Assembly: GCF_003290185.1 (NCBI RefSeq)
Contig: NZ_QNFY01000011.1
Span: 1 to 64,000, forward strand
Length of the DNA: 64,000 nt
Source: Chryseobacterium lathyri
GTDB lineage: Bacteria > Bacteroidota > Bacteroidia > Flavobacteriales > Weeksellaceae
Direction: 5' to 3'
This document shows, piece by piece, positions 1-64,000 of this stretch. How positions within the stretch are numbered: the stretch's first letter is position 1; each line of letters opens with the position of its first letter. Below the pieces are notes generated by a model, which saw only the letters and a list, made by a program, of their open reading frames with translations, was not told the DNA's origin and did no database searches. Both the position numbers and the translations under genes were made by a program.

Positions 1-396
1 TTTCAGTCAGATCAGTTGGGTATTGCATTTTTTTTTTTCAAATATCCAACTTCTGAAAACCGCCTAACAAAAATTTTTATACTTTTTTAAACAGGCTCTA
101 AATAAAAATATATTTTAAATATAAAAATTTTCATACAACCTTATACCCCAATAATATACGGTATTTCAAAATTTAATGTACAAACTCAGTGATTCGGTTT
201 TTTGCGACCCGGTAATTTAAGTTCAAATATAAAATCATTTTGCTGAAATGTTCGAAGTCAGAAATAGTAGCCTTCAGAGCCTAGTAAAGCTTTAATGCGA
301 CAAAACTTGACGTGTTTGAAATAGATTAACTATATCATATTCAGTTTGTTAAATGTGCTGTTGATTTTAAAATAAAACAGAATAATTGGTTTTTTA
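1..396. other. Gene-free AT-rich leader region
   Basis: No open reading frame longer than about 15 codons was found here. A possible hairpin pairs GTTGGGTATT (15-24) with AATATCCAAC (41-50), with a T-run in its loop; it may belong to a gene left of the window. The rest is AT-rich with no recognisable gene. It contains no umuD, the usual partner of the following umuC. Confidence 0.5.
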
Positions 397-412
397 AATG
401 TAATTTTACATT
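397..412. promoter_or_regulatory. Inverted repeat upstream of umuC, candidate operator
   Basis: AATGTA and TACATT form a perfect 6-bp inverted repeat with a 4-nt spacer, 20 nt before the umuC start codon. The position suits a repressor site such as a LexA-type SOS operator, but no such consensus is confirmed here for this lineage, so the role is inferred. Confidence 0.4.
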
Positions 413-432
413 AAAATTATCAGTACCCTGTC

Positions 433-1704
433 ATGTATGCTTTAGTAGATTGCAACAATTTTTTTGTTTCCTGCGAGAGAACTCTGGACCCGTCTCTTGA
501 GGGAAAAGCTGTTGTGGTGCTTTCCAATAATGACGGATGCGTAGTGTCCAGAAGTAAAGAAGCAAAAGATCTGGGGATTCCTATGGCAGCTCCTGCTTTC
601 AAATATAAAGACCTTTTCAAGCAGCATGATGTAAAAAGTTTCTCCGCAAAATTTGAGCTCTATAATTACAAAAGCCAGCGGGTTATTGAAATCTCAAGAT
701 CATACGTCCTGGAATATGAAGTTTACAGTATTGATGAGCTTTTTTTGGAGCTTTCAGGCTTTAAATATATAGATATCCGGGATTATTGCCTTAAGATCAA
801 AAATGACATCAAAAATCAGGAAAGTATTCCTGTAAGCATAGGCATTGCTCCTACCAAAACGCTTTGTAAAGTCGCCAACAGGATCGTAAAAGAATTTCCG
901 GATAAGTTTGAAGGTGTTTATACCCTCGATACTCCTGAAAAAATTGAAAAAGCTCTGAAATGGCTCAACATAGGTGATGTCTGGGGAATAGGGCGTAAAC
1001 TTGCAGCAAAAATGAATGACAGTGGTGTTTATAAAGCCTGGGATCTCCTTCAGAAACCCGAAATATGGGTTCGGAAAATCATGGGGATCCACGGAGTAAG
1101 AATGATCAATGAGCTGAAAGGGATCCGCCAGCTCGAATTAGACAGTCCATCGCCTAAAAAGTCAATAGCAGTTACCCGAAGCTTTATGGAAATGCTTACC
1201 AAAAAAGAAGAAGTCCGGGAACGTGTGGAAACCTTTGGGATGTATTGCTCCGAAAGACTCCGTAAGCAAAATACATGCTGCAGAATGGTTACCGTTTTTG
1301 TCCAGACCAATCGTTTCAGAAAAGATCTTCCGGAATATAAAAATGCAATGACGCAAGTCCTTCCTAATCCTACGAATTCCTCTATTTTGATAGGTAGGGT
1401 AGTGAACGAGCTTTTTGAGGCTATTTACAGAGAAGGGTTCCATTACAAAAGAGCAGGGGTTATCGTCAATGATTTCGTTCCTGAAAACGAAAGACTGATC
1501 AGCCTCTTTGAAGAAGATACCCAAAACCAACATCTTCCCGTTATGAGAGCAATGGATGCCATGAATAAAAAATTCGGGAAAGATAAAGTACGTCTCGGAA
1601 GCATGAGCGGAGAGAATACATTCGGGCGGGCTAAACTTTCTCCGGAATACGAAGCTTTCTTAAAAAACAATACACTTCCTGAAGCCAATTTCAGGTTTCA
1701 CTAA
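433..1704 (+). CDS. umuC: Y-family DNA polymerase, UmuC type
   Basis: 423 residues, the normal UmuC length. The product is the catalytic subunit of an error-prone translesion polymerase (Pol V type) that copies past DNA lesions. The first catalytic Asp is in the N-terminal VDCNNFF motif (D6), and the metal-binding acidic pair is in YSIDELF (D101, E102). The palm and fingers are followed by helix-hairpin-helix and little-finger regions in the C-terminal half. No umuD/lexA-like gene lies in the 430 nt upstream, so any accessory subunit is encoded elsewhere or left of the window. An inverted repeat just upstream suggests damage-type regulation, and a weak terminator follows. Confidence 0.93.
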   Translation: MYALVDCNNFFVSCERTLDPSLEGKAVVVLSNNDGCVVSRSKEAKDLGIPMAAPAFKYKDLFKQHDVKSFSAKFELYNYKSQRVIEISRSYVLEYEVYSIDELFLELSGFKYIDIRDYCLKIKNDIKNQESIPVSIGIAPTKTLCKVANRIVKEFPDKFEGVYTLDTPEKIEKALKWLNIGDVWGIGRKLAAKMNDSGVYKAWDLLQKPEIWVRKIMGIHGVRMINELKGIRQLELDSPSPKKSIAVTRSFMEMLTKKEEVRERVETFGMYCSERLRKQNTCCRMVTVFVQTNRFRKDLPEYKNAMTQVLPNPTNSSILIGRVVNELFEAIYREGFHYKRAGVIVNDFVPENERLISLFEEDTQNQHLPVMRAMDAMNKKFGKDKVRLGSMSGENTFGRAKLSPEYEAFLKNNTLPEANFRFH

Positions 1705-1734
1705 TGTTTTAAAAATTTCTAATAAATCTATTTT

Positions 1735-1758
1735 CCGGTAAAAAAAATGCCGGTTTTT
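1735..1758 (+). terminator. Weak Rho-independent terminator after umuC
   Basis: CCGGTA (1735-1740) pairs with TGCCGG (1748-1753), with one G-T pair, around a loop of seven A. A run of five T follows. The stem is short, so efficiency is uncertain. Confidence 0.45.
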
Positions 1759-1864
1759 GAAACTTTGTCATCATAATTTATTAAAATTCCGAATTTTGAT
1801 ATTGTTTAAATATTTCTAACACTATAGTTATCAGTTAGTTAAGTTTATTCAGTTAATCTGTGTA

Positions 1865-1896
1865 TTGTACAGGTGATTCACTTCAATCTATCTTTG
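1865..1896 (+). promoter_or_regulatory. Promoter of the C1q-like gene cluster
   Basis: TTG at 1865-1867 and TATCTTTG at 1889-1896 are separated by 21 nt, matching the Bacteroidota vegetative promoter (-33 TTTG, -7 TAnnTTTG). The box lies about 36 nt before the ATG at 1933, which supports that start over the in-frame upstream codon at 1873. Confidence 0.6.
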
Positions 1897-1932
1897 CAAA
1901 GGAATTTTCACATTCTAAAAACCACAAATTAC

Positions 1933-2793
1933 ATGAAAAAAATAAACACAATGATGAAAAGTGTAGTGGCTGGAGGATGCTTTTTGATGAGTTTTGCCAA
2001 TGCTCAAGTTGGTATTAATACATCAAGTCCTCAAGCCGTACTGCATACCGACGGTGCCAAAGATAATCCTGCCTCCGGAATTCCAACTGCTGCCCAGGCA
2101 GCTAATGATGTGGTATTCACTGCCAACGGAGAAATAGGCGTGGGAACCCTTGCTCCCGCAGTAAAAATAGACGCCCGGTCCGCTAATAATGCAGACAATT
2201 CTATTGGGATAGGAGAGACTACCCAGGCAGCATCTGTGGCAGGTTCAGGAGCGATGAGGTATAATCCGTTTAATGGTGGGAAAATGCAGTATTCAGACGG
2301 AATTGTCTGGCAGGATCTTATTTCTTCGCCTACAAAAGCTGTTGTAGTAGCTAACCTTCAGGCAGCTAATTTTGCAGTTAAAGTTCCTTATCAGGTTTCT
2401 ACAGGAATTTCCGGATGGACGGAAATTTCTGACCCTACTGCTAATTTCACTCCCGCAACGGGCATTTTCACAGCGCCAAGAACCGGTGTTTACTTAATCT
2501 CTTTTACATATGACTTTGTAAGAGTCGCCCTTGCTTCAGGATATTTTTCCGAAGCAAGATATGTTGTGAACGGGAACACTGTCGTTAAAAAATGTGTAAA
2601 ATCTTTTTCGAATACTTCAAAACAGGCACAGATTGCAGGTTCATGCGTGGCCGGCGTACAGCTCAATAAAGGAGATACTTTCCAGCCACATATTTACCAG
2701 TCGGTCTATAACGGAAGTTTAAGCCTGCGGACAGATATCACACCGGCTAGTAATGAGTACGGTTTTGTAAATCTTTCCATTGTAGAACAATAA
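1933..2793 (+). CDS. Secreted C1q-like domain protein, paralogue A
   Basis: 286 residues from the ATG at 1933; an in-frame start at 1873 lies upstream of the promoter -7 box and is rejected. A Sec signal peptide ends near residue 25 (SFANAQ). The mature N-terminus begins VGINTSSPQAVLHTDG, a motif common at the start of flavobacterial surface and tail-fibre-like proteins, followed by a second GVGTLAP segment. The C-terminal ~140 residues contain TGIFTAPRTGVYLISFTY, a strong C1q/TNF-like beta-sandwich signature. The function is unknown; a trimeric, secreted adhesive or binding protein is plausible. It is the first of three tandem paralogues, 10 nt before the next. Confidence 0.75.
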   Translation: MKKINTMMKSVVAGGCFLMSFANAQVGINTSSPQAVLHTDGAKDNPASGIPTAAQAANDVVFTANGEIGVGTLAPAVKIDARSANNADNSIGIGETTQAASVAGSGAMRYNPFNGGKMQYSDGIVWQDLISSPTKAVVVANLQAANFAVKVPYQVSTGISGWTEISDPTANFTPATGIFTAPRTGVYLISFTYDFVRVALASGYFSEARYVVNGNTVVKKCVKSFSNTSKQAQIAGSCVAGVQLNKGDTFQPHIYQSVYNGSLSLRTDITPASNEYGFVNLSIVEQ

Positions 2794-2803
2794 CACACTT
2801 GAT

Positions 2804-3616
2804 ATGAAAAAAAGATTAGCAATTGCCTTAATGATAGGTGGAAGTCTATTAATTAAGGCACAGATAGGAATCAATATGTCTGCTCCCGAAGCAATCCTTC
2901 ATGTAGACGGACAGAAAAATACAGCTTCGGCAGTTCCGTCAAGCTATTATGATGATGTAGTCGTTACTTTTTCAGGAAATATGGGGGCTGGAACAAAATC
3001 ACCCAAAGTAAGATTGGATTTAAGATCTGGTGAACACGTCAATGCTATAGGTATTGGCGGAACATCACAGACTGCTTCTGCAGCAAAAGCAGGTGCGATG
3101 AGGTACAATACCGGAACACAGGACTTAAGTTACTCCAATGGAACCTCATGGGTCACACTGGCACATAAAGCCACCAATGATTTTGTGGATGCAGAAAACT
3201 TTTCAACACAAAGTTTTACCAGTGGAACACAGGCAGCCGTTACTAACTGGACAAAAAAAACAGATGTTAATGGCAGTTTTAATTCAGGGACGGGAATTTT
3301 TATTGCTTCCAAAACCGGAGTATATATTGTCTCTTTTACATTTTCACTGGCTTCAGGGACTATTGCCAATGATTCACGTTATGAGACCCTGATTCAAACC
3401 AATTCCACCTCTTCAACAACCAATAAGGTCTTCAAATGTGTCGGAAGCTATCCGGGAACGAATTCCCTTTCCAACCGTGTTGCGGGAAACTGCTCCGGGA
3501 TTTTCAACCTTAACAAAGGAGATAATATTACGGTGAGCCTCAATCAGGCTTTAGGAACTGCAAAAACATTAGATACGGACGGTTCACTGACTTCTCTAAG
3601 TATTTTCGGATTATAA
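2804..3616 (+). CDS. Secreted C1q-like domain protein, paralogue B
   Basis: 270 residues. It has a signal peptide ending near KAQ (residue 20), then IGINMSAPEAILHVDGQ, the same N-terminal motif as the genes on each side. The middle AMRYNTGTQDLSYSNGTSW segment parallels the neighbours. The C-terminal TGIFIASKTGVYIVSFTF segment is the C1q-like core. A central tract is rich in Ser, Thr and Asn. Spacing to both neighbours is 8-10 nt, so the three genes are almost certainly one transcript. The role is unknown beyond being exported and probably oligomeric. Confidence 0.73.
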   Translation: MKKRLAIALMIGGSLLIKAQIGINMSAPEAILHVDGQKNTASAVPSSYYDDVVVTFSGNMGAGTKSPKVRLDLRSGEHVNAIGIGGTSQTASAAKAGAMRYNTGTQDLSYSNGTSWVTLAHKATNDFVDAENFSTQSFTSGTQAAVTNWTKKTDVNGSFNSGTGIFIASKTGVYIVSFTFSLASGTIANDSRYETLIQTNSTSSTTNKVFKCVGSYPGTNSLSNRVAGNCSGIFNLNKGDNITVSLNQALGTAKTLDTDGSLTSLSIFGL

Positions 3617-3624
3617 AAACAGGA

Positions 3625-4536
3625 ATGATGAAAAAAAGATATTTAATAATAATTTTAGCCTTAAGCTTCAATTTTGCATTTTCACAGGTTGGAGTTAATA
3701 CACCGAACCCAGCAGGAATCCTTCATACCGATGGGCAAAAGGACAATCCCGTATCAGGATCTTCATTTACACCTGCCCAGCAGGCTAATGATGTTTTGAT
3801 TACAAGCGCAGGAAGAGTAGGAGCGGGAACACACAGCCCGACTGTAAAAGTAGATGCCAGAAATTCAGGGGACGGAGCAATCGGTTTCGGAACTTCTTCA
3901 CTTACGGCAGCAACGGCAGACGAAGGTGCCGTTCGCTACAATAGCGGAATGGAATATTCTAACGGAAATGAATGGCTGCCCTTGCTTACTGCCCAACCAG
4001 CCGTTAATAAGGTCATTGTTATTGCTGCAAAAACGGATAACACTGTAAAGTTGGTAACCCCGGCAGCAGCAGTTACAACAGGTCTTCAGAACCGCGCCAG
4101 CAATTACCTGGTAGGCTGGACGAAAGCTTTTGAGAGTAATTCCGGAAACAATTTCAATGCTGCGACGGGAATTTTTACAGCACCCCGGAACGGAGTTTAT
4201 GTAGCTTCTTTTACTACAGATCTGGCTCCTCTTGCTATTAATTATACGACAGATCCTTTGAATCCAATACAAATAGAAGCGATCTGGCAGCTGTATGACA
4301 ATACAGCAGGAGTACTTCCGGCAAATATTGTAAATACCGTGAAGTGTGTGAATACCATGTCTTCAAACAGCAACGGGAATATTGATGCAGGAAGTAACTG
4401 TACAGCTTCCTTTTATATGACTACAGGACAACGTTTGATGCCTTATATCTGGTTCAATTTAAATGGCTTAAATACAGCAGGCTTCTCACTGAATAATACG
4501 GGAGGCTATAACAACCTGACCATAGCGGAACAGTAA
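3625..4536 (+). CDS. Secreted C1q-like domain protein, paralogue C
   Basis: 303 residues; the second ATG at 3628 is an equally possible start. The signal peptide ends at FSQ, followed by VGVNTPNPAGILHTDGQ. The C1q-like core is TGIFTAPRNGVYVASFTT, with a longer inserted loop before it than in paralogues A and B. A Cys pair in the C-terminal half (VKCVN and SNCTA) recurs in all three copies and may form a disulphide. Its stop codon directly abuts the stop codon of the convergent regulator gene, with no spacer. Confidence 0.73.
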   Translation: MMKKRYLIIILALSFNFAFSQVGVNTPNPAGILHTDGQKDNPVSGSSFTPAQQANDVLITSAGRVGAGTHSPTVKVDARNSGDGAIGFGTSSLTAATADEGAVRYNSGMEYSNGNEWLPLLTAQPAVNKVIVIAAKTDNTVKLVTPAAAVTTGLQNRASNYLVGWTKAFESNSGNNFNAATGIFTAPRNGVYVASFTTDLAPLAINYTTDPLNPIQIEAIWQLYDNTAGVLPANIVNTVKCVNTMSSNSNGNIDAGSNCTASFYMTTGQRLMPYIWFNLNGLNTAGFSLNNTGGYNNLTIAEQ

Positions 4537-6087
4537 TTACGATATTCCTTCCAGAGCTTTGATGAATGCAGAAGGGTGTATTCCTGTTATTTTTTTGAAT
4601 TCAAGAGAGAATGCACTGTGAGAGGAGTATCCTGTGATTTCTGCAAGATGATTGATCTTGTATTTACGGTATTGAGGATCATTTTTTAACTTGTCAACAA
4701 TATAATTGATCCTCAGATGATTGATGTATTGATTGAAATTGAAATTTTTGTGCTTCCTGATTACAGCAGACAGATATTTTGTATTCACATTCAGGGTATT
4801 CGATATATTATAACGTGAAATATTTTTGTTGTTAAAGCCAAAGCTCTCTTCGAAGGCCTTTAAGCCTGCTAAAATATGTTCCTCTGCTTCAGGTGAAATT
4901 TTTATATCAGCCGGAATGCTGTTTCCCGATTGATCTTCAGCCTCATGAGGATCCTCTTCGTATGCAACGGGGGTAATTCCCTGCTGATAAATTTGAGTTA
5001 CAGTTTTTTTGTGTTTTTTTTGGAGGCTGATCATATTAAAAATAACTGTTCCCAAAACGAGAAGCAGCATGATACAGGCTGCAATCAGACCCTTTGAGAG
5101 GCTGTGGCTTTTAACCAGCTGGCTGTCGAAATTCTCTTCCTTTTGGGTAAGGGTTTTATTGACGGCCATTTTCTGATTGTAGGCAATGCTGTCTTTTAAT
5201 TCAAGGTTCTCTAATTTATATTTCTGAACATTTTCAGGATCCTTCAATTTTTTGTAGGCTTCCTCAAGATTTTTTGTAATCTCTATTTTCTTTTCCGTAA
5301 AACCATATTTATTGGCAATTTTTAAAGCCTTTTGAAAATATGAAACAGCACTGTCCTGTTTATTCTGCTGTGAATATGAGAATCCGATATCATGGAGAAT
5401 ATTGGATCTCAGATAATAATTATCATTCCCAACCAGGGCAAGAGCCTTCGCGAAAAAAGACTGGGCTTCTTCAAACTTTTTAACTTCTGATAAATTATAA
5501 CCCAGGTTAGTGTATGCCGAAACCAGAAGCTCATTTCTTCTCGGAATATTTTTGATCTGCTGAAATTCCCGGACTGCATTTTTAGAATAAGATTCTTTTT
5601 TTTGATATTCATTCTGATTAAAAAGGATCAGAAAAGAATTGTAGATCATTCCTTTCAGCTCATGTCCTTCATCCGTGTTTTCGTTTTTTATTTCGGACAA
5701 CCCTTTATTTAAGCTTTCTGAAGCTTCTTTTAACAGTCCGAGTTTTGCATACTGTGTTCCCTGCATCCTGTAGGCAAGCGCCTTTCCAGGGGCATAATTG
5801 TTTTCTGTAGCGATTTTCAGTGCTTTTTCAGCAAAATCAAGACTTCCCTTGGCATCCGATCTTAGATAGCTGTTGAACGATTTCAGATAATAAGCTTTAG
5901 CAATATAATTAGGCTGATTTTTTCTCTGGGCAGAATCTATGATGGTATTCAGGACAATTTCCGAGCTGTCCGGATTTTTAGAGGTCAGTGACCGTGCGTA
6001 TTTATATTGTCTCTCAAAATCAAAGTGTTGAGAGAATAGGGAATGTGAAAATATAAGGAAGAGAAAGAATATAATTTTTTTTTTCAT
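4537..6087 (-). CDS. Membrane-anchored TPR protein with AraC-type DNA-binding domain
   Basis: 516 residues. A signal/anchor sequence is followed by several tetratricopeptide-like helical repeats (about 30-310, for example ALAYRMQGTQYAKLGLLKEA). A hydrophobic segment near 330-350 (LIAACIMLLLVLGTVIF) comes before a cytoplasmic C-terminal AraC/XylS helix-turn-helix domain (about 410-512) that ends in the typical TGIHPSAF. This is a common flavobacterial architecture in which periplasmic TPRs may sense a signal and the HTH acts at the membrane. The target is unknown. It is the first gene downstream of, and convergent with, the C1q cluster. Confidence 0.8.
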   Translation of the reverse strand: MKKKIIFFLFLIFSHSLFSQHFDFERQYKYARSLTSKNPDSSEIVLNTIIDSAQRKNQPNYIAKAYYLKSFNSYLRSDAKGSLDFAEKALKIATENNYAPGKALAYRMQGTQYAKLGLLKEASESLNKGLSEIKNENTDEGHELKGMIYNSFLILFNQNEYQKKESYSKNAVREFQQIKNIPRRNELLVSAYTNLGYNLSEVKKFEEAQSFFAKALALVGNDNYYLRSNILHDIGFSYSQQNKQDSAVSYFQKALKIANKYGFTEKKIEITKNLEEAYKKLKDPENVQKYKLENLELKDSIAYNQKMAVNKTLTQKEENFDSQLVKSHSLSKGLIAACIMLLLVLGTVIFNMISLQKKHKKTVTQIYQQGITPVAYEEDPHEAEDQSGNSIPADIKISPEAEEHILAGLKAFEESFGFNNKNISRYNISNTLNVNTKYLSAVIRKHKNFNFNQYINHLRINYIVDKLKNDPQYRKYKINHLAEITGYSSHSAFSLEFKKITGIHPSAFIKALEGIS

Positions 6088-6102
6088 CTGTTTTTGTTGT
6101 GT

Positions 6103-6714
6103 TTACTTTTTTTCGTATTTCCAGTTTCTGGATTTTCCTTCGGCTAGCCATTCCAAAGATTGTTCCATTCTTTTGTTTCTGGTTACTTCAGTTTTTGCTT
6201 CAGTGATCCAGCTGATATATTCTTTCCTGAAAGAAGGCGATTTTTTCTCAAAAACGGCCAAGGCATCTTTATTTTTATTCAAGGCATTTTGAAAATAATC
6301 AGGAATTTCCGTTTCCACTTTGGAGGGTGCTGCTTTTTTCATGGTAACCCCCATATCTGTAAGTTCCATCGCTTCTTTAATCGCCTTTTTAAGCTGAGGT
6401 TTTGAAGGCAGGTCTTCCATTTTGGTGAGCTTGCCTAAGCTGAACATTGAACTTCTTTCGGCTGTTGTTTCTATTTCCTTTAAAGTTTTCATCTCCTGGT
6501 GCAGCCAGAATCCGAGGCTGCAATACAGTTTGAAAGAAGTAATAGAGCAAAGTATTTTTCCTTTATACATGAAGGTAGGAAACTTCCATTTTATAGCTTC
6601 TTCTGCCTCAGGACAGCATTCATGAATAGTTTCCCTGAGATAATTTAAAATAGGTTTTGCAAAATCCGGAGATTTCTCAATGTACTCATCGACTTTTACA
6701 TGATAATTTTCCAT
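6103..6714 (-). CDS. YdeI/OmdA-family protein with DUF1801 domain
   Basis: 203 residues. The N-terminal half resembles DUF1801/YdhG (AIKWKFPTFMYKGKILCS). The C-terminal half matches the bacteriocin-protection OmdA/YdeI family (SFRKEYISWITEAKTEVTRNK). Homologues are small soluble proteins of uncertain function, some tied to stress or antibiotic tolerance. It lies 5 nt downstream of the serine hydrolase gene on the same strand and 15 nt upstream of the TPR/AraC gene, so these three may be co-transcribed. Confidence 0.75.
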   Translation of the reverse strand: MENYHVKVDEYIEKSPDFAKPILNYLRETIHECCPEAEEAIKWKFPTFMYKGKILCSITSFKLYCSLGFWLHQEMKTLKEIETTAERSSMFSLGKLTKMEDLPSKPQLKKAIKEAMELTDMGVTMKKAAPSKVETEIPDYFQNALNKNKDALAVFEKKSPSFRKEYISWITEAKTEVTRNKRMEQSLEWLAEGKSRNWKYEKK

Positions 6715-6719
6715 AGTTT

Positions 6720-7853
6720 TTACTGAAATAATGATACGGTTTCGTTGACAAGAAATTTTACCTGATCCGGTCTTCCCCTGTCATTTTTAGGGTTATTTCT
6801 GTAGCTTCCGGTTCTTACAATGACCATATTGTGTTCGGGAACCATAATAATATATTGTCCCTGCAGTCCCAGAAAATAATAATGTTTGATAGGATTATCA
6901 TGGTTGATCCAGAGCCCCATTCCGTAGATCTCTTCAGATTTTTCCGTAGGTGTTCTCATCTGCTCTATAAAATCCCTGTTAAGGATCTGATGATCTCCCA
7001 CCTTCCCGTCATCTAGAAACAGCTGTCCCAGCTTCGCATAATCTCTTGCATTGGAATGGATGCAGCAGTATGTTTTTTCCATCCCGTAATTATCCGTGCT
7101 CCATGAGGCATTCTGTTCCATTCCCATCGGGATCCAGAATTTTTCGGATAAATAACTTGCTAAAGTCTGATTCAGGGCTTTTTTCAAAGCAAATCCGAGG
7201 AGCTGGGTAGAGCCGCTCTGGTATTCATACCGGGTGCCGGGTTCTTCTTTAAACCTTCTCGAAAAAACTGCTTTAATCAGATCTTTGCCATAATAGGCTT
7301 TTGCATTCGGCAGAAAAGGATTATTGTAATTTTCATCCCAGTCAAGCCCTGCTTCCATTTGGGCTAAATTTTTAAGCGTGACATTGCTTCCGAATTGTTT
7401 TTCTTTAAATTCAGGATGAAAATCAGAAAGTTTTTCATCCATATTTTTAATGATACCTTCTTCCAGAGCTTTTCCTAGCAGCATGACAGTAACAGCCTTT
7501 GCCATGGAAAAAGAATTGGTCGGTGAAAGCTGATTATAGCCGTCCCAATACTGCTCATGAAGGATCTTGCCATTTTTTATGACAACAAAGGCAGCTGTTT
7601 TGGAATGTTTTAAATTTTCAATTACATTGCCCGGGAGTTCCTTATGATTGTATTCAGGGTCTTCCGCCCACAGTTCCGGCTCTTTCGTAGCGATGAAGTT
7701 TCCGGGAAAAAGTTTCCCATCGTCAATATAGGCGCTTGATTTTCCTTTAAGATACGTTTTGGAAATTCCGCTGAATAAATAATCGTATCCCAAAAGATAA
7801 ACTGCAGCTGCACCTAAGGCTGCTCCGCCTATTACATATTTTAATACCTTCAT
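6720..7853 (-). CDS. Serine hydrolase, beta-lactamase/6-aminohexanoate-dimer hydrolase fold
   Basis: 377 residues from the ATG at 7853; an upstream in-frame TTG at 7880 overlaps the promoter -7 box and is rejected. An N-terminal hydrophobic segment (YVIGGAALGAAAVYLLG) anchors or exports the protein. The SxxK catalytic motif is in NSFSMAKAV. A tyrosine motif YEYQSGS occupies the YxN position. These place it with class C beta-lactamase-like esterases and NylB-type hydrolases. The substrate is unknown; a resistance role is not implied. It is divergent from the M48 protease gene. Confidence 0.8.
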   Translation of the reverse strand: MKVLKYVIGGAALGAAAVYLLGYDYLFSGISKTYLKGKSSAYIDDGKLFPGNFIATKEPELWAEDPEYNHKELPGNVIENLKHSKTAAFVVIKNGKILHEQYWDGYNQLSPTNSFSMAKAVTVMLLGKALEEGIIKNMDEKLSDFHPEFKEKQFGSNVTLKNLAQMEAGLDWDENYNNPFLPNAKAYYGKDLIKAVFSRRFKEEPGTRYEYQSGSTQLLGFALKKALNQTLASYLSEKFWIPMGMEQNASWSTDNYGMEKTYCCIHSNARDYAKLGQLFLDDGKVGDHQILNRDFIEQMRTPTEKSEEIYGMGLWINHDNPIKHYYFLGLQGQYIIMVPEHNMVIVRTGSYRNNPKNDRGRPDQVKFLVNETVSLFQ

Positions 7854-7877
7854 ATGATCATGAGTATCAGTCTCAAA

Positions 7878-7885
7878 CAAATTTA
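7878..7885 (-). promoter_or_regulatory. -7 element for the serine hydrolase gene
   Basis: Read on the minus strand, TAAATTTG is a perfect TAnnTTTG box about 25 nt before the ATG at 7853. A good -33 element was not seen. Confidence 0.45.
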
Positions 7886-7942
7886 TAATAATTTTGATAA
7901 GAAAATGAGAAAGAAACGGTAAATAAACTATTTTTGCGATTA

Positions 7943-9280
7943 ATGATGAAAAATATGACCAGAAAACTTATTGTATTCGTGTTTTTCATTTTTTCAGTGA
8001 TGGGAGCTGCCCAGACCTATAAAATGATTGACACCGCAGACTATTTACAGAGAAAAGAATTTTTAAAAAGTTTTGCCGGAAATAACGAGGTTTTTATTAA
8101 AAAATTAAAATCGCAGTATTCTGGGAAGACAGGGACAGAACTGTCCAGGATTTACAAGGAATTCGGGACTGATTTTGAGAAACAGGTGAAAAACAAAGAT
8201 TTTATTTTCAAGTCTGAATTTGAAACTGAAATAAAAAGCCTGATCCAGCGCCTCAAAAAAAACAATCCGAATATTCCCCAGGATCTGAAAATTTTGGTGG
8301 CGAGGGACAATACTCCTAATGCTTATTGCCTTGCAGACGGTACTTTCGTGATCAATATGGGCCTCTACAACTGGCTAAACAGCGAAGATCAGATTGCTGC
8401 CGTCATCACTCATGAGCTTGGACATAAACTTGATGAACACTCACTTAAAACATTTTTAAGCATTATTGAACAGAATCAACTAGATAAAATAACGGTTCAG
8501 AGTTTAAAGGAAACAACGGAAAAACGCAGCCATAGCCAAAATCAGAAGGCCTTTGATATCCTTAAAAACCGCGCTTATAAAAAAGGGGTGGAAAGAAGAA
8601 AACAGGAAATGAAGGCCGATTCGCTGGGGTATGTGATCTTTAAGAGCAGTGATTTTAAGAAAGCTGAATTCGTCAATGTCCTTCAACGGTTGCAGGATTT
8701 CGATACGATCTCTCCCCGTGAATTAAAAGTGGAAACCTATAAAAAGCTTTTTGATCTTCCCAAGCAGGCTTTCAATGAAAAGTGGATGAAAAAAGAAGAT
8801 TTCTCACTGTATAATTATAATTTTTACAAAGAGAAGCTGGATAAAGATTCCCTGGCATCCCATCCTGAAATGTCCAGGAGAATTGAAAGACTCAAAAAAA
8901 CATTCACTGAGCTGAAAACATCTGCAGAACCGGAAAAAGCCTCTGAGACCTTTACAACCCTAAAGAAAATGGCCAGAATGGAAATCCTTCCCAATTATTT
9001 TCATTCCGAAGATTATGGACTGGGGATTTATGTAGCCATGCAGTTCCTGCAGGACGGCGAAGAGGAAAAATATTATAAAGGCTGGCTGGGCAAATGCTTT
9101 TCAAAAATATATGAAGCCCGGAAAAATTACAACCTGAACCGTTATCTGGACAGGATTGAACCTAAAAATCAAAGTGAAAGCTATCAGCAGTTCCTGAACT
9201 TTATGTGGAATCTAAGCCTTGATGACATTAAAAATATAGCAGATTTTTACCAGAGCAGCTACCAAATAAAAGAATCCTGA
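7943..9280 (+). CDS. Secreted M48-family zinc metalloprotease
   Basis: About 445 residues from the first ATG; an in-frame TTG lies nine bases further upstream inside a TATTTTTG promoter-like box and is rejected. The signal peptide ends near GAAQ. The zinc-binding HExxH is in ITHELGHKLDEHS, and the third ligand is probably the Glu of QEMKADSLGY. This is the gluzincin pattern of M48 peptidases, which degrade damaged or misfolded envelope proteins. The C-terminal ~200 residues are charged and have no recognised domain. The promoter-like box sits only a few bases before the start, so the leader is very short. A hairpin terminator includes the stop codon. Confidence 0.82.
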   Translation: MMKNMTRKLIVFVFFIFSVMGAAQTYKMIDTADYLQRKEFLKSFAGNNEVFIKKLKSQYSGKTGTELSRIYKEFGTDFEKQVKNKDFIFKSEFETEIKSLIQRLKKNNPNIPQDLKILVARDNTPNAYCLADGTFVINMGLYNWLNSEDQIAAVITHELGHKLDEHSLKTFLSIIEQNQLDKITVQSLKETTEKRSHSQNQKAFDILKNRAYKKGVERRKQEMKADSLGYVIFKSSDFKKAEFVNVLQRLQDFDTISPRELKVETYKKLFDLPKQAFNEKWMKKEDFSLYNYNFYKEKLDKDSLASHPEMSRRIERLKKTFTELKTSAEPEKASETFTTLKKMARMEILPNYFHSEDYGLGIYVAMQFLQDGEEEKYYKGWLGKCFSKIYEARKNYNLNRYLDRIEPKNQSESYQQFLNFMWNLSLDDIKNIADFYQSSYQIKES

Positions 9281-9300
9281 TGCACCATCAGGATTCCTAT
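9273..9300. terminator. Bidirectional terminator overlapping a stop codon
   Basis: AATCCTGATG (9273-9282) and CATCAGGATT (9286-9295) form a perfect 10-bp stem with a 3-nt loop. A T-rich tract follows on the plus strand, and an A-rich tract precedes it and serves the minus-strand gene ending at 9304. The stop codon of the M48 protease gene lies inside the left arm. Confidence 0.7.
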
Positions 9301-9303
9301 TTT

Positions 9304-10836
9304 TTAGTAATTCAGTTTTTCTAAGCGAATCTTATTGAATTTTTCTTTTTCGTTGTACTCCCGGAGAAGGATATAGCCTTCTTTTCCAACATACGGTGTA
9401 ACGGCATAATTGTCTTTCTCAGAAATAGGAATGATTTCCTGCTTGAACTTTCCATCTATAACCGTGTTGATGAAAAGATTCCATTTTTTCTGTTTGGTAA
9501 CTTCATCTTTCTGGTAGTCGCGGTAGAAGAAAACAACATCTTTCCCGCCGTTGAGGTACTGGGAGAAAAGATAATCGCTGTTCACCCATTTCGTTTTTTC
9601 CTTTTCAAAAACCTTGATATTTTTGATCTTGAAATCTTTATCCGTATAAATATAAACTAAATCGGTCGTTTTAGGGGCGTTATATTGGCCGGCCGGTTTG
9701 TATTTTTCAGTAAGGATCCCAACGCTTCCGTCATTCATAAAATACATATCCTTGGTCTGAAGCATATAGCCGCTTTCTACCATTCCGTTGGCATTGATTT
9801 TCGGAAGGAATGATGCAAAGTCCGGCTTGAAATTGATCTCTTTCGTGTCTACGGTAAAATCAGATTTGTTGACCATCATTCTGGCATAGCCTATAAAATC
9901 ATATTTGGCGAAATTTCTTCCCAGTAGAACAATCTTGTCGTCAAATGTTTTATCATTGTCAAGACTGCTGCCATAGCCCAGAGAGAAACTGTCGATGAGG
10001 TCGATAGTTGTATCGGAAAGCCCGGTGACAGGTTTATTGGCAGCCTCTTTTCCTGTTTTCATATCAATTACAACAAGGCTGAAAGATTTTTTATCATCAT
10101 CCACCTTTTTCATGATGCAGTACATATAGTTCTCATCTCTTTCCAGAACGGATAATGTGGAGAATACTTTTTTATTCCCGTCCGTATTGTATTTGTATCT
10201 CCAAAGCTCCTTTTTATTATCGTCGAATTTAATAATGCTGTTGCTGTTCACATATTTTCCATAGTCTTTATATTCTATGGCAAAATAACCACCTTCTTTC
10301 ACTTCTCCCACAGCCGAAACATAGTTGTAGCCCTTTTCTTTTTTCTCCTCACGGTTTTCTTTGCGTTGTGCTTTCCAGTTTTTGGGCTCGTTGATCTCTT
10401 TGAAAGTACCATCCTCTAAATAATCATAGTACACTTTTCTCTTAATAGTATTGGTTTTCGGATCTATTACCATAGAAACCGGTGTGAAGACCTCCCTGCT
10501 TTTTACCAGGGAATAATCCATCATGGAAGGTTTCAAAATGATTTGTCCCTTAAAATCAACATAACCAAGGTAAGAGCCTGCTGTAATATCTCCTTCAAAT
10601 TCTTTGTTGGCAACGGGGTTAAGGTTTTTGTCCAAAATTACATATTCGAATTTCTTAGTCTTATCGCCTGCTTTTCCGTAAGAATAAAGAGAGACGTAGC
10701 CATAAAGATTATCTTTATCATCGAACAGGGCATTCATGCCTACATGATCACCGGCTGCGAGTGTTGTAAGGTCTTGTGTCTGGGAATAGGATAAAGTCTG
10801 GAACAATCCAAAGAGCAGAAAATATATTTTTTTCAT
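9304..10836 (-). CDS. Secreted protein of unknown function (beta-propeller-like)
   Basis: 510 residues with a clear signal peptide (MKKIYFLLFGLFQTLSYSQ). The remainder is rich in beta-strand-like segments with repeated Asp/Lys turns (for example VVIDMKTGK, FVYIYTD-type patterns). This suggests a propeller or a string of beta-blades, but no catalytic motif was recognised. It resembles uncharacterised flavobacterial exported proteins. It is monocistronic, convergent with the M48 protease gene and sharing its terminator. No function is proposed. Confidence 0.6.
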   Translation of the reverse strand: MKKIYFLLFGLFQTLSYSQTQDLTTLAAGDHVGMNALFDDKDNLYGYVSLYSYGKAGDKTKKFEYVILDKNLNPVANKEFEGDITAGSYLGYVDFKGQIILKPSMMDYSLVKSREVFTPVSMVIDPKTNTIKRKVYYDYLEDGTFKEINEPKNWKAQRKENREEKKEKGYNYVSAVGEVKEGGYFAIEYKDYGKYVNSNSIIKFDDNKKELWRYKYNTDGNKKVFSTLSVLERDENYMYCIMKKVDDDKKSFSLVVIDMKTGKEAANKPVTGLSDTTIDLIDSFSLGYGSSLDNDKTFDDKIVLLGRNFAKYDFIGYARMMVNKSDFTVDTKEINFKPDFASFLPKINANGMVESGYMLQTKDMYFMNDGSVGILTEKYKPAGQYNAPKTTDLVYIYTDKDFKIKNIKVFEKEKTKWVNSDYLFSQYLNGGKDVVFFYRDYQKDEVTKQKKWNLFINTVIDGKFKQEIIPISEKDNYAVTPYVGKEGYILLREYNEKEKFNKIRLEKLNY

Positions 10837-11112
10837 AATTATTATTTTTCCAAAAATAATAAATTAAGACATACACCGGACAAGTTTCATTTTCTTTATT
10901 AATATTCTAAATAAAACAGAGAAGCAGGAAAATTTTGTCTGATGAAGAAAGTATATGATGCTGAGCTTTTCTGAATATGAAAAACCTTATAGGTCTTCAA
11001 GACCTATAAGGTTTGTATTGTAAGTATCTTCTCTGCAGATTCGAAAGAATCAGCGTCATTTGCCCAATCTGTGCGAGGTTTTTAAAATAGATGTTTATGC
11101 TAATAAATAACA
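10837..11112. other. Gene-free spacer
   Basis: There is no ORF beyond about ten codons. It holds the large palindrome at 10982-11014 and a small hairpin GATTC-GAAA-GAATC near 11038-11051; otherwise nothing is recognised. Confidence 0.5.
10982..11014. repeat. 33-bp perfect palindrome, dispersed-repeat type
   Basis: The arms AAACCTTATAGGTCTT (10982-10997) and AAGACCTATAAGGTTT (10999-11014) are exact reverse complements around a single C. There is no T-tract as in a terminator. It resembles the element at 13723-13757 in size, near-zero centre and shared AAACCTT word. Confidence 0.65.
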
Positions 11113-11136
11113 ATAAAAAAGCCCCAAATGGGGCTT
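11113..11136 (-). terminator. Rho-independent terminator of glyS
   Basis: On the minus strand AAGCCCC and GGGGCTT form a 7-bp GC-rich stem around a 4-nt loop, followed by a T-run. It starts a few bases after the glyS stop at 11141. Confidence 0.8.
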
Positions 11137-11140
11137 GAGT

Positions 11141-12682
11141 CTATAGTTTAGAAAGTAAATTTCTGAAGTTTGTTTTCTCGTCGATGATCCTTCTTAATTC
11201 GGATACAGGAACTCTTTCCTGCTGCATTGTATCCCGGTCTCTTATCGTTACCGTATGATCCGTTAAAGAATCATGGTCGATGGTGATACAGTAAGGAGTA
11301 CCGATGGCATCCTGTCTTCTGTAACGTTTTCCGATGGCATCCTTTTCTTCGTAGAATAAGTTGAAATCATATTTCAGATCATTGAAAATCTTTTCTGCGT
11401 ATTCCGCAAGACCATCTTTTTTCATCAATGGAAGAATGGCCGCTTTAATTGGTGCTAAAGCCGGAGGTAAAGATAAAACCGTTCTTTCTGAACCATCTTC
11501 CAATACTTCGTCTTTCAGACAGTGAGAGAAGATAGAAAGGAATAATCTGTCTAAACCTACCGATGTTTCCACAACATAAGGGACATAGTTTTCATTTCTT
11601 TCAGGATCGAAGAACTGAAGTTTTCTTCCTGAAAATTCCTCATGAGCTTTTAAATCGAAATCCGTTCTGGAGTGAATACCTTCCAGTTCTTTAAATCCGA
11701 ATGGGAAGTTAAATTCAATATCAGCTGCTGCATTCGCATAGTGAGCCAGTTTTTCGTGATCGTGGAATCTGTAGTTGTCATCACCTAAACCTAAAGCGAG
11801 GTGCCAGTTCAGGCGTTTTGTTTTCCACTGCTCATAGAACTCAAGTTCAGTTCCCGGAGCTACAAAAAACTGCATTTCCATTTGTTCAAATTCACGCATT
11901 CTGAAGATAAACTGTCTGGCAACAATCTCATTTCTGAATGCTTTACCAATTTGAGCAATACCAAAAGGAAGTCTGTGACGTGAAGTCTTCTGTACATTCA
12001 GGAAGTTAACGAAGATACCCTGAGCCGTTTCCGGTCTTAGATAAAGATCCATCGCAGAATCTGCAGAAGCACCTAATTTAGTTCCGAACATCAGGTTAAA
12101 CTGTCTTACTTCCGTCCAGTTTTTAGAACCGGTATCCGGATCAGCAATTTCCAGTTCTTCAATTAAGGCTTTTACATCAGCAAGATCTTCATTTTCAAGA
12201 GATTTTGCCAGTCTTGAAAGAATAGCTTCTCTTTTTGCTCTGTATTCAAGAATCTTTGGATTCGTTGCAACAAATTGATCTTTATCGAAAGCATCACCGA
12301 ATCTTTTCGCGGCCTTTTCAATTTCTTTATTCTCTTTGTCTTCAATTTTAGCACAGTAATCTTCTACCAAAACATCCGCTCTGAAACGTTTTTTAGAATC
12401 TTTATTGTCAATCAATGGATCGTTGAAAGCGTCTACGTGGCCCGATGCCTTCCATGTGGTAGGGTGCATAAGGATCGCCGAATCAATGCCGACAATATTT
12501 TCGTTAAGCTGTACCATAGCTTTCCACCAATACTGTTTGATATTGTTTTTTAATTCGGCACCGTTCTGTCCATAATCATAAACAGCGGATAAACCGTCAT
12601 AGATCTCACTGGAAGGGAAAATAAAACCATATTCTTTAGCGTGAGAAATCACTTTCTTGAAAACATCTTCTTGCTTTGCCAT
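11141..12682 (-). CDS. glyS: Glycyl-tRNA synthetase, class II homodimeric type
   Basis: 513 residues from the ATG at 12682 (MAKQEDVF). An upstream in-frame start would cover the promoter box and add 17 unrelated residues. The enzyme charges tRNA-Gly with glycine in the cytoplasm. Class II motifs are visible: LRPETAQGIFVNF, the motif 2 region FRNEIVARQFIFRMREFEQ, and the motif 3 region VGLDRLF. The C-terminal anticodon-binding domain contains GTPYCITIDHDSL and ends in RIIDE. This is the alpha2 eukaryote/archaeal-like form, not the alpha2beta2 form, as expected for Bacteroidota. It has its own promoter box and terminator. Confidence 0.95.
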   Translation of the reverse strand: MAKQEDVFKKVISHAKEYGFIFPSSEIYDGLSAVYDYGQNGAELKNNIKQYWWKAMVQLNENIVGIDSAILMHPTTWKASGHVDAFNDPLIDNKDSKKRFRADVLVEDYCAKIEDKENKEIEKAAKRFGDAFDKDQFVATNPKILEYRAKREAILSRLAKSLENEDLADVKALIEELEIADPDTGSKNWTEVRQFNLMFGTKLGASADSAMDLYLRPETAQGIFVNFLNVQKTSRHRLPFGIAQIGKAFRNEIVARQFIFRMREFEQMEMQFFVAPGTELEFYEQWKTKRLNWHLALGLGDDNYRFHDHEKLAHYANAAADIEFNFPFGFKELEGIHSRTDFDLKAHEEFSGRKLQFFDPERNENYVPYVVETSVGLDRLFLSIFSHCLKDEVLEDGSERTVLSLPPALAPIKAAILPLMKKDGLAEYAEKIFNDLKYDFNLFYEEKDAIGKRYRRQDAIGTPYCITIDHDSLTDHTVTIRDRDTMQQERVPVSELRRIIDEKTNFRNLLSKL

Positions 12683-12703
12683 AATTTTTTTACGTCTGAT
12701 GTG

Positions 12704-12711
12704 CAAAAATA
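12704..12711 (-). promoter_or_regulatory. -7 element for glyS
   Basis: TATTTTTG on the minus strand fits TAnnTTTG exactly and lies about 22 nt upstream of the glyS ATG. The -33 region is weak. Confidence 0.45.
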
Positions 12712-12869
12712 TGAATTTGGATTCCAAAATCATGGAATTCAGTAAAAAAAGAGTGTATTAACCGAAAAAATAGGTGTTTATCCAATTTTCCAATTATACT
12801 ATACATTATAAACCTTCGTGGAAATGAAAAAATAAAGCAGGTAACAGCGCGAAGTTTCATGCAATTTTT

Positions 12870-12938
12870 AAGGAGCCGGGAACCTGCTGTCCGCTGTATC
12901 TTTTGCTTTGCAAAAGGATGCCGCTGCCATCAGGGCTA
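12870..12938. repeat. Intergenic stem-loop repeat of flavobacterial type
   Basis: The core is a hairpin: ATCTTTTGC (12898-12906) with GCAAAAGGAT (12910-12919) around TTT. It is flanked by GC-rich words CCTGCTGTCCGCTG on the left and GCCGCTGCCATCAGGGCT on the right, which stand out from the AT-rich surroundings. This layout (an AGCCC...CCGCTGC... edge, a TTTTGC hairpin, then a GTCC.CTG...GGCTCC edge) resembles dispersed repeats I recall from Flavobacterium and Chryseobacterium spacers; copy number cannot be judged here. Confidence 0.5.
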
Positions 12939-12955
12939 AATCAGTATAAAATTTC

Positions 12956-12963
12956 TACTTTTG
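12956..12963 (+). promoter_or_regulatory. -7 element for truC
   Basis: TACTTTTG fits TAnnTTTG and ends only 4 nt before the ATG at 12968, implying a nearly leaderless transcript if used. Confidence 0.45.
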
Positions 12964-12967
12964 TCCC

Positions 12968-13663
12968 ATGTTAGAAATTCTTTATCGCGACGAGCATCTT
13001 ATTGCCATCAACAAACCCAGCGGATTACTGGTTCATAAATCTTTTTATGCGGGAGAAGCCGATACGTATGCCATTCAGGAGTTGAAGAAACAGATTGGAC
13101 AAAAAGTTTTTCCTGTACATCGGTTAGACCGAAAAACTTCAGGTGTTTTGCTGTTCACTTTAGATAAAGAAACATTGAGAACGATGAGCGATCAGTTTGC
13201 ATCACGGGAAGTTGAAAAGAAATACATAGCAATTCTTCGTGGATGGGCAAAAGAAGAAGAAACGATTGATTACGATTTGATTAATGAAAATGAAGTTAAG
13301 CAGAATGCAATCACTTATTATCGCCGTTTACAGACTTCAGAAATCAATTTACCTTTTTTAAAACATCAGACTTCCAGATATTGTCTGGTAGAAGCCATTC
13401 CTGAAACGGGAAGATTTCATCAGTTGAGAAAACATTTTAAACATATTCTGCATCCGATTTTAGGTTGTCGGAAACACGGTTGCAATAAACAGAATAAATT
13501 GTGGCTCCAAACATTTGACATCAACAAAATGACACTTCACGCCCATCAATTAATTTTTAATCATCCTATTTCTAACGAAAAAATTACGGTAAATGCCACT
13601 ATAGATGATGAGTTCAAAAGAGTAGGTGATATTTTGAATTTCGATTTAAGTTCGTATTCTTAA
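12968..13663 (+). CDS. truC: tRNA pseudouridine(65) synthase TruC, RluA family
   Basis: 231 residues. It isomerises uridine to pseudouridine, by family at position 65 of certain tRNAs. The catalytic Asp is D54 in the HRLDRKTSGVLL motif. The N-terminus MLEILYRDEHLIAINKPSG and later TGRFHQLRKH, with a LMLH-like TLHAHQL segment, closely follow E. coli TruC. No S4 RNA-binding domain is present, also as in TruC. It lies alone between two repeat elements, with a promoter-like box almost touching its start codon. Another RluA-family specificity is possible but less likely. Confidence 0.85.
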   Translation: MLEILYRDEHLIAINKPSGLLVHKSFYAGEADTYAIQELKKQIGQKVFPVHRLDRKTSGVLLFTLDKETLRTMSDQFASREVEKKYIAILRGWAKEEETIDYDLINENEVKQNAITYYRRLQTSEINLPFLKHQTSRYCLVEAIPETGRFHQLRKHFKHILHPILGCRKHGCNKQNKLWLQTFDINKMTLHAHQLIFNHPISNEKITVNATIDDEFKRVGDILNFDLSSYS

Positions 13664-13722
13664 GTTAAACGCAAAGATTGTATTAATAAACTTTCTATGT
13701 TATAGAGCAAGTTTCTAGGAAA

Positions 13723-13757
13723 TATCCTTGTCAAGGTTTTAAACCTTGACAAGGATA
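13723..13757. repeat. 35-bp perfect palindrome, dispersed-repeat type
   Basis: TATCCTTGTCAAGGTTT (13723-13739) and AAACCTTGACAAGGATA (13741-13757) are exact reverse complements around a single T. It could form a long hairpin or cruciform. No T-tract follows, so a terminator role is less likely. Confidence 0.65.
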
Positions 13758-13841
13758 AAAACTATTGTGTTTTATAGATGGTGTTTATAAAACAATTTGA
13801 TAAAATATCATAGGTTAGCTGAACATTAATTTTAAATTGAG

Positions 13842-13849
13842 TATTTTTG
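13842..13849 (+). promoter_or_regulatory. -7 element for pyrD
   Basis: TATTTTTG matches TAnnTTTG and ends 15 nt before the pyrD ATG. Confidence 0.45.
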
Positions 13850-13864
13850 TAAAACTTTTTTTCA

Positions 13865-14902
13865 ATGTACAAAAGTATCATCAGACCCATTCTCTTTAAA
13901 TTTGATCCCGAAGAAGTTCATCATTTTACATTTTCAATGCTTAAAAATTTTGGATTTCTTACCAAATTATTTTTGCCCAAACCTATTGAAGACAAGCGAC
14001 TGGAAAGAGAAGTTTTCGGATTGAAATTTAAAAATCCTGTAGGGTTGGCTGCGGGTTTTGATAAAAATGCGGTCTTGTTCAATGAGTTGGGTGATCTTGG
14101 TTTCGGATTTGTAGAAATCGGAACCGTAACACCAAAAGCTCAGGCAGGAAATCCTAAGAAGAGATTATTCCGTCTCATTGAAGATGGTGGAATTATCAAC
14201 AGAATGGGTTTTAACAATGATGGTCTTGAAGCTGCTATAGAAAAACTCAAAGGAAATAAAGGGAAAATAATCATCGGTGGAAATATCGGAAAAAACACCA
14301 ATACAAGCCCAGAAAACTATACCCAGGATTATCTGGACTGTTTTGAAGGCCTTCATCCCCATGTAGATTATTTCGTCCTGAATGTAAGCTGTCCGAATGT
14401 GGGAAGCCACGCCAAACTGGAAGATGTGGAATATCTGCGTGAGCTGATTACAGCAGTAAAGAAAATCAATCAATCGAAATCTGTACAGAAACCTATATTA
14501 CTGAAAATCGCTCCGGATCTTAATAACAACCAGTTAGATGAAATTGTCGAATTGATTGCAGAGACAAAAATTGACGGAGTCATTGTTTCCAATACATCTG
14601 TCAACCGGGAAGGCTTAAAAACTTCACCAGAGGCTTTAGCAGAAATAGGAAATGGTGGATTGAGTGGAAAACCTATCCGTGAAAGAAGTACAAAAATGAT
14701 CAAATATCTTTCCGATAAAAGCAACAGAGCTTTCCCGATCATTGGAGTAGGAGGAATTCATAGTGCAAAAGATGCAATAGAGAAACTGGATGCAGGAGCA
14801 AGTCTGGTACAGCTTTACACCGGATTTATCTACGAAGGTCCGGAACTGATCAATAACATCAATAAAGAACTTTTAAAAAGAGCCGGCAGGCTTCCAAGAT
14901 AA
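13865..14902 (+). CDS. pyrD: Dihydroorotate dehydrogenase (quinone), class 2
   Basis: 345 residues. It oxidises dihydroorotate to orotate in pyrimidine synthesis, passing electrons to membrane quinone. The N-terminal amphipathic helix region ([14 protein letters not shown]) is typical of class 2, and the FMN barrel shows [42 protein letters not shown] and [11 protein letters not shown]. Odd point: the active-site segment reads NVSCPNVG, where E. coli has ISSPNT, so a Cys occupies the usual class 2 Ser base position. The gene stands alone with a terminator 4 nt after its stop. Confidence 0.93.
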
Positions 14903-14905
14903 GAC

Positions 14906-14931
14906 AAAGAGAGTTGAGAAGCTCTCTTTTT
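14906..14931 (+). terminator. Terminator after pyrD
   Basis: AAAGAGAG (14906-14913) and CTCTCTTT (14922-14929) pair across an 8-nt loop and run into T-rich sequence. Confidence 0.6.
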
Positions 14932-14944
14932 ATTTTTGATTTTG

Positions 14945-15829
14945 TTACTTTGATTTGGAAACAGAAGCATTTTTTATATCCACTGTCAGAATATAAGGAG
15001 GATTATTATATGATTTTTTAATATTAAACTGTAGTATATTAGCATTTTTGGTTTTTACCTTTTGTGTTTCAGATATTCCTTCAAGGCAACTTTCAGTAAG
15101 AAATTCTTCATAGTTTTTATAATTCCAGTTCTTGGTAAAATACAAAACCCTGTATCCTTTTTCACCATCACTGGCTCCACACATTCCGCAAAAATTAAAA
15201 TTGGACAAGTTTTCAAAATAAAGCAATATTCTATTTCCTATACTATAAGCGGCTGTTGATAATAATGTATTTCCCCCCAGCCTATTCATGAAATCAAAAG
15301 TATTGAGCTTCTTATTGCCAGGAAGAAGTAAATAATTGTTATACCGGTAGATCATTGGATTGCTGGTATATAATTTAGCCGGTTGTGACTGTTTTCCCAT
15401 ATAGAAAGTCCCGGAAACATTCTGTTTTTTATCACTTCTTTCAAATAAAAGGGACTCCTTAGGTTTTAAAAAGCGGGCAATGCTGTCTGTTTTTTCCACT
15501 TTACGCGGAGAAGTGATAGCTTTCCTTAATTCTTTTGCATAATATTTATGTCTGTTTCCAAAATTATAGAGATAGAGCACCCCCAAATCATAAATTCCTG
15601 TTAGTGGAATTTTCTTCTGATATTTGTCGTAATAGTACCATCCGTCTACAAAATGCTGGTACTGGTTACAGTCAACAATTCCAGTGTAATTAAGCTGCAT
15701 GGTAACCGGAACTCCCGAAATTTCCCCTTTGAAGATCTGTGAGGAATCTGTTACTGCTTTTAATTCAACTTTTTGACAGAAACAAAGCGCAAAAAGAGGA
15801 AATAGCAAAATGATAAATAGTTTTTTCAT
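14945..15829 (-). CDS. Secreted hypothetical protein
   Basis: 294 residues with a signal peptide (MKKLFIILLFPLFALCFC). Near residue 220 a CGMCG motif is visible; it could bind metal or form a disulphide, but no known domain was recognised. The early segment GEISGVPVTMQLNYTG is beta-rich. It is encoded 18 nt downstream of the DUF445 gene and likely shares its transcript. No function is proposed. Confidence 0.55.
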   Translation of the reverse strand: MKKLFIILLFPLFALCFCQKVELKAVTDSSQIFKGEISGVPVTMQLNYTGIVDCNQYQHFVDGWYYYDKYQKKIPLTGIYDLGVLYLYNFGNRHKYYAKELRKAITSPRKVEKTDSIARFLKPKESLLFERSDKKQNVSGTFYMGKQSQPAKLYTSNPMIYRYNNYLLLPGNKKLNTFDFMNRLGGNTLLSTAAYSIGNRILLYFENLSNFNFCGMCGASDGEKGYRVLYFTKNWNYKNYEEFLTESCLEGISETQKVKTKNANILQFNIKKSYNNPPYILTVDIKNASVSKSK

Positions 15830-15847
15830 GGTTGGTTTTGATAGTTT

Positions 15848-17092
15848 TTAGAGGAAGAAATTGGCGATGGTGTAGATGATCAGGCCGACAAGTCCTCCAA
15901 CAAGCGTTCCATTGACCCGGATAAACTGCAGGTCTTTTCCCACTTCCAGCTCCAGTTTCTCGCTTAGCTCTTTGCCCTGCCAGTTTCCTACGGTGGAACT
16001 GATGAGGTTTCCGAACTGATGAGTGTTTTTAAGAATATATTTATAAGCAGTCACCCGAACCCAATGATCTATCTTATTCTGAAGATTTTCATCCGTTTTT
16101 AAATTTTCGGAAAATTCATTCAGGTTTTTAGTGAGGTAGGTTTTTAAAGAAGATTGGTCATCCTGTAACTCCTTCATCAGAGTTTTCTTAATGGAAACCC
16201 AAATGTCATTAGAGTATTCATCAAGTTTATCATTTTTCAGAAGGCCATTTTTGATGGTTTTAAATTCATCATCCCATTTCGGATCTTCCTTCAGATCGGT
16301 AGAAAAATCATGGATCTTCCGGGTAATCAGATTTCGGATTTCATGGTCAGGATCTTCTTCTATCTCCCTGAAAAAATCTGAAAGTCCGCTGGCAATTTTA
16401 TCTGCAATTTTATTGTCAACAAAAGAAGGGATGAATGAATAACTTCCTTTCTGTACGCGTTCTTTGATCATTTCATCATTTTCGATGATATAATCTTTGA
16501 TCTGCTTGGAAAGATTGGTAACGATTCTCTGGTGGTCATTTTTTTCCAGGATATAACTGATACCATTTCCCACCACCTTATTAAGCTTGATATCATCCGT
16601 CATTTCTGAAACTTTCTTGCTGATAAACTGGCTCACAGAAGTATCATCGAGTTTATTGAGAATATCCAGAACAATATCCGAAAGATTTCTGATCAGGATT
16701 TCCTGGCTTTTTTCTTTGCCAAGCCATTCTCCGACGAAATTCGAAATTTTAAGCTTCTGGATATACGGACGAATATTTTGAGGCGAAAGAAAATTACTCA
16801 CGACAAAACTGCCGAGATTATCACCCAGCCTCTGTTTACTGTTTTCGATGAGGTTCGTATGAGGAATAGGAAGCCCAAGCGGATGCCTGAAAAGAGCAGT
16901 CACAGCGAACCAGTCTGCTAAGGCTCCAACCATTCCTGCCTCGGAAAAAGCCCTCACATAGCCAAGCCAATGAGATGGATTCGACTTCTGAAGTAGGGTA
17001 GTGGCAATAAAAATAACGGCCATCAGTACAAATAATCCGGTGGCAAACATTTTATATTTTCTCAGTTGTTTTCTTTTCGCTTCGTCATTCAT
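15848..17092 (-). CDS. DUF445-family membrane protein
   Basis: 414 residues from the ATG at 17092 (MNDEAKRK). The longer in-frame extension runs through the divergent promoter into msrB and is rejected. A transmembrane segment near residues 15-35 is followed by the DUF445 hallmark GALADWFAVTALFRHPLG. A long charged helical region with repeated FS.DLKEDP-like units follows, and a C-terminal hydrophobic helix (VGGLVGLIIYTIANFFL) ends the protein. This gives two membrane anchors and a large coiled region. The function of DUF445 proteins is unknown. Its -7 box ends only about 6 nt from the start codon, suggesting a leaderless mRNA. Confidence 0.8.
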   Translation of the reverse strand: MNDEAKRKQLRKYKMFATGLFVLMAVIFIATTLLQKSNPSHWLGYVRAFSEAGMVGALADWFAVTALFRHPLGLPIPHTNLIENSKQRLGDNLGSFVVSNFLSPQNIRPYIQKLKISNFVGEWLGKEKSQEILIRNLSDIVLDILNKLDDTSVSQFISKKVSEMTDDIKLNKVVGNGISYILEKNDHQRIVTNLSKQIKDYIIENDEMIKERVQKGSYSFIPSFVDNKIADKIASGLSDFFREIEEDPDHEIRNLITRKIHDFSTDLKEDPKWDDEFKTIKNGLLKNDKLDEYSNDIWVSIKKTLMKELQDDQSSLKTYLTKNLNEFSENLKTDENLQNKIDHWVRVTAYKYILKNTHQFGNLISSTVGNWQGKELSEKLELEVGKDLQFIRVNGTLVGGLVGLIIYTIANFFL

Positions 17093-17097
17093 ATTCT

Positions 17098-17114
17098 CAA
17101 ATTTACTAAATTTG
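17098..17114. promoter_or_regulatory. Palindromic divergent -7 elements
   Basis: CAAATTTA-C-TAAATTTG is a perfect palindrome whose two halves are each a TAnnTTTG box, one per strand: 17107-17114 for msrB and 17105-17098 for the DUF445 gene. Only one base separates them, so polymerase binding at one should exclude the other. Confidence 0.5.
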
Positions 17115-17165
17115 GTAATGAAACCATCATTATAACTAGGATGGAATTCAGGACTAAAATGTAGA

Positions 17166-17684
17166 ATGAAATTTTTAGTTTTCATCATATTATTAACCTT
17201 TTTGCAGGCATGTCTGCAGAACACCCAATCTATTAAAACCTTTCCTATGGAAAATAAAGAAGCAAAAAATAATCCATACTATTCCAGAACCGATACTTCA
17301 AAACTTGATGTTTCTAATGATGAATGGAAAAAGATCCTTACCCCGGATTTATATGCTATTGCCAGAGAGGCTGCTACAGAAAGAGCGTTTACCGGAAAGT
17401 ATAATGAATTTGATGAAACCGGTGATTATTATTGTGCTGTCTGCGGGAATCATCTTTTCCGTTCTACTTCAAAATTTGCGAGCAGCTGCGGATGGCCAAG
17501 CTTTTTCGAGGCAGACAAAGAAGGTGTTTATTACAAGAGAGACACTGCGTATGGAATGGAAAGAGTGGAAGTGCTTTGCAAACGGTGTGACTCCCATCTC
17601 GGACATGTTTTTGATGATGGTCCGAAACCTACGGGACTGCGGTATTGTATGAATTCTGTAAGCCTGGAATTTGTTCCGGATTAG
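17166..17684 (+). CDS. msrB: Peptide-methionine (R)-S-oxide reductase MsrB, lipoprotein form
   Basis: 172 residues. It reduces R-methionine sulfoxide in oxidised proteins. A lipobox FLQAC (C16) predicts a lipoprotein, so it should act in the envelope. The MsrB domain (about 45-172) has structural zinc motifs CAVCG and CKRCD, the SCGWPSF segment, and the catalytic Cys in RYCMNSVSL. It is a single-domain MsrB with no MsrA fusion. It is divergent from the DUF445 gene through a shared palindromic promoter, with a leader of about 45 nt. Confidence 0.9.
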   Translation: MKFLVFIILLTFLQACLQNTQSIKTFPMENKEAKNNPYYSRTDTSKLDVSNDEWKKILTPDLYAIAREAATERAFTGKYNEFDETGDYYCAVCGNHLFRSTSKFASSCGWPSFFEADKEGVYYKRDTAYGMERVEVLCKRCDSHLGHVFDDGPKPTGLRYCMNSVSLEFVPD

Positions 17685-17783
17685 CCAAAAAATATAGCTT
17701 TAATTCACAAAATCAGGACGTTAAAGTTTCTTAAATTCAGTTAAACTTTGTAGACTTATAAGTGTCTGGTAATTATGTTTTTA

Positions 17784-17791
17784 TAATTTTG
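17784..17791 (+). promoter_or_regulatory. -7 element for the L,D-transpeptidase gene
   Basis: TAATTTTG matches TAnnTTTG and ends 30 nt before the ATG at 17822. Confidence 0.4.
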
Positions 17792-17821
17792 CCTCACTAA
17801 TTTGGAATTTAATATTATTGA

Positions 17822-18577
17822 ATGAAAGGAATTTATAGTGTATTAGGCCTGGTGTATATGGTCACGACTTCATTCTATCTTTCGCCGGGAAAGGCAGTAA
17901 AGAATGAGAATGTCAATACAGCAAAAATTGTAAAAGTAGCAGAAACGAAATCTGAGAAGACCGCTGGTACAGCATCTTCGTCAGAAGAATTGTACAAATC
18001 AATTCCATTTGACCCTGAACATGAACTGAATTACGAAGTTTTCGCAAAAGCATTGACAGGTTTTGAAAATTTAAAAAAAGCAGGATTGCTGAACCAAGAC
18101 TCGCATTTATTGACTATCTGCGATTTTTCTATGTCTTCGAATACAAAAAGACTTTGGGTAATTGATACCAATGAGAAAAAGGTACTGTTCAATTCACTGG
18201 TAGCACACGGAAAAAATACAGGCGAAGAATTTGCGTCGAATTTTTCTAATACGGAAAGTTCGCTGCAGAGCAGCTTAGGATTTTATATCACAGATGCTAC
18301 TTACCAGGGAGACAACGGATATTCTTTGAAATTGTTGGGGATGGATAAAGGTTTTAATGATGCCGCCTACAGAAGAGCTATCGTGATGCACGGAGCAGAT
18401 TATGTAAGCGACGAGTTTGCATCCATGCACAAAAGAATAGGAAGAAGCTGGGGATGTCCGGCGGTTCCGAAAGCATTGACGCAGCCAATCATTAATACCA
18501 TAAAAGGGCGAAATTGCCTTTTTATTTATTATCCCGATCAGAAATACCTTTCTTCTTCGGAATGGCTGAGGTCTTAA
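17822..18577 (+). CDS. Murein L,D-transpeptidase catalytic-domain protein (YkuD_2 type)
   Basis: 251 residues. An N-terminal signal or anchor (about 1-25) precedes a low-complexity linker. The catalytic domain has IVMHGADYVSDEF with the conserved His, and IGRSWGCPAVP with the catalytic Cys in the SxGCPA motif. The ITDATY and CDFSMSSNTKRLWVID segments fit the YkuD_2 branch. The predicted role is peptidoglycan 3-3 crosslinking or attachment in the periplasm. It is followed after 33 nt by a small cupin-like gene. Confidence 0.82.
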   Translation: MKGIYSVLGLVYMVTTSFYLSPGKAVKNENVNTAKIVKVAETKSEKTAGTASSSEELYKSIPFDPEHELNYEVFAKALTGFENLKKAGLLNQDSHLLTICDFSMSSNTKRLWVIDTNEKKVLFNSLVAHGKNTGEEFASNFSNTESSLQSSLGFYITDATYQGDNGYSLKLLGMDKGFNDAAYRRAIVMHGADYVSDEFASMHKRIGRSWGCPAVPKALTQPIINTIKGRNCLFIYYPDQKYLSSSEWLRS

Positions 18578-18610
18578 TTCAGAGTAATTATTGTATAAAA
18601 ATAGTATAAT

Positions 18611-18991
18611 TTGAAAAGCACAAGTGATTCTGTTCCTGCCGTAAGGCTCGTGAATAGTCCTGATGGGACCAGTAATTTCGAAATAGGAAGAATTCCTACT
18701 TTGAAGCAGATGAACACAACCGCTTTTTGGATAAGTACGACCACTGAAGAGTGGGAAAAAGAGGTGCACACTGCCCCGCGAAAGCAATATGTGGTAACGC
18801 TGAAAGGCAAGATCAGGTTTAAAGTGAGTAATGGTTCCACATTCCTTATCGAACCGGGAATTATCCTTTTAGCAGAAGATGTAGAAGGCGAGGGGCACAG
18901 TTGGAAAATAGAAGAAGGTGAACAATGGGAAAGGTTATATATTCCAATGACAGACAATGCGGATGATTTTTTTATACAAGATTCTGAGTAA
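18611..18991 (+). CDS. Small cupin-like protein, non-ATG start likely
   Basis: 126 residues if it begins at the TTG at 18611; a stop codon lies three codons upstream in frame, and the first internal ATG would remove a third of the domain. The sequence folds as a single beta-barrel: YVVTLKGKIRFKVSNG, then IEPGIILLAEDVEGEGHSW, like cupin motifs 1 and 2 but with few metal-binding His. The substrate is unknown. A terminator follows. Confidence 0.6.
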   Translation: MKSTSDSVPAVRLVNSPDGTSNFEIGRIPTLKQMNTTAFWISTTTEEWEKEVHTAPRKQYVVTLKGKIRFKVSNGSTFLIEPGIILLAEDVEGEGHSWKIEEGEQWERLYIPMTDNADDFFIQDSE

Positions 18992-19043
18992 AAGATCTGT
19001 CATTTAAGAAAGTAATAAATTTCTTAAAAAAAGAATGAAAGGC

Positions 19044-19070
19044 AAAAAGCAGTCAATTTTGACTGCTTTT
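19044..19070 (+). terminator. Terminator after the cupin gene
   Basis: AAAAAGCAGTCA (19044-19055) and TGACTGCTTTT (19060-19070) pair around ATTT and end in a T-run. It can also work on the minus strand. Confidence 0.75.
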
Positions 19071-19109
19071 GTTGTTATTTAACCTGAATTTGGGTTACTG
19101 ATTTTGGTT

Positions 19110-19128
19110 TTATCCTTGTCAGGGATAA
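19110..19128. repeat. Short inverted repeat related to the 13723 palindrome
   Basis: TTATCC and GGATAA pair around a 7-nt loop. The word TATCCTTGTCA also begins the arm of the 35-bp palindrome at 13723, so this may be a decayed copy. Confidence 0.35.
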
Positions 19129-19170
19129 TTAAGCAGATTCTGTTAAACCTGTAAATTAAAAACCATTCAA

Positions 19171-20415
19171 TTAACCGTTGAATTTTTTAAAAACCAAACT
19201 CGCATTATGTCCTCCAAATCCAAAGGCATTGCTTAACGCGAAATTAATATCCTTTTCTTTAGCTTCCCCAAAAACGATATTTACATCTTTCGGAATGCTT
19301 TCATCAATATGATGAAGATTGATAGTAGGAGGGATAATTCCTTTTTCCACAGCCTTGATAGAAAGGATGGCTTCTGCGGCGCCTGCAGCACCCAGTAAAT
19401 GCCCTGTCATGGATTTTGTAGCACTGATATCAAGATTTTTATTTCCTCCGAATAATGTACTGATCGCTTTCAACTCTACCAGATCTCCAAGCGGAGTGGA
19501 AGTAGCATGAGGGTTCAGATAATCAAGATCTTCAATATTGGCACCAGCTTCTTTCATAGCCAGCTGCATGGCTTTAATGGCACTGACTCCCTCCGGATGA
19601 GGTGCAGTCATATGATACGCATCTGCGGTCATAGCAGCACCAGCCAGTTCAGCATAAATTTTGGCTCCTCTTGCTTTGGCATGCTCATACTCTTCAAGGA
19701 TCAAAGCGCCGGCACCTTCACCCATGACAAAACCGTCTCTGTCTGCATCGTAAGGACGGCTTGCTGTGGCGAAATCATCATTTCTGGTGGACATTGCTTT
19801 CATAACTGAGAAACCACCCACAGAAGCAGGCGTAATAGCTGCTTCAGAACCGCCGCTCACAATCACTTTAGCTTTTCCAAGACGGATATAGTTGAACGCA
19901 TCCATCAATGCGGTGTTTCCTGTTGCACAGGCTGAAATGGTTGTATAATTGATTCCCTGCAGTCCGAATTTCATAGAGATCATTCCTGAAGCCATATTGG
20001 CAATAAATTTAGGAACAAAGAAAGGATTGAATTTTGGCGTTCCGTCTCCGTCTGCAAAATTCATAACCTCAGTTTCAAATGTGATCATGCCGCCTTGTCC
20101 GGTTCCCCAGATCACACCCGTATCGAATGGGTCCATTTTCTCGAATTCGAGCCCCGAATCCTGAATTGCTTCAGTAGAAGCATACATTGCATATTGTGAA
20201 AATAGGTCACTCCTTTTTATTTCATTATGGGTCAGGTATACTTTCGGATCAAAGTTTTTCACTTCACAGGCGAAGTGCACTTTAAATTTCTCTGAATCAA
20301 AATGGGTAATTATACCTGCTCCACTGACACCGTTAATGCTATTTTGCCAAAAATCTTCGACATTGTTCCCCAAAGGCGTTACCGCGCCCAGTCCTGTAAT
20401 GACAACTCTTTTCAT
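19171..20415 (-). CDS. fabF: Beta-ketoacyl-ACP synthase II (FabF type)
   Basis: 414 residues, typical FabF size. It condenses malonyl-ACP with acyl-ACP in fatty acid elongation. The catalytic Cys is C163 in SACATGNTALM. The two active-site His are in NPHATSTPLGD and SMTGHLLGAAGAAEA. The N-terminus RVVITGLGAVTPLGN is typical. It is the last gene of a tight operon (TetR, thiolase, thioesterase, this gene; 2 nt from its neighbour). The TetR-regulated context suggests a specialised copy rather than the housekeeping fabF, which is normally next to acpP. Confidence 0.9.
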   Translation of the reverse strand: MKRVVITGLGAVTPLGNNVEDFWQNSINGVSGAGIITHFDSEKFKVHFACEVKNFDPKVYLTHNEIKRSDLFSQYAMYASTEAIQDSGLEFEKMDPFDTGVIWGTGQGGMITFETEVMNFADGDGTPKFNPFFVPKFIANMASGMISMKFGLQGINYTTISACATGNTALMDAFNYIRLGKAKVIVSGGSEAAITPASVGGFSVMKAMSTRNDDFATASRPYDADRDGFVMGEGAGALILEEYEHAKARGAKIYAELAGAAMTADAYHMTAPHPEGVSAIKAMQLAMKEAGANIEDLDYLNPHATSTPLGDLVELKAISTLFGGNKNLDISATKSMTGHLLGAAGAAEAILSIKAVEKGIIPPTINLHHIDESIPKDVNIVFGEAKEKDINFALSNAFGFGGHNASLVFKKFNG

Positions 20416-20417
20416 AC

Positions 20418-20843
20418 TTAGTTATTAATTTTGAATAGATTAGAGGTTCCCCTGGCAATCAGTCTTGTTTTGTCTGCGTTCCATATTTCGCATTGTGCAT
20501 TGACAAACTGCCTGCCTCTTTTTATAATTTTCGTTTCGGCTACAATATTATCATTTTCTTTTGCAGTTGAAAAATAATCGATCACATTATTGATGGTCGT
20601 TATGAAAGAATTTTCGTTCAGGGAGAACATTGTGGCTCCAATAATGTCGTCAACGATGGCTGCAGTGACACCGCCATGAAGGTTTCCGATCAGGTTAAGC
20701 CATTCCGGTCTCACGGTATATTGGAATTCAAGATGTCCTTCTTCTGCAGAAACTACAATAGGGTTGAGCCATTTCATAAACGGAGATGGCGATTGGTCAA
20801 ATTCCTTTCCAATGAATTGCTGCAGTTGTGTTAATCTGTCCAT
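20418..20843 (-). CDS. PaaI-family hotdog thioesterase
   Basis: 141 residues with a single hotdog fold. The motif GNLHGGVTAAIVDDIIG is the conserved HGG-Asp region of PaaI-type acyl-CoA thioesterases, which hydrolyse acyl-CoA esters in the cytoplasm. It sits between the thiolase (10 nt) and fabF (2 nt), so it is co-transcribed and likely controls acyl-CoA levels in this pathway. The exact acyl chain is unknown. Confidence 0.83.
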   Translation of the reverse strand: MDRLTQLQQFIGKEFDQSPSPFMKWLNPIVVSAEEGHLEFQYTVRPEWLNLIGNLHGGVTAAIVDDIIGATMFSLNENSFITTINNVIDYFSTAKENDNIVAETKIIKRGRQFVNAQCEIWNADKTRLIARGTSNLFKINN

Positions 20844-20853
20844 ATTTTTCTTT

Positions 20854-22122
20854 TTACTTTTCTAAAATCATAGTTACACCCTGTCCGCGCGCAGCACAAA
20901 TAGAGATGAAGCCTTTCCCACTGCCCTTTTCGTGGAGGAGTTTTGCTAAGGTACCGATTATTCTTCCGCCGGTAGCTGCAAAAGGGTGTGCTACTGCAAG
21001 GCTTCCACCTTTTACATTCAGTTTATCCCTGTCAATTTTCCCCAGTGCTTTTTCCAGTCCGAATTTTTTAGCAAGATCATCATTTTCCCATATCTTGATG
21101 GTGGCAAGGACCTGTGCGGCAAAAGCTTCATGAATTTCATAATAATCAAAATCTTCCAGACTCATTCCTGCCTTTTTAAGCATTCTGTCTGCTGCAAAAA
21201 CAGGGGCAAGAAGTAGATTTTGTTTGTTTTCTACATATTCAATTCCTGCCACTTCTGAGAAAGTAATATAGGCTAAAACAGGAAGACCATTGGCATTGGC
21301 CCATTCTTCACTGGCCAGAAGTACGGCAGAAGCGCCGTCTGTAAAAGGAGTTGAATTTCCGGCAGTCAGAGTTCCGTTCTCTTTATCAAAAGCAGGCTTC
21401 AGCTGTGAAAGTTTTTCAAGGCTGGTATCTCTGCGAAGATTATTGTCTTTATCTAAGCCGAAAGCGGGAATGATCATATCATCAAAAAATCCTTCATCAT
21501 AAGCTTTGGCCATGTTTCTGTGACTTTTGAATGCCAATTCATCCTGCTCCTCACGGGAAATCTGGTAATATTTTGCTGTAATTTCCGTATGCCCACCCAT
21601 CACCAGACCGGTTTTCGGTTCCTGTCCTCTGTAAGGAATAGGCATCCAGTCTTTCAACTTTGGACTTAACAGTTGTTTAAGTTTTTTAAATACTGATTTT
21701 TCTTTATTGGCTTTTAACAAGGCTTTCCTTAATCTCGGTGCGGATTCAAACGGAATATTACTCATTGCTTCAACGCCACAGGCAATTCCACTTTCTATCT
21801 GTCCCAACGCAATTTTATTTCCAATGTATACGGCTGCCTCAATTCCGGTATCACAGGCTTGCTGAAGATCACATGCTGGAGTAGCAGGATCAAGCGCAGT
21901 ATTCATCACTGTTTCTCTGATGAGGTTGCTCTCTGAAATATGTTTGATAACGGCACCTCCAGCTACCTCGCCTAAGAGTTTTCCCTGTAAATGATATTTG
22001 TTAATCAGTCCGTTGAGAGACGCTTCCAGAAGCTCCTGGTTATCCAGGTCTGCATAGGCTGTATTAATTCTGGCAAAAGGAATTCTGCTGTATCCTACAA
22101 TGGCCACTTTTTTTGTTTCCAT
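20854..22122 (-). CDS. Acetyl-CoA C-acyltransferase (thiolase, FadI-like)
   Basis: 422 residues. It catalyses thiolytic cleavage or formation of beta-ketoacyl-CoA. The nucleophile Cys is in LQQACDTGIEAAVYIG. The His motif is in EIHEAFAAQV, then GGSLAVAHPFAATGGR, and the second Cys is in ICAARGQG. Length and N-terminus (VAIVGYSRIPFARINTAY) fit the FadI branch rather than AtoB. It is second in the TetR-led operon, 11 nt after the regulator. Beta-oxidation is the likely pathway; pairing with a FabF could instead mean acyl-chain remodelling. Confidence 0.88.
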   Translation of the reverse strand: METKKVAIVGYSRIPFARINTAYADLDNQELLEASLNGLINKYHLQGKLLGEVAGGAVIKHISESNLIRETVMNTALDPATPACDLQQACDTGIEAAVYIGNKIALGQIESGIACGVEAMSNIPFESAPRLRKALLKANKEKSVFKKLKQLLSPKLKDWMPIPYRGQEPKTGLVMGGHTEITAKYYQISREEQDELAFKSHRNMAKAYDEGFFDDMIIPAFGLDKDNNLRRDTSLEKLSQLKPAFDKENGTLTAGNSTPFTDGASAVLLASEEWANANGLPVLAYITFSEVAGIEYVENKQNLLLAPVFAADRMLKKAGMSLEDFDYYEIHEAFAAQVLATIKIWENDDLAKKFGLEKALGKIDRDKLNVKGGSLAVAHPFAATGGRIIGTLAKLLHEKGSGKGFISICAARGQGVTMILEK

Positions 22123-22133
22123 ATTGAAAAGTT

Positions 22134-22739
22134 TTATGATGGAAGTATTTTTAGCTCTTTATCGATCATGAATAATATTCTGTCTAAAGCCAGGTTTAAG
22201 TATTTTTCATCTTCTGTTGTTTTGGAAAGAAGAATTCCGCCCTCAATGAGCATAATAAATAGTGACCCGTATGCGTCAGCATCGATATCCGGGTGTATTT
22301 CTCCTGTTTTCTGCCCCTCAATAATGACGGCTGTTATTTTTTTGATCCAGCCTTCAAACGATTGGGTCACCTGTTTCTTCAGGCTGGGGAAGGTATCATC
22401 AGCTTCGGTGGCGGCATTCATCAGAGGGCAGCCTCCATTTTCAAAGACTGCTTTCCAGTTTTTACGGTAAAAACTGACAAAAGCATTTAACTTATCAATC
22501 GTAGTTGGAAATTCCTCTCCTAAAGATCTGGCCATACTTTTAGACAGAAGACTGGAGTTGTATTTGTAAACTTCAAGCGCAACCTGATCCTTATTGTCAA
22601 AGTTTCCGTAGATACTGCCTTTGGTAAGGCCCGTAGCTTCAGTAATGTCAGATAAAGATGTAGACAGATAACCCTTGGTATTGAACAAAGAAGCTGTTTT
22701 CTCAATAATAAACTGTTTGGTCTTTTCTGCTTTTGACAT
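22134..22739 (-). CDS. TetR/AcrR-family repressor
   Basis: 201 residues. The N-terminal helix-turn-helix (about 5-52) contains FNTKGYLSTSLSDITEATG and GSIYGNFDNKDQVA, standard for TetR. The C-terminal ligand domain includes a TetR_C-like FEGWIKKITAVI segment. It heads a four-gene fatty-acyl operon, and a perfect 10-bp inverted repeat lies in its own promoter, so autoregulation and operon repression are very likely. An acyl-CoA or fatty acid ligand is an inference from context. Confidence 0.88.
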   Translation of the reverse strand: MSKAEKTKQFIIEKTASLFNTKGYLSTSLSDITEATGLTKGSIYGNFDNKDQVALEVYKYNSSLLSKSMARSLGEEFPTTIDKLNAFVSFYRKNWKAVFENGGCPLMNAATEADDTFPSLKKQVTQSFEGWIKKITAVIIEGQKTGEIHPDIDADAYGSLFIMLIEGGILLSKTTEDEKYLNLALDRILFMIDKELKILPS

Positions 22740-22759
22740 TTTAAGTATTTAATATACTG

Positions 22760-22767
22760 CAAATATA
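22760..22767 (-). promoter_or_regulatory. -7 element of the TetR operon
   Basis: TATATTTG on the minus strand matches TAnnTTTG exactly, about 20 nt before the tetR ATG. The adjoining operator occupies its -10 to -33 spacer. Confidence 0.55.
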
Positions 22768-22770
22768 CAT

Positions 22771-22794
22771 AAAATATACCGATTGGTATATTTT
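22771..22794. promoter_or_regulatory. TetR-type operator
   Basis: AAAATATACC (22771-22780) and GGTATATTTT (22785-22794) are a perfect inverted repeat around GATT. The ACCGATTGGT core is the shape often bound by TetR-family repressors. It lies 3 nt beyond the -7 box and 32 nt from the repressor start codon, where binding would block transcription. Confidence 0.75.
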
Positions 22795-23201
22795 GTTTTG
22801 AAATTGTGTGCTTTACTTTAACAAATATGCTACTGAAAAGGTTCTGCTACAAAAGGAACAAAAGTTTTAAGACACTTAAGTTGATCTAAAGTTTAAAATC
22901 ATTGTGCTAAAGAAGATCACTTAAGTTTTTTGAAAATCTTTGATTTTCATAATCTATTGAAGTCTAATAAAAAAATCTGTGTAATCTTTGTGATCTGTGG
23001 GAAAAACTTTTCTGCTTAATTTGAGAATTTCAGATAAAATGTTTTCACCAAAAAAATAAACCATTAAGATCTTTTAAGCAGTAAGATTAATCAAGAATCT
23101 GCCAGCGGATAGAAGCAGTTTACTTAAAAATATTGTTTGATATTCTTAACCTTCCTTAATCACTTAAAAAAAATCTTAATGGTTCAATAAGAATTTTGCT
23201 G
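22795..23201. other. Gene-free spacer rich in inverted repeats
   Basis: No gene was seen. There is a hairpin TGAAAATC (22931-22938) with GATTTTCA (22942-22949). AACCATTAAGAT (23059-23070) is repeated exactly inverted as ATCTTAATGGTT (23173-23184), enclosing about 100 nt. The phrase TGTGTAATCTTTGTGATCTG resembles low-complexity repeats I recall from flavobacterial spacers. Confidence 0.45.
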
Positions 23202-23621
23202 TTATTGAGTTAAAGTAGCACTCAAAGTAATTTCGAAATTGAAAGCTGCACTTACAGGACAACCTTCTTCTGCAATTTTAGCATATTTTTGGAATTCCTC
23301 TTCTGAAAGTCCCGGAACTTTTGCGGTAAGAGTCAGTTCAGATTTTGTGATTTTTCCAACGCTTGGATCTAGGGTGATCACAGAGGTTGTTTTTAATTCT
23401 TCAGGAGTAAAACCAGCCTGGGAAAGCTCGGCACTCAGTTTCATCGTAAAACATCCTGCATGTGCTGCTGCCAATAATTCTTCGGGATTTGTCCCTACTC
23501 CGTCTGCGAAACGGCTGTTGAAAGAATACTGTGTTTCGTTTAAAGTTGTGCTTTGAGTAGTTAAGTGTCCTTTACCTTCTTTGATGTTACCGTTCCAAAC
23601 GGCTGTTGCGTTACGTCTCAT
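23202..23621 (-). CDS. OsmC-family peroxiredoxin
   Basis: 139 residues. OsmC proteins reduce organic hydroperoxides with two cysteines. Both are visible: AAAHAGCFTMKLS (peroxidatic) and EEGCPVSAAFN (resolving). The N-terminus RRNATAVWNGNIKEGKG and the segment VGTNPEELLAAAHAGC fit OsmC rather than Ohr. It is monocistronic, with a good promoter 40 nt upstream. A role in oxidative or osmotic stress defence is expected. Confidence 0.9.
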   Translation of the reverse strand: MRRNATAVWNGNIKEGKGHLTTQSTTLNETQYSFNSRFADGVGTNPEELLAAAHAGCFTMKLSAELSQAGFTPEELKTTSVITLDPSVGKITKSELTLTAKVPGLSEEEFQKYAKIAEEGCPVSAAFNFEITLSATLTQ

Positions 23622-23664
23622 AATGTTTGTTTTGTTGTTGTTTTAATATGTTGTTTTGATGATA

Positions 23665-23695
23665 CAAAGATAGAGCGGTTGTAAACCGGAATCAA
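23665..23695 (-). promoter_or_regulatory. Promoter of the OsmC gene
   Basis: On the minus strand TTG (23695-23693) is followed after 20 nt by TATCTTTG (23672-23665), matching the -33/-7 spacing of Bacteroidota promoters. Confidence 0.65.
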
Positions 23696-24106
23696 TGGAT
23701 AAAAAGCCTTAAATATTGTACTTTTTTCCCGATAAGTAATTTTTGAAACTTTATCATGATAAAATCTATACTACATTCATAGTCCGAAATTAAAAAGTAT
23801 TTTAAATGTCATATCTGAATTAAGTTCTACTGATGGCCTTGGATTTTTATAGTGGCTTCTAAAAATAACCGTCGCCTCATATAATTTAGCTAAAGATACA
23901 AAAAGGCGTTTTGAAATTATCAACAGAATACATCTATTATTTAAAAGCATTATTGTTATTTATAATAGACATTAATTTAAATTCTAATTTGCTGTTTTTA
24001 TTAAAAATAAAGAAAAAATAAAAATTATATATTAATTGATTGGTTTTTTATCAAATTTGTAAAAAGTTCTGTATTGAATAATAACTTTAATTTTTTCAAA
24101 GATTAG
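23696..24106. other. Gene-free AT-rich spacer before the AraC regulator
   Basis: No ORF, clear repeat or RNA gene was found. The last 100 nt are extremely A/T-rich and presumably hold the regulator's promoter; a CAAATTTG box near 24052 is one base off the -7 consensus. Confidence 0.4.
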
Positions 24107-24985
24107 ATGAGCAAGCTAGAAAATATTTTGAGAGAAATAACTCCATTATCTCCCGAGGACAGCTTTCTTGTGTTTGACCGGATAAAGGCTTCTTTTGATT
24201 TTCCGTATCATTATCATCCGGAGATCGAGATCAATTTTATCAGCAAAGGAAAGGGATACCGCCGTATGATCGGTGATCACACAGGGGAGATTGGCGATAT
24301 CGAACTGGTGTTGGTGGGTCCCAATCTTCCGCACTGCTGGGCCAATCATAAATGCAAAAACAGGAAAACCCATGAAATCACAGTGCAGTTCAATCAGGAT
24401 TTTTTTAATCAGTCCATGATGGATAAAAATATCCTGAAACCTATCAGCAACCTGATGAAGGACTCCATCCGGGGCATTTTATTTTCTCAGGAAACGGCAG
24501 AAAAGCTTAAAGACTCTTTTTTCAACTTATCCAAAATGAACAGTTTTGAATCTTTTATTGAGATCATGAAAATTCTTAATGAACTGGCCATTGCCGAAGA
24601 CAAGACATTGTTATCCTCTTACAGTATAGAGCTTGAAACCTTTGCCGATAATGATAAAATGAAGATTGTTCATGATTTTGTCCATAAGAATTTTGAAAGC
24701 AAAATAACACTCCATGATGCTGCATCCCTTATCAATATGAGCAGCGTAACCTTCAATAGGTTCATCAAGAAAAGAACAGGCAAAACCTTTGTGAATTATC
24801 TGAATGAAATCAGGATCAGCTATGCGGCAAGATGGCTCATGGAGAAAAATCTGACGGTTTTTGAGACTGCATTTGAAGCTGGTTTTAATAATATCGCCAA
24901 TTTTAATAAAGTTTTCAAGTCTATTAAAAAAACAACCCCTACAGAGTTTAAAGAGCTTTTTAAAGGAGTGAAAAAAATCGAGTAA
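24107..24985 (+). CDS. AraC-family transcriptional regulator
   Basis: 292 residues. The N-terminal sugar-sensing cupin is suggested by FPYHYHPEIEINFISKGKG and LVGPNLPHCW. The C-terminal AraC HTH pair (about 190-288) contains LINMSSVTFNRFIKKRTGKT and FNNIANFNKVFKSIKKTTP. Together this is a one-component ligand-responsive activator. It is followed by a terminator and then the SusC gene of the glycan locus on the same strand, so it is the best candidate regulator of that locus. No ECF sigma/anti-sigma pair or hybrid two-component sensor is present here. Confidence 0.87.
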   Translation: MSKLENILREITPLSPEDSFLVFDRIKASFDFPYHYHPEIEINFISKGKGYRRMIGDHTGEIGDIELVLVGPNLPHCWANHKCKNRKTHEITVQFNQDFFNQSMMDKNILKPISNLMKDSIRGILFSQETAEKLKDSFFNLSKMNSFESFIEIMKILNELAIAEDKTLLSSYSIELETFADNDKMKIVHDFVHKNFESKITLHDAASLINMSSVTFNRFIKKRTGKTFVNYLNEIRISYAARWLMEKNLTVFETAFEAGFNNIANFNKVFKSIKKTTPTEFKELFKGVKKIE

Positions 24986-25021
24986 TCCTTTTATATTAAA
25001 TAAATACATTTTAATCATAAG

Positions 25022-25048
25022 ATCCGGATAGTTGTATCCGGATTTTTT
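25022..25048 (+). terminator. Terminator after the AraC gene
   Basis: ATCCGGATA (25022-25030) and TATCCGGAT (25035-25043) form a perfect stem with a GTTG loop and a following T-run. Confidence 0.8.
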
Positions 25049-25395
25049 TGATGTAATCAAATGTATTTTAATCAAAATATGCTGAAAAAGCACTACATAT
25101 TAATTATAAATAATAAGTCTGATATCTACTTACTATGCTGTAAATCAGGGTGTAATTTCGGCTTCACAAAAACGTATGAAAAAATAATATCGTTTTATGA
25201 TAAAATAGCATTATATCTGACTGTGAACAAAATTTAGATTTGTTAATGTGAATTAAATCTTAACAAAACTTTAATTATTTGATGCGAATAGGATATAATG
25301 TTGCAGAAAAATGAAGATAAATCCTGTTTTAAAATCTAAACAATATTTAAGGCAATGTAGTTGATTCTCAAATAAATCTTAATAAAACTAACCTT
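25049..25395 (+). other. Upstream region of the susC gene
   Basis: About 350 nt with no gene, separating the AraC terminator from susC. It probably carries the activator site and promoter of the glycan locus. A near-consensus -7 box (TAATTTCG) lies near 25153; no clear direct or inverted repeat for AraC binding was seen. Confidence 0.4.
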
Positions 25396-28317
25396 ATGAG
25401 AAAAACTGTTATACCGGTTTTATTAGCTATTTCTTTATCTGCCTACGCACAGGAAACAAAACAGGCAGATACTGCTAAAACAACCAAAATTGAAGAAGTG
25501 GTGGTGACCTCTTTGGGGATTAAAAGGCAGGCTCGCTCCCTTACTTACTCTAGCCAGCAAATAGGAGGAGATGAACTTACAGAAGTAAAAACGCCCAATC
25601 TTTTAAACTCTATTAACGGGAAAGTTTCCAATGTACAGATTAATAAAACCAATGGTGGTGTCGGAGGTTCCGTAAGAATCACCATGAGAGGTGACAAATC
25701 CACAAGAAATAGCCAACCTTTGTATGTTATTGATGGAGTTCCTATCGTCAATAATACAGGTATTACAGGAACAGGAGGTCCAAACGTAGATTATTTTTCA
25801 GGAATGCCAGACACTGGAGATGTTTTAAGCACAATAAATCCTGAAGATATAGAAAGCATCAACTTCTTGAAGGGTGCTTCTGCGGCGGCCTTGTATGGAT
25901 CGCAAGGAAGTAATGGTGCAGTTTTGATTGTGACGAAAAAAGGAGTTGCAGGAAGGAGCAGTATTTCGTTTTCATCCAGCATTACTTTCGATGATGTTTA
26001 CAATTTACCAAAATTACAAAACAGTTATTTACAGTCAACCCCTTATAATGCGGCTACCGGAGCTACAGGTACTTATGATAGCTGGGGCGCAAAAGGAGCT
26101 TCTAAAGACTATGTGAAAAATTTTTTCGATACGGGAATTACAAGGATCAATAGTTTGAGTTTCCAGGCAGGGAATGAAAAAACAACTAATTTTTTCTCAT
26201 TGGGGAGTACTAATAATACCGGTGTAATCCCAACTTCTACATTTGATCAATATAATATTAACTATAGAAATTCCAGTAAATTTCTTAACGATAAATTGAC
26301 ATTGGATGCCAACGTAATGGCTTCTTTGCAGGATTCTAAAAATAGATTAACACCGGGTTCTTACTTCTCGCCAATTAGTAATTTATATTGGTTGCCAAGA
26401 GGAATCGATTTTGATCAATTCAGTGGAGATAACTATACCTATTTTAACAATACCCGTTTTTTACCCGCACAAAACTGGTGGGCAATCAGGCCGGATGGTG
26501 GTTTTGAGGATAGTGAAACCCAAAATCCTTATTGGATTCTCAACAAAAATCCTGTTACGACCAAAAATAAAAACTTCTACGGATCTGCAAGTTTAAGTTA
26601 TGCCTTAAACAGCTGGTTAACTGCAAAATTAAGAGGAAATTATAATTATTATAATTCTGACACACAACGAAATATTTATGCGTTTTCTAATAATACTGTG
26701 AGTGGTATCAATGGAAAATTATCAAAAAACACCATTGAGAAAACCACAACGTATAGTGACTTTATCTTAGCGGGTAGCCCAAAAATCAGTGATAATTTAA
26801 GTTTTGATTTTACGGTTGGAACAAGTATTTCTGATCTTAAATATACAATTACCAATATAGAAAACAACAGATTATTTACTGCCAATCTTTTTACTTTAAA
26901 TAACCTTGCTTGGAATGGGGAGGGGAATGGCTACAAAATTGACACCCCGCATCGACAAGATCAGTCGGTTTTTGCGAGTGCCAATTTTGGATACAAAAGA
27001 TTATTGTATTTAGATCTTACGTATAGAGTCGATTGGTCTTCTACATTATCAAAAGCCCCTAAAAATAATTTTGATTATTATTCCGCAGGTCTTAACTCTA
27101 TTTTAAGCGATGTTTTCAAGCTTCCTGAAGCTATTAACTTTTGGAAAGTAAGAGCATCATACGCAACTGTGGGGAATGCTTTAGATCCTACATCTACCAA
27201 CCCACAACCTATTTTTAATGGTGGTGTAATTACAGGATCTTATAGCTCAGCACCTGTTGATATTGTAAACTTTCCACAATTTGCCTATCTGTTTCCACAA
27301 CCGGAAATGAACAAAACGTTTGAAGCGGGAACAGAATTCAGGTTGTTTAATAATAGATTGAGTTTCGATTTTACGTACTATAATTCAAATGTATCCAATC
27401 AATATCTAAAAAATGTAAGTACAGGAGGCAGTATATATGGTACCAATCTGGCAGGAATTGACATCAGTGCAGGAAAAATTCAGAATACTGGTTTCGAATC
27501 CAGTTTGTCTTACAAAGTATTGGATTCTAAGAAATTTGGTTGGACGGTTGCTGTAAATGCTTCTGCAAATAAAAATAAAATAAAAGAAGTATTCCCAATC
27601 GGTTTCTATACAGGAAGTGGTGATGTAAAACCGTTTTTCTTGACTGGTGGTGGGTACAACGGAATTAAAGTAGGTGGTTCTTTCGGAGATATTTACGGAA
27701 CTGCTTTCTTGAGAGATGCGCAAGGAAGGATTGTAGTTACTGCAGAAGGAGTTCCGCAATTGGCTGCAGACAGACAAACGTATTTAGGGAATCCCAATCC
27801 TAAATTTATGTTAGGTTTTAATAACACATTTAATATTGGGAAAGTAAATATTAATTTCCTGATTGATGGTAAATTCGGGGGTAAAGTACTGGGGATTACA
27901 CAGGCTTTGAATGACAAAAAAGGAGTAAGCCAAGTTTCCGCAGATGCCCGAGACAATGGAGGTGTTTCTATTGCCAATGCAGCCTATGCAAATGGAACGG
28001 CGTACACAGGAAAAACGGATGCAAGAGCATATTATGATGTAGTCGGAGGTTCAGGAGGCATTAATGAAGCGTATATGTATAATGCAACAAATGTAAGATT
28101 AAGACAGGCTTCTATTTCTTATCAATTCAGTATAAACGGTAAATATTTCAAAGATGCAACGCTAAGCTTAATTGGAACCAATTTATTCTTCCTATACAAC
28201 AAAGCGCCATTCGATCCGGAACAGGTATCCGGTGTAAACCCGGGTGGAGTTGGGGTAGATATTCTTGGTATGCCGGTTACCCGTTCGATAGGTTTCTCAG
28301 TAAAAGCAAACTTTTAA
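25396..28317 (+). CDS. SusC/RagA-family TonB-linked outer-membrane transporter
   Basis: 973 residues. A signal peptide ends at AYAQ (about residue 19). The plug domain begins at once with KIEEVVVTSLGIKRQ and contains VRITMRGDKS, QPLYVIDGVPI and NPEDIESINFLKGASAAALYG. A 22-strand barrel follows, ending in VKANF. Most SusC proteins carry an N-terminal carboxypeptidase-D-like regulatory domain of about 80 residues before the plug; none is present here. With SusD (10 nt downstream) it should import oligosaccharides across the outer membrane using TonB. The gene order makes N-glycan fragments the likely substrate. Confidence 0.93.
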   Translation: MRKTVIPVLLAISLSAYAQETKQADTAKTTKIEEVVVTSLGIKRQARSLTYSSQQIGGDELTEVKTPNLLNSINGKVSNVQINKTNGGVGGSVRITMRGDKSTRNSQPLYVIDGVPIVNNTGITGTGGPNVDYFSGMPDTGDVLSTINPEDIESINFLKGASAAALYGSQGSNGAVLIVTKKGVAGRSSISFSSSITFDDVYNLPKLQNSYLQSTPYNAATGATGTYDSWGAKGASKDYVKNFFDTGITRINSLSFQAGNEKTTNFFSLGSTNNTGVIPTSTFDQYNINYRNSSKFLNDKLTLDANVMASLQDSKNRLTPGSYFSPISNLYWLPRGIDFDQFSGDNYTYFNNTRFLPAQNWWAIRPDGGFEDSETQNPYWILNKNPVTTKNKNFYGSASLSYALNSWLTAKLRGNYNYYNSDTQRNIYAFSNNTVSGINGKLSKNTIEKTTTYSDFILAGSPKISDNLSFDFTVGTSISDLKYTITNIENNRLFTANLFTLNNLAWNGEGNGYKIDTPHRQDQSVFASANFGYKRLLYLDLTYRVDWSSTLSKAPKNNFDYYSAGLNSILSDVFKLPEAINFWKVRASYATVGNALDPTSTNPQPIFNGGVITGSYSSAPVDIVNFPQFAYLFPQPEMNKTFEAGTEFRLFNNRLSFDFTYYNSNVSNQYLKNVSTGGSIYGTNLAGIDISAGKIQNTGFESSLSYKVLDSKKFGWTVAVNASANKNKIKEVFPIGFYTGSGDVKPFFLTGGGYNGIKVGGSFGDIYGTAFLRDAQGRIVVTAEGVPQLAADRQTYLGNPNPKFMLGFNNTFNIGKVNINFLIDGKFGGKVLGITQALNDKKGVSQVSADARDNGGVSIANAAYANGTAYTGKTDARAYYDVVGGSGGINEAYMYNATNVRLRQASISYQFSINGKYFKDATLSLIGTNLFFLYNKAPFDPEQVSGVNPGGVGVDILGMPVTRSIGFSVKANF

Positions 28318-28327
28318 TACAATAATA

Positions 28328-29947
28328 ATGAAAAATAAATATTTTAAAATATTAATGTTAGGTACAATAGGACTTTTACCCTTATTAAACTGTACCGGCA
28401 ATTTTGAAGAAATAGATTCTGAATACAATGGGGTTTATGACGAGCAGCTTTTGGCAGATTTCGCGTTGCTTACCAATCCTTTAAGACAGATACAAAGCAA
28501 TTTGCAAAATCCTCAAAACTGGATTTATCAATTGCAAACTAATTTAAATGCAGATATGTACAGTGGTTTTTTCAGTACAGCAACCCGTTATAATGGAGGA
28601 ATAAACAATACCACATATTTTATGATGGATGGCTGGAACGAAAGAATTATGCTCAATCAATTGGAAGATGTTAATCAGCAATACAAAAATTTCAAATTAA
28701 ATGCTCCGAAATATTATCCGGGAATAGATTTTTCTCAATCTTTAGCAGTTCTTAATATTTCAAGAATTTTGGCAGCACAAAAAGTTTCAGATGCTCACGG
28801 GCCGGTAATTTACAGCAAATTTGAAACACCCGGAGCTAATGGTATTACAGATTTTGACTCTCAACAAGATGCCTATAATCATTTCGTTACCGATCTTAAT
28901 GCAGCGATTGTTGCATTACAAAAACCAATTGGAGTAGAAGATAAAGCGGTAATTTCTAAATCAGACCTGGTTTTTGGAGGGAATACTGCTAATTGGGCAA
29001 AGCTGGCCAACTCTCTGAAACTGAGATATGCCATCAGAATCAGCTATGCAGATCCTGCAAAAGCAAAACAATATGCAGAAGAAGCACTTGCCTCATCTGC
29101 TGGATTAATCGATGATACTTCAGAAAATGCTTTGGTTTCTTATGGAAAGGCTTCTCCATTGTTTGATATTATTTATTCTTGGGGTGATTGTAAAATCGGA
29201 GCTCCTCTGATGGCATACATGAATGGTTATAATGATCCGAGAATTTCCTTATATGCACAGCCTGCAACCGATGCTGGTGTATTAAACCAATATGTGGGAG
29301 TAAGGCAAGGTGTGGATTTGAGTCCGGGTTACGGAAGCTACTCAAAGGCAGCTGCGATCTCTGCTAATGGAGATTACTTTTCTGGCTCCAATGGTAAAAA
29401 CAAAATTTTTACTGCTGCTGAAGCATGGTTCTTAAAAGCAGAAGCTGCTATAAGAGGCTATGCAGGTGCTGGTGATGCAGGAACCAATTATAACAAAGGA
29501 ATTTCTGTATCTTTAGAAGAGTGGGGAAAGGCTGGAGGCTATGATGCCTATGTAAATAATTCTACCTCTACAGAAGCCCCTTATATAGATCCCAAAAATC
29601 ATTCTAATGATATTTTGGCGGGAAACCCACAGCTAAGTACTATTACCATAAAATGGAATGCCACAGATTCTTTTGAAAGAAAATTAGAAAGAATTATGAC
29701 CCAGAAATGGATTGCGCTTTATCCTGATGGTGCAGAAGCATGGGCAGAACAAAGAAGAACGGGCTATCCAATCATCTTCAAAAATGTATTGAATGATAGC
29801 CAGGGAACGATAAGCACTGATGCTATGATCAGAAGAATCCCTATCCCATCAAAATACCGTAACAGTACTTTGAACTATGCACAAGCTGTCCAATTACTGG
29901 GAGGCCCCGATACAGGTGGAACCAGGTTATGGTGGGATAAAAAATAA
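28328..29947 (+). CDS. SusD/RagB-family surface glycan-binding lipoprotein
   Basis: 539 residues. A lipobox LLNC (C22) predicts surface lipoprotein export. The pattern matches the SusD-like_2 subgroup: ANWAKLANSLKLRYAIRISY in the middle TPR-like region and WIALYPDGAEAWAEQRRTGYP near the C-terminus. It caps the SusC barrel and captures the glycan before import. Its pairing with SusC and the downstream mannosidases points to high-mannose glycans, but ligand residues cannot be read from sequence alone. Confidence 0.92.
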   Translation: MKNKYFKILMLGTIGLLPLLNCTGNFEEIDSEYNGVYDEQLLADFALLTNPLRQIQSNLQNPQNWIYQLQTNLNADMYSGFFSTATRYNGGINNTTYFMMDGWNERIMLNQLEDVNQQYKNFKLNAPKYYPGIDFSQSLAVLNISRILAAQKVSDAHGPVIYSKFETPGANGITDFDSQQDAYNHFVTDLNAAIVALQKPIGVEDKAVISKSDLVFGGNTANWAKLANSLKLRYAIRISYADPAKAKQYAEEALASSAGLIDDTSENALVSYGKASPLFDIIYSWGDCKIGAPLMAYMNGYNDPRISLYAQPATDAGVLNQYVGVRQGVDLSPGYGSYSKAAAISANGDYFSGSNGKNKIFTAAEAWFLKAEAAIRGYAGAGDAGTNYNKGISVSLEEWGKAGGYDAYVNNSTSTEAPYIDPKNHSNDILAGNPQLSTITIKWNATDSFERKLERIMTQKWIALYPDGAEAWAEQRRTGYPIIFKNVLNDSQGTISTDAMIRRIPIPSKYRNSTLNYAQAVQLLGGPDTGGTRLWWDKK

Positions 29948-29976
29948 TAATTTTAAGCAGATCAATTATAAAGATA

Positions 29977-30109
29977 AAGAGGCCGTCTCAAAAGTTAGAT
30001 TTAATTTTTTCATTTCGGCAGGAGAAATATCGGATAAACACTTGTTTTAAAGATTCTTCAATTTTAGTTTCGTTTCAATTCGGAATGATGCTTTTGAGAG
30101 GCCTTCTTT
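29977..30109. repeat. Putative MITE-like intergenic element with long inverted ends
   Basis: AAGAGGCCGTCTCAAAAG (29977-29994) pairs with CTTTTGAGAGGCCTTCTTTT (30091-30110) with one extra base, enclosing about 96 nt. The interior includes AAAGATTCTTCAATTTTAG and TTCAATTCGGAATGATG, like intergenic repeats I recall from Chryseobacterium. It has no coding capacity. It could act as a large hairpin terminator between susD and the MFS gene, or be a non-autonomous mobile relic. Confidence 0.5.
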
Positions 30110-30130
30110 TCTTTACTATTTTATTTGAAT

Positions 30131-31417
30131 ATGGGAAACAATAAGTCTGAAACTCGCTCAGTAAAACCGATCCTCTGGATCTCTACATTATATTTTGCAA
30201 TGGGAATACCCTTTGTGACCATTAATGCGGTTTCCGGAATTATGTACAAGGATATGGGTGTTTCAGATTCCAAGATTACATTCTGGACAGCGCTTATTAT
30301 GTTTTCCTGGACATTAAAACCTCTATGGAGTCCTTTTCTTGAGATCTATAAAACAAAAAAGTTCTTTGTTGTTGCAACTCAGTTTGCCATAGGAATTCTG
30401 TTTGCTTTGGTGGCATTAACGCTTCCTCTGCCGGATTTTTTCAAATATAGTATTGCTCTTTTTGCGGTCGTTGCATTCTGCGGAGCCACACATGACATAG
30501 CTGCAGACGGGACCTATATCAATTTTTTAACGAACAAAGAGCAAGCAAAATATATCGGATGGCAGGGCGCTTTTTACAATCTGGCCAAAATCATAAGCAG
30601 CGGAGTTCTGGTTTATTTCGCGGGAGTTTTGGAGAAAACCAAAGGAGTCACCAATGCCTGGATGATCATCATGGGAATTTATGGTCTTTTGTTTTTTGCC
30701 CTGGCTTTGTACCATTATGCTGTTTTACCGAAAGAAAATAAGCAGGAAAAAGAAACCAGAAAAGCAGGAAATGTCCGTAAAGAGCTTTTGGAGGTGATCA
30801 TCTCTTTCTTCAAAAAGAAAAATATCATGTGGGCGGTACTGTTTATTATCCTGTATCGTTTTGCAGAAGGATTTGCGATAAAAATCGCTCCCCTGTTTTT
30901 CAAAGCTCCGAGAACTTCAGGAGGTCTTGGATTATCCACATCGGATATTGGGCTTATTTATGGGACCTATGGTTCAGCAGCCTTTATTTTGGGATCTGTG
31001 TTGGCAGGCTACTTTATTGCTGCCAGAGGATTGAAAAAATCTTTAATCTGGTTATGCTCAGCCTTTAATATTCCATTTATAGTTTATGCACTACTGGCCT
31101 ATTTCCAGCCGGCAGAACTTCTTCCGGTAGGAATTGCAGTTGTAGTCGAATATTTTGGCTACGGATTCGGTTTTGTAGGACTCATGCTTTACATCATGCA
31201 GCAGATCGCACCAGGTGAACATAAAACGGCTCACTATGCTTTTGCAACCGGGATTATGAATCTTGGGGTAATGATTCCCGGAATGTTCAGCGGGATGATC
31301 AGTGATTGGGTAGGTTACAAAATGTTTTTTATCTGGGTACTTATTGCTACCATACCTGCTTTTGTCGTGACCCTTCTGGTTCCGTTTTCATATCCTGAAA
31401 AACTAAAAGAACACTAA
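30131..31417 (+). CDS. MFS sugar transporter (AmpG/SLC33-like)
   Basis: 428 residues from the ATG at 30131; an in-frame TTG at 30125 is less likely. It has about 12 hydrophobic segments, starting with ILWISTLYFAMGIPFVTI. It contains FCGATHDIAADGTYINFL, a motif seen in AmpG-like MFS permeases, and the fold repeats after the central loop. It should carry small sugars through the inner membrane. Its position between SusD and the GH130 gene suggests Man-GlcNAc or mannose as cargo; this is inferred. Confidence 0.83.
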   Translation: MGNNKSETRSVKPILWISTLYFAMGIPFVTINAVSGIMYKDMGVSDSKITFWTALIMFSWTLKPLWSPFLEIYKTKKFFVVATQFAIGILFALVALTLPLPDFFKYSIALFAVVAFCGATHDIAADGTYINFLTNKEQAKYIGWQGAFYNLAKIISSGVLVYFAGVLEKTKGVTNAWMIIMGIYGLLFFALALYHYAVLPKENKQEKETRKAGNVRKELLEVIISFFKKKNIMWAVLFIILYRFAEGFAIKIAPLFFKAPRTSGGLGLSTSDIGLIYGTYGSAAFILGSVLAGYFIAARGLKKSLIWLCSAFNIPFIVYALLAYFQPAELLPVGIAVVVEYFGYGFGFVGLMLYIMQQIAPGEHKTAHYAFATGIMNLGVMIPGMFSGMISDWVGYKMFFIWVLIATIPAFVVTLLVPFSYPEKLKEH

Positions 31418-31460
31418 ATCATTTTATTAAATACATTAAATAAAAAAGTAAAAATACTTT

Positions 31461-32432
31461 ATGACATTTCAACCAGCAAAGATCCCTTGGCAGGATCGTC
31501 CGGAAGAGAGCCGGGATATCATGTGGCGTTACTCTGCAAATCCGATTATCAACAGATATGCAATACCTACGTCCAACAGCATTTTTAACAGTGCGGTGGT
31601 TCCTTTTGAAGATGGATTCGCAGGAGTTTTCCGTTGCGATAACAAAGCAGTGCAGATGAATATTTTTGCAGGTTTCAGTAAAGATGGGATCAATTGGGAG
31701 ATCAATCATGACCCGATTGATATGAAAGCCGGAAATACAGAAATGATAGAATCGGATTATAAATATGATCCCCGTGTTGCCTTTATAGAAGACCGATACT
31801 GGATCACGTGGTGTAACGGATACCATGGACCTACTATAGGAATTGCCTATACTTTTGATTTTAAAGAATTCTTTCAGTGTGAAAATGCATTCCTTCCCTT
31901 CAACAGAAACGGGGTTCTTTTCCCTGAGAAAATAAACGGTAAATATGCCATGCTGAGCAGACCGAGCGATAACGGGCATACGCCTTTCGGAGATATCTAC
32001 ATCAGCTACAGCCCGGATATGAAATACTGGGGCGAGCACCGTTGCGTGATGAAAGTAGCACCGTTTGAAGACAGTGCATGGCAATGTACAAAAATAGGGG
32101 CAGGACCTGTTCCGATTAAAACGGATGAAGGGTGGCTGCTTTTTTATCACGGAGTGATCAATACCTGCAGAGGGTTCCGTTATTCTATGGGAGCATCACT
32201 GCTTGACCTTGAAGATCCGTCAAAAGTATTGTACAGAACGAAGCCTTATTTACTGGCTCCGGCAGAATTGTATGAACTTACGGGAGATATTCCGAATGTG
32301 GTTTTCCCGTGTGCTGCCCTTTCAGAAGGAGATAAGGTAACTGTATATTATGGAGCCGCGGATACCGTTGTGGCCATTGCGTTTGGATATATTTCTGAAA
32401 TTATTGATTTTATGAAAAAGAATTCGCTGTAA
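31461..32432 (+). CDS. GH130 beta-1,4-mannosyl-GlcNAc phosphorylase
   Basis: 323 residues with no signal peptide, so cytoplasmic. The five-bladed propeller shows [20 protein letters not shown], with the catalytic Asp in [21 protein letters not shown], then [19 protein letters not shown] and LLFYHGV. Length and motifs fit GH130 subfamily 2, whose Bacteroidota members phosphorolyse beta-1,4-Man-GlcNAc to mannose-1-phosphate and GlcNAc. This is the expected final core disaccharide after endoglycosidase and alpha-mannosidase action. Other GH130 activities (mannosylglucose, mannobiose) cannot be excluded from sequence. Confidence 0.87.
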
Positions 32433-32544
32433 GCGGATTCAAAATATAAATAATATACCGGTCACTGCTTGTTGAAATCATTGTTTCGGTTTTTATATTG
32501 TTAAATAAACTCCTATCTTGAGAAATTTTTAAGATTTCCCTATT

Positions 32545-34785
32545 ATGATTATGAAAAAAGAACTGCTTATATTTTTATCAATGATCCTGTTTTCTCATGT
32601 GGGAAATGCCCAGCAACGGAAGGATGATGTTCTTTCATGGGTAGATCCTTTCATCGGAACAGGAGGACACGGCCATACATTTCCCGGAGCGACTACACCT
32701 TTTGGAATGATCCAGCTCAGTCCGGATCAGAATACTAAAAGCGGCGATTGGGACTGGTGTTCGGGATACCATTACAGCAGTAAAACCATTATGGGATTCA
32801 GTCATAATCATCTCAGCGGAACAGGTTGGGCAGATCTTGGAGATATTTTAGTGATGCCAACCGTCGGGAAAATAAAGATGCTTCCAGGTTCTGAGGACAA
32901 ACCGGAAAGTGGCTACCGGTCGACATTCAGTCACGACAAAGAAACGGCTTCACCGGGATATTATTCCGTGATGTTGGACAGCTACGGAATTAAAGCCGAG
33001 CTGACCGCTTCTCCGAGAGTAGGTTTCCATAAATATACCTTCCCAAAGAGTGAAGAATCTAATGTCATCATTGATCCTACCAATAAAATTTTCGGGAATA
33101 TTTACCATACGCTGGTAAGCATAGAAGGAAACAATAAGATCAAAGGATACTGCTACAGCAACGGCTGGGGCGGAAAACGTTTTGCTTATTTCGTGATGGA
33201 ATTTTCAAAACCTTTTAAATCCTATGGAACCTATTCTGAAGGAAAAATAAAAGAGAACGAAAAAATAGCGCTTGCTAAAGATGCCAAAGCTTTCGTGAGA
33301 TTTTCTACCCAGGAAAATGAAAGTATAGAGGTTAAAGTCTCCTTATCTCCTGTAAGTACGGAAGGTGCTCAGGAAAACTTTGATGCCGAAGCTAAGAACG
33401 TAGATTTTGCAAAAGCTAAAGAAACGGCTCAGAACACCTGGAGAGATCTAATCAACAGATTCCAGGTGACCGGTGGTACGGACGACCAGAGAAAAATCTT
33501 CTATACCGGAGTGTATCATACATTCATCGCTCCTAATCTGTATATGGATACCAATGGAGATTATGTTGCTGCACAGGAAAATATGAATACTAAATGGTTT
33601 ACTAACTACAGCACCTATTCCTATTGGGACGGCTTCAGAGCAACCCATCCTTTGCTGACCATTATGGATCAGAAACATACAAAAGAATTTGCCAACTCGC
33701 TGATCAGCAGATACACAGACCGTAAAGATCACATGCCAATCTGGGAACTTTGTGGTTACGATAATTTTTGCATGCTTGGTTATCACAGTGTATCCGTAAT
33801 CTGGGATGCTATTTCCAAAGGCGTACCGGGTATTGATCAGGAAAAAGCATTTGCAGCAATGAAAGATGCGTCTTTAACGGATAAAATGAGCAGCAGCGAT
33901 GGCGGTGGCGGCCTTAATGATTATATCAAATTAGGGTACACACCATCTGAAAACGGGGCTTCAGTCTCTGCAACGCTGGAATATGCGTATGATGACTGGT
34001 GCATTCAGCAGCTTGCCGAGAAATTGGGTAAAAAAGAAGAGGCAGAAGTTTATAAGAAACGTTCTATGAATTTCCTGAATACATTCAACAAAGAAAACAA
34101 CCATTTCTGGCCAAAGCAGAAAAACGGAGAATTCCTACCGGACTTTACCTTAAACGACTGGAAAAAACTGCAGCCACACTGGGTTTCCGGGAATATATGG
34201 GCGTATGATTTCTTCGTTCCTCACCAGATTGATGAAATGATGAATCTATATGGAGGTAAAAAAGGATTTGAAGAAAAACTGGACAAAACCTTTACCGAAG
34301 AACTTAAAATGATCGGTGAGCAGCATGTAGATATTTCAGGATTCATTGGTTCTCTGGGATTTGGTGATGAGCCGGGACACCATGTTCCATACCTGTACAA
34401 CTATGCGGGAGCTCCTTACAAAACCCAGAAAATGGTCAAATTCATCCGTGATAATATGTATGCGGCAAAACCGGACGGGATTGTCAATAACGAAGACTGC
34501 GGCCAGATGTCTGCATGGTATATTTTCTCATCATTAGGATTCTATCCTGTAACTCCAGGAAAACCAGTATACGCAATCGGGGCGCCACAGTTTCCGAAAG
34601 CATCTTTAAAGCTGGAAAATGGAAAAACCTTCACGGTGATTGCGGATAAAATTTCCGATAAAAACATCTACGTTCAGAAAATGTTCCTGAATGGGAAAGA
34701 ATTCAAAAGCTGGGAAATCAATCACAGCGACATTATGAATGGTGGCGAGTTGAAATTTGTAATGGGAAGCAAGCCTGTAAAATAG
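32545..34785 (+). CDS. GH92 alpha-mannosidase, first copy
   Basis: 746 residues with a Sec signal peptide (ends near GNAQ), so periplasmic. The N-terminal beta-domain starts VDPFIGTGGHGHTFPGATTP. The catalytic (alpha/alpha)6 domain carries FGDEPGHHVPYLYNYAGAPY and NNEDCGQMSAWYIFSSLGF, with the acidic residues of the inverting mechanism in the latter. GH92 enzymes are calcium-dependent exo-alpha-mannosidases that trim N-glycan arms. The PGHH segment differs from PIQH in the second copy, so the two probably cut different linkages. A ~110-nt spacer separates it from GH130. Confidence 0.92.
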   Translation: MIMKKELLIFLSMILFSHVGNAQQRKDDVLSWVDPFIGTGGHGHTFPGATTPFGMIQLSPDQNTKSGDWDWCSGYHYSSKTIMGFSHNHLSGTGWADLGDILVMPTVGKIKMLPGSEDKPESGYRSTFSHDKETASPGYYSVMLDSYGIKAELTASPRVGFHKYTFPKSEESNVIIDPTNKIFGNIYHTLVSIEGNNKIKGYCYSNGWGGKRFAYFVMEFSKPFKSYGTYSEGKIKENEKIALAKDAKAFVRFSTQENESIEVKVSLSPVSTEGAQENFDAEAKNVDFAKAKETAQNTWRDLINRFQVTGGTDDQRKIFYTGVYHTFIAPNLYMDTNGDYVAAQENMNTKWFTNYSTYSYWDGFRATHPLLTIMDQKHTKEFANSLISRYTDRKDHMPIWELCGYDNFCMLGYHSVSVIWDAISKGVPGIDQEKAFAAMKDASLTDKMSSSDGGGGLNDYIKLGYTPSENGASVSATLEYAYDDWCIQQLAEKLGKKEEAEVYKKRSMNFLNTFNKENNHFWPKQKNGEFLPDFTLNDWKKLQPHWVSGNIWAYDFFVPHQIDEMMNLYGGKKGFEEKLDKTFTEELKMIGEQHVDISGFIGSLGFGDEPGHHVPYLYNYAGAPYKTQKMVKFIRDNMYAAKPDGIVNNEDCGQMSAWYIFSSLGFYPVTPGKPVYAIGAPQFPKASLKLENGKTFTVIADKISDKNIYVQKMFLNGKEFKSWEINHSDIMNGGELKFVMGSKPVK

Positions 34786-34814
34786 ATCAAACAATAACGA
34801 AATATAAAAGTATA

Positions 34815-36242
34815 ATGGAAAGGAGAAAGTTTATAAAGACAAGTGCACTGGCAGGAGCGGGACTGATGTTTACTCAAAATGTTTTCGCAAAAACATTAAG
34901 CGTAGAAAATTTCCCTGTAGTCCGCGTTCCGAAAGATAAAAGACATTTTACGAGTGAAGCGGTAGAAAGTGCAATTGAAGCTTTTAAAAAGAAAGTGAAG
35001 AATAAAGAGCTGTCGTGGCTTTTTGAAAACTGCTTTCCCAATACTTTAGATACCACCGTTTTTTATAAAGAAATCAATGGAACTCCGGATACTTACGTTA
35101 TTACGGGAGATATTGATGCCATGTGGCTTCGCGATAGTTCTGCACAGGTTTTTCCATACTTGCAATTCTCAAAAAAGGATGAAAAACTTCATAAACTGAT
35201 CTCCGGGGTTATTCATAAACAGACAGAATTCATCCTTAAAGATCCTTATGCCAATGCTTTCTATAATGACGAAAATAAAATAAGCAAGTGGAAAGAATAT
35301 GATCATACGGATATGAAACCCGGCACTCACGAAAGAAAATGGGAGATCGACTCATTATGCTACCCAATTCGTTTGGCTTACCACTTCTGGAAGACGACGG
35401 GAGATACAAAACCCTTTGATAACAACTGGCTGCAGGGAATCAAGCTTACTTTGCAAACCTTTACAGAGCAGCAGAGAAAAACAGATCTGGGACCCTATAA
35501 ATTTGAACGTACAACAGCCTGGGCAACAGACGGAATTCCAATGGGCGGTTACGGCTATCCGACAAAACCTGTAGGATTGATCAATTCTATGTTCCGTCCG
35601 AGTGATGATGCTACCATCTATGCTTTCCTTATCCCTTCCAATTTATTTGCAGTCGTGAGTTTACGTCAGGCAGCGGAAATGGTTTCACAGATCAAAAATG
35701 AAAAAATGTTAGCCCAGCAGCTAAATAGCCTGGCTGATGAGGTAAACGCTGCCATCAAGAAGTACGGAATCTACGATCACCCTCAATATGGAAAGATTTA
35801 TGCGTTCGAAACGAATGGATTCGGGAGTTATAATTTAATGGATGATGCCAACTGTCCAAGCCTTCTGGGCCTTCCTTATCTGGGCGCTGTAAAAGCTGAT
35901 GATCCAGTTTATGTAAATACCAGAAATTATGTTTGGTCACAGGATAACCCGTTCTTTTTCAAAGGAAAACTGGCAGAAGGAATCGGCGGACCACACATCG
36001 GTCTTGATATGATCTGGCCGATGAGTATCATCATGAAAGCGCTTACTTCCAATGACAAGAAGGAAATAAAATGGTGTATAGAAACCCTGCAGAAAACTCA
36101 TGGAGGAACAGGATTTATGCATGAATCCTTCCACAAGGATAACGATAAGAAATTTACCAGGGAATGGTTTGCCTGGGCCAATACATTGTTTGGAGAACTA
36201 TTATGGAAAACCTTTAACGAGAATCCTGACCTGCTGACTTAA
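34815..36242 (+). CDS. GH125 exo-alpha-1,6-mannosidase
   Basis: 475 residues. The N-terminus MERRKFIKTSALAGAGL has a twin-arginine (Tat) pattern, so the enzyme is folded before export to the periplasm. GH125 hallmarks are TGDIDAMWLRDSSAQVFPYL, GPHIGLDMIWPMSIIMKAL and MHESFHKDNDKKFTREWFAW. The family removes alpha-1,6-linked mannose, the branch that GH92 enzymes do not clear. It lies 30 nt after the first GH92. Confidence 0.9.
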   Translation: MERRKFIKTSALAGAGLMFTQNVFAKTLSVENFPVVRVPKDKRHFTSEAVESAIEAFKKKVKNKELSWLFENCFPNTLDTTVFYKEINGTPDTYVITGDIDAMWLRDSSAQVFPYLQFSKKDEKLHKLISGVIHKQTEFILKDPYANAFYNDENKISKWKEYDHTDMKPGTHERKWEIDSLCYPIRLAYHFWKTTGDTKPFDNNWLQGIKLTLQTFTEQQRKTDLGPYKFERTTAWATDGIPMGGYGYPTKPVGLINSMFRPSDDATIYAFLIPSNLFAVVSLRQAAEMVSQIKNEKMLAQQLNSLADEVNAAIKKYGIYDHPQYGKIYAFETNGFGSYNLMDDANCPSLLGLPYLGAVKADDPVYVNTRNYVWSQDNPFFFKGKLAEGIGGPHIGLDMIWPMSIIMKALTSNDKKEIKWCIETLQKTHGGTGFMHESFHKDNDKKFTREWFAWANTLFGELLWKTFNENPDLLT

Positions 36243-36276
36243 GGTTATTCCCGTATAAAACCAAATACAAAACGTA

Positions 36277-38601
36277 ATGGAAAAGAACAAAACTTTTACG
36301 CCCGTAGAACAGTCATTTTTAAATGATGTTCCACGCAACAATAAGGTAAATGTTCCCTATATCGTTGTAGATAACTTTCCGAATTTAGGGATGCTTACAG
36401 CCCTGCGCTTTCTGGAGTGGGTTCATGAAAACCCGGCCGGAGTCATCAGTCTTCCCACGGGTAAAACGCCGGAATATTTTATTTTCTGGACCCAACATAT
36501 TCTTGAAAACTGGGACAACGAAAGCATCCTTGAACTGAGGAAGAAACACGGATTGATGTTTCAGGATAAACCCTCACTGGCAGAACTTTATTTTGTTCAG
36601 ATTGATGAATTTTATCCTATACAGTCATCACAGGCGAATAGCTTTTATCATTACGTCAACAAATATTATATTGAAGGTTTTGGACTGAAACGTGAAAATG
36701 CACTGCTCATCAATTCCAATGAAATTCCTTTAGCAGAAGGCAAGGGTTTTGAAGAAATTTTCCCGGATCATAAAGTAAACCTTGAGCTGAGATACCGCGA
36801 AGCCCGGAATCCTCAGGAAAAACTACAGAAAGAATCTATTTTTTTAATTGATAACTGGTGCTCGGAATATGAGCAGAAGATCCGTGGATTGGGTGGAATA
36901 GGTTTTTTTCTGGGCGGAATAGGTCCCGATGGCCATATCGCTTTTAATATCAAAGGTTCCGATCCTTACTCTACCACACGGCTTACATCCACCAATTTTG
37001 AAACCCAGGCTGTTGCAGCAGGAGATCTTGGAGGGATTGAAATTTCAAAGGAAAGGCTGGTGATCACCATTGGTCTGGAAACCATTACCCATAACAAAGA
37101 TGCAGTAGCTATTATTTTCGCGGCAGGAGAAGCAAAGGCTCCTGTGATAAAAAATGCTCTTGAGCTTCCGCCATCCAACATATATCCGGCCTCTGTTCTT
37201 GCAGGGCTCCCGAATGGAAGATTCTATATCACGTTGGGAGCGGCAAGTATGCTGAATGATTATATTGATGATTACTACCGTTCTGGCAGCTGGTCACAGG
37301 AAAAAACAGACAAAGCCATCATGTCCCTTACCCGGAAGCTGAATAAATATGCGGAACATCTAACATTGGATGATCTCAGAGAAGATCAGTATACACAGCT
37401 TATTCCCGGCCTTGGCGAACATACCGTTCAATCTGTCATTGATTCCATTAACGGGAAAATTAAAAAAGGAACAGAAAGGCTCAGCAGCGAAGTTTTTTAC
37501 CATACCGGACCACATCACGATGATATTTCTTTAGGATTGCTGCCTTATATCCACTATCAGTCGCGTAATGAGACCAATGCATCCCATTATTCGGTTCTTA
37601 CTTCAGGATTTACGGCGGTTACCAATAAGTTTCTGATAAAAATTCTGAATGACACTCTTTATTTTGTGAAGAAAGATGAAATAGAAATGCTTCAGTACCC
37701 CGATTTTTTTGAAGCAGGATATAAAAATAAAAAAGATAAAGACGTCTACCATTACCTGATCAATATTGCCTCTGGAAGTGCTTACGAAAGATCGAGAGCC
37801 GTTTCCCACAGAATGGTAAGGAATATTGTTGAGCTCTGGAATCTCAAAAACAGACAGGATCTGGAAACCAGGATCAGTGAAATCATCACTGCCGTGAATT
37901 TCAGCTATGACGGACAAAATCCTGAGCCAAAGATCCAGACCTTAAAAGGAATGATCCGTGAATATGAAGAAGAGCTGGTATGGGCCCACTTCGGAGTGAG
38001 AACCAAAAATGTTCATCATCTGAGACTGGGGTTTTATACCGGTGCGATTTTTACGGAGAAACCCAACCGGGAAAGAGATGTTATCCCGATCCTCAAACAG
38101 CTGCGGGAGATAGATCCTACCGTAATCAGCCTGGCATTTGACCCCGAAGGCAGCGGTCCCGACACCCATTACAAAGTTCTGCAGGCCATAGCCGAAGCTG
38201 TAAGGGAATGGGGCAAAGAAAAAGATCTTTCAAATATTAAAATCTGGGGGTACAGAAATGTTTGGTATCAGTTTAATGCAGCGGATGTCACGCATATTTT
38301 CCCTGTATCGCTGAATGCCATGAGTACGATGGATGAAAGCTTTACCAACAGCTACATGAGCCAGGTGGATGCTTCGTTCCCGAGTTACCGTTACGATGGA
38401 AAATTCAGTCACCTTTCCATTCAGACCTGGGTAGAGCAACTGAAAGATGTTCAGCTGGTTTTAGGAAAACCTTATTTCTACGACAATGAAAGCCCGCGTC
38501 TCAGGGCAACCCATGGACTGCTCTTTTTCAAAGAAATGGATGTGGAAGAATTTTTAAAATCGGCCCGTGAGCTGGAAAAGTCAACGGAAGGAGCTTTCTA
38601 G
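36277..38601 (+). CDS. Fusion of glucosamine-6-phosphate isomerase-like and PIG-L deacetylase domains
   Basis: 774 residues without signal peptide. The N-terminal NagB-like domain (about 20-345) has VISLPTGKTPEYF, IDEFYPI and GGIGPDGHIAFNIKG. The C-terminal half is a PIG-L/LmbE deacetylase (from about 405), with its zinc motif as HTGPHHDDISLG instead of the usual AHPDD. A tandem could deacetylate and then deaminate GlcNAc-6-phosphate, giving fructose-6-phosphate, and no nagA lies in this locus. Odd points: the Glu that follows HIAFN in E. coli NagB is an Ile here, and the deacetylase motif is altered, so neither activity is certain. Confidence 0.8.
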   Translation: MEKNKTFTPVEQSFLNDVPRNNKVNVPYIVVDNFPNLGMLTALRFLEWVHENPAGVISLPTGKTPEYFIFWTQHILENWDNESILELRKKHGLMFQDKPSLAELYFVQIDEFYPIQSSQANSFYHYVNKYYIEGFGLKRENALLINSNEIPLAEGKGFEEIFPDHKVNLELRYREARNPQEKLQKESIFLIDNWCSEYEQKIRGLGGIGFFLGGIGPDGHIAFNIKGSDPYSTTRLTSTNFETQAVAAGDLGGIEISKERLVITIGLETITHNKDAVAIIFAAGEAKAPVIKNALELPPSNIYPASVLAGLPNGRFYITLGAASMLNDYIDDYYRSGSWSQEKTDKAIMSLTRKLNKYAEHLTLDDLREDQYTQLIPGLGEHTVQSVIDSINGKIKKGTERLSSEVFYHTGPHHDDISLGLLPYIHYQSRNETNASHYSVLTSGFTAVTNKFLIKILNDTLYFVKKDEIEMLQYPDFFEAGYKNKKDKDVYHYLINIASGSAYERSRAVSHRMVRNIVELWNLKNRQDLETRISEIITAVNFSYDGQNPEPKIQTLKGMIREYEEELVWAHFGVRTKNVHHLRLGFYTGAIFTEKPNRERDVIPILKQLREIDPTVISLAFDPEGSGPDTHYKVLQAIAEAVREWGKEKDLSNIKIWGYRNVWYQFNAADVTHIFPVSLNAMSTMDESFTNSYMSQVDASFPSYRYDGKFSHLSIQTWVEQLKDVQLVLGKPYFYDNESPRLRATHGLLFFKEMDVEEFLKSARELEKSTEGAF

Positions 38602-38676
38602 TCTGTATTTATATTGCAAAATTAAATTTCAAGGAAGAAATTTCAGATCATACCAAAAACAACTTAAAAAAACATT

Positions 38677-40815
38677 ATGAAAAAAGCCATTACTATGTTG
38701 ATCGTAATGATCATTCATGCCATTCCTGTGCTGAATGCGCAACAGCTTAATCCTACAGGAATATGCTATGTGGAGGTAAACAACAACAATATCCTGAATG
38801 CAGGTTCATACAAACTGCAGACATCAGGTAAATATTTGTTTAATGTCGTCAATATTTTTGCAGCCAACATCAATTATGATACAGGCAGAGGCAGGCCTTA
38901 TCTGTACTGTAATAACAACGTTACAAAAGTGTTGACCAACGCAGATACTTACATAAAACCCCTTCAGGCAAAAGGAATGAAGGTGGTACTGACTATTTTG
39001 GGGAACCACCAGGGAGCAGGTATTTGTAATTTTCCAACCCGTGAATCAGCCAAGGATTTTGCCCAGCAGCTTGCCCATACTGTAAATACTTATGGGTTAG
39101 ACGGAATTGACTTTGACGATGAATATTCTGATTACGGACAAAACGGAACCGGCCAACCCAACACAAGTTCTTTTGTGATGCTTGTACAGGAATTAAAAGC
39201 TTTACTGCCGGATAAAATGATCACTTTTTATTACTATGGCCCTGCTGCTTCAAGACTTTCATGGAACGGACTTAGAGTAGGGGATTATGTCAACTACAGC
39301 TGGAATGCTATGTACGGAACTTTTTCCGCTCCTAATGTTCCGCCTCTTACTAATGCACAGATCTCTCCGGCAGCTGTATGGCTGGGAAATACTTCCAATT
39401 CCACTACAACCAGCCTGGCTACCCAGACGAAGAACGGCGGATACGGAGTATTTATGTGGTACGATCTGCACGGAACCAATGAAACATCACAGCTTTCAGC
39501 AGGAACACAGACATTATATGGGGAACAGACTATCTTAAGCACTGCCTTACAGTCATGGACACAGGGAACCAATTGTGATGCCCCGATAGGATTATTTACC
39601 AGCAATCTTACAGGAACAAGTGCAAAATTAAACTGGTCAGCCGTAGGAACCAGCACATATGATGTAGATTATAAACCGGCTACTTCTACTACATGGACGA
39701 ATGTTGCAACAGCTACAACAGCTACATCTGTAACCATATCAGGATTAACAGCCAATACGGAATACGACTGGAGAATCAGAACTAACTGTAGCGTAAAGAG
39801 TACCTATATGTTTGCCCCGAGATTCAACAGCGGAACAGGAACAGCTCCTTCGGGATCGACCTCTCTTTCTTTGGATGGAAGCACGGAATCAGGTGCGGCG
39901 GGAACCATCAATCTAAGCGGATCTGCATTATCACTGGAGGGCTGGATAAAACCATCCTCTTTTAAATCGGTATCCCCTTATATTTCATCTCTTTTAGGAA
40001 CGGAGGTAAGCGACAGCAATTCAGCATTTTTAAGATTAGGCGATGCCAATATTGCCAATAACAAACTGCAATTTGTGGTAAGCATCAATAATGTACAGCA
40101 AAAACTGACCGCTGCTACAGCTTTGAATGCCAATACATGGTATCATGTTGCAGCAACCTACGATGGTTCTGCCATGAAAATTTATATCAATGGAGTTCTT
40201 GATGCCACTAAATCCCAGACCGGAAGCGTTTCCTCCAGCGGAGCATTCAATGTAGGATATTTATACAATACATCAAGGAATTTCAATGGTAAAATAGATG
40301 AGGTGAGAGTTTGGAAAAGAGCATTAAGCCAGACAGAAATCAGCCAGAATATGTGTAATGTGACTCTTCCGGCAACTTCTCTTACAGCCTACTGGAAATT
40401 TAATGAAGGGAGTGGTTCTTCGGTTCAGGACAGTTCAGGAAACGGAATTACTCTGACATTAACGGGAGTGGATGCTTCCAACTGGGGAACAGATGTGCCT
40501 TGTCCGGCAGGTTCTCAAAAAGTTTCAACAGCAAGAATCCAAAATGCAGGTCTTGAAGAAGTTACAGCAAAAAAGATAAAGTTATACCCGAATCCTGCAA
40601 GTAAATCTTTGCCATTTACAGTTTCAGTTCCCGACGAATATAATAAAGGAAAACTAACGGTATATAGCCTTACCGGGAACCCTCTGGAAACAAAAACAAT
40701 CAATGCAGGAGATCAGCAGTATGATCTTTCAAGACTTAAAGAAGGCAATTATATCATTCAGTTTGAATCTCAGAACGGAAGCCTGAAACAAGCTGAAAAA
40801 TTAATTATAAAATAA
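38677..40815 (+). CDS. Endo-beta-N-acetylglucosaminidase, GH18 Endo H type, first copy
   Basis: 712 residues. Signal peptide to about 21; a GH18 domain (about 24-290) follows Streptomyces Endo H closely (YVEVNNNN, VLTILGNHQGAG). The catalytic motif LDGIDFDDEY has its acid Glu at E149. Then come a fibronectin type III domain (about 295-385), a concanavalin-like LamG domain (about 395-565) and a type IX sorting tail (about 630-712, KLYPNPAS...GNYIIQF). It should cleave between the two core GlcNAc of high-mannose glycans and be displayed or released by the type IX system. A near-paralogue follows. Confidence 0.9.
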   Translation: MKKAITMLIVMIIHAIPVLNAQQLNPTGICYVEVNNNNILNAGSYKLQTSGKYLFNVVNIFAANINYDTGRGRPYLYCNNNVTKVLTNADTYIKPLQAKGMKVVLTILGNHQGAGICNFPTRESAKDFAQQLAHTVNTYGLDGIDFDDEYSDYGQNGTGQPNTSSFVMLVQELKALLPDKMITFYYYGPAASRLSWNGLRVGDYVNYSWNAMYGTFSAPNVPPLTNAQISPAAVWLGNTSNSTTTSLATQTKNGGYGVFMWYDLHGTNETSQLSAGTQTLYGEQTILSTALQSWTQGTNCDAPIGLFTSNLTGTSAKLNWSAVGTSTYDVDYKPATSTTWTNVATATTATSVTISGLTANTEYDWRIRTNCSVKSTYMFAPRFNSGTGTAPSGSTSLSLDGSTESGAAGTINLSGSALSLEGWIKPSSFKSVSPYISSLLGTEVSDSNSAFLRLGDANIANNKLQFVVSINNVQQKLTAATALNANTWYHVAATYDGSAMKIYINGVLDATKSQTGSVSSSGAFNVGYLYNTSRNFNGKIDEVRVWKRALSQTEISQNMCNVTLPATSLTAYWKFNEGSGSSVQDSSGNGITLTLTGVDASNWGTDVPCPAGSQKVSTARIQNAGLEEVTAKKIKLYPNPASKSLPFTVSVPDEYNKGKLTVYSLTGNPLETKTINAGDQQYDLSRLKEGNYIIQFESQNGSLKQAEKLIIK

Positions 40816-40824
40816 AAAATCATC

Positions 40825-40851
40825 ATCATCGGGCTCCGGCCCGGTGATTTT
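40825..40851 (+). terminator. Stem-loop between the two endoglycosidase genes
   Basis: ATCATCGGGC (40825-40834) pairs with GCCCGGTGAT (40839-40848), with one G-T pair, and is followed by four T. It may partly terminate or stabilise the transcript ending after the first endo gene. Confidence 0.5.
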
Positions 40852-40871
40852 ACCGAAACTAAATTAATACT

Positions 40872-43286
40872 ATGAAAAAAAAATCTATTCTTACCGCCCT
40901 GATCTTACTGGTCATTCACGGGGCAACCATACTTAAAGCCCAGCAACTTAACCCTGTGGGGATCTGCTATGTGGAAGTGAACAACAATAATATGCTGAAT
41001 GCTGGATCGTATACTTTGCAGAACACAAACAGACAGCTGTTTGATGTAGCAATTATTTTTGCTGCCAATATTAATTATGATGTTTCCAAAAGCAGGGCCT
41101 ATATTTCGAATAACAATAACGTCACAAAAGTCCTGAATGACGTCAATACCTACGTCCGCCCCTTACAGCTGAAAGGAATTAAGGTACTTCTGGATATCCT
41201 CGGAAATCATCAGGGAGCCGGAATTTCCAATTTCCCGAACCGGGAAGCTGCACGTGATTTTGCCCGGCAGCTAGCCCATACCGTTTACACCTATGGTCTG
41301 GATGGGGTGGATCTTGACGATGAATATGCAGGCTACGGAAATAACGGGACTGGGCAACCCAACAGCAGCTCTTTTGTAATGCTTTTGCAGGAGCTAAAGG
41401 CAGCAATGCCGGATAAGCTGATCACCTTTTATTATTTAGGACCGGCAACTTCAAGACAAAGCTACAACGGTGATGCAGCCGGAAATTATATCAATTACAG
41501 CTGGAATCCCTATTATGGAACTTACAGTGCGCCTTCCGTACCGCCTCTTACCAATTCCAAGCTTTCTGCAGCAGCTACATGGATACAGAATTCAAATCCT
41601 CAGTCCACTTCTGCTGCTACTCTTTCCACTTTGGCAACCAATACAATTAATGACGGTTATGGCGTTTTTATGTGGTACGATCTTAACGGAGTTAATAATG
41701 CCAGTTATTTAAGCACTGGGTCAAATATTCTGTACAACGAAAATACCTTGCTTACCGGACCGCTTTATTCCTGGGCCCAGGGAGATGCCTGTGACCCGCC
41801 TCTAGGACTTGAAGCGACTAATACCACCGGAACTTCAGCTAAATTAAACTGGACAGGCAATGCTTCCCAGACCTATAATATTGATTATAAACCAGCTAAT
41901 TCAACTACTTGGACAAACATTGCAAGTAATTATTCCGGAAACAATATTATGGTTAATAACCTGACGCTAAATACGGATTATGACTGGAGAATACAGTCGA
42001 ACTGCTCAGCAACTATAAAAAGTACCTATTTGTTTGCTCCCCGTTTTAATTCCGGCAGTACATGTGGAACACCCTCTGGAATGAAGTCTGAAAGCTTTTT
42101 GGGAACAACCACCAAAGTATCATGGGATGTGGTAGCAAGTGCTTCCGGCTATAATTTACAGTATAAAACAGCTGCAGCAACAACCTGGACTGATGTTCAG
42201 AATATTTCCACAAACTCTTATACCTTACCGGGATTAACGGAGAATACAAATTATGTATGGAAAGTACAGGCTGTATGTGGTGGAACAACCACCAGCGTAT
42301 ATTCGGGAGAGTCAACATTCAACAGTGGATTTGCTCCCGTGCAGAGCCCTGGCGCAAGATCACTTTCGTTCAATGGAAGTACTCAATACCTGAATGCAGG
42401 GCAATTTAATCTTAGTGGAAACGCAGTGACATTTGAAGGTTGGGTTAAAGTAAATGCCTTCAAACCCGGTTTTCCCTATATTTCATCAGTAATTGGAATT
42501 GAAGTGGGTGATAGTAACTCTGCAATGCTGAGATTTGGAGATGGGAACCTGGCTAATAATAAGCTGCAATTTATCTTAAGTTTCGGATCTGCTCAGGTAA
42601 AACTTAACAGTGTTACAGCATTGACAACTAATACATGGAATCACGTAGCTGCAACCTACGATGGATCAGCAATGAAAATCTATATCAATGGAGTGCTTGA
42701 TGCCAGTGTAGCTGCTTCTGGAAATTTTACAGCAAACGGAATTCTTTATCTGGCCAGAAATTATGATAATTCCCGTACCCTTAACGGATTCCTGGATGAA
42801 TTCAGGGTTTGGAAAAGAGCATTGACCGCTTCAGAAATTCTTACCAATAACTGTAACGTTCCGGCCGGTTCTCCCAATCTTGAAGCCAACTGGAAAATGA
42901 ACGAAGGCAGCGGAAACGGGGCTTTAGATGCTACAGCAAACACTCATTTTGCGACTCTGGTCAATATGTCAGCTTCCAACTGGCGAACAGATGTAGCCTG
43001 TGCTGCAGCGTTATCAACAAAAGATATTGCTTCAGAAAAAAATAACATGAACTACGCTTATCCAAATCCTGTTAAAAAAGGAAATGATATTCATTTTACC
43101 ATTAAAGATAAATCTACCAGTGAAATCACGTTATATGATATGGTAGGAAAATTAATAATGAACCAAAAAATTAATAAGAATGATGTGGTTATTAATACCG
43201 GGAACTTATCTACAGGAACTTATATTTATAAGATCAATTCAAAAGACGGTAAGATGAAATCTTCGGGAAAGGTGATCATAGAATAA
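40872..43286 (+). CDS. Endo-beta-N-acetylglucosaminidase, GH18 Endo H type, second copy
   Basis: 804 residues with the same plan as the gene before it, but two fibronectin type III domains instead of one (about 305-390 and 395-480). The signal peptide ends at LKAQ. The GH18 domain has IFAANINYDVSKSRAY and LLDILGNHQGAGI; the catalytic motif GLDGVDLDDEY has its acid Glu at E151. A LamG domain and a type IX tail (SYAYPNPVKKGN...STGTYIYKI style) end it. It is closer to Endo H than to Endo F1. The two copies probably arose by tandem duplication and then changed their linkers. Confidence 0.9.
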   Translation: MKKKSILTALILLVIHGATILKAQQLNPVGICYVEVNNNNMLNAGSYTLQNTNRQLFDVAIIFAANINYDVSKSRAYISNNNNVTKVLNDVNTYVRPLQLKGIKVLLDILGNHQGAGISNFPNREAARDFARQLAHTVYTYGLDGVDLDDEYAGYGNNGTGQPNSSSFVMLLQELKAAMPDKLITFYYLGPATSRQSYNGDAAGNYINYSWNPYYGTYSAPSVPPLTNSKLSAAATWIQNSNPQSTSAATLSTLATNTINDGYGVFMWYDLNGVNNASYLSTGSNILYNENTLLTGPLYSWAQGDACDPPLGLEATNTTGTSAKLNWTGNASQTYNIDYKPANSTTWTNIASNYSGNNIMVNNLTLNTDYDWRIQSNCSATIKSTYLFAPRFNSGSTCGTPSGMKSESFLGTTTKVSWDVVASASGYNLQYKTAAATTWTDVQNISTNSYTLPGLTENTNYVWKVQAVCGGTTTSVYSGESTFNSGFAPVQSPGARSLSFNGSTQYLNAGQFNLSGNAVTFEGWVKVNAFKPGFPYISSVIGIEVGDSNSAMLRFGDGNLANNKLQFILSFGSAQVKLNSVTALTTNTWNHVAATYDGSAMKIYINGVLDASVAASGNFTANGILYLARNYDNSRTLNGFLDEFRVWKRALTASEILTNNCNVPAGSPNLEANWKMNEGSGNGALDATANTHFATLVNMSASNWRTDVACAAALSTKDIASEKNNMNYAYPNPVKKGNDIHFTIKDKSTSEITLYDMVGKLIMNQKINKNDVVINTGNLSTGTYIYKINSKDGKMKSSGKVIIE

Positions 43287-43343
43287 AATTTGAATCCTCA
43301 ACAGGCGTATAAAAAGTAAAAATAAAATTAGGGGATTTAGGAT

Positions 43344-43380
43344 GACAGGCGGGGAGTATAAAATACTTTCCTGTCTGTCC
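43344..43380 (+). terminator. Stem-loop between endo and ROK genes
   Basis: GACAGG (43344-43349) with CCTGTC (43370-43375), and inside it AGTAT with ATACT around AAA, form an extended imperfect hairpin followed by T-rich sequence. It is possibly an internal terminator or processing site in the 143-nt gap. Confidence 0.42.
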
Positions 43381-43428
43381 CTTTTAATGAAAAAGAATAA
43401 TTTATACAGAATATAAAGAAAGAATATA

Positions 43429-44304
43429 ATGCAGAATATAGTAGGAATAGACATCGGTGGCTCGCACATCACCATGGCCCAGGTTGATCCTGAAAAACGT
43501 GAAATTATCAGTTCTACCTATGTGAGAGAACATGTGGACTCCTTCGGGACACGCGAAACCATTTTTTCTTCCTGGATCTCAGCCATCGAAAAAGTGATCC
43601 ATAACCTTGTCAGAAATGAACTTCTGATCGGTATAGCCATGCCGGGTCCTTTTGATTATGAAAATGGAATATCGCTGATGCAGCAGGGGAAATTTATTGA
43701 TATTTATAAAGTCAATATTAAAGACGAATTAGCTCAAAGACTTTCAGTTTCCCCGGATCAGATTCATTTTGTGAATGATGCCGGAGCCTTTCTTGAAGGG
43801 GAAGTTTTTGGCGGTTGCGTACAGGACTATAATAAGATTTTTGGTGTAACCCTCGGGACAGGTCTGGGAACAGCTTTCTATAATGGAGAAACAGCTTCAG
43901 ATGAAGATTTATGGGATTCGCCTTTCAAAGATTCTATCTGTGAAGATTATCTGGCAACACGCTGGTTCGTTAATCAGTATGCGGCATTAACCGGTAAGAA
44001 AATTTCTGGCACCAAAGACCTGCTGGACCAGCCGGAAGATATACAGACTCAGATATTTGACGATTATGCAGATTCATTTGCCGGGTTCATTATAAAATAT
44101 GTAAAAGACTATAACCCTGAAGTGCTGGTCATTGGCGGAAATATCGCAAAAGTGTATCCTTACTTTAAAAAGAGGTTAAATCAGCATTTAGTAGAGCATA
44201 AAATCAATCTTCCTATTAAAATTTCTGCTATTTTTGAAGATGCAGCTATTCTTGGTGCTGCAGGGTATGCTTTGAAAAAAGCCAGGATCAATTTAACAAA
44301 ATGA
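43429..44304 (+). CDS. ROK-family sugar kinase
   Basis: 291 residues, cytoplasmic. The ATP-binding motif GIDIGGSHITMAQVD opens the protein; the catalytic-site region is HFVNDAGAFLEGEVFGG, and a second phosphate motif is VTLGTGLGTAFYNG. The usual ROK zinc-binding CxCGxxGC is missing; the region reads DSICEDYLATRWFV. It likely phosphorylates mannose or GlcNAc freed in the locus. It is 4 nt before the second GH92 and near the isomerase-like cupin, which favours mannose kinase, but the sequence cannot decide. Confidence 0.8.
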   Translation: MQNIVGIDIGGSHITMAQVDPEKREIISSTYVREHVDSFGTRETIFSSWISAIEKVIHNLVRNELLIGIAMPGPFDYENGISLMQQGKFIDIYKVNIKDELAQRLSVSPDQIHFVNDAGAFLEGEVFGGCVQDYNKIFGVTLGTGLGTAFYNGETASDEDLWDSPFKDSICEDYLATRWFVNQYAALTGKKISGTKDLLDQPEDIQTQIFDDYADSFAGFIIKYVKDYNPEVLVIGGNIAKVYPYFKKRLNQHLVEHKINLPIKISAIFEDAAILGAAGYALKKARINLTK

Positions 44305-44308
44305 TATC

Positions 44309-46579
44309 ATGAAGTCTTTATTCTCAAGTTTTTTTATTCTATTTAATATCTTAGCATTTGGCCAGGAAGTGTCTCTTGCCGATTATGTAAACCCTTTAAT
44401 GGGAACACAATCCAAACCTTCCTTGTCCAATGGAAATACCTATCCTGCCATAGGACTTCCCTGGGGAATGAATCTCTGGACTCCTCAAACCGGAAAAATG
44501 GGTGATGGATGGGCATATACCTACGACGCAGATAAAATAAAAGGTTTTAAACAAACCCACCAGCCCTCTCCCTGGATGAATGATTACGGTGCTTTCACCA
44601 TCATGCCGGGAGTCGGTAAACTAAAATTTAAGGAAGAAGAACGGGCAAGCTGGTTCAGCCATAAAGCAGAGAATGCAAAACCTTACAGCTACAGCGTTTA
44701 TCTGGCGGATATCAATGTGACCACAGAGCTTACTCCCACAGAAAGAGCAGCTTTCTTCAAATTCGATTTTCCTAAAACAGACAGTGCCTATATCGTTATT
44801 GATGCCCTGAATAAAGGATCTTACATTAAAATTCTTCCCAAAGAAAGAAAAATCCTTGGGTACACCACTAAATATTCCAGAGGAAAATATAACAATTTCA
44901 AAAACTATTTTGTGGTCCAGTTTGATAAGGATTTTGATTTGACAACTACCTGGAAAGACAGTGTTTTTGTGAAAAACCAGCTGGAAATCACAAGTGATCA
45001 TGCCGGGGCAATTGTCGGATTTAAATTAAAAAATAAAGAAAGCGTTTATGTAAGAACAGCTTCTTCATTCATCAGTTTCGAGCAGGCAGAGCTGAATCTT
45101 AAAAGAGAAATTGCAGGCAGGAATTTTGAACAGGTAAAAGCAGACGCAAAAAATATCTGGAATAAAACACTGGGTAGAATTGAAGTAAAAGGCGGAACAG
45201 ATCAGCAGATCAGAACATTTTATTCCTCCCTTTACAGAACATTATTTTTTCCTCAAAAGCTATATGAGATCGATGCTGAGAACAAAGTAAAACACTGGAG
45301 TCCCTACAACGGAAAAATCCTGGACGGAAAAATGTTTGCAGGAACCGGATTCTGGGATACCTTCCGCGCTCTGTATCCTTTCCTGAATCTTGTATATCCA
45401 AGTATGAACGTAGAAATGCAGGAAGGTTTAGCCAATACATTTAAAGAAGGCGGATTTCTTCCGGAGTGGAGCAGTCCTGGATATTCCGATATTATGATCG
45501 GGAACAATTCCGCTTCAGTGGTTGCCGATGCTTATATCAAGGGACTTCGCGGATATGATGTGGAAACACTTTGGCAGGCAGTGAAACATGGAGCCAATAA
45601 CGAAGGCCCGATCGATGCTGTAGGCCGTAGAGGAGTGCAATATTACAATACTTTAGGCTATGTTCCTTATGATGTAAAGATCAATGAGAATGCTGCCAGA
45701 ACCCTGGAATATGCTTATGATGATTTTGCCATTTATCAGTTAGGAAAAGCATTGGGAAAACCGGCTTCAGAAATTGATATTTATAAAAAAAGGGCTTACA
45801 ACTATAAAAATGTATTTGACCCGGAAACAGATCTGATGCGTGGAAAAAATAAAGACGGAAAATTCCAGTCGCCATTCAATCCGTTTAAATGGGGTGATGC
45901 GTTTACAGAAGGGAACAGCTGGCATTACACATGGTCGGTTTTCCAGGATATTGACGGTTTGTCTAAATTAATGGGAGGGAAAAAGAAATTTGAAGCCAAG
46001 CTGGATGAGGTATTCTCACTTCCACCGGTATTTGATGACAGCTATTACGGAAGCGTAATTCACGAGATCCGCGAAATGCAGATTATGAATATGGGACAGT
46101 ATGCCCATGGAAATCAGCCGATCCAGCATATGATTTACCTGTACAATTATGCCGGTGCCCCGTACAAAACGCAATACTGGGCAAGACAGGTGATGGATAA
46201 GCTTTATTATGCAACACCGGACGGCTATTGCGGGGATGAAGATAATGGTCAGACTTCCGCCTGGTATGTATTTTCTGCCTTAGGATTCTATCCGGTGACC
46301 CCGGCTACAGACCAATATGTTTTGGGAGCGCCGCTTTTTAAAGAAGCTGTAATCCATTTGGAAAACGGCAAGAAAATTGTAATAAAAGCACCGGAAAACA
46401 ATGCTGAAAATCTATATGTAAAATCATTAAACGTAAATCTTCGGCCGTATTCGAAAAACTGGCTGAGCCACAAAGAGTTGATGAGTGGAGCTGTACTGGA
46501 TTTCCAGATGGATAATAAACCGAATAAAGAAAGAGGATCCCAGGAAAAAGACTTTCCTTATTCGATGTCTAAAGAATAA
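44309..46579 (+). CDS. GH92 alpha-mannosidase, second copy
   Basis: 756 residues, with a signal peptide ending at FGQ. The N-terminal domain starts VNPLMGTQSKPSLSNGNTYP, and the catalytic domain carries GNQPIQHMIYLYNYAGAPY and GDEDNGQTSAWYVFSALGF. The glycine-rich GHGHTFPGA motif of the first copy is replaced by a SNGNTYPAIG segment, and PGHH by PIQH. It is a different GH92 subgroup and probably removes another alpha-linkage (for example 1,3 versus 1,2). It lies 4 nt after the kinase gene. Confidence 0.9.
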   Translation: MKSLFSSFFILFNILAFGQEVSLADYVNPLMGTQSKPSLSNGNTYPAIGLPWGMNLWTPQTGKMGDGWAYTYDADKIKGFKQTHQPSPWMNDYGAFTIMPGVGKLKFKEEERASWFSHKAENAKPYSYSVYLADINVTTELTPTERAAFFKFDFPKTDSAYIVIDALNKGSYIKILPKERKILGYTTKYSRGKYNNFKNYFVVQFDKDFDLTTTWKDSVFVKNQLEITSDHAGAIVGFKLKNKESVYVRTASSFISFEQAELNLKREIAGRNFEQVKADAKNIWNKTLGRIEVKGGTDQQIRTFYSSLYRTLFFPQKLYEIDAENKVKHWSPYNGKILDGKMFAGTGFWDTFRALYPFLNLVYPSMNVEMQEGLANTFKEGGFLPEWSSPGYSDIMIGNNSASVVADAYIKGLRGYDVETLWQAVKHGANNEGPIDAVGRRGVQYYNTLGYVPYDVKINENAARTLEYAYDDFAIYQLGKALGKPASEIDIYKKRAYNYKNVFDPETDLMRGKNKDGKFQSPFNPFKWGDAFTEGNSWHYTWSVFQDIDGLSKLMGGKKKFEAKLDEVFSLPPVFDDSYYGSVIHEIREMQIMNMGQYAHGNQPIQHMIYLYNYAGAPYKTQYWARQVMDKLYYATPDGYCGDEDNGQTSAWYVFSALGFYPVTPATDQYVLGAPLFKEAVIHLENGKKIVIKAPENNAENLYVKSLNVNLRPYSKNWLSHKELMSGAVLDFQMDNKPNKERGSQEKDFPYSMSKE

Positions 46580-46633
46580 GAAATACAAACTTTTATATAT
46601 TTAAAAATAATTTAGAAAAGAAACGCAATTTAT

Positions 46634-47131
46634 ATGAATGCAGAGAAAACAGAAATATTCGAAAAGGTAGAAAAAATGTTAGCGAGCCAGGGTTTTACTA
46701 TTGCGGCAAAAGATGATACAAGACCTTGGGGCGGCTTTTTTGTGATCGATGAAAACCAGGCGCAGGATTTTGCCAATCAGTATTTTGATGGGATTGATGT
46801 AGAAAACCTGAAAATAGGTGGAAAGCTAAGTCCTAAGATCCTTTTGGTTGCTCCCAATGCCCGTTTAAGCTGGCAGTACCATCATCGCAGAGCCGAAATC
46901 TGGCAGGTAGTGGAAGGAACAGTTGGGATCAAAACAAGCAATACCGATGAAGAAGGCGAGCTGAAAGAATACCATCCAAAAGATCAGATTAAACTTCAGC
47001 AAGGTGAAAGACACAGGCTGATCGGTTTAGACGGCTGGGGAGTAGTAGCGGAAATCTGGCAGCATACCGATGCTTCCAATCCTTCAAATGAAGATGATAT
47101 TGTACGTGTACAGGATGATTTCGGAAGATAA
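46634..47131 (+). CDS. Phosphomannose-isomerase-like cupin
   Basis: 165 residues, a single cupin. Motif 1 is seen in LSWQYHHRRAEIWQVVEGT and motif 2 in LQQGERHRLIGLDGWGVVAEIW. These match the cupin sugar isomerase domain of type II phosphomannose isomerases. Mannose-6-phosphate to fructose-6-phosphate conversion would complete mannose use. It is the last gene of the glycan locus, followed by a strong terminator. Confidence 0.82.
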   Translation: MNAEKTEIFEKVEKMLASQGFTIAAKDDTRPWGGFFVIDENQAQDFANQYFDGIDVENLKIGGKLSPKILLVAPNARLSWQYHHRRAEIWQVVEGTVGIKTSNTDEEGELKEYHPKDQIKLQQGERHRLIGLDGWGVVAEIWQHTDASNPSNEDDIVRVQDDFGR

Positions 47132-47142
47132 TTGCAAAAATA

Positions 47143-47173
47143 AAAAAAGACTGTCTTAACAACAGTCTTTTTT
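47143..47173. terminator. Strong bidirectional terminator after the glycan locus
   Basis: AAAAAAGACTGT (47143-47154) and ACAGTCTTTTTT (47162-47173) pair around a 7-nt loop, with T or A tracts on each side. Confidence 0.85.
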
Positions 47174-47490
47174 ATTTGTATCAAATAACCTTTAAACCAA
47201 ATTAATTTTTCCTTATTTGTGTTTTTAAGTTTTCAAAAAGTTCTTGAGGTTATCTGTACATCAATATTTTTGTTTCATCATTTTTGTTTCCAGTAACATT
47301 CCCCGTTGGTTAATTTTACTGGTACAAAGTAACAGCTTTCTAAAATAAAATACCTTATAAAAAGCATCGATATATATCGATTAATCATAGATGTTTATCT
47401 ATAGAAGTGGGTTTTGTTAAATGCTTTTTTTGAACATGAATTTAACAGATCATTTCGTTTTTAAATAAGATGCTCAAATGTCGCAGCTTA
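47174..47490. other. Gene-free interval between two terminators
   Basis: About 320 nt with no ORF above ten codons. It holds a 16-bp palindrome ATCGATATATATCGAT (47366-47381) and a nearby ATAGAT-GTTT-ATCTAT hairpin. On the minus strand TTACTTTG near 47325 resembles a -7 box. No known gene was recognised. Confidence 0.45.
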
Positions 47491-47493
47491 ATA

Positions 47494-47525
47494 AAAAAGA
47501 GACTGTTTTTAAAACAGTCTCTTTT
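47494..47525. terminator. Bidirectional terminator for the TonB-receptor operon
   Basis: AAAAGAGACTGTTTT and AAAACAGTCTCTTTT form a 15-bp stem around a single T, with A/T tracts on each side. It lies about 70 nt past the minus-strand stop at 47594. Confidence 0.8.
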
Positions 47526-47593
47526 ATAGTTATTAGATTCATTAACCAACTTATTGATTCCTACTTTACACTCTTCAACTTTATGTTAAAAAA

Positions 47594-50278
47594 TTAAAAA
47601 GTCACATCCAGTCCCACATAGAAGTTAGCCTTCATGATAGGGGCATACACCATTCCGCCATCAAAATAATTTCCAAAAGGATTTCTGAAATCAACAATGG
47701 CATTTTTCTGATAATATGACGTAAGGTTCTCACCTCCTAGATAAGCTCTGAGCTTTTTATTGAAATTCCTCGAGATCTGTGCATTCAGCACAGCATAAGA
47801 ATCAGAATATATTGGCAGTTGGAATTCAGCAGGGTTGCTTGATGTATTGGGAAGCCTCTGCTTTCCTACCCAATTCAGAGTGGTATCAAAACTCCAGAAT
47901 CCGCCATTATTATTTTTATTTGTTGCATAGGCAAGGTTCACAAAGCCTCTGTGCTTCGCCATGAACGGAACTTCTCTTCTGCCGTCCAGATAATCTGCCT
48001 GAACATCATAATATTTGTAAGCCAATCTTACATCAAAATTTTTGAAAGGTGTAAAATCCCACTGCGTCTGGAAAGAATTCGCAAAAGATTTTCCTTCTAA
48101 ATTATAAAAAGTAAGCTGTTGTGGAGACTGGTCAAGATCAACAAGCACCTGGTCCTGGAAATCTGTTCTGAAAAAATCAGCGACGATGGAAGATTTTCTT
48201 CCGAAAAGCTTGAATTCCTGCTGTAGACTGGCTCCGTAGTTCCATGCGATCTCAGGTCTTAAACCATAAATATCTCCACCATTCTGCAAAATCTGGATAC
48301 TTCTGTTTGATGCAAAATACTGTTGGTTTTCAGCAAAAACGTTAGCCGTCCTGAATCCTCTGCCTGCAGAAAGCCTTAAGATCGTCTGCGGCGTGAAATC
48401 ATATTTAAAATTAAGTCTCGGGGTAAACTGAGTACCCGCAAGATTATGAAAATCTGCTCTGGCTCCTGCTACCAAAGTATATTTTAATCCCGTTAATGTA
48501 TATTCTGCAAAAATCCCCGGAACGATTTCATTTCTCTTCATATCGTCTGTTAAATACGTTTCCTCATAGCCGTCATATAGAAAACTGGCTCCAGCCTTGT
48601 ACTTATGATTGGTATTTCCGATAATGCTTTCAAAAATTAAATTTGAATAATAGGTATGCTGTTTCCCGGCATAATTTCTCAATCCGAAAAAGCTGTCCTG
48701 CTGATGGTATACATACTGATTCATCCATCCCAGGCTCTGGTAAGGCTTTCCTTTGAAGACATACCCTGTTTTATTCCAGACCTGGAATCTTGAAATATCA
48801 ATACCCACACCATATGCCCCCTGTTCGTCCTGAGGCAGTTTTTTATCAAAAGCAACCTGTCCGGCTGTTCTTTCGTCTCTGATAAAATTGATCCCGAAAT
48901 GAGACCCGAATCCCGATTTTTCAAGATCATTATAATTAAGGAGATAAGCTGCATTAATCTGGGTTCCCTTGGGTCTGTCCAGGAAAGTATCATGATTCAT
49001 ATCCGTGTCTCCAAATGTTCCGTTTCCGTGCAATAAGAATGTCTGTGACCATTTCTCATTGATAGGAGAGACACTGGTGATATTGGCTTCCGCTCTTCCG
49101 TTGAAATCAGCAAATATATTCAATGACGTTTCAGGTTCCTTGGCATTTTTCAGAAGCTCAGTATTGATCTGTCCTGTGATGCTTTCATAACCATTTGTTA
49201 CCGTACTTCCGCCTTTTGTCAGCTGGATGCTTTCGATCCATCTTCCGGGAATGAAATTCAGTCCGTAAGCCGAAGCAAGACCCCTGATTTCAGGAAGAAG
49301 TTCCTTGGTTAAACTGGTATACTTTTGATCCAGGCCAAGCATTTTCAGCTGTTTTGTTCCCGTAACAGCATTACTGAAAGAAACATCTACGGTGGCATTG
49401 GTTTCAAAGCTTTCAGACAGGTTACAGCAAGCTGCTTTTAGTAATTCTTTTTTATCAATATTAAAAACAAGACCTGCCTCTTTTTTGCTCAATGCAGTTG
49501 CTGCTTTTGAACCGGTAACCGTTACGCCTTCAATGCTTTTCTCATGCTGTTCATGAGTTTCATTAAGAGTTGCACCATGTTCTTCATGATCGTCGTGTTT
49601 TGCGCCCTCTTCATAGTGAACATTTGGGTTGGCTTCTCCAAACGGAATATCTCTATCGTACAGACAACATCCGGGAAGACTTTTGTAAACAGCGTCGGAA
49701 GCTTTGTATTTTTCATTGTCATGACCGGCATCTGCAATCGCTTTTAAAACCTTATCCGGCGAGGTTTTTGAAGGATCAAAATTTAAGGTTACCGTCTGTT
49801 TTTCCGCATTCCATTCTGCGGAATCTGCACCGGCATCTTTTGCGGTTTTTTCTATTCTGGCTTTACATGAAGCACAGTTTCCTTTTACATAAAACTCATT
49901 TCCTTTTTTAGAATGATGCAGATGAGCTTCTGCAATGGAAGGCTGAAGGTCTCTTTCATAATGGCAACACCCAGGAAGACTTTTATAAGTTTCGTCAGGG
50001 GACTTGAATTTTTCATTGTCGTGACCGGCATCGGCTACTTTCTTTAAAATTTCGTCGGGAGAAACTTTGCTGTCGGTTTCCAGGGTTAGAGTCTGCAGAT
50101 CAATAGAATAAACAGCGGTTTTGGCTCCTGCTTTTTTAGCGGTAGTTTCTATTCTGGATTTGCACATCTCACAGTTTCCTTTGACTTTGAACTGGGATTT
50201 TGAAAGGTTTTGAGCGGATATAAAGTGTACAGACACGATCATTAGACCAAGAATGAACTTGGAAATATATAATTTCAT
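47594..50278 (-). CDS. TonB-dependent receptor with two N-terminal HMA domains
   Basis: 894 residues. After a signal peptide (ends SAQ, residue 23) come two heavy-metal-associated domains with GNCEMCK (C36, C39) and GNCASCK (C135, C138). Each is followed by AGHDNEK and an LPGCC motif (C104/C105 and C204/C205), so a ~100-residue unit was duplicated. A His-rich stretch (221-247) links to the plug, which begins GVTVTGSKAA and holds another CC (284-285), then the barrel. Copper or a similar soft metal is the likely cargo. It is the third gene of a minus-strand operon. Confidence 0.88.
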   Translation of the reverse strand: MKLYISKFILGLMIVSVHFISAQNLSKSQFKVKGNCEMCKSRIETTAKKAGAKTAVYSIDLQTLTLETDSKVSPDEILKKVADAGHDNEKFKSPDETYKSLPGCCHYERDLQPSIAEAHLHHSKKGNEFYVKGNCASCKARIEKTAKDAGADSAEWNAEKQTVTLNFDPSKTSPDKVLKAIADAGHDNEKYKASDAVYKSLPGCCLYDRDIPFGEANPNVHYEEGAKHDDHEEHGATLNETHEQHEKSIEGVTVTGSKAATALSKKEAGLVFNIDKKELLKAACCNLSESFETNATVDVSFSNAVTGTKQLKMLGLDQKYTSLTKELLPEIRGLASAYGLNFIPGRWIESIQLTKGGSTVTNGYESITGQINTELLKNAKEPETSLNIFADFNGRAEANITSVSPINEKWSQTFLLHGNGTFGDTDMNHDTFLDRPKGTQINAAYLLNYNDLEKSGFGSHFGINFIRDERTAGQVAFDKKLPQDEQGAYGVGIDISRFQVWNKTGYVFKGKPYQSLGWMNQYVYHQQDSFFGLRNYAGKQHTYYSNLIFESIIGNTNHKYKAGASFLYDGYEETYLTDDMKRNEIVPGIFAEYTLTGLKYTLVAGARADFHNLAGTQFTPRLNFKYDFTPQTILRLSAGRGFRTANVFAENQQYFASNRSIQILQNGGDIYGLRPEIAWNYGASLQQEFKLFGRKSSIVADFFRTDFQDQVLVDLDQSPQQLTFYNLEGKSFANSFQTQWDFTPFKNFDVRLAYKYYDVQADYLDGRREVPFMAKHRGFVNLAYATNKNNNGGFWSFDTTLNWVGKQRLPNTSSNPAEFQLPIYSDSYAVLNAQISRNFNKKLRAYLGGENLTSYYQKNAIVDFRNPFGNYFDGGMVYAPIMKANFYVGLDVTF

Positions 50279-50346
50279 TTTGTTTAAAAGTTTAGATTAA
50301 TTATAAACGGTCCCTTAAAATGCTTAACGGACTCACTGTTTGACAA

Positions 50347-50706
50347 TTAACCTATTTTAGGCGGCTGCCAGATCTCTTTTAAACGGTCTGATAAATGAGG
50401 CGGTGAATATTGGAACTGCGGATTCTTATTCGCTTTGTAATAAGACGGTTCAAAATGTAAATTCTTTGAAAACGGAGTTTCTATATAAGTATAGCACGCA
50501 ACACAGGTTGAGCAGCAGTCGTCATTACATGAAGACTTGGTTTGGCTGTCCTTACTCTCTTTTGAAGAGTGATTTTTGCAGCAGTCGCTTTTTTCAGACT
50601 TGGTTTTGCAGCAGGTATCCTGCATAGATTGCGAGTAGAAGCTGTCTTTAGGAACTAAAAAAATTCCTAGACAAAAAATAACTGTAAGAATGTGAAACAG
50701 CTTCAT
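50347..50706 (-). CDS. Small secreted Cys-rich protein
   Basis: 119 residues from the ATG at 50706; an extended in-frame start at 50745 runs into the upstream gene and is rejected. A signal peptide (MKLFHILTVIFCLGIFLVP) precedes nine cysteines within about 37 residues: CC, CC, C, CC, C and C, including DDCCSTCVAC. The C-terminus is WQPPKIG. It resembles small Cys-rich proteins found beside flavobacterial metal TonB receptors, but no domain is certain. A periplasmic or surface metal-binding or -buffering role fits the operon. Confidence 0.6.
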   Translation of the reverse strand: MKLFHILTVIFCLGIFLVPKDSFYSQSMQDTCCKTKSEKSDCCKNHSSKESKDSQTKSSCNDDCCSTCVACYTYIETPFSKNLHFEPSYYKANKNPQFQYSPPHLSDRLKEIWQPPKIG

Positions 50707-50725
50707 CTTTGCAAAAATACAAAAA

Positions 50726-51364
50726 TTATGATAAAGGATCACCAACTTTTAAAGCACAGTTGTGCCATGGTTCTCCGTGTGCAGGATTAAGTTTAGGTTT
50801 TTCACCTGTTGGAGGAGCGGCTGTTACAGGTCCCGGAACATTTTGCGCTGCACTTTGAACAGGTTGTGGTGTTGGAGCTGGCGCTGGCGCCGGCTTACTG
50901 TTTAAGGGCTGTCCTACCGGGATATCACATCTGTGGCCCGGCTGTCCGTGCGGAGGATTCATTCCCGGAGCCGTTTTAACCGGCTGTGCATTATTGTTGA
51001 TTGGCACTTTGCCTGCTGACATAGAATTGGCATCTATTTTAATGGAATTATTGGGGTTTTGACCGGGTGTTGTCTGGATAGTTGTCGGATTTACATTGAG
51101 CGGTTGTCCTACGGGAATATCGCATCTGTGGCCGGGTTGCCCATGTGGAGGGTTTTTAATTCCCGGAACTACCGTGGCAGAAGCCGGATTTGGATTGGAC
51201 TGTACACCTGCCTGCTCCATCAGGGCAGTTTGAGAAGTTGAATTAACGGCAATGCTGGGCTGCTGAACACCTGCTTCTTCTTTTATATAAGTAGGCTTTT
51301 CGTCCTTTTTGCATGAAACAGCTAATATTGAAATGGCAATAATGCCCAAGAATGTATTTTTCAT
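50726..51364 (-). CDS. Pro-rich lipoprotein with repeated His/Cys motifs
   Basis: 212 residues from the ATG at 51364; the longer reading uses a TTG. A lipobox LAVSC (C18) predicts a lipoprotein. The rest is proline- and alanine-rich and disordered, with three copies of a 16-20-residue motif: NPPHGQPGHRCDIPVGQPL twice and NPAHGEPWHNCALKVGDPL at the C-terminus. Each has one Cys and two His, so up to three metal sites can form. It heads the operon, 19 nt before the Cys-rich gene. The function is inferred from context. Confidence 0.65.
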   Translation of the reverse strand: MKNTFLGIIAISILAVSCKKDEKPTYIKEEAGVQQPSIAVNSTSQTALMEQAGVQSNPNPASATVVPGIKNPPHGQPGHRCDIPVGQPLNVNPTTIQTTPGQNPNNSIKIDANSMSAGKVPINNNAQPVKTAPGMNPPHGQPGHRCDIPVGQPLNSKPAPAPAPTPQPVQSAAQNVPGPVTAAPPTGEKPKLNPAHGEPWHNCALKVGDPLS

Positions 51365-51381
51365 ATCCAATCGGTATGAAA

Positions 51382-51420
51382 CAAAATTAGCAAAACATTT
51401 TTAATTGTTTTGCTAATTTT
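51382..51420. terminator. Hairpin terminator overlapping the operon promoter
   Basis: AAAATTAGCAAAACA (51383-51397) and TGTTTTGCTAATTTT (51406-51420) form a 15-bp stem downstream of the response regulator gene. On the minus strand its distal edge contains TAATTTTG (51389-51382), a perfect -7 box for the lipoprotein gene, so terminator and promoter share sequence. Confidence 0.6.
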
Positions 51421-51443
51421 ATATTTATAATTGGTATATAGGC

Positions 51444-52130
51444 TTAATTTTTAACTAAAAGCCTAAATCCTTCACCATGAACGTTGATAATTTCCAATCC
51501 TTCGTCATCTTTTAAGAGTTTACGAAGTTTGGCAATATACACATCCATACTTCTTGCAGTAAAGTAATTTTCCTTTTTCCAGATTTTTCTCAACGCCAGA
51601 TCTCTCGGCATGAAATCGTTTCTGTGGATACAAAGAAGTTTTAACAGCTCATTTTCTTTTGGAGAAAGTTTGTATTCTTTATCACCAACTTTAAGCTGTC
51701 TCAGCATAGAGTCGAAGAAAATGTTACTGATCTTGAACTGCTCCTGCTCCTCATTTTCCAAAGTAGAGCTTCTCTGCAGGATCGCTTTGATCTTATACAA
51801 AAGAAGTTCTGTATCAAACGGCTTTGTAATATAGTCGTCCGCACCCAGTTGGTATCCTTTTAGGATATCTTCTCTCATATTTCTTGCTGTAAGGAATATG
51901 ATAGGGGTGTTTTTATCGATTTTTTTTACGTCTTCGGCTAATGAAAATCCATCTTTTTTAGGCATCATCACGTCGAAAATACAGATGTCAAATTCATTTT
52001 CTGTAAATTCTTTCAAACCCTGCTCTCCGTCTGTAGCAAGGGTTACCTCAAAGTTATTGATCGTTAAATAATCCTTCAGCACTGCTCCGAAACTCTGATC
52101 GTCTTCTACTAATAATATTCTGTTGCTCAT
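51444..52130 (-). CDS. OmpR-family response regulator
   Basis: 228 residues. The receiver domain has the acidic cluster VEDD (E9-D11), phospho-acceptor D53 in FDVMMPKKDGF, and the Lys of TKPFD. A winged-helix DNA-binding domain follows (about 128-228, LSPKENELLKLLC and SMDVYIAKLRKLL). It works with the sensor kinase 162 nt upstream, like the RprX/RprY pair of Bacteroides. Its targets may include the adjacent metal operon, but this is only positional inference. Confidence 0.9.
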   Translation of the reverse strand: MSNRILLVEDDQSFGAVLKDYLTINNFEVTLATDGEQGLKEFTENEFDICIFDVMMPKKDGFSLAEDVKKIDKNTPIIFLTARNMREDILKGYQLGADDYITKPFDTELLLYKIKAILQRSSTLENEEQEQFKISNIFFDSMLRQLKVGDKEYKLSPKENELLKLLCIHRNDFMPRDLALRKIWKKENYFTARSMDVYIAKLRKLLKDDEGLEIINVHGEGFRLLVKN

Positions 52131-52292
52131 GATTTTAATAATTAAAATTAATGATTAAAAATTAAGAATGGACCTCCTCACTCTATCTTCTATATTTGTT
52201 ATTTGGTTTCTATTTTTAATGATAAATGATCTTGATCTCATTGATTTTTATAGGATCTTCTCATTCATTACTCATTACTTATCATTGATGAT

Positions 52293-53840
52293 TTAGCTCA
52301 TCGGCAGTTTTATCGTAAACGTACTTCCTTTGTCTTTGTGAGAGTCTACAATTATCTGCCCTTTGTGCAGTTCTGCGATTTTCTTTACGTAAGAAAGCCC
52401 CAGTCCCTGTCCTTTTACATTGTGGATATTTCCAGTTTCTTCTCTGAAGAACTTTTCAAAGATTTTAGTTTTATTATGGGTCTCCATTCCCATTCCCTTA
52501 TCGGAAATTTCTATGACGTACCAGTTTCCTTCATTACTTGTTTTTACTTTAATTTCAGGGGTTTCAGGAGAATATTTGTTGGCATTGTCCAGTAAATTCA
52601 CCAGCATATTCGAGATGTGGAACTCATCTATTTTAAAAGTATAGTTCGTTGCAGTAAATTCCTGTGTCAAAGAACCGTTTCTCTGCTGCACAATGAGATT
52701 AAAAGATTCTGTCGTTCTTTTGATCAGTTCACGTACATTGGTCTCCTTTAGAAATAGCTCTACCTCATTTCTTTCAAGCTTGGACATATTCAAAACGTTT
52801 TCCACCTGCTTTTTCATCCTTAAATTTTCCTGTTTGATCAGTTCCGAATAGTATTTTACTTTATCTGGATTGGTAGCAATCTTATCATTGGCTAAAGAGT
52901 CTGTGGCTACAGAAATTGTTGCCAGTGGTGTTTTAAACTCATGGGACATATTATTGATGAAGTCTGTCTTCACTTCAGCCAGTTTTTTCTGTCTCATCAT
53001 ATAATTGATGGAGATAATATAAATCCCAAGAATAGTCAGTAATGACAGAAAAGTTCCCAGAAGCATGGGCCAGTTGTTCATCGCCAGGGAATATTCTTTT
53101 TTAGGAAATACTAAAGCCAGACTGTATAAAGTCCGGTCTTTTTTATCTGTAAAAAGGGGATAGCTATAGGTATTGCTGTCTTTTTTCTCTTTATAAACCT
53201 TATTGACAACACTGGTAAGCTTGTTGTTCTTGTCAATTACCCCGTATCCGAATTTTGCAGTGATGCCTTTTATTTTCAGTTCTTTAGCGATTACCGAATC
53301 AAGAACTTTAGTGTCTACTCTTTTATCGATGGGCAGATTGGTGCCAACCACTTTTACAAATTCTTTTATGGCATAATCCCCGTTTTCAATATCATTGTTA
53401 AGGTCTGTGGTAAGAAGCTCGCGGTTGGTTGTGTCTTTCTTTATTTTATAAGTTGCATCGTCTGTATACAAAGTTGTCAGCTTTACCGAATCACCTTTCT
53501 GAGAGATCGGAAGCTGTGTTTTTGATATGATGTTTTTAGAATAGATGATCTGACGCTGTGCGCCGGAATCTTCTACCTGCTGAATGGTTGTTAAAGAAGG
53601 CTGGTCTTTGCTGGCAAGGATATTGTTTCTTAAATTAGTATAATCCTGGTTCAGGTATTTATCAGCTTCAATTTCTTCAATATTTTTTGAAGTGTTTTCT
53701 AAAGCAGCATATACTTTATTGGAAAATTCCTGCTCAAGAGCACCATAATAACCTTTCAGCCAATAAAATTGGAGCGTAACAAATACAATCAGTGAGATTG
53801 TCATAAACACCGAAATTATTGGGATGAACTTATTATTCAT
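52293..53840 (-). CDS. Sensor histidine kinase
   Basis: 515 residues. Two transmembrane helices (about 8-28 and 258-280) enclose a periplasmic domain of ~230 residues of unknown fold. The HisKA phospho-acceptor is in MSHEFKTPLATIS. The HATPase domain shows the N box LVNLLDNANKYSP, G1 ISDKGMGM and G2 GQGLGLSYVKKI. It phosphorylates the response regulator encoded just downstream. The signal is unknown; the periplasmic sensor has no His/Cys cluster that would point to copper. Confidence 0.9.
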   Translation of the reverse strand: MNNKFIPIISVFMTISLIVFVTLQFYWLKGYYGALEQEFSNKVYAALENTSKNIEEIEADKYLNQDYTNLRNNILASKDQPSLTTIQQVEDSGAQRQIIYSKNIISKTQLPISQKGDSVKLTTLYTDDATYKIKKDTTNRELLTTDLNNDIENGDYAIKEFVKVVGTNLPIDKRVDTKVLDSVIAKELKIKGITAKFGYGVIDKNNKLTSVVNKVYKEKKDSNTYSYPLFTDKKDRTLYSLALVFPKKEYSLAMNNWPMLLGTFLSLLTILGIYIISINYMMRQKKLAEVKTDFINNMSHEFKTPLATISVATDSLANDKIATNPDKVKYYSELIKQENLRMKKQVENVLNMSKLERNEVELFLKETNVRELIKRTTESFNLIVQQRNGSLTQEFTATNYTFKIDEFHISNMLVNLLDNANKYSPETPEIKVKTSNEGNWYVIEISDKGMGMETHNKTKIFEKFFREETGNIHNVKGQGLGLSYVKKIAELHKGQIIVDSHKDKGSTFTIKLPMS

Positions 53841-54039
53841 TATTGGATTTTATATATTGAAAAAAATGAATGTTAAAATTAATTATTTTAAGACTTGATA
53901 AACAAAAAACGAGCCAAAAAATTGTTTAATTTCTCTTAAAAGGGAGTTTTTTAACAATTATTTATGAATTTACAATAACTTGTCATATGAAAAGTCCTGT
54001 AAATGGATAAAGGAGTAGCTTTAACAAAAATAATTACTT

Positions 54040-54525
54040 ATGGAATCTAATATCATTTTTAACAAAGATTTTGATTCAAACAGTGTATATGTCATGAAAA
54101 TATATGACGCTGACGTTTCAAAAGTGTGGGACTATTTTACCAAATCCGAATTATTGGATCAATGGTGGGCACCGAAGCCCTGGAAATGTGAAACTGTAAA
54201 ACAGGATTTTAAAGAAGGTGGGGTCTGGCACTATGCCATGGTAGGACCTGAAGGTGAAAAAATGTATGGTCAGATGGCATATGGTGAAATTACAGAGCAT
54301 AGAAGTTTTGATGGTGTAGATGCTTTCTGTGACGAAAAAGGAAACATTAATGAAGATTTTGCACAGGCAAAATGGCTGCTTGGATTTACAGGAGTAGAAG
54401 AAGGTACAAAAGTGACCATCAATATTTATTTTCCAGCTTCTGAAGCTATGAAGCAACAGCTGGAAATGGGTTTTGAAGAAGGTTTTAAAATGGGACTGGC
54501 GCAGCTTGAAGAAATTCTCAAATAA
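54040..54525 (+). CDS. SRPBCC/AHSA1-family protein
   Basis: 161 residues, a single START-like ligand-binding fold. The pattern VSKVWDYFTKSELLDQWWAPKP and FKEGGVWHYAMVGPEGE is the activator-of-Hsp90-ATPase (AHSA1) family, which in bacteria binds small hydrophobic ligands or is of unknown function. It is monocistronic, ended by a strong terminator, and divergent from the sensor kinase gene with a 199-nt AT-rich spacer in which I see no clear site. Confidence 0.82.
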   Translation: MESNIIFNKDFDSNSVYVMKIYDADVSKVWDYFTKSELLDQWWAPKPWKCETVKQDFKEGGVWHYAMVGPEGEKMYGQMAYGEITEHRSFDGVDAFCDEKGNINEDFAQAKWLLGFTGVEEGTKVTINIYFPASEAMKQQLEMGFEEGFKMGLAQLEEILK

Positions 54526-54570
54526 TATGAAAATTTTTAAAGGCCGGAATATGTTTATCTTTGGCTTTAT

Positions 54571-54600
54571 AAAAAAGACGGGCTAAACCCGTCTTTTTTT
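54571..54600. terminator. Terminator after the AHSA1-like gene
   Basis: AAAAAAGACGGG and CCCGTCTTTTTT pair around CTAAA, with a long T-run. Confidence 0.85.
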
Positions 54601-54664
54601 TTATTTATATATGCATTGTAGCATTCATCATTTATTGCCTGATTGGCAAATTACCATCAGTACA

Positions 54665-55015
54665 TCAAATCAGCTCCTCTTCCTGAAAATATTGTATAAT
54701 TGCTTTTTTCATCAAAAGAGACTGTTCGTTTGGCTTTAGTTCCGGAAGCTCTTCCAGCTTGTCATACTGTGGCCATCCATCTTCATAATGAGTAAACTTA
54801 TAGTAACCGAAAGGTTCCAGCAATCTGCACACTGCAATATGAATCAGGTTTACTTTGTCTTCTTTGGTGTATTTCTGCTGGCCGCTTCCCAATTCCTGCA
54901 GTCCGATCAGAAATAAAAGTGTTTCAATCGGAGGATTTTTCTCAGTATCAAAATTGTCTATAAAAAACTGTTCTATCTTTTGCCAATATTCAGATTCGTT
55001 CATAGTATTCGTCAT
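54665..55015 (-). CDS. Conserved flavobacterial hypothetical protein
   Basis: 116 residues, soluble and acidic, with aromatic-rich segments (YYKFTHYEDGWPQYD). No catalytic motif or known family was recognised. Its ATG overlaps the TGA of the 56-residue gene upstream (ATGA), so the two are translationally coupled and their products may work together. Confidence 0.65.
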   Translation of the reverse strand: MTNTMNESEYWQKIEQFFIDNFDTEKNPPIETLLFLIGLQELGSGQQKYTKEDKVNLIHIAVCRLLEPFGYYKFTHYEDGWPQYDKLEELPELKPNEQSLLMKKAIIQYFQEEELI

Positions 55016-55182
55016 TTTTTTTCTTTAGCTTCTGCATCTTCTTCTCTTGCTTTTTCAAGAAGCTGCTGCAGTTTTTTTTCTTGTTTTTCTTTAAAAATTT
55101 CCCGCTTCTCTGTCTTTCGGATTTTATCCTTTTGTATTAAATAATACACAATGGCTATTGCAAGAAATATTAATAATAACAT
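55012..55182 (-). CDS. 56-residue membrane/coiled-coil small protein
   Basis: A short ORF starting at the ATG at 55182. It encodes a hydrophobic N-terminal helix (MLLLIFLAIAIVYYLI), then a highly charged Lys/Glu coiled coil (EKREIFKEKQEKKLQQLLEK). Its TGA overlaps the next start codon by ATGA. Coding is supported by that overlap and by its composition; the function is unknown, perhaps a small membrane tether. Confidence 0.6.
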   Translation of the reverse strand: MLLLIFLAIAIVYYLIQKDKIRKTEKREIFKEKQEKKLQQLLEKAREEDAEAKEKK

Positions 55183-55216
55183 GATTTTGTTTTTAAAGCT
55201 GAAGAAAAGATTAAAG

Positions 55217-57259
55217 TTATTTTTTATCTATTTTCAGCAAGAATGCATATTCCAGAGCGTCTTCCTTCAACGATTCAAACCGTCCGCTGGCTCCGCCGTG
55301 ACCTGAGCTCATATCAGTTTTGAATAATAAAAGATGATCATCTGTTTTCAATTCTCTCAGTTTTGCAGTCCATTTTGCAGGTTCCCAGTATTGGACCTGA
55401 GAATCGTGAAGGCCTGTTGTAATCAATATATGTGGGTAGTCTTTCGCTTCAACATTATCGTAAGGCGAATATTCCTTCATGTACTCATAGTATTCCTTGT
55501 CATTAGGATTTCCCCATTCATCATATTCTCCGGTTGTCAATGGAATAGTTTCATCCAGCATTGTTGTCACCACATCTACAAATGGAACCTGTGCTACAAT
55601 TCCGTTAAAAAGCTTAGGCTCGTAATTCACAACGGCTCCTACCAGAAGTCCGCCTGCGCTTCCGCCCATTGCATACATGTGGTTTGATGATGTATAATTT
55701 TCCTTAATTAAATGCTTTCCGGCATCAATAAAATCGAAGAATGTATTTTTCTTGAAAAGCATTTTACCGTCTTCATACCATTCTCTGCCCAGATATTCAC
55801 CACCGCGGATATGAGCAATGGCGTAAATAAATCCTCTGTCTAAAATGGAAAGTCTTACATTAGAAAAACTTGCATCTACAGTATGTCCATAACTGCCATA
55901 ACCGTATAACAGTAAAGGTGTGTCTGCAGATTTTTTGGTGTCTTTATGATAAACCAATGAGATCGGGATTCTTGTTTCTCCATCCCTCGATTCTGCCCAG
56001 ATTCTTTCTGAAATATAATTTTCAGGAACAAATTTGCCACCAAGAACTTCCTGCTGTTTCAGGAGCTGAGTTGTTTTCTCCTTCATATTATACTCATAGG
56101 TTGAGCTTGGCTGCGTCAGTGACGTATAGCCATAACGGAGAACCTCAGTGTCAAACTCCATGTTGATCCCGATATAGGCCGTATATGTTGGGTCGGAAAA
56201 AGGAAGATAATAAGATTCCTGGGTTTTTTCATCGATGATTTTAATCTGGAGAAGCCCTTCTTCTCTTTCTTCAAGGACCAGATAATCCCTGAAAATTTCA
56301 AAACCTTCCAGCAGAACTTCAGCACGATGTGGAATAACATCTACCCAGTTTTCCATTCCACAGTTGTCAATTTTGGTCTTTACGATTTTAAAATTGATTG
56401 CATCATCTGCATTGGTGATGATATAAAATTCATCTTCAAAATGCTCTACAGAATATTCCAGATCATCAATTCTGGGCTGGATGATTTTCCATTCTGCAAA
56501 AACATTGTCAGAAGGAATGAACCTATGCTCGTCGGAAATTGTACTGGAGCTGGCAATGAAAATATACTCCATGGATTTTGTCTTGAAGACATTCACATCA
56601 AAAGTATCATCCTTTTCATGAAAAATCAAAACATCTTCCGCAGCATCAGTGCCCAGCTTATGTCTGTACACCTGGAAAGCCCGTAAACTTTCATCTTTTC
56701 TGATGTAAAATACATGCTCATTATCATTGGCCCAAACTGCTTTTCCTGTTGTGTTCAAAATCTGATCAGAGAAGATTTCACCTGTTACAAGATTTTTAAA
56801 GCTAATGGTATAAATCCTGCGGCTTACATTATCCGATGAAAAAGAAACCAGTTCATTATTCGGGGAAACTGCAATGCTTCCCACTTCAAAATAGGTTTCG
56901 CCTTCTGCTAAAATATTAACATCAACAATAATTTCCTCTTCGTTATCCAGACTTTTATGCTTTCTGCAGAAGATAGGATATTCTTTTCCTTCTTCATAGC
57001 GTACAATGTACCAGTATCCGTTAAAGAAATAGGGGAGAGATTCATCATCTTTTTTGTAGCGAGCATTCATTTCTTCAAAAAGCTCTTCCTGAAAGGCCTC
57101 GGTGTCTTTCATCATAAACTCTTCATAGGCATTTTCCTCTTCAAGATATTGTATCACTTCCGGATTTTCCCTTTCATTAAGCCAAAAGTAATTGTCAATT
57201 CTTCTGTCGCCGTGTATTTCTAGTATTTTCTCTATTTTTTTTGCCTGTGGAGCTTTCAT
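55217..57259 (-). CDS. ptrB: Oligopeptidase B (S9A serine peptidase)
   Basis: 680 residues. The N-terminal beta-propeller (about 60-400) gates a C-terminal alpha/beta hydrolase. The catalytic Ser is in MGGSAGGLLVGAVV, the Asp in GLHDSQVQYWEP and the His in SGHGGASGRF. It cleaves short peptides after basic residues in the cytoplasm. No signal peptide is seen. The segment SLVYHKDTKKSADTPLLLYGYGSYG is S9A-typical. Confidence 0.9.
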   Translation of the reverse strand: MKAPQAKKIEKILEIHGDRRIDNYFWLNERENPEVIQYLEEENAYEEFMMKDTEAFQEELFEEMNARYKKDDESLPYFFNGYWYIVRYEEGKEYPIFCRKHKSLDNEEEIIVDVNILAEGETYFEVGSIAVSPNNELVSFSSDNVSRRIYTISFKNLVTGEIFSDQILNTTGKAVWANDNEHVFYIRKDESLRAFQVYRHKLGTDAAEDVLIFHEKDDTFDVNVFKTKSMEYIFIASSSTISDEHRFIPSDNVFAEWKIIQPRIDDLEYSVEHFEDEFYIITNADDAINFKIVKTKIDNCGMENWVDVIPHRAEVLLEGFEIFRDYLVLEEREEGLLQIKIIDEKTQESYYLPFSDPTYTAYIGINMEFDTEVLRYGYTSLTQPSSTYEYNMKEKTTQLLKQQEVLGGKFVPENYISERIWAESRDGETRIPISLVYHKDTKKSADTPLLLYGYGSYGHTVDASFSNVRLSILDRGFIYAIAHIRGGEYLGREWYEDGKMLFKKNTFFDFIDAGKHLIKENYTSSNHMYAMGGSAGGLLVGAVVNYEPKLFNGIVAQVPFVDVVTTMLDETIPLTTGEYDEWGNPNDKEYYEYMKEYSPYDNVEAKDYPHILITTGLHDSQVQYWEPAKWTAKLRELKTDDHLLLFKTDMSSGHGGASGRFESLKEDALEYAFLLKIDKK

Positions 57260-57369
57260 TTAAATATTTTAAATTTATTTGGCCTGGTGTAATGTGCTAT
57301 AGATTTTCATAATTTGAGAATAATTTATAGGACATTTCATTCAATATTAATTCTTGTTCAAATTTAGTT

Positions 57370-57406
57370 AAAAAAAAGCCATCTTTCCTGTATTGAAAAG
57401 ACGGCT
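57370..57406 (-). terminator. Terminator of the hemD/DUF4271 unit
   Basis: On the minus strand AGCCGTCTTT and AAAGATGGCT pair with one G-T pair around a ~10-nt loop and run into eight T. Confidence 0.75.
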
Positions 57407-57427
57407 GTTTATATTGAGTATTAAAGT

Positions 57428-58171
57428 CTACTTATGAAGAGCTTTAATATACTTTTCAAGTGCCATTGTCATAGATGGGGTTTCCTTTGTAGGAGCCATA
57501 AGATCTACCTTTAAGCCTGCGTCTTCCGCTGCTGCTAAAGTAGTGTTTCCGAAAACACCGATCTTTGTTTCTTCCTGCTTGAAATCCGGGAAATTCTGCT
57601 GAAGAGATTTGATTCCCTGTGGGCTGAAAAAGATCAGCATATCATAATCTTTAGCATTGATATCCGTAAGGTCGCTGCATACCGTTCTGTACATGATTGC
57701 TCTTGTCCAGTCCACATTGGCCGTTTCCATCGTTTTTACGATATCCGGGCTTAAGACATCTGAAGACGGCAGAAGGTATTTTTCAGCAGGGAATTTCTTA
57801 AACAGAGGCAGAAGATCCGAGAAGTTTTTCTCCCCAAAACTAATTTTTCTCTTTCTATAAACAATATGTTTCTGAAGATAGTTGGCAATCGCCTCAGACT
57901 GGCAGATATATCTCATCGTATCCGGAACCGCAAAACGCAATTCTTCGGCAAGTCTGAAGTAATGGTCTATCGCATTTTTGCTGGTGAAAATAATCCCAGT
58001 AAACTGCGTCAGATCTATCTTCTGAGTTCTTAGTTCTTTGTTGTCAACTCCTTCGACGTGGATGAAAGGACGGAAATCAATCTTTATTTTTTCCTTCTTT
58101 GCTATATCCAGATATGGAGAAGACTCACTAGGCGCTGGTTGAGAAACCAATATAGACTTTATTCTCATCAT
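57428..58171 (-). CDS. hemD: Uroporphyrinogen-III synthase
   Basis: 247 residues. It closes hydroxymethylbilane to uroporphyrinogen III in heme synthesis. The bidomain HemD fold is indicated by TGIIFTSKNAIDHYF, the Tyr of ALEKYIKALHK, and the DMLIFFSPQGIKSL segment. It lies 9 nt after the DUF4271 gene, an arrangement that I recall as common in Flavobacteriia. A terminator follows. Confidence 0.87.
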   Translation of the reverse strand: MMRIKSILVSQPAPSESSPYLDIAKKEKIKIDFRPFIHVEGVDNKELRTQKIDLTQFTGIIFTSKNAIDHYFRLAEELRFAVPDTMRYICQSEAIANYLQKHIVYRKRKISFGEKNFSDLLPLFKKFPAEKYLLPSSDVLSPDIVKTMETANVDWTRAIMYRTVCSDLTDINAKDYDMLIFFSPQGIKSLQQNFPDFKQEETKIGVFGNTTLAAAEDAGLKVDLMAPTKETPSMTMALEKYIKALHK

Positions 58172-58180
58172 TGACTTTTA

Positions 58181-58849
58181 TTAAAAAAATAACAACTTCC
58201 AAAGCAACAATAAAGGTGCGATTTGGAGGGTGCAAATATACAAAAATTTATAATACCATTTTTCGGGAAGTATATTGTTTTTGTGAAACAAATAGAAGAA
58301 AATCTTGAAAACAGCAACAAACGCAAAGAAGTAGAAGTAATACGAAAATATTTTATTTCTGTCTATCGGGAAATAATAATGGGTTACACACAGGATTATT
58401 AACAAAAATGAAAGGATAAAGTAGAATTTTGTGGAGGTAAAATAAAAAATAGTCCATTTTCTGCCGTCACCTATGCTTTGGTAAAATAAAAAGCCCAACG
58501 CAGATTTCGAGGCATAAAAAAATATGACCGCAAGCAGTGTATATCCAAATTTATTAAGCTGATACCCGAAAAACTGCAGATCATTAATATATTTCGGAAC
58601 GATGGGGATATACTGTGAAACCAAAGCAGATAGTGTAAGTGCCGTTACGCAGGAAGTAATGATCCAGCTCGGAAGGTTATTGCTGGCATTAAAATATTTC
58701 TGGAGCAGAAAGTCTTTCAGGCTGGCATCTCTTTCGATGATATTCATCATGAAAACATACAGAAATATGCATCCTATTAATATAAAGATTACCCAGTCAT
58801 TGTTCTCAGGTATTCTTACGTGGTTTATAAAGTTTTGTGATAACAGCAA
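58181..58849 (-). CDS. DUF4271-family membrane protein
   Basis: 222 residues if it starts at the TTG at 58849; longer in-frame starts run over its promoter box and the divergent glycosyltransferase start. It has about six transmembrane helices with short loops (for example IFILIGCIFLYVFMMN). The function is unknown; the family is Bacteroidota-restricted and commonly beside hemD. The start is uncertain. Confidence 0.7.
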   Translation of the reverse strand: MLLSQNFINHVRIPENNDWVIFILIGCIFLYVFMMNIIERDASLKDFLLQKYFNASNNLPSWIITSCVTALTLSALVSQYIPIVPKYINDLQFFGYQLNKFGYTLLAVIFFYASKSALGFLFYQSIGDGRKWTIFYFTSTKFYFILSFLLIILCVTHYYFPIDRNKIFSYYFYFFAFVAVFKIFFYLFHKNNILPEKWYYKFLYICTLQIAPLLLLWKLLFF

Positions 58850-58863
58850 AAGAATATTTTTTG

Positions 58864-58871
58864 CAAAATTA
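58864..58871 (-). promoter_or_regulatory. -7 element for DUF4271/hemD
   Basis: TAATTTTG on the minus strand, 15 nt before the proposed TTG start; fits TAnnTTTG exactly. Confidence 0.5.
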
Positions 58872-58908
58872 TAGATTATTTTGTATAAAATAAAAAGGTT
58901 AAATAAAC

Positions 58909-58916
58909 TATCTTTG
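58909..58916 (+). promoter_or_regulatory. -7 element for the glycosyltransferase gene
   Basis: TATCTTTG, 9 nt before the ATG at 58926; the leader would be very short. A TTTG at 58880 is 25 nt away, longer than usual spacing. Confidence 0.5.
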
Positions 58917-58925
58917 CAAACTGAA

Positions 58926-59642
58926 ATGAAAAAACTCGTCATCATCCCTACCTATAACGAAAAGGAAAATATAGAAAATATTATTTCCGCGGTTTTTGCA
59001 TTGGAAGATGACTTTCATATTCTGGTGGTGGATGACTCTTCTCCGGACGGAACAGCAGAAATAGTTAGAGACCTGCAAAAAAAATTCCCACACCATCTCC
59101 ATATGTCGGTAAGGCATGTAAAAGATGGTTTGGGAAAGGCATATATCCACGGATTTAAATGGGCTATCGAAAACAAATATGATTATATTTTTGAAATGGA
59201 TGCCGATTTTTCACATAATCCAAATGATCTGCCCAAACTTTTCGAAGCCTGTCTGAATGCAGACATGGCAATAGGATCACGCTACTCCAAAGGAGTCAAT
59301 GTAGTGAACTGGCCAATGGGACGGGTTCTGCTTTCCTATTTTGCTTCCAAATACGTAAGGTTTATTTTGGGGCTCCCCATTCATGATACAACCGCAGGCT
59401 TTGTCTGTTTTTCCAGGAAAGTTCTCGAAGAGATTGGCTTGAATAATGTGAAGCTTAAAGGATACGGCTTCCAGATTGAAATGAAGTTCAGAGCTTTTAA
59501 AAAAGGTTTTAAAATTGTAGAAGTTCCTATTATATTTACAAACAGAATTTTAGGAGAAAGTAAAATGAACGGCGGCATTATTCATGAAGCTGTATTTGGA
59601 GTTTTAAATTTAAAATGGAAATCAATAATCAACAGATTATGA
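58926..59642 (+). CDS. Polyprenol monophosphomannose synthase-like glycosyltransferase
   Basis: 238 residues from the ATG at 58926. The GT2 fold begins VIIPTYNEKENIENII, with DDSSPDGTAEIV and the metal motif EMDADFSHNP. GSRYSKG and GYGFQIEMKFRAFKKG follow. It matches bacterial dolichol-phosphate mannose synthase (DPM1-like), which loads mannose onto a polyprenyl phosphate; no membrane helices at the C-terminus. It overlaps the DUF4296 gene by 4 nt. Confidence 0.85.
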   Translation: MKKLVIIPTYNEKENIENIISAVFALEDDFHILVVDDSSPDGTAEIVRDLQKKFPHHLHMSVRHVKDGLGKAYIHGFKWAIENKYDYIFEMDADFSHNPNDLPKLFEACLNADMAIGSRYSKGVNVVNWPMGRVLLSYFASKYVRFILGLPIHDTTAGFVCFSRKVLEEIGLNNVKLKGYGFQIEMKFRAFKKGFKIVEVPIIFTNRILGESKMNGGIIHEAVFGVLNLKWKSIINRL

Positions 59643-60007
59643 AAAAACTGGTCTTCATTTTCGTTACCCTGTGCATGTTCTCATGTGGCGACTATATCGA
59701 CAAGCCTAAAAACCTGATCGAGCCTGAAAAGATGGCTGAAATTCTGGCTGATCTTGCTATTACGGATCAGGCAGTCATTATCTATCAAAACAAAAATTTA
59801 GAAGCAGGAACAAGGTTTATCCTTAAAACCCACAAGATAAAATCTGAGGATTTTGTAGAAAGCTTTAAATATTATGTCGTTAAAGACAAAATGAAAAATA
59901 TTGCGGAAGACGCACAAAAAATAGTATTAAAAAAAGACCCGAAAGCGGATAAATATATACAAGATAAGCTGAAAAACAGTGGAAATGCGCCCGTTTTAAA
60001 CAGGTAA
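59639..60007 (+). CDS. DUF4296-family lipoprotein
   Basis: 122 residues from the ATG at 59639, which overlaps the previous stop (ATGA). A lipobox CMFSC (C16) predicts a lipoprotein. The middle holds IEPEKMAEILADLAITDQAV, the DUF4296 signature, followed by Lys-rich helices. The function is unknown; conserved next to this glycosyltransferase in many Flavobacteriia, as I recall. Confidence 0.78.
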   Translation: MKKLVFIFVTLCMFSCGDYIDKPKNLIEPEKMAEILADLAITDQAVIIYQNKNLEAGTRFILKTHKIKSEDFVESFKYYVVKDKMKNIAEDAQKIVLKKDPKADKYIQDKLKNSGNAPVLNR

Positions 60008-60077
60008 TTATGATGCGGAAACGTTTTCTGCCACCAAAGCAGAACCGTTAATAGCGGCGAATTAAAAGAATATACGA

Positions 60078-61208
60078 ATGAAATTTTTTAATATAGAAAA
60101 AACCTCTGAAGGAAAAGCGAGAGCAGGAGAGATCACTACAGATCACGGCAAGATCCAGACGCCTATCTTTATGCCTGTAGGAACTGTTGCAAGTGTGAAA
60201 ACAGTCCATCAGAGAGAATTAAAAGAAGACATTAAAGCCCAGATTATTCTGGGTAATACCTATCACCTGTACCTTCGTCCAACAATGGATATTATGCAGG
60301 AAGCAGGAGGACTGCACAAATTCATGAACTGGGATCTGCCGATCCTTACCGATTCAGGAGGTTTTCAGGTATTTTCGCTTTCCAAAAGCAGAAAAATGTC
60401 TGAAGAAGGCGTGAAGTTCAAATCTCATATCGACGGAAGTTATCATATGTTTACCCCGGAAAAGTCTATGGAAATCCAAAGACAGATCGGGGCAGATATT
60501 TTCATGGCTTTTGATGAATGTACGCCTTATCCGTGCGAATACAATCAGGCCAAAACATCTATGGAGCTTACACACCGTTGGCTGAAAAGATGTATTGAAT
60601 GGACTGAGCAGAATAAAGAGATTTACGGTCATAAACAAAGGCTTTTCCCGATTGTTCAGGGATCTACTTATTCAGATCTCAGAAAAATCTCGGCAGAAGT
60701 TATTTCCGAAGCAGGAGCAGAAGGAAATGCCATTGGCGGGCTGTCTGTAGGGGAGCCGGAAGAGGAAATGTACAGAATTACAGACGAAGTGACGGATATT
60801 CTTCCTAAAGACAAACCAAGGTATCTTATGGGAGTAGGAACTCCATGGAATATCCTTGAGTCCATTGGTTTAGGTATCGATATGATGGACTGTGTAATGC
60901 CTACCAGAAATGCCAGAAATGCAATGCTTTTCACATGGCAGGGCGTAATGAATCTTAAAAATGAAAAATGGAAGCGTGACTTTTCTCCTCTCGACGAGTT
61001 TGGAACAAGTTATGTAGACAGAGAATATTCAAAAGCATATCTGCGTCATTTATTTGTGTCAAAAGAATATCTTGCAAAACAAATTGCGTCAGTACATAAT
61101 CTGGCATTTTATCTGGATCTTGTGAAAGTAGCGAGAGAGCATATTGTGGCAGGTGATTTCTATGAATGGAAAAAATCTGTAGTGCCGGTTCTTAGACAAA
61201 GACTTTAA
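60078..61208 (+). CDS. tgt: Queuine tRNA-ribosyltransferase (Tgt)
   Basis: 376 residues. It exchanges guanine at the tRNA wobble position for preQ1. MPVGTVASVK, LTDSGGFQVFSLSKSRK (catalytic Asp) and AIGGLSVGEPEEEM are typical. The C-terminal zinc site is odd: where E. coli has PECDCYTCRNYSRAYLHHL, this reads DEFGTSYVDREYSKAYLRHL, so all three zinc Cys are replaced; the later His in SVHNLAFY is kept. A metal-free structural variant is likely. Confidence 0.9.
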   Translation: MKFFNIEKTSEGKARAGEITTDHGKIQTPIFMPVGTVASVKTVHQRELKEDIKAQIILGNTYHLYLRPTMDIMQEAGGLHKFMNWDLPILTDSGGFQVFSLSKSRKMSEEGVKFKSHIDGSYHMFTPEKSMEIQRQIGADIFMAFDECTPYPCEYNQAKTSMELTHRWLKRCIEWTEQNKEIYGHKQRLFPIVQGSTYSDLRKISAEVISEAGAEGNAIGGLSVGEPEEEMYRITDEVTDILPKDKPRYLMGVGTPWNILESIGLGIDMMDCVMPTRNARNAMLFTWQGVMNLKNEKWKRDFSPLDEFGTSYVDREYSKAYLRHLFVSKEYLAKQIASVHNLAFYLDLVKVAREHIVAGDFYEWKKSVVPVLRQRL

Positions 61209-61220
61209 ACAGAGAAGAAT

Positions 61221-62333
61221 ATGATCAAAATTATAGACAAATATATCATTAAGAAATACCTTGGAACATTCAGTTTCATGCTGATATTGCTGTCTATAGT
61301 TGTATTGGTAATCGATGTACAGCAGAAGATTCCGAGGATAGAAAATGCAAAAGCATTGGACCCTAAGCTGGATCTAATGTACTTCCTGATCAATTTCTAT
61401 CCATTCTGGATCATTAACCTGATAGTAACATTCCTTTCTATTCTGGTGTTTATTTCCGTGATTTATTTCACATCCAGAATGGCAAATAATACTGAAATTG
61501 TTGCAGTCATCAGCAGTGGAGCCAGTTTCCACAGATTCGCAAAGCCTTACCTGTATACCTCACTTTTCATTGCGCTAATATCACTTCTGGTGAATCATAT
61601 GGTGCTTCCATGGGCTAATATCAAGAAAAATCAACTTGAGGCCTATACCTATAATGCGGCGAATAAAGAAAAGATCTTGGGGACGGGTCCTGCCTCTGCA
61701 CAATTAAGCAAAATGGAATACATTTTCGTGAATTCCTGGAACAAAAGAGAAACGAGAGGTTCAGGCTTTGTATATCAGAAATTTGATAAAACCAGAAAGA
61801 TGACTTACGAGCTTAAGGCATCGGAAGTATATTGGGATAAGGCTAAAAAACAATTTACGCTTACCAACTATCTGGAAAAGACCATCAATAAAGATAACTC
61901 TGAAAAACTGGGCAGTGGTGCTGAAATAAAGAAAAGCTACGGGCATTCCCCGGAAGAGCTTTTCCCGAACGAGCTTCTGGGACAGAATAAAACTACTCCG
62001 GAGCTTATAAAATTCATTGACAGGGAAAAAGAAAAAGGAAACAGCAACCTGAATTCTTATCTTAATGAGTTTCATCAGAGAACTTCAATGCCTGTTTCCA
62101 TTATTATTTTGACGTTTCTGGCGCTTTCGCTGGCATCCCAGAAAAAAAGAGGAGGTCTCGGAGTTAACCTTGCCATAGGGATTTCCCTTGCGTTTGTTTT
62201 TGTTTTCTCATTTGAAGCATTAAAAGTGGTTTCAGAGAACAAAAGCCTGTCGCCTGCTGTTGCCATGTGGCTGCCTAATATGGTTTTCTTCCCGCTTACA
62301 CTATACCTGTATCTGAAAAGAGCCAATCAGTAA
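61221..62333 (+). CDS. LptF/LptG-family permease
   Basis: 370 residues. Three membrane helices near each end (SFMLILLSIVVLVIDVQQKI; IILTFLALSLASQKKRGGLG) flank a periplasmic beta-jellyroll, the YjgP/YjgQ plan. It would form part of the lipopolysaccharide transport complex. It follows tgt by 12 nt, and its last 7 nt overlap the convergent birA stop region. Confidence 0.87.
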   Translation: MIKIIDKYIIKKYLGTFSFMLILLSIVVLVIDVQQKIPRIENAKALDPKLDLMYFLINFYPFWIINLIVTFLSILVFISVIYFTSRMANNTEIVAVISSGASFHRFAKPYLYTSLFIALISLLVNHMVLPWANIKKNQLEAYTYNAANKEKILGTGPASAQLSKMEYIFVNSWNKRETRGSGFVYQKFDKTRKMTYELKASEVYWDKAKKQFTLTNYLEKTINKDNSEKLGSGAEIKKSYGHSPEELFPNELLGQNKTTPELIKFIDREKEKGNSNLNSYLNEFHQRTSMPVSIIILTFLALSLASQKKRGGLGVNLAIGISLAFVFVFSFEALKVVSENKSLSPAVAMWLPNMVFFPLTLYLYLKRANQ

Positions 62334-63043
62334 AGAAGCTTGATTTCTTTATGATAGAAGGCCTTTAAGCCATCTCTTTCAAGCTCTATCCAGAGCTCTC
62401 CCTTTTCGTCAGCATTCCTGATGATGCCATTTTGTCTCTCTTTTTCTATTTCGAAAACTGAGATCTCATCTTTACGGAATAAATTCCGGTTGAATTGATC
62501 AATGATTTCCTGTTCCGAAGGAATATTTTTCAGTTTTTCTGATAGATATTCGTGAAGATTTAAAGCAAAATCATCAAGGTCGTAAGCCTGTCCGGTCTGC
62601 GTCAGAAGTGATCCTGCCTGCGATATTTCCTCAAAATGATCCTGCAGAACATTGAAGCCTGCCCCAATGATAAAATAATTATTTTGATTAATTTTTTTCT
62701 TTTCAATTAAAATTCCGACGATTTTTTTATTTTTAAAGATAATATCATTCGGCCACTTTATCTTTACATCATTATCAGTCAAATTGGCAAGGAAACCCCG
62801 GATAACCACTGCGGTATAGTAATTGAATATAAAATCTGAGAGCAGAACGCTCTGAGCCTTAACAGCCAGCGTATACGCAACATTTTTTCCGGCCGCTGCC
62901 GCCCAGGTATTTCCATATTGTCCGCGGCCTTTAGTTTGGTTGAATGTATATAAAGCGATAAAATCTGAATTTCCGTAAAGTAAAAACCGGGATATTTCGT
63001 CATTAGTAGAAGAACACTCTTTTAAATAAAATAATTGACCCAT
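62327..63043 (-). CDS. birA: Biotin-[acetyl-CoA-carboxylase] ligase
   Basis: 238 residues, a monofunctional BirA without the N-terminal repressor domain. The biotin/ATP site is GRGQYGNTWAAAAGKNVAYTL, and KIKWPNDIIFKNKKIVGILIE and IIGAGFNV follow. It biotinylates carboxylases in the cytoplasm. It is divergent from rsfS. Confidence 0.9.
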   Translation of the reverse strand: MGQLFYLKECSSTNDEISRFLLYGNSDFIALYTFNQTKGRGQYGNTWAAAAGKNVAYTLAVKAQSVLLSDFIFNYYTAVVIRGFLANLTDNDVKIKWPNDIIFKNKKIVGILIEKKKINQNNYFIIGAGFNVLQDHFEEISQAGSLLTQTGQAYDLDDFALNLHEYLSEKLKNIPSEQEIIDQFNRNLFRKDEISVFEIEKERQNGIIRNADEKGELWIELERDGLKAFYHKEIKLLY

Positions 63044-63102
63044 TTAAGAAAACTTTAAGACTTTAAAGGGCTAAAAATAAGGCTAAAGTAAAAGAAAAAC
63101 AA

Positions 63103-63110
63103 TAAATTTG
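63103..63110 (+). promoter_or_regulatory. -7 element for rsfS
   Basis: TAAATTTG matches TAnnTTTG exactly, 18 nt before the ATG at 63129. Confidence 0.5.
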
Positions 63111-63128
63111 CAGATTATAGATATTTTA

Positions 63129-63497
63129 ATGAATAAAACAGCAGAAAAGCAGGCACTAATAGATAAAATTGTTGAAGCCATCCAGGACGTAAAAGGAGAA
63201 GATATAATGATTTTTGATCTTTCAAAAATTGAAAATTCTGTAGCGGAAACTTTTATAATTTGTAGCGGAAACTCCAATACTCAGGTTTCTGCATTGGCAG
63301 GAAGTGTAGAGAAAAAAGTAAGAAACGATCTTAAAGATAGACCTTGGCATGTAGAGGGTACCGAAAACTCAATGTGGGTTTTGGTAGATTATGTAACAGT
63401 GGTAGTACATATTTTCCAGAAAGAAGTACGTGAATATTACGATATTGAAGAACTTTGGGGAGATGCAGCAATTACCAAAATAGAATATGAATTTTAA
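63129..63497 (+). CDS. rsfS: Ribosome silencing factor RsfS
   Basis: 122 residues from the ATG at 63129 (MNKTAEKQ); a TTG at 63108 overlaps the promoter box. It binds ribosomal protein L14 and blocks subunit joining in starvation. DIMIFDLSKIENSVAETFII, then PWHVEGTENSMWVLVDYVTV and IFQKEVREYYDIEELWGDA are family hallmarks. It lies 16 nt before ftsH. Confidence 0.92.
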   Translation: MNKTAEKQALIDKIVEAIQDVKGEDIMIFDLSKIENSVAETFIICSGNSNTQVSALAGSVEKKVRNDLKDRPWHVEGTENSMWVLVDYVTVVVHIFQKEVREYYDIEELWGDAAITKIEYEF

Positions 63498-63513
63498 ATT
63501 TTAAAAAGTATAA

Positions 63514-64000
63514 ATGAACAATAAAGGATTCAACTGGTTTTTTCCAATTGCAATCGTGGCTCTTTTGTTATTTTTCGGTTCCAATTTTTTAGGAGGCGAC
63601 AGTGCAAAATCTATTGATGAGGATGCTTTCTTTAGGGAAATGCAGGCAGGAAAGGTCCAAAACGTTATCATATACAAAGACACAGAGAAAGCTGATGTTT
63701 TCCTGACAAAAGCAGCAAAGACAGCAATGGTCAGTAAAACGGCCAACCAAAGCAATCCTCTTTCTGCATTCGATATGGCTCCAAAAGCAGATTTTTCCGT
63801 AAAATATGGAGATCTTCAGCTTTTCCTTCAGAAATTTGATCAGATAAAAGCTGCAGACGCTAACATCAAAACCACAAAAGATTATGGGGCAGGCAAAAAT
63901 CCTTTCATGGATATCCTGGTTTCAGCATTGATATGGATAGCGATCTTAGGTCTTTTCTACTTCCTCCTTTTCAGAAAGATGGGTGGAGGCGGAGGTCCTG
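63514..64000 (+). CDS. ftsH: ATP-dependent zinc metalloprotease FtsH, 5' part
   Basis: 162 codons are visible, then the window ends. A transmembrane helix (WFFPIAIVALLLFFG) precedes a periplasmic domain, then a second helix (ILVSALIWIAILGLFYFLL) and the FRKMGGGGGP linker typical of FtsH. The AAA and protease domains lie beyond the window. It would degrade membrane and short-lived proteins. Confidence 0.9.
   Translation, partial: MNNKGFNWFFPIAIVALLLFFGSNFLGGDSAKSIDEDAFFREMQAGKVQNVIIYKDTEKADVFLTKAAKTAMVSKTANQSNPLSAFDMAPKADFSVKYGDLQLFLQKFDQIKAADANIKTTKDYGAGKNPFMDILVSALIWIAILGLFYFLLFRKMGGGGGP

Follow-up and report, generated by a model that had tools for sequence, protein, structure and literature searches.

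The gene at 47594..50278 on the minus strand (an exact open reading frame with an ATG start) of the window, that is, the whole 64,000-nucleotide stretch of Chryseobacterium lathyri DNA analysed here, encodes an HMA-HMA-TonB-dependent receptor of 894 amino acids. This receptor is probably an outer-membrane metal importer, presumably for copper, to which the periplasmic acceptor chaperone is covalently attached, a reading given a probability of about 0.6. The HMA-receptor is not restricted to one strain or genus and is one fused state of a Bacteroidota-wide module. Metal TonB receptors and HMA chaperones are each known; the interpretation is plausible, and what is new is that linked genes and recurrent fusion support it indirectly. 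They also name a candidate for the periplasmic acceptor of the metal released by a TonB transporter, and the fusion would place the hand-off in a single polypeptide.

Architecture and conservation of the receptor

The protein begins with a signal peptide called by eye, cleavage site included (residues 1-22, 50213..50278, minus strand as for all features below), in a region where the low-confidence full-length AlphaFold2 model places a helix at residues 2-17. Two HMA units follow. Unit 1 covers residues 28-111 (49946..50197) with the motifs CEMC, AGHDNEK, and LPGCC, and unit 2 residues 127-210 (49649..49900) with CASC, AGHDNEK, and LPGCC. Their alignment (about residues 28-112 and 127-211) contains 52 identities over 85 positions and scores 281, the top score in 500 shuffles being 57. 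In a Pfam scan of the 894-residue protein, PF00403 (HMA) matches two stretches at 48.4 bits for a cut-off of 24.8 and PF00593 (barrel) reaches 96.1 bits for a cut-off of 27. The tandem of CxxC-, AGHDNEK-, and LPGCC-bearing units ahead of a linker and a plug, as described in the earlier note on this DNA, is thus confirmed.

The linker between unit 2 and the receptor part spans residues 212-247 (49538..49645). It had been called His-rich and does contain His, but only His 221 is invariant in the 81 proteins aligned, the other linker His being kept in 49-84% of them. Next comes SIEGVTVTG (residues 248-256, 49511..49537), located between the HMA units and the plug, a candidate Ton box assigned by eye from its fit to the Bacteroidota pattern. 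The plug occupies about residues 262-380 (AACCNLSESFETN; 49139..49495, limits set by eye) and the TonB barrel (PF00593) residues 381-894 (47597..49138). PF07715 (Plug) reaches 16.3 bits in the window protein, below its cut-off of 23.9, and exceeds this cut-off in 8 of 10 relatives scanned, two of the ten (L176 and L178) giving no match at E 0.01.

A full-length match (residues 1-894, 79-100% identity) is present in 149/149 searched genomes of the genus, counting the host genome itself (tables counted by hand). Ten cysteines (36, 39, 104, 105, 135, 138, 204, 205, 284, and 285) and the histidines 86, 186, and 221 are invariant in the 81 proteins. A product of chance or an assembly artefact is ruled out by the 149/149 genomes together with the invariant cysteines. 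Over the same 81 proteins, column conservation averages 0.84 and 0.86 in the HMA units, 0.97 in the plug, 0.93 in the barrel, and 0.59-0.60 in the two linkers, which indicates that the HMA units are constrained whereas the linkers are drifting. A search of plasmids gave no record holding 80% of the query in one place.

The pair at residues 284-285 (49424..49429), at the start of the plug, is a further invariant Cys-Cys, absent from the earlier note. An equivalent Cys-Cys is found at the plug start of all 83 unbroken receptors examined in the family, fused or not, as AACC in 81 and SACC in two. None of the 20 sister receptors has a Cys-Cys in its first 400 residues. These sisters (L250-L269, e.g. 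G000:C5:38532-40367) all share an early CxxCNTGD motif. Of the 84 rows of the receptor tree, 96% retain His 417; column conservation over these rows is inflated at the plug motif because the rows were selected by that motif, the 83/83 count being unselected.

The four-cysteine HMA unit

Structure prediction, proposed as a check, bore out the HMA units. The AlphaFold2 model of unit 2, built from 67 unit sequences, has a mean pLDDT of 96.2, and its residues 1-64 align to CopZ (6ff2) with Z 10.5 and an rmsd of 1.0 over 63 residues, MerP (1osd) giving Z 9.6. The top two chains found by Foldseek, 6ff2 and 2qif, are the same pair as in the other structure search. Residues 65-84 of the model, which include the Cys-Cys, fall outside the aligned core in almost every one of the best 50 rows. 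Judged by this model, the HMA units are CopZ-like and carry an extra C-terminal Cys-Cys pair. The HMA fold leaves the metal unfixed, since other solved folds matching the model include MerP (Hg), ZntA and ZiaA (Zn), and GolB (Au). The full-length AlphaFold2 model, made from 40 sequences of one genus, is poor (mean pLDDT 50); its plug and barrel are unusable, and only its HMA units, at about 80-88 per block, were used.

Both the CxxC and the C-terminal CC are present in 89 of 91 HMA units, from fused and separate genes taken together; the separate HMA of Parabacteroides is devoid of the C-terminal CC. The second residue inside the CxxC is Met in 39/47 separate and 31/44 fused units; the window protein has Ser there in its unit 2. 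The CopZ/Atx1 motif is MxCxxC, with a Met ahead of the CxxC. The units resemble the CopZ/Atx1/MerP metallochaperones in their CxxC and predicted fold but display GN at the position of this Met, and they are secreted, arranged in tandem, fused to a receptor, and extended by a C-terminal Cys-Cys. The His or Tyr of their GHD/GYD motif presumably stands at the position of the loop-5 Tyr of CopZ and of His61 of cyanobacterial Atx1, and the His61Tyr mutant of the latter is among the structure matches to the unit 2 model.

In the host genome (4.86 Mb), the four-Cys HMA model, searched up to E 1, matches nothing beyond the two fused units, so these would be the only such periplasmic carrier of the genome. 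One other Pfam HMA match is found there, in what appears by eye to be a heavy-metal P-type ATPase. A tree of 60 of the 91 units (89 columns) is poorly resolved, and no claim is therefore made on which unit came first. In one relative (L178, receptor at 5917-8922), three HMA units are fused, the second and third being almost identical, which points to a recent tandem duplication.

Fused and separate HMA domains across Bacteroidota

The survey of HMA-TonB fusions in other Bacteroidota suggested by the earlier note covered 84 loci, i.e. 80 retrieved loci, the window, and three plasmid loci. This set is non-random, as it was picked from search matches, mostly the strongest receptors with one per genus. 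HMA is fused to the receptor in 27/84 loci in one to three copies. Of these 27, 12 have a single unit, 5 a single unit together with a separate HMA gene, 9 two units, and 1 three units. In 42/84 loci, a separate HMA gene adjoins the receptor gene on the same strand within 800 bp, and 36 of these 42 genes encode a hydrophobic, signal-peptide-like start according to a crude rule. The model detects no HMA in the remaining 15/84. Among these 15, the L220 neighbour is HMA-like by eye and devoid of CxxC, the gene of L225 is broken and an HMA lies about 1.4 kb from it, and the L114 receptor has N-terminal Cys-rich repeats, leaving 12 plain exceptions. The L114 receptor (6975-9854) is borne by a Persicobacter plasmid, and its Cys-rich repeat array stands where others carry HMA, possibly as a convergent metal-binding extension.

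The control consisted of 20 sister receptors, whose identity to the window protein is 23-26%, with flanks of about 4 kb per side (about 3 kb on one side of one locus), the family loci having about 6 kb where the contig allowed; adjacency was counted up to 800 bp. No HMA is fused to or near a sister receptor (0/20), compared with HMA fused or adjacent in 69/84 family loci (Fisher p 2.5e-12, for loci that are not independent). The fused domains correspond to a separate neighbouring gene in many relatives. Such a pattern is of the Rosetta stone type and suggests that a pore and a metal-receiving carrier have been united in one protein. As examples of the separate state, the receptors of Bernardetia (41%) and Parabacteroides (36%) have no HMA and include a CarboxypepD_reg-type domain; the next gene encodes a separate HMA, and a gene for a small Cys-rich protein precedes the receptor.

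How often the fusion occurred was estimated on a tree of 84 receptors from which the HMA part had been removed, built by a quick method with SH-aLRT support. Its rows come from 79 of the 84 loci and 5 of 80 Chryseobacterium proteins; L114, L225, and the loci with a variant plug motif (L220, L248, and L249) are omitted. Three changes between the fused and unfused states are needed, two of them forced by well-supported branches, and they are placed at the base of most Weeksellaceae, at L204 plus L208, and at L209. On this sequence tree, the HMA-receptor fusion appears to have arisen about three times. The unfused receptors L191, L192, and L193 belong to Weeksellaceae, the family of the window genome. 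A CarboxypepD_reg domain lies between HMA and plug in L204 and L209 above the cut-off, and in L208 only below it.

Upstream of the receptor gene, 50347..50706 (minus strand) encodes a small Cys-rich protein with a signal-peptide-like start. It matches HYC_CC_PP (NF047658) at 18.7 bits, short of the 28 bits that NCBIfam requires, and is HYC_CC_PP-like by position only. Of eight positional equivalents scanned, three pass (90.1, 34.7, and 29.9 bits), two fall short (27.3 and 21.5), and three give no match at E 0.01. A search of open papers for HYC_CC_PP gave no match. Under a loose rule (80-200 amino acids with at least four Cys and a CC, on the same strand and no more than 1.3 kb away), a small Cys-rich upstream reading frame is found in 76/84 family and 1/20 control loci; the single control one looks spurious, and some of the family ones may be so too. 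Further upstream in the apparent operon, 50726..51364 (minus strand) encodes a protein that is lipoprotein-like by eye, with repeated HGQPGHRC-type motifs and no Pfam match up to E 1. Such a repeat occurs within 2.5 kb upstream in 80/80 Chryseobacterium loci; beyond the genus, the analysis of its link with the module covered eight loci of the neighbour-cluster table. These repeats form a possible metal site. The stretch 51444-53840, upstream on the same strand, encodes a histidine kinase and a response regulator that is RprY-like (300.9 bits, where NCBIfam sets its cut-off at 370).

Copper efflux genes are absent from the recurrent neighbour clusters listed (at least 5 loci each, at most 25 clusters). 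A link with cytochrome oxidase was discarded, as COX1 (PF00115) is present in 151/158 genomes of the phylum and its co-occurrence therefore does not discriminate.

Proposed hand-off, competing readings and known systems

In the preferred reading, the receptor would import a thiophilic metal or its chelate through the barrel, and the incoming metal would pass the Cys-Cys with which the plug begins. From general receptor structure, the plug start is probably near the periplasmic mouth, which makes a relay from this early Cys-Cys to the tethered HMA plausible. The four-cysteine HMA domains would then catch the metal, hold it bound, and deliver it to clients in the periplasm or the inner membrane. 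In many relatives, the chaperone would be the product of its own gene in an apparent operon (small Cys-rich protein, receptor, and HMA protein). The two genes may have fused in an ancestor shared by most Weeksellaceae, with about two further fusions in other lineages, copy-number changes leading to one to three HMA units. That one protein unites uptake and chaperoning, as put forward from the sequence, has gained strong indirect support from HMA being adjacent in 42/84 loci, fused in 27/84, and found in none of 20 sisters; metal binding, the nature of the metal, the direction of import, and the hand-off are inferred. It is tempting, though distinctly tentative, to go further and propose a thiol relay across the outer membrane, from the plug Cys-Cys to HMA 2 and then HMA 1, with the Cys-rich/receptor/HMA module as a copper acquisition system absent from the literature searched. 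Were this relay true, the transporter would be its own metallochaperone and the metal would never be free in the periplasm.

Copper is preferred for two reasons. The top matches, by sequence as well as by fold, are copper chaperones or domains of copper ATPases, and the four-Cys HMA recurs elsewhere in heavy-metal loci: on the N-terminal side of DUF3347 in the vicinity of CusA/CzcA-type RND and P-type ATPase genes, at the C-terminus of a Parabacteroides RND periplasmic adaptor (L116:10678-12303), and as a separate gene amid RND, SCO, four-helix copper-binding, and P-type ATPase genes. An alternative leaves architecture and hand-off unchanged but takes the metal to be zinc, cadmium, mercury, nickel, or a noble metal. 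The MerP, ZntA, ZiaA, and GolB folds match as well, and Zn(II) can be bound by a CxxC together with additional cysteines and a His; yet the copper identity of the top matches and the recurrence of the domain in Cus/CzcA-type loci render this choice rather unlikely. The neighbourhoods with RND efflux and P-type ATPase genes also fit a protective role, in which the HMA units would be periplasmic buffers holding excess copper or mercury while the receptor imports something else, and the genome with three fused copies, two of them nearly identical, would fit a dosage effect. Such a buffer would hardly account for the linkage to one receptor subfamily (69/84 against 0/20 for the sisters) or for the Cys-Cys of the plug itself in 83/83 unbroken members, and presence in all 149 genus genomes searched fits housekeeping better than resistance; this explanation is held to be improbable.

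The HMA units could also sense the metal and then signal or gate, the loaded domain blocking or opening the plug or contacting a regulator, as in FecA-like transducers. In transducers, the STN signalling domain is N-terminal and periplasmic, ahead of the Ton box; the HMA units stand in such a position before the candidate Ton box, and a two-component pair lies upstream in the window. However, the Pfam scan detects no STN domain in the window protein up to E 1, by which a FecA-type STN transducer is ruled out, no anti-sigma factor is found among the five window neighbours scanned, and a separate HMA protein in 42/84 loci is easier to reconcile with a carrier than with a sensor that is tethered. 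A sensing role is accordingly considered very unlikely, and an importer with an attached chaperone is kept as the main reading.

No description of an HMA-TonB receptor fusion is found among the open-literature matches listed, subscription papers being mostly outside their scope, nor in the available parts of PMC12914433, PMC8610252, PMC13038864, PMC11213822, PMC11960050, PMC6769254, and PMC3596284. In the open-literature excerpts where "TonB-dependent receptor" and "HMA domain" are both mentioned, the two terms stand in unrelated places. A paper on a zinc regulator of Riemerella, in its available part, gives many TonB receptors by locus tag.

OprC/NosA (PMC8610252, available part) is likewise a TonB-dependent receptor of the outer membrane, and its metal site includes a cysteine of the plug. 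Its copper motifs CxxxM and HxM are found together in 0/85 receptors here, and neither is in the window protein, so that membership of OprC/NosA is ruled out; HMA, in turn, is fused or adjacent in 69/84 loci of the present family. The 85 receptors of this motif count include L120, another receptor, which is excluded from all other counts. According to the available part of PMC11213822, Bizionia has an OprC-like CxxxM-HxM receptor proposed for copper uptake as well as periplasmic CopZ-like proteins, between which that text draws no link. The CarboxypepD_reg receptors of Bacteroidota share the same barrel family, and the domain exceeds the cut-off in three of five unfused relatives scanned (L192, L113, and L115); by contrast, it is unmatched in the fused Weeksellaceae scanned (window protein, L176, and L178), and also in the unfused L191 and L198. 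CrtA of Bordetella is a TonB-dependent receptor that imports chelated copper for oxidases, its gene being followed by a PepSY_TM gene in more than 75% of loci (PMC12914433, available part). Compared by description only, the logo given for CrtA in that part has no conserved Cys or Met, whereas the plug and HMA cysteines are kept in the receptors described here.
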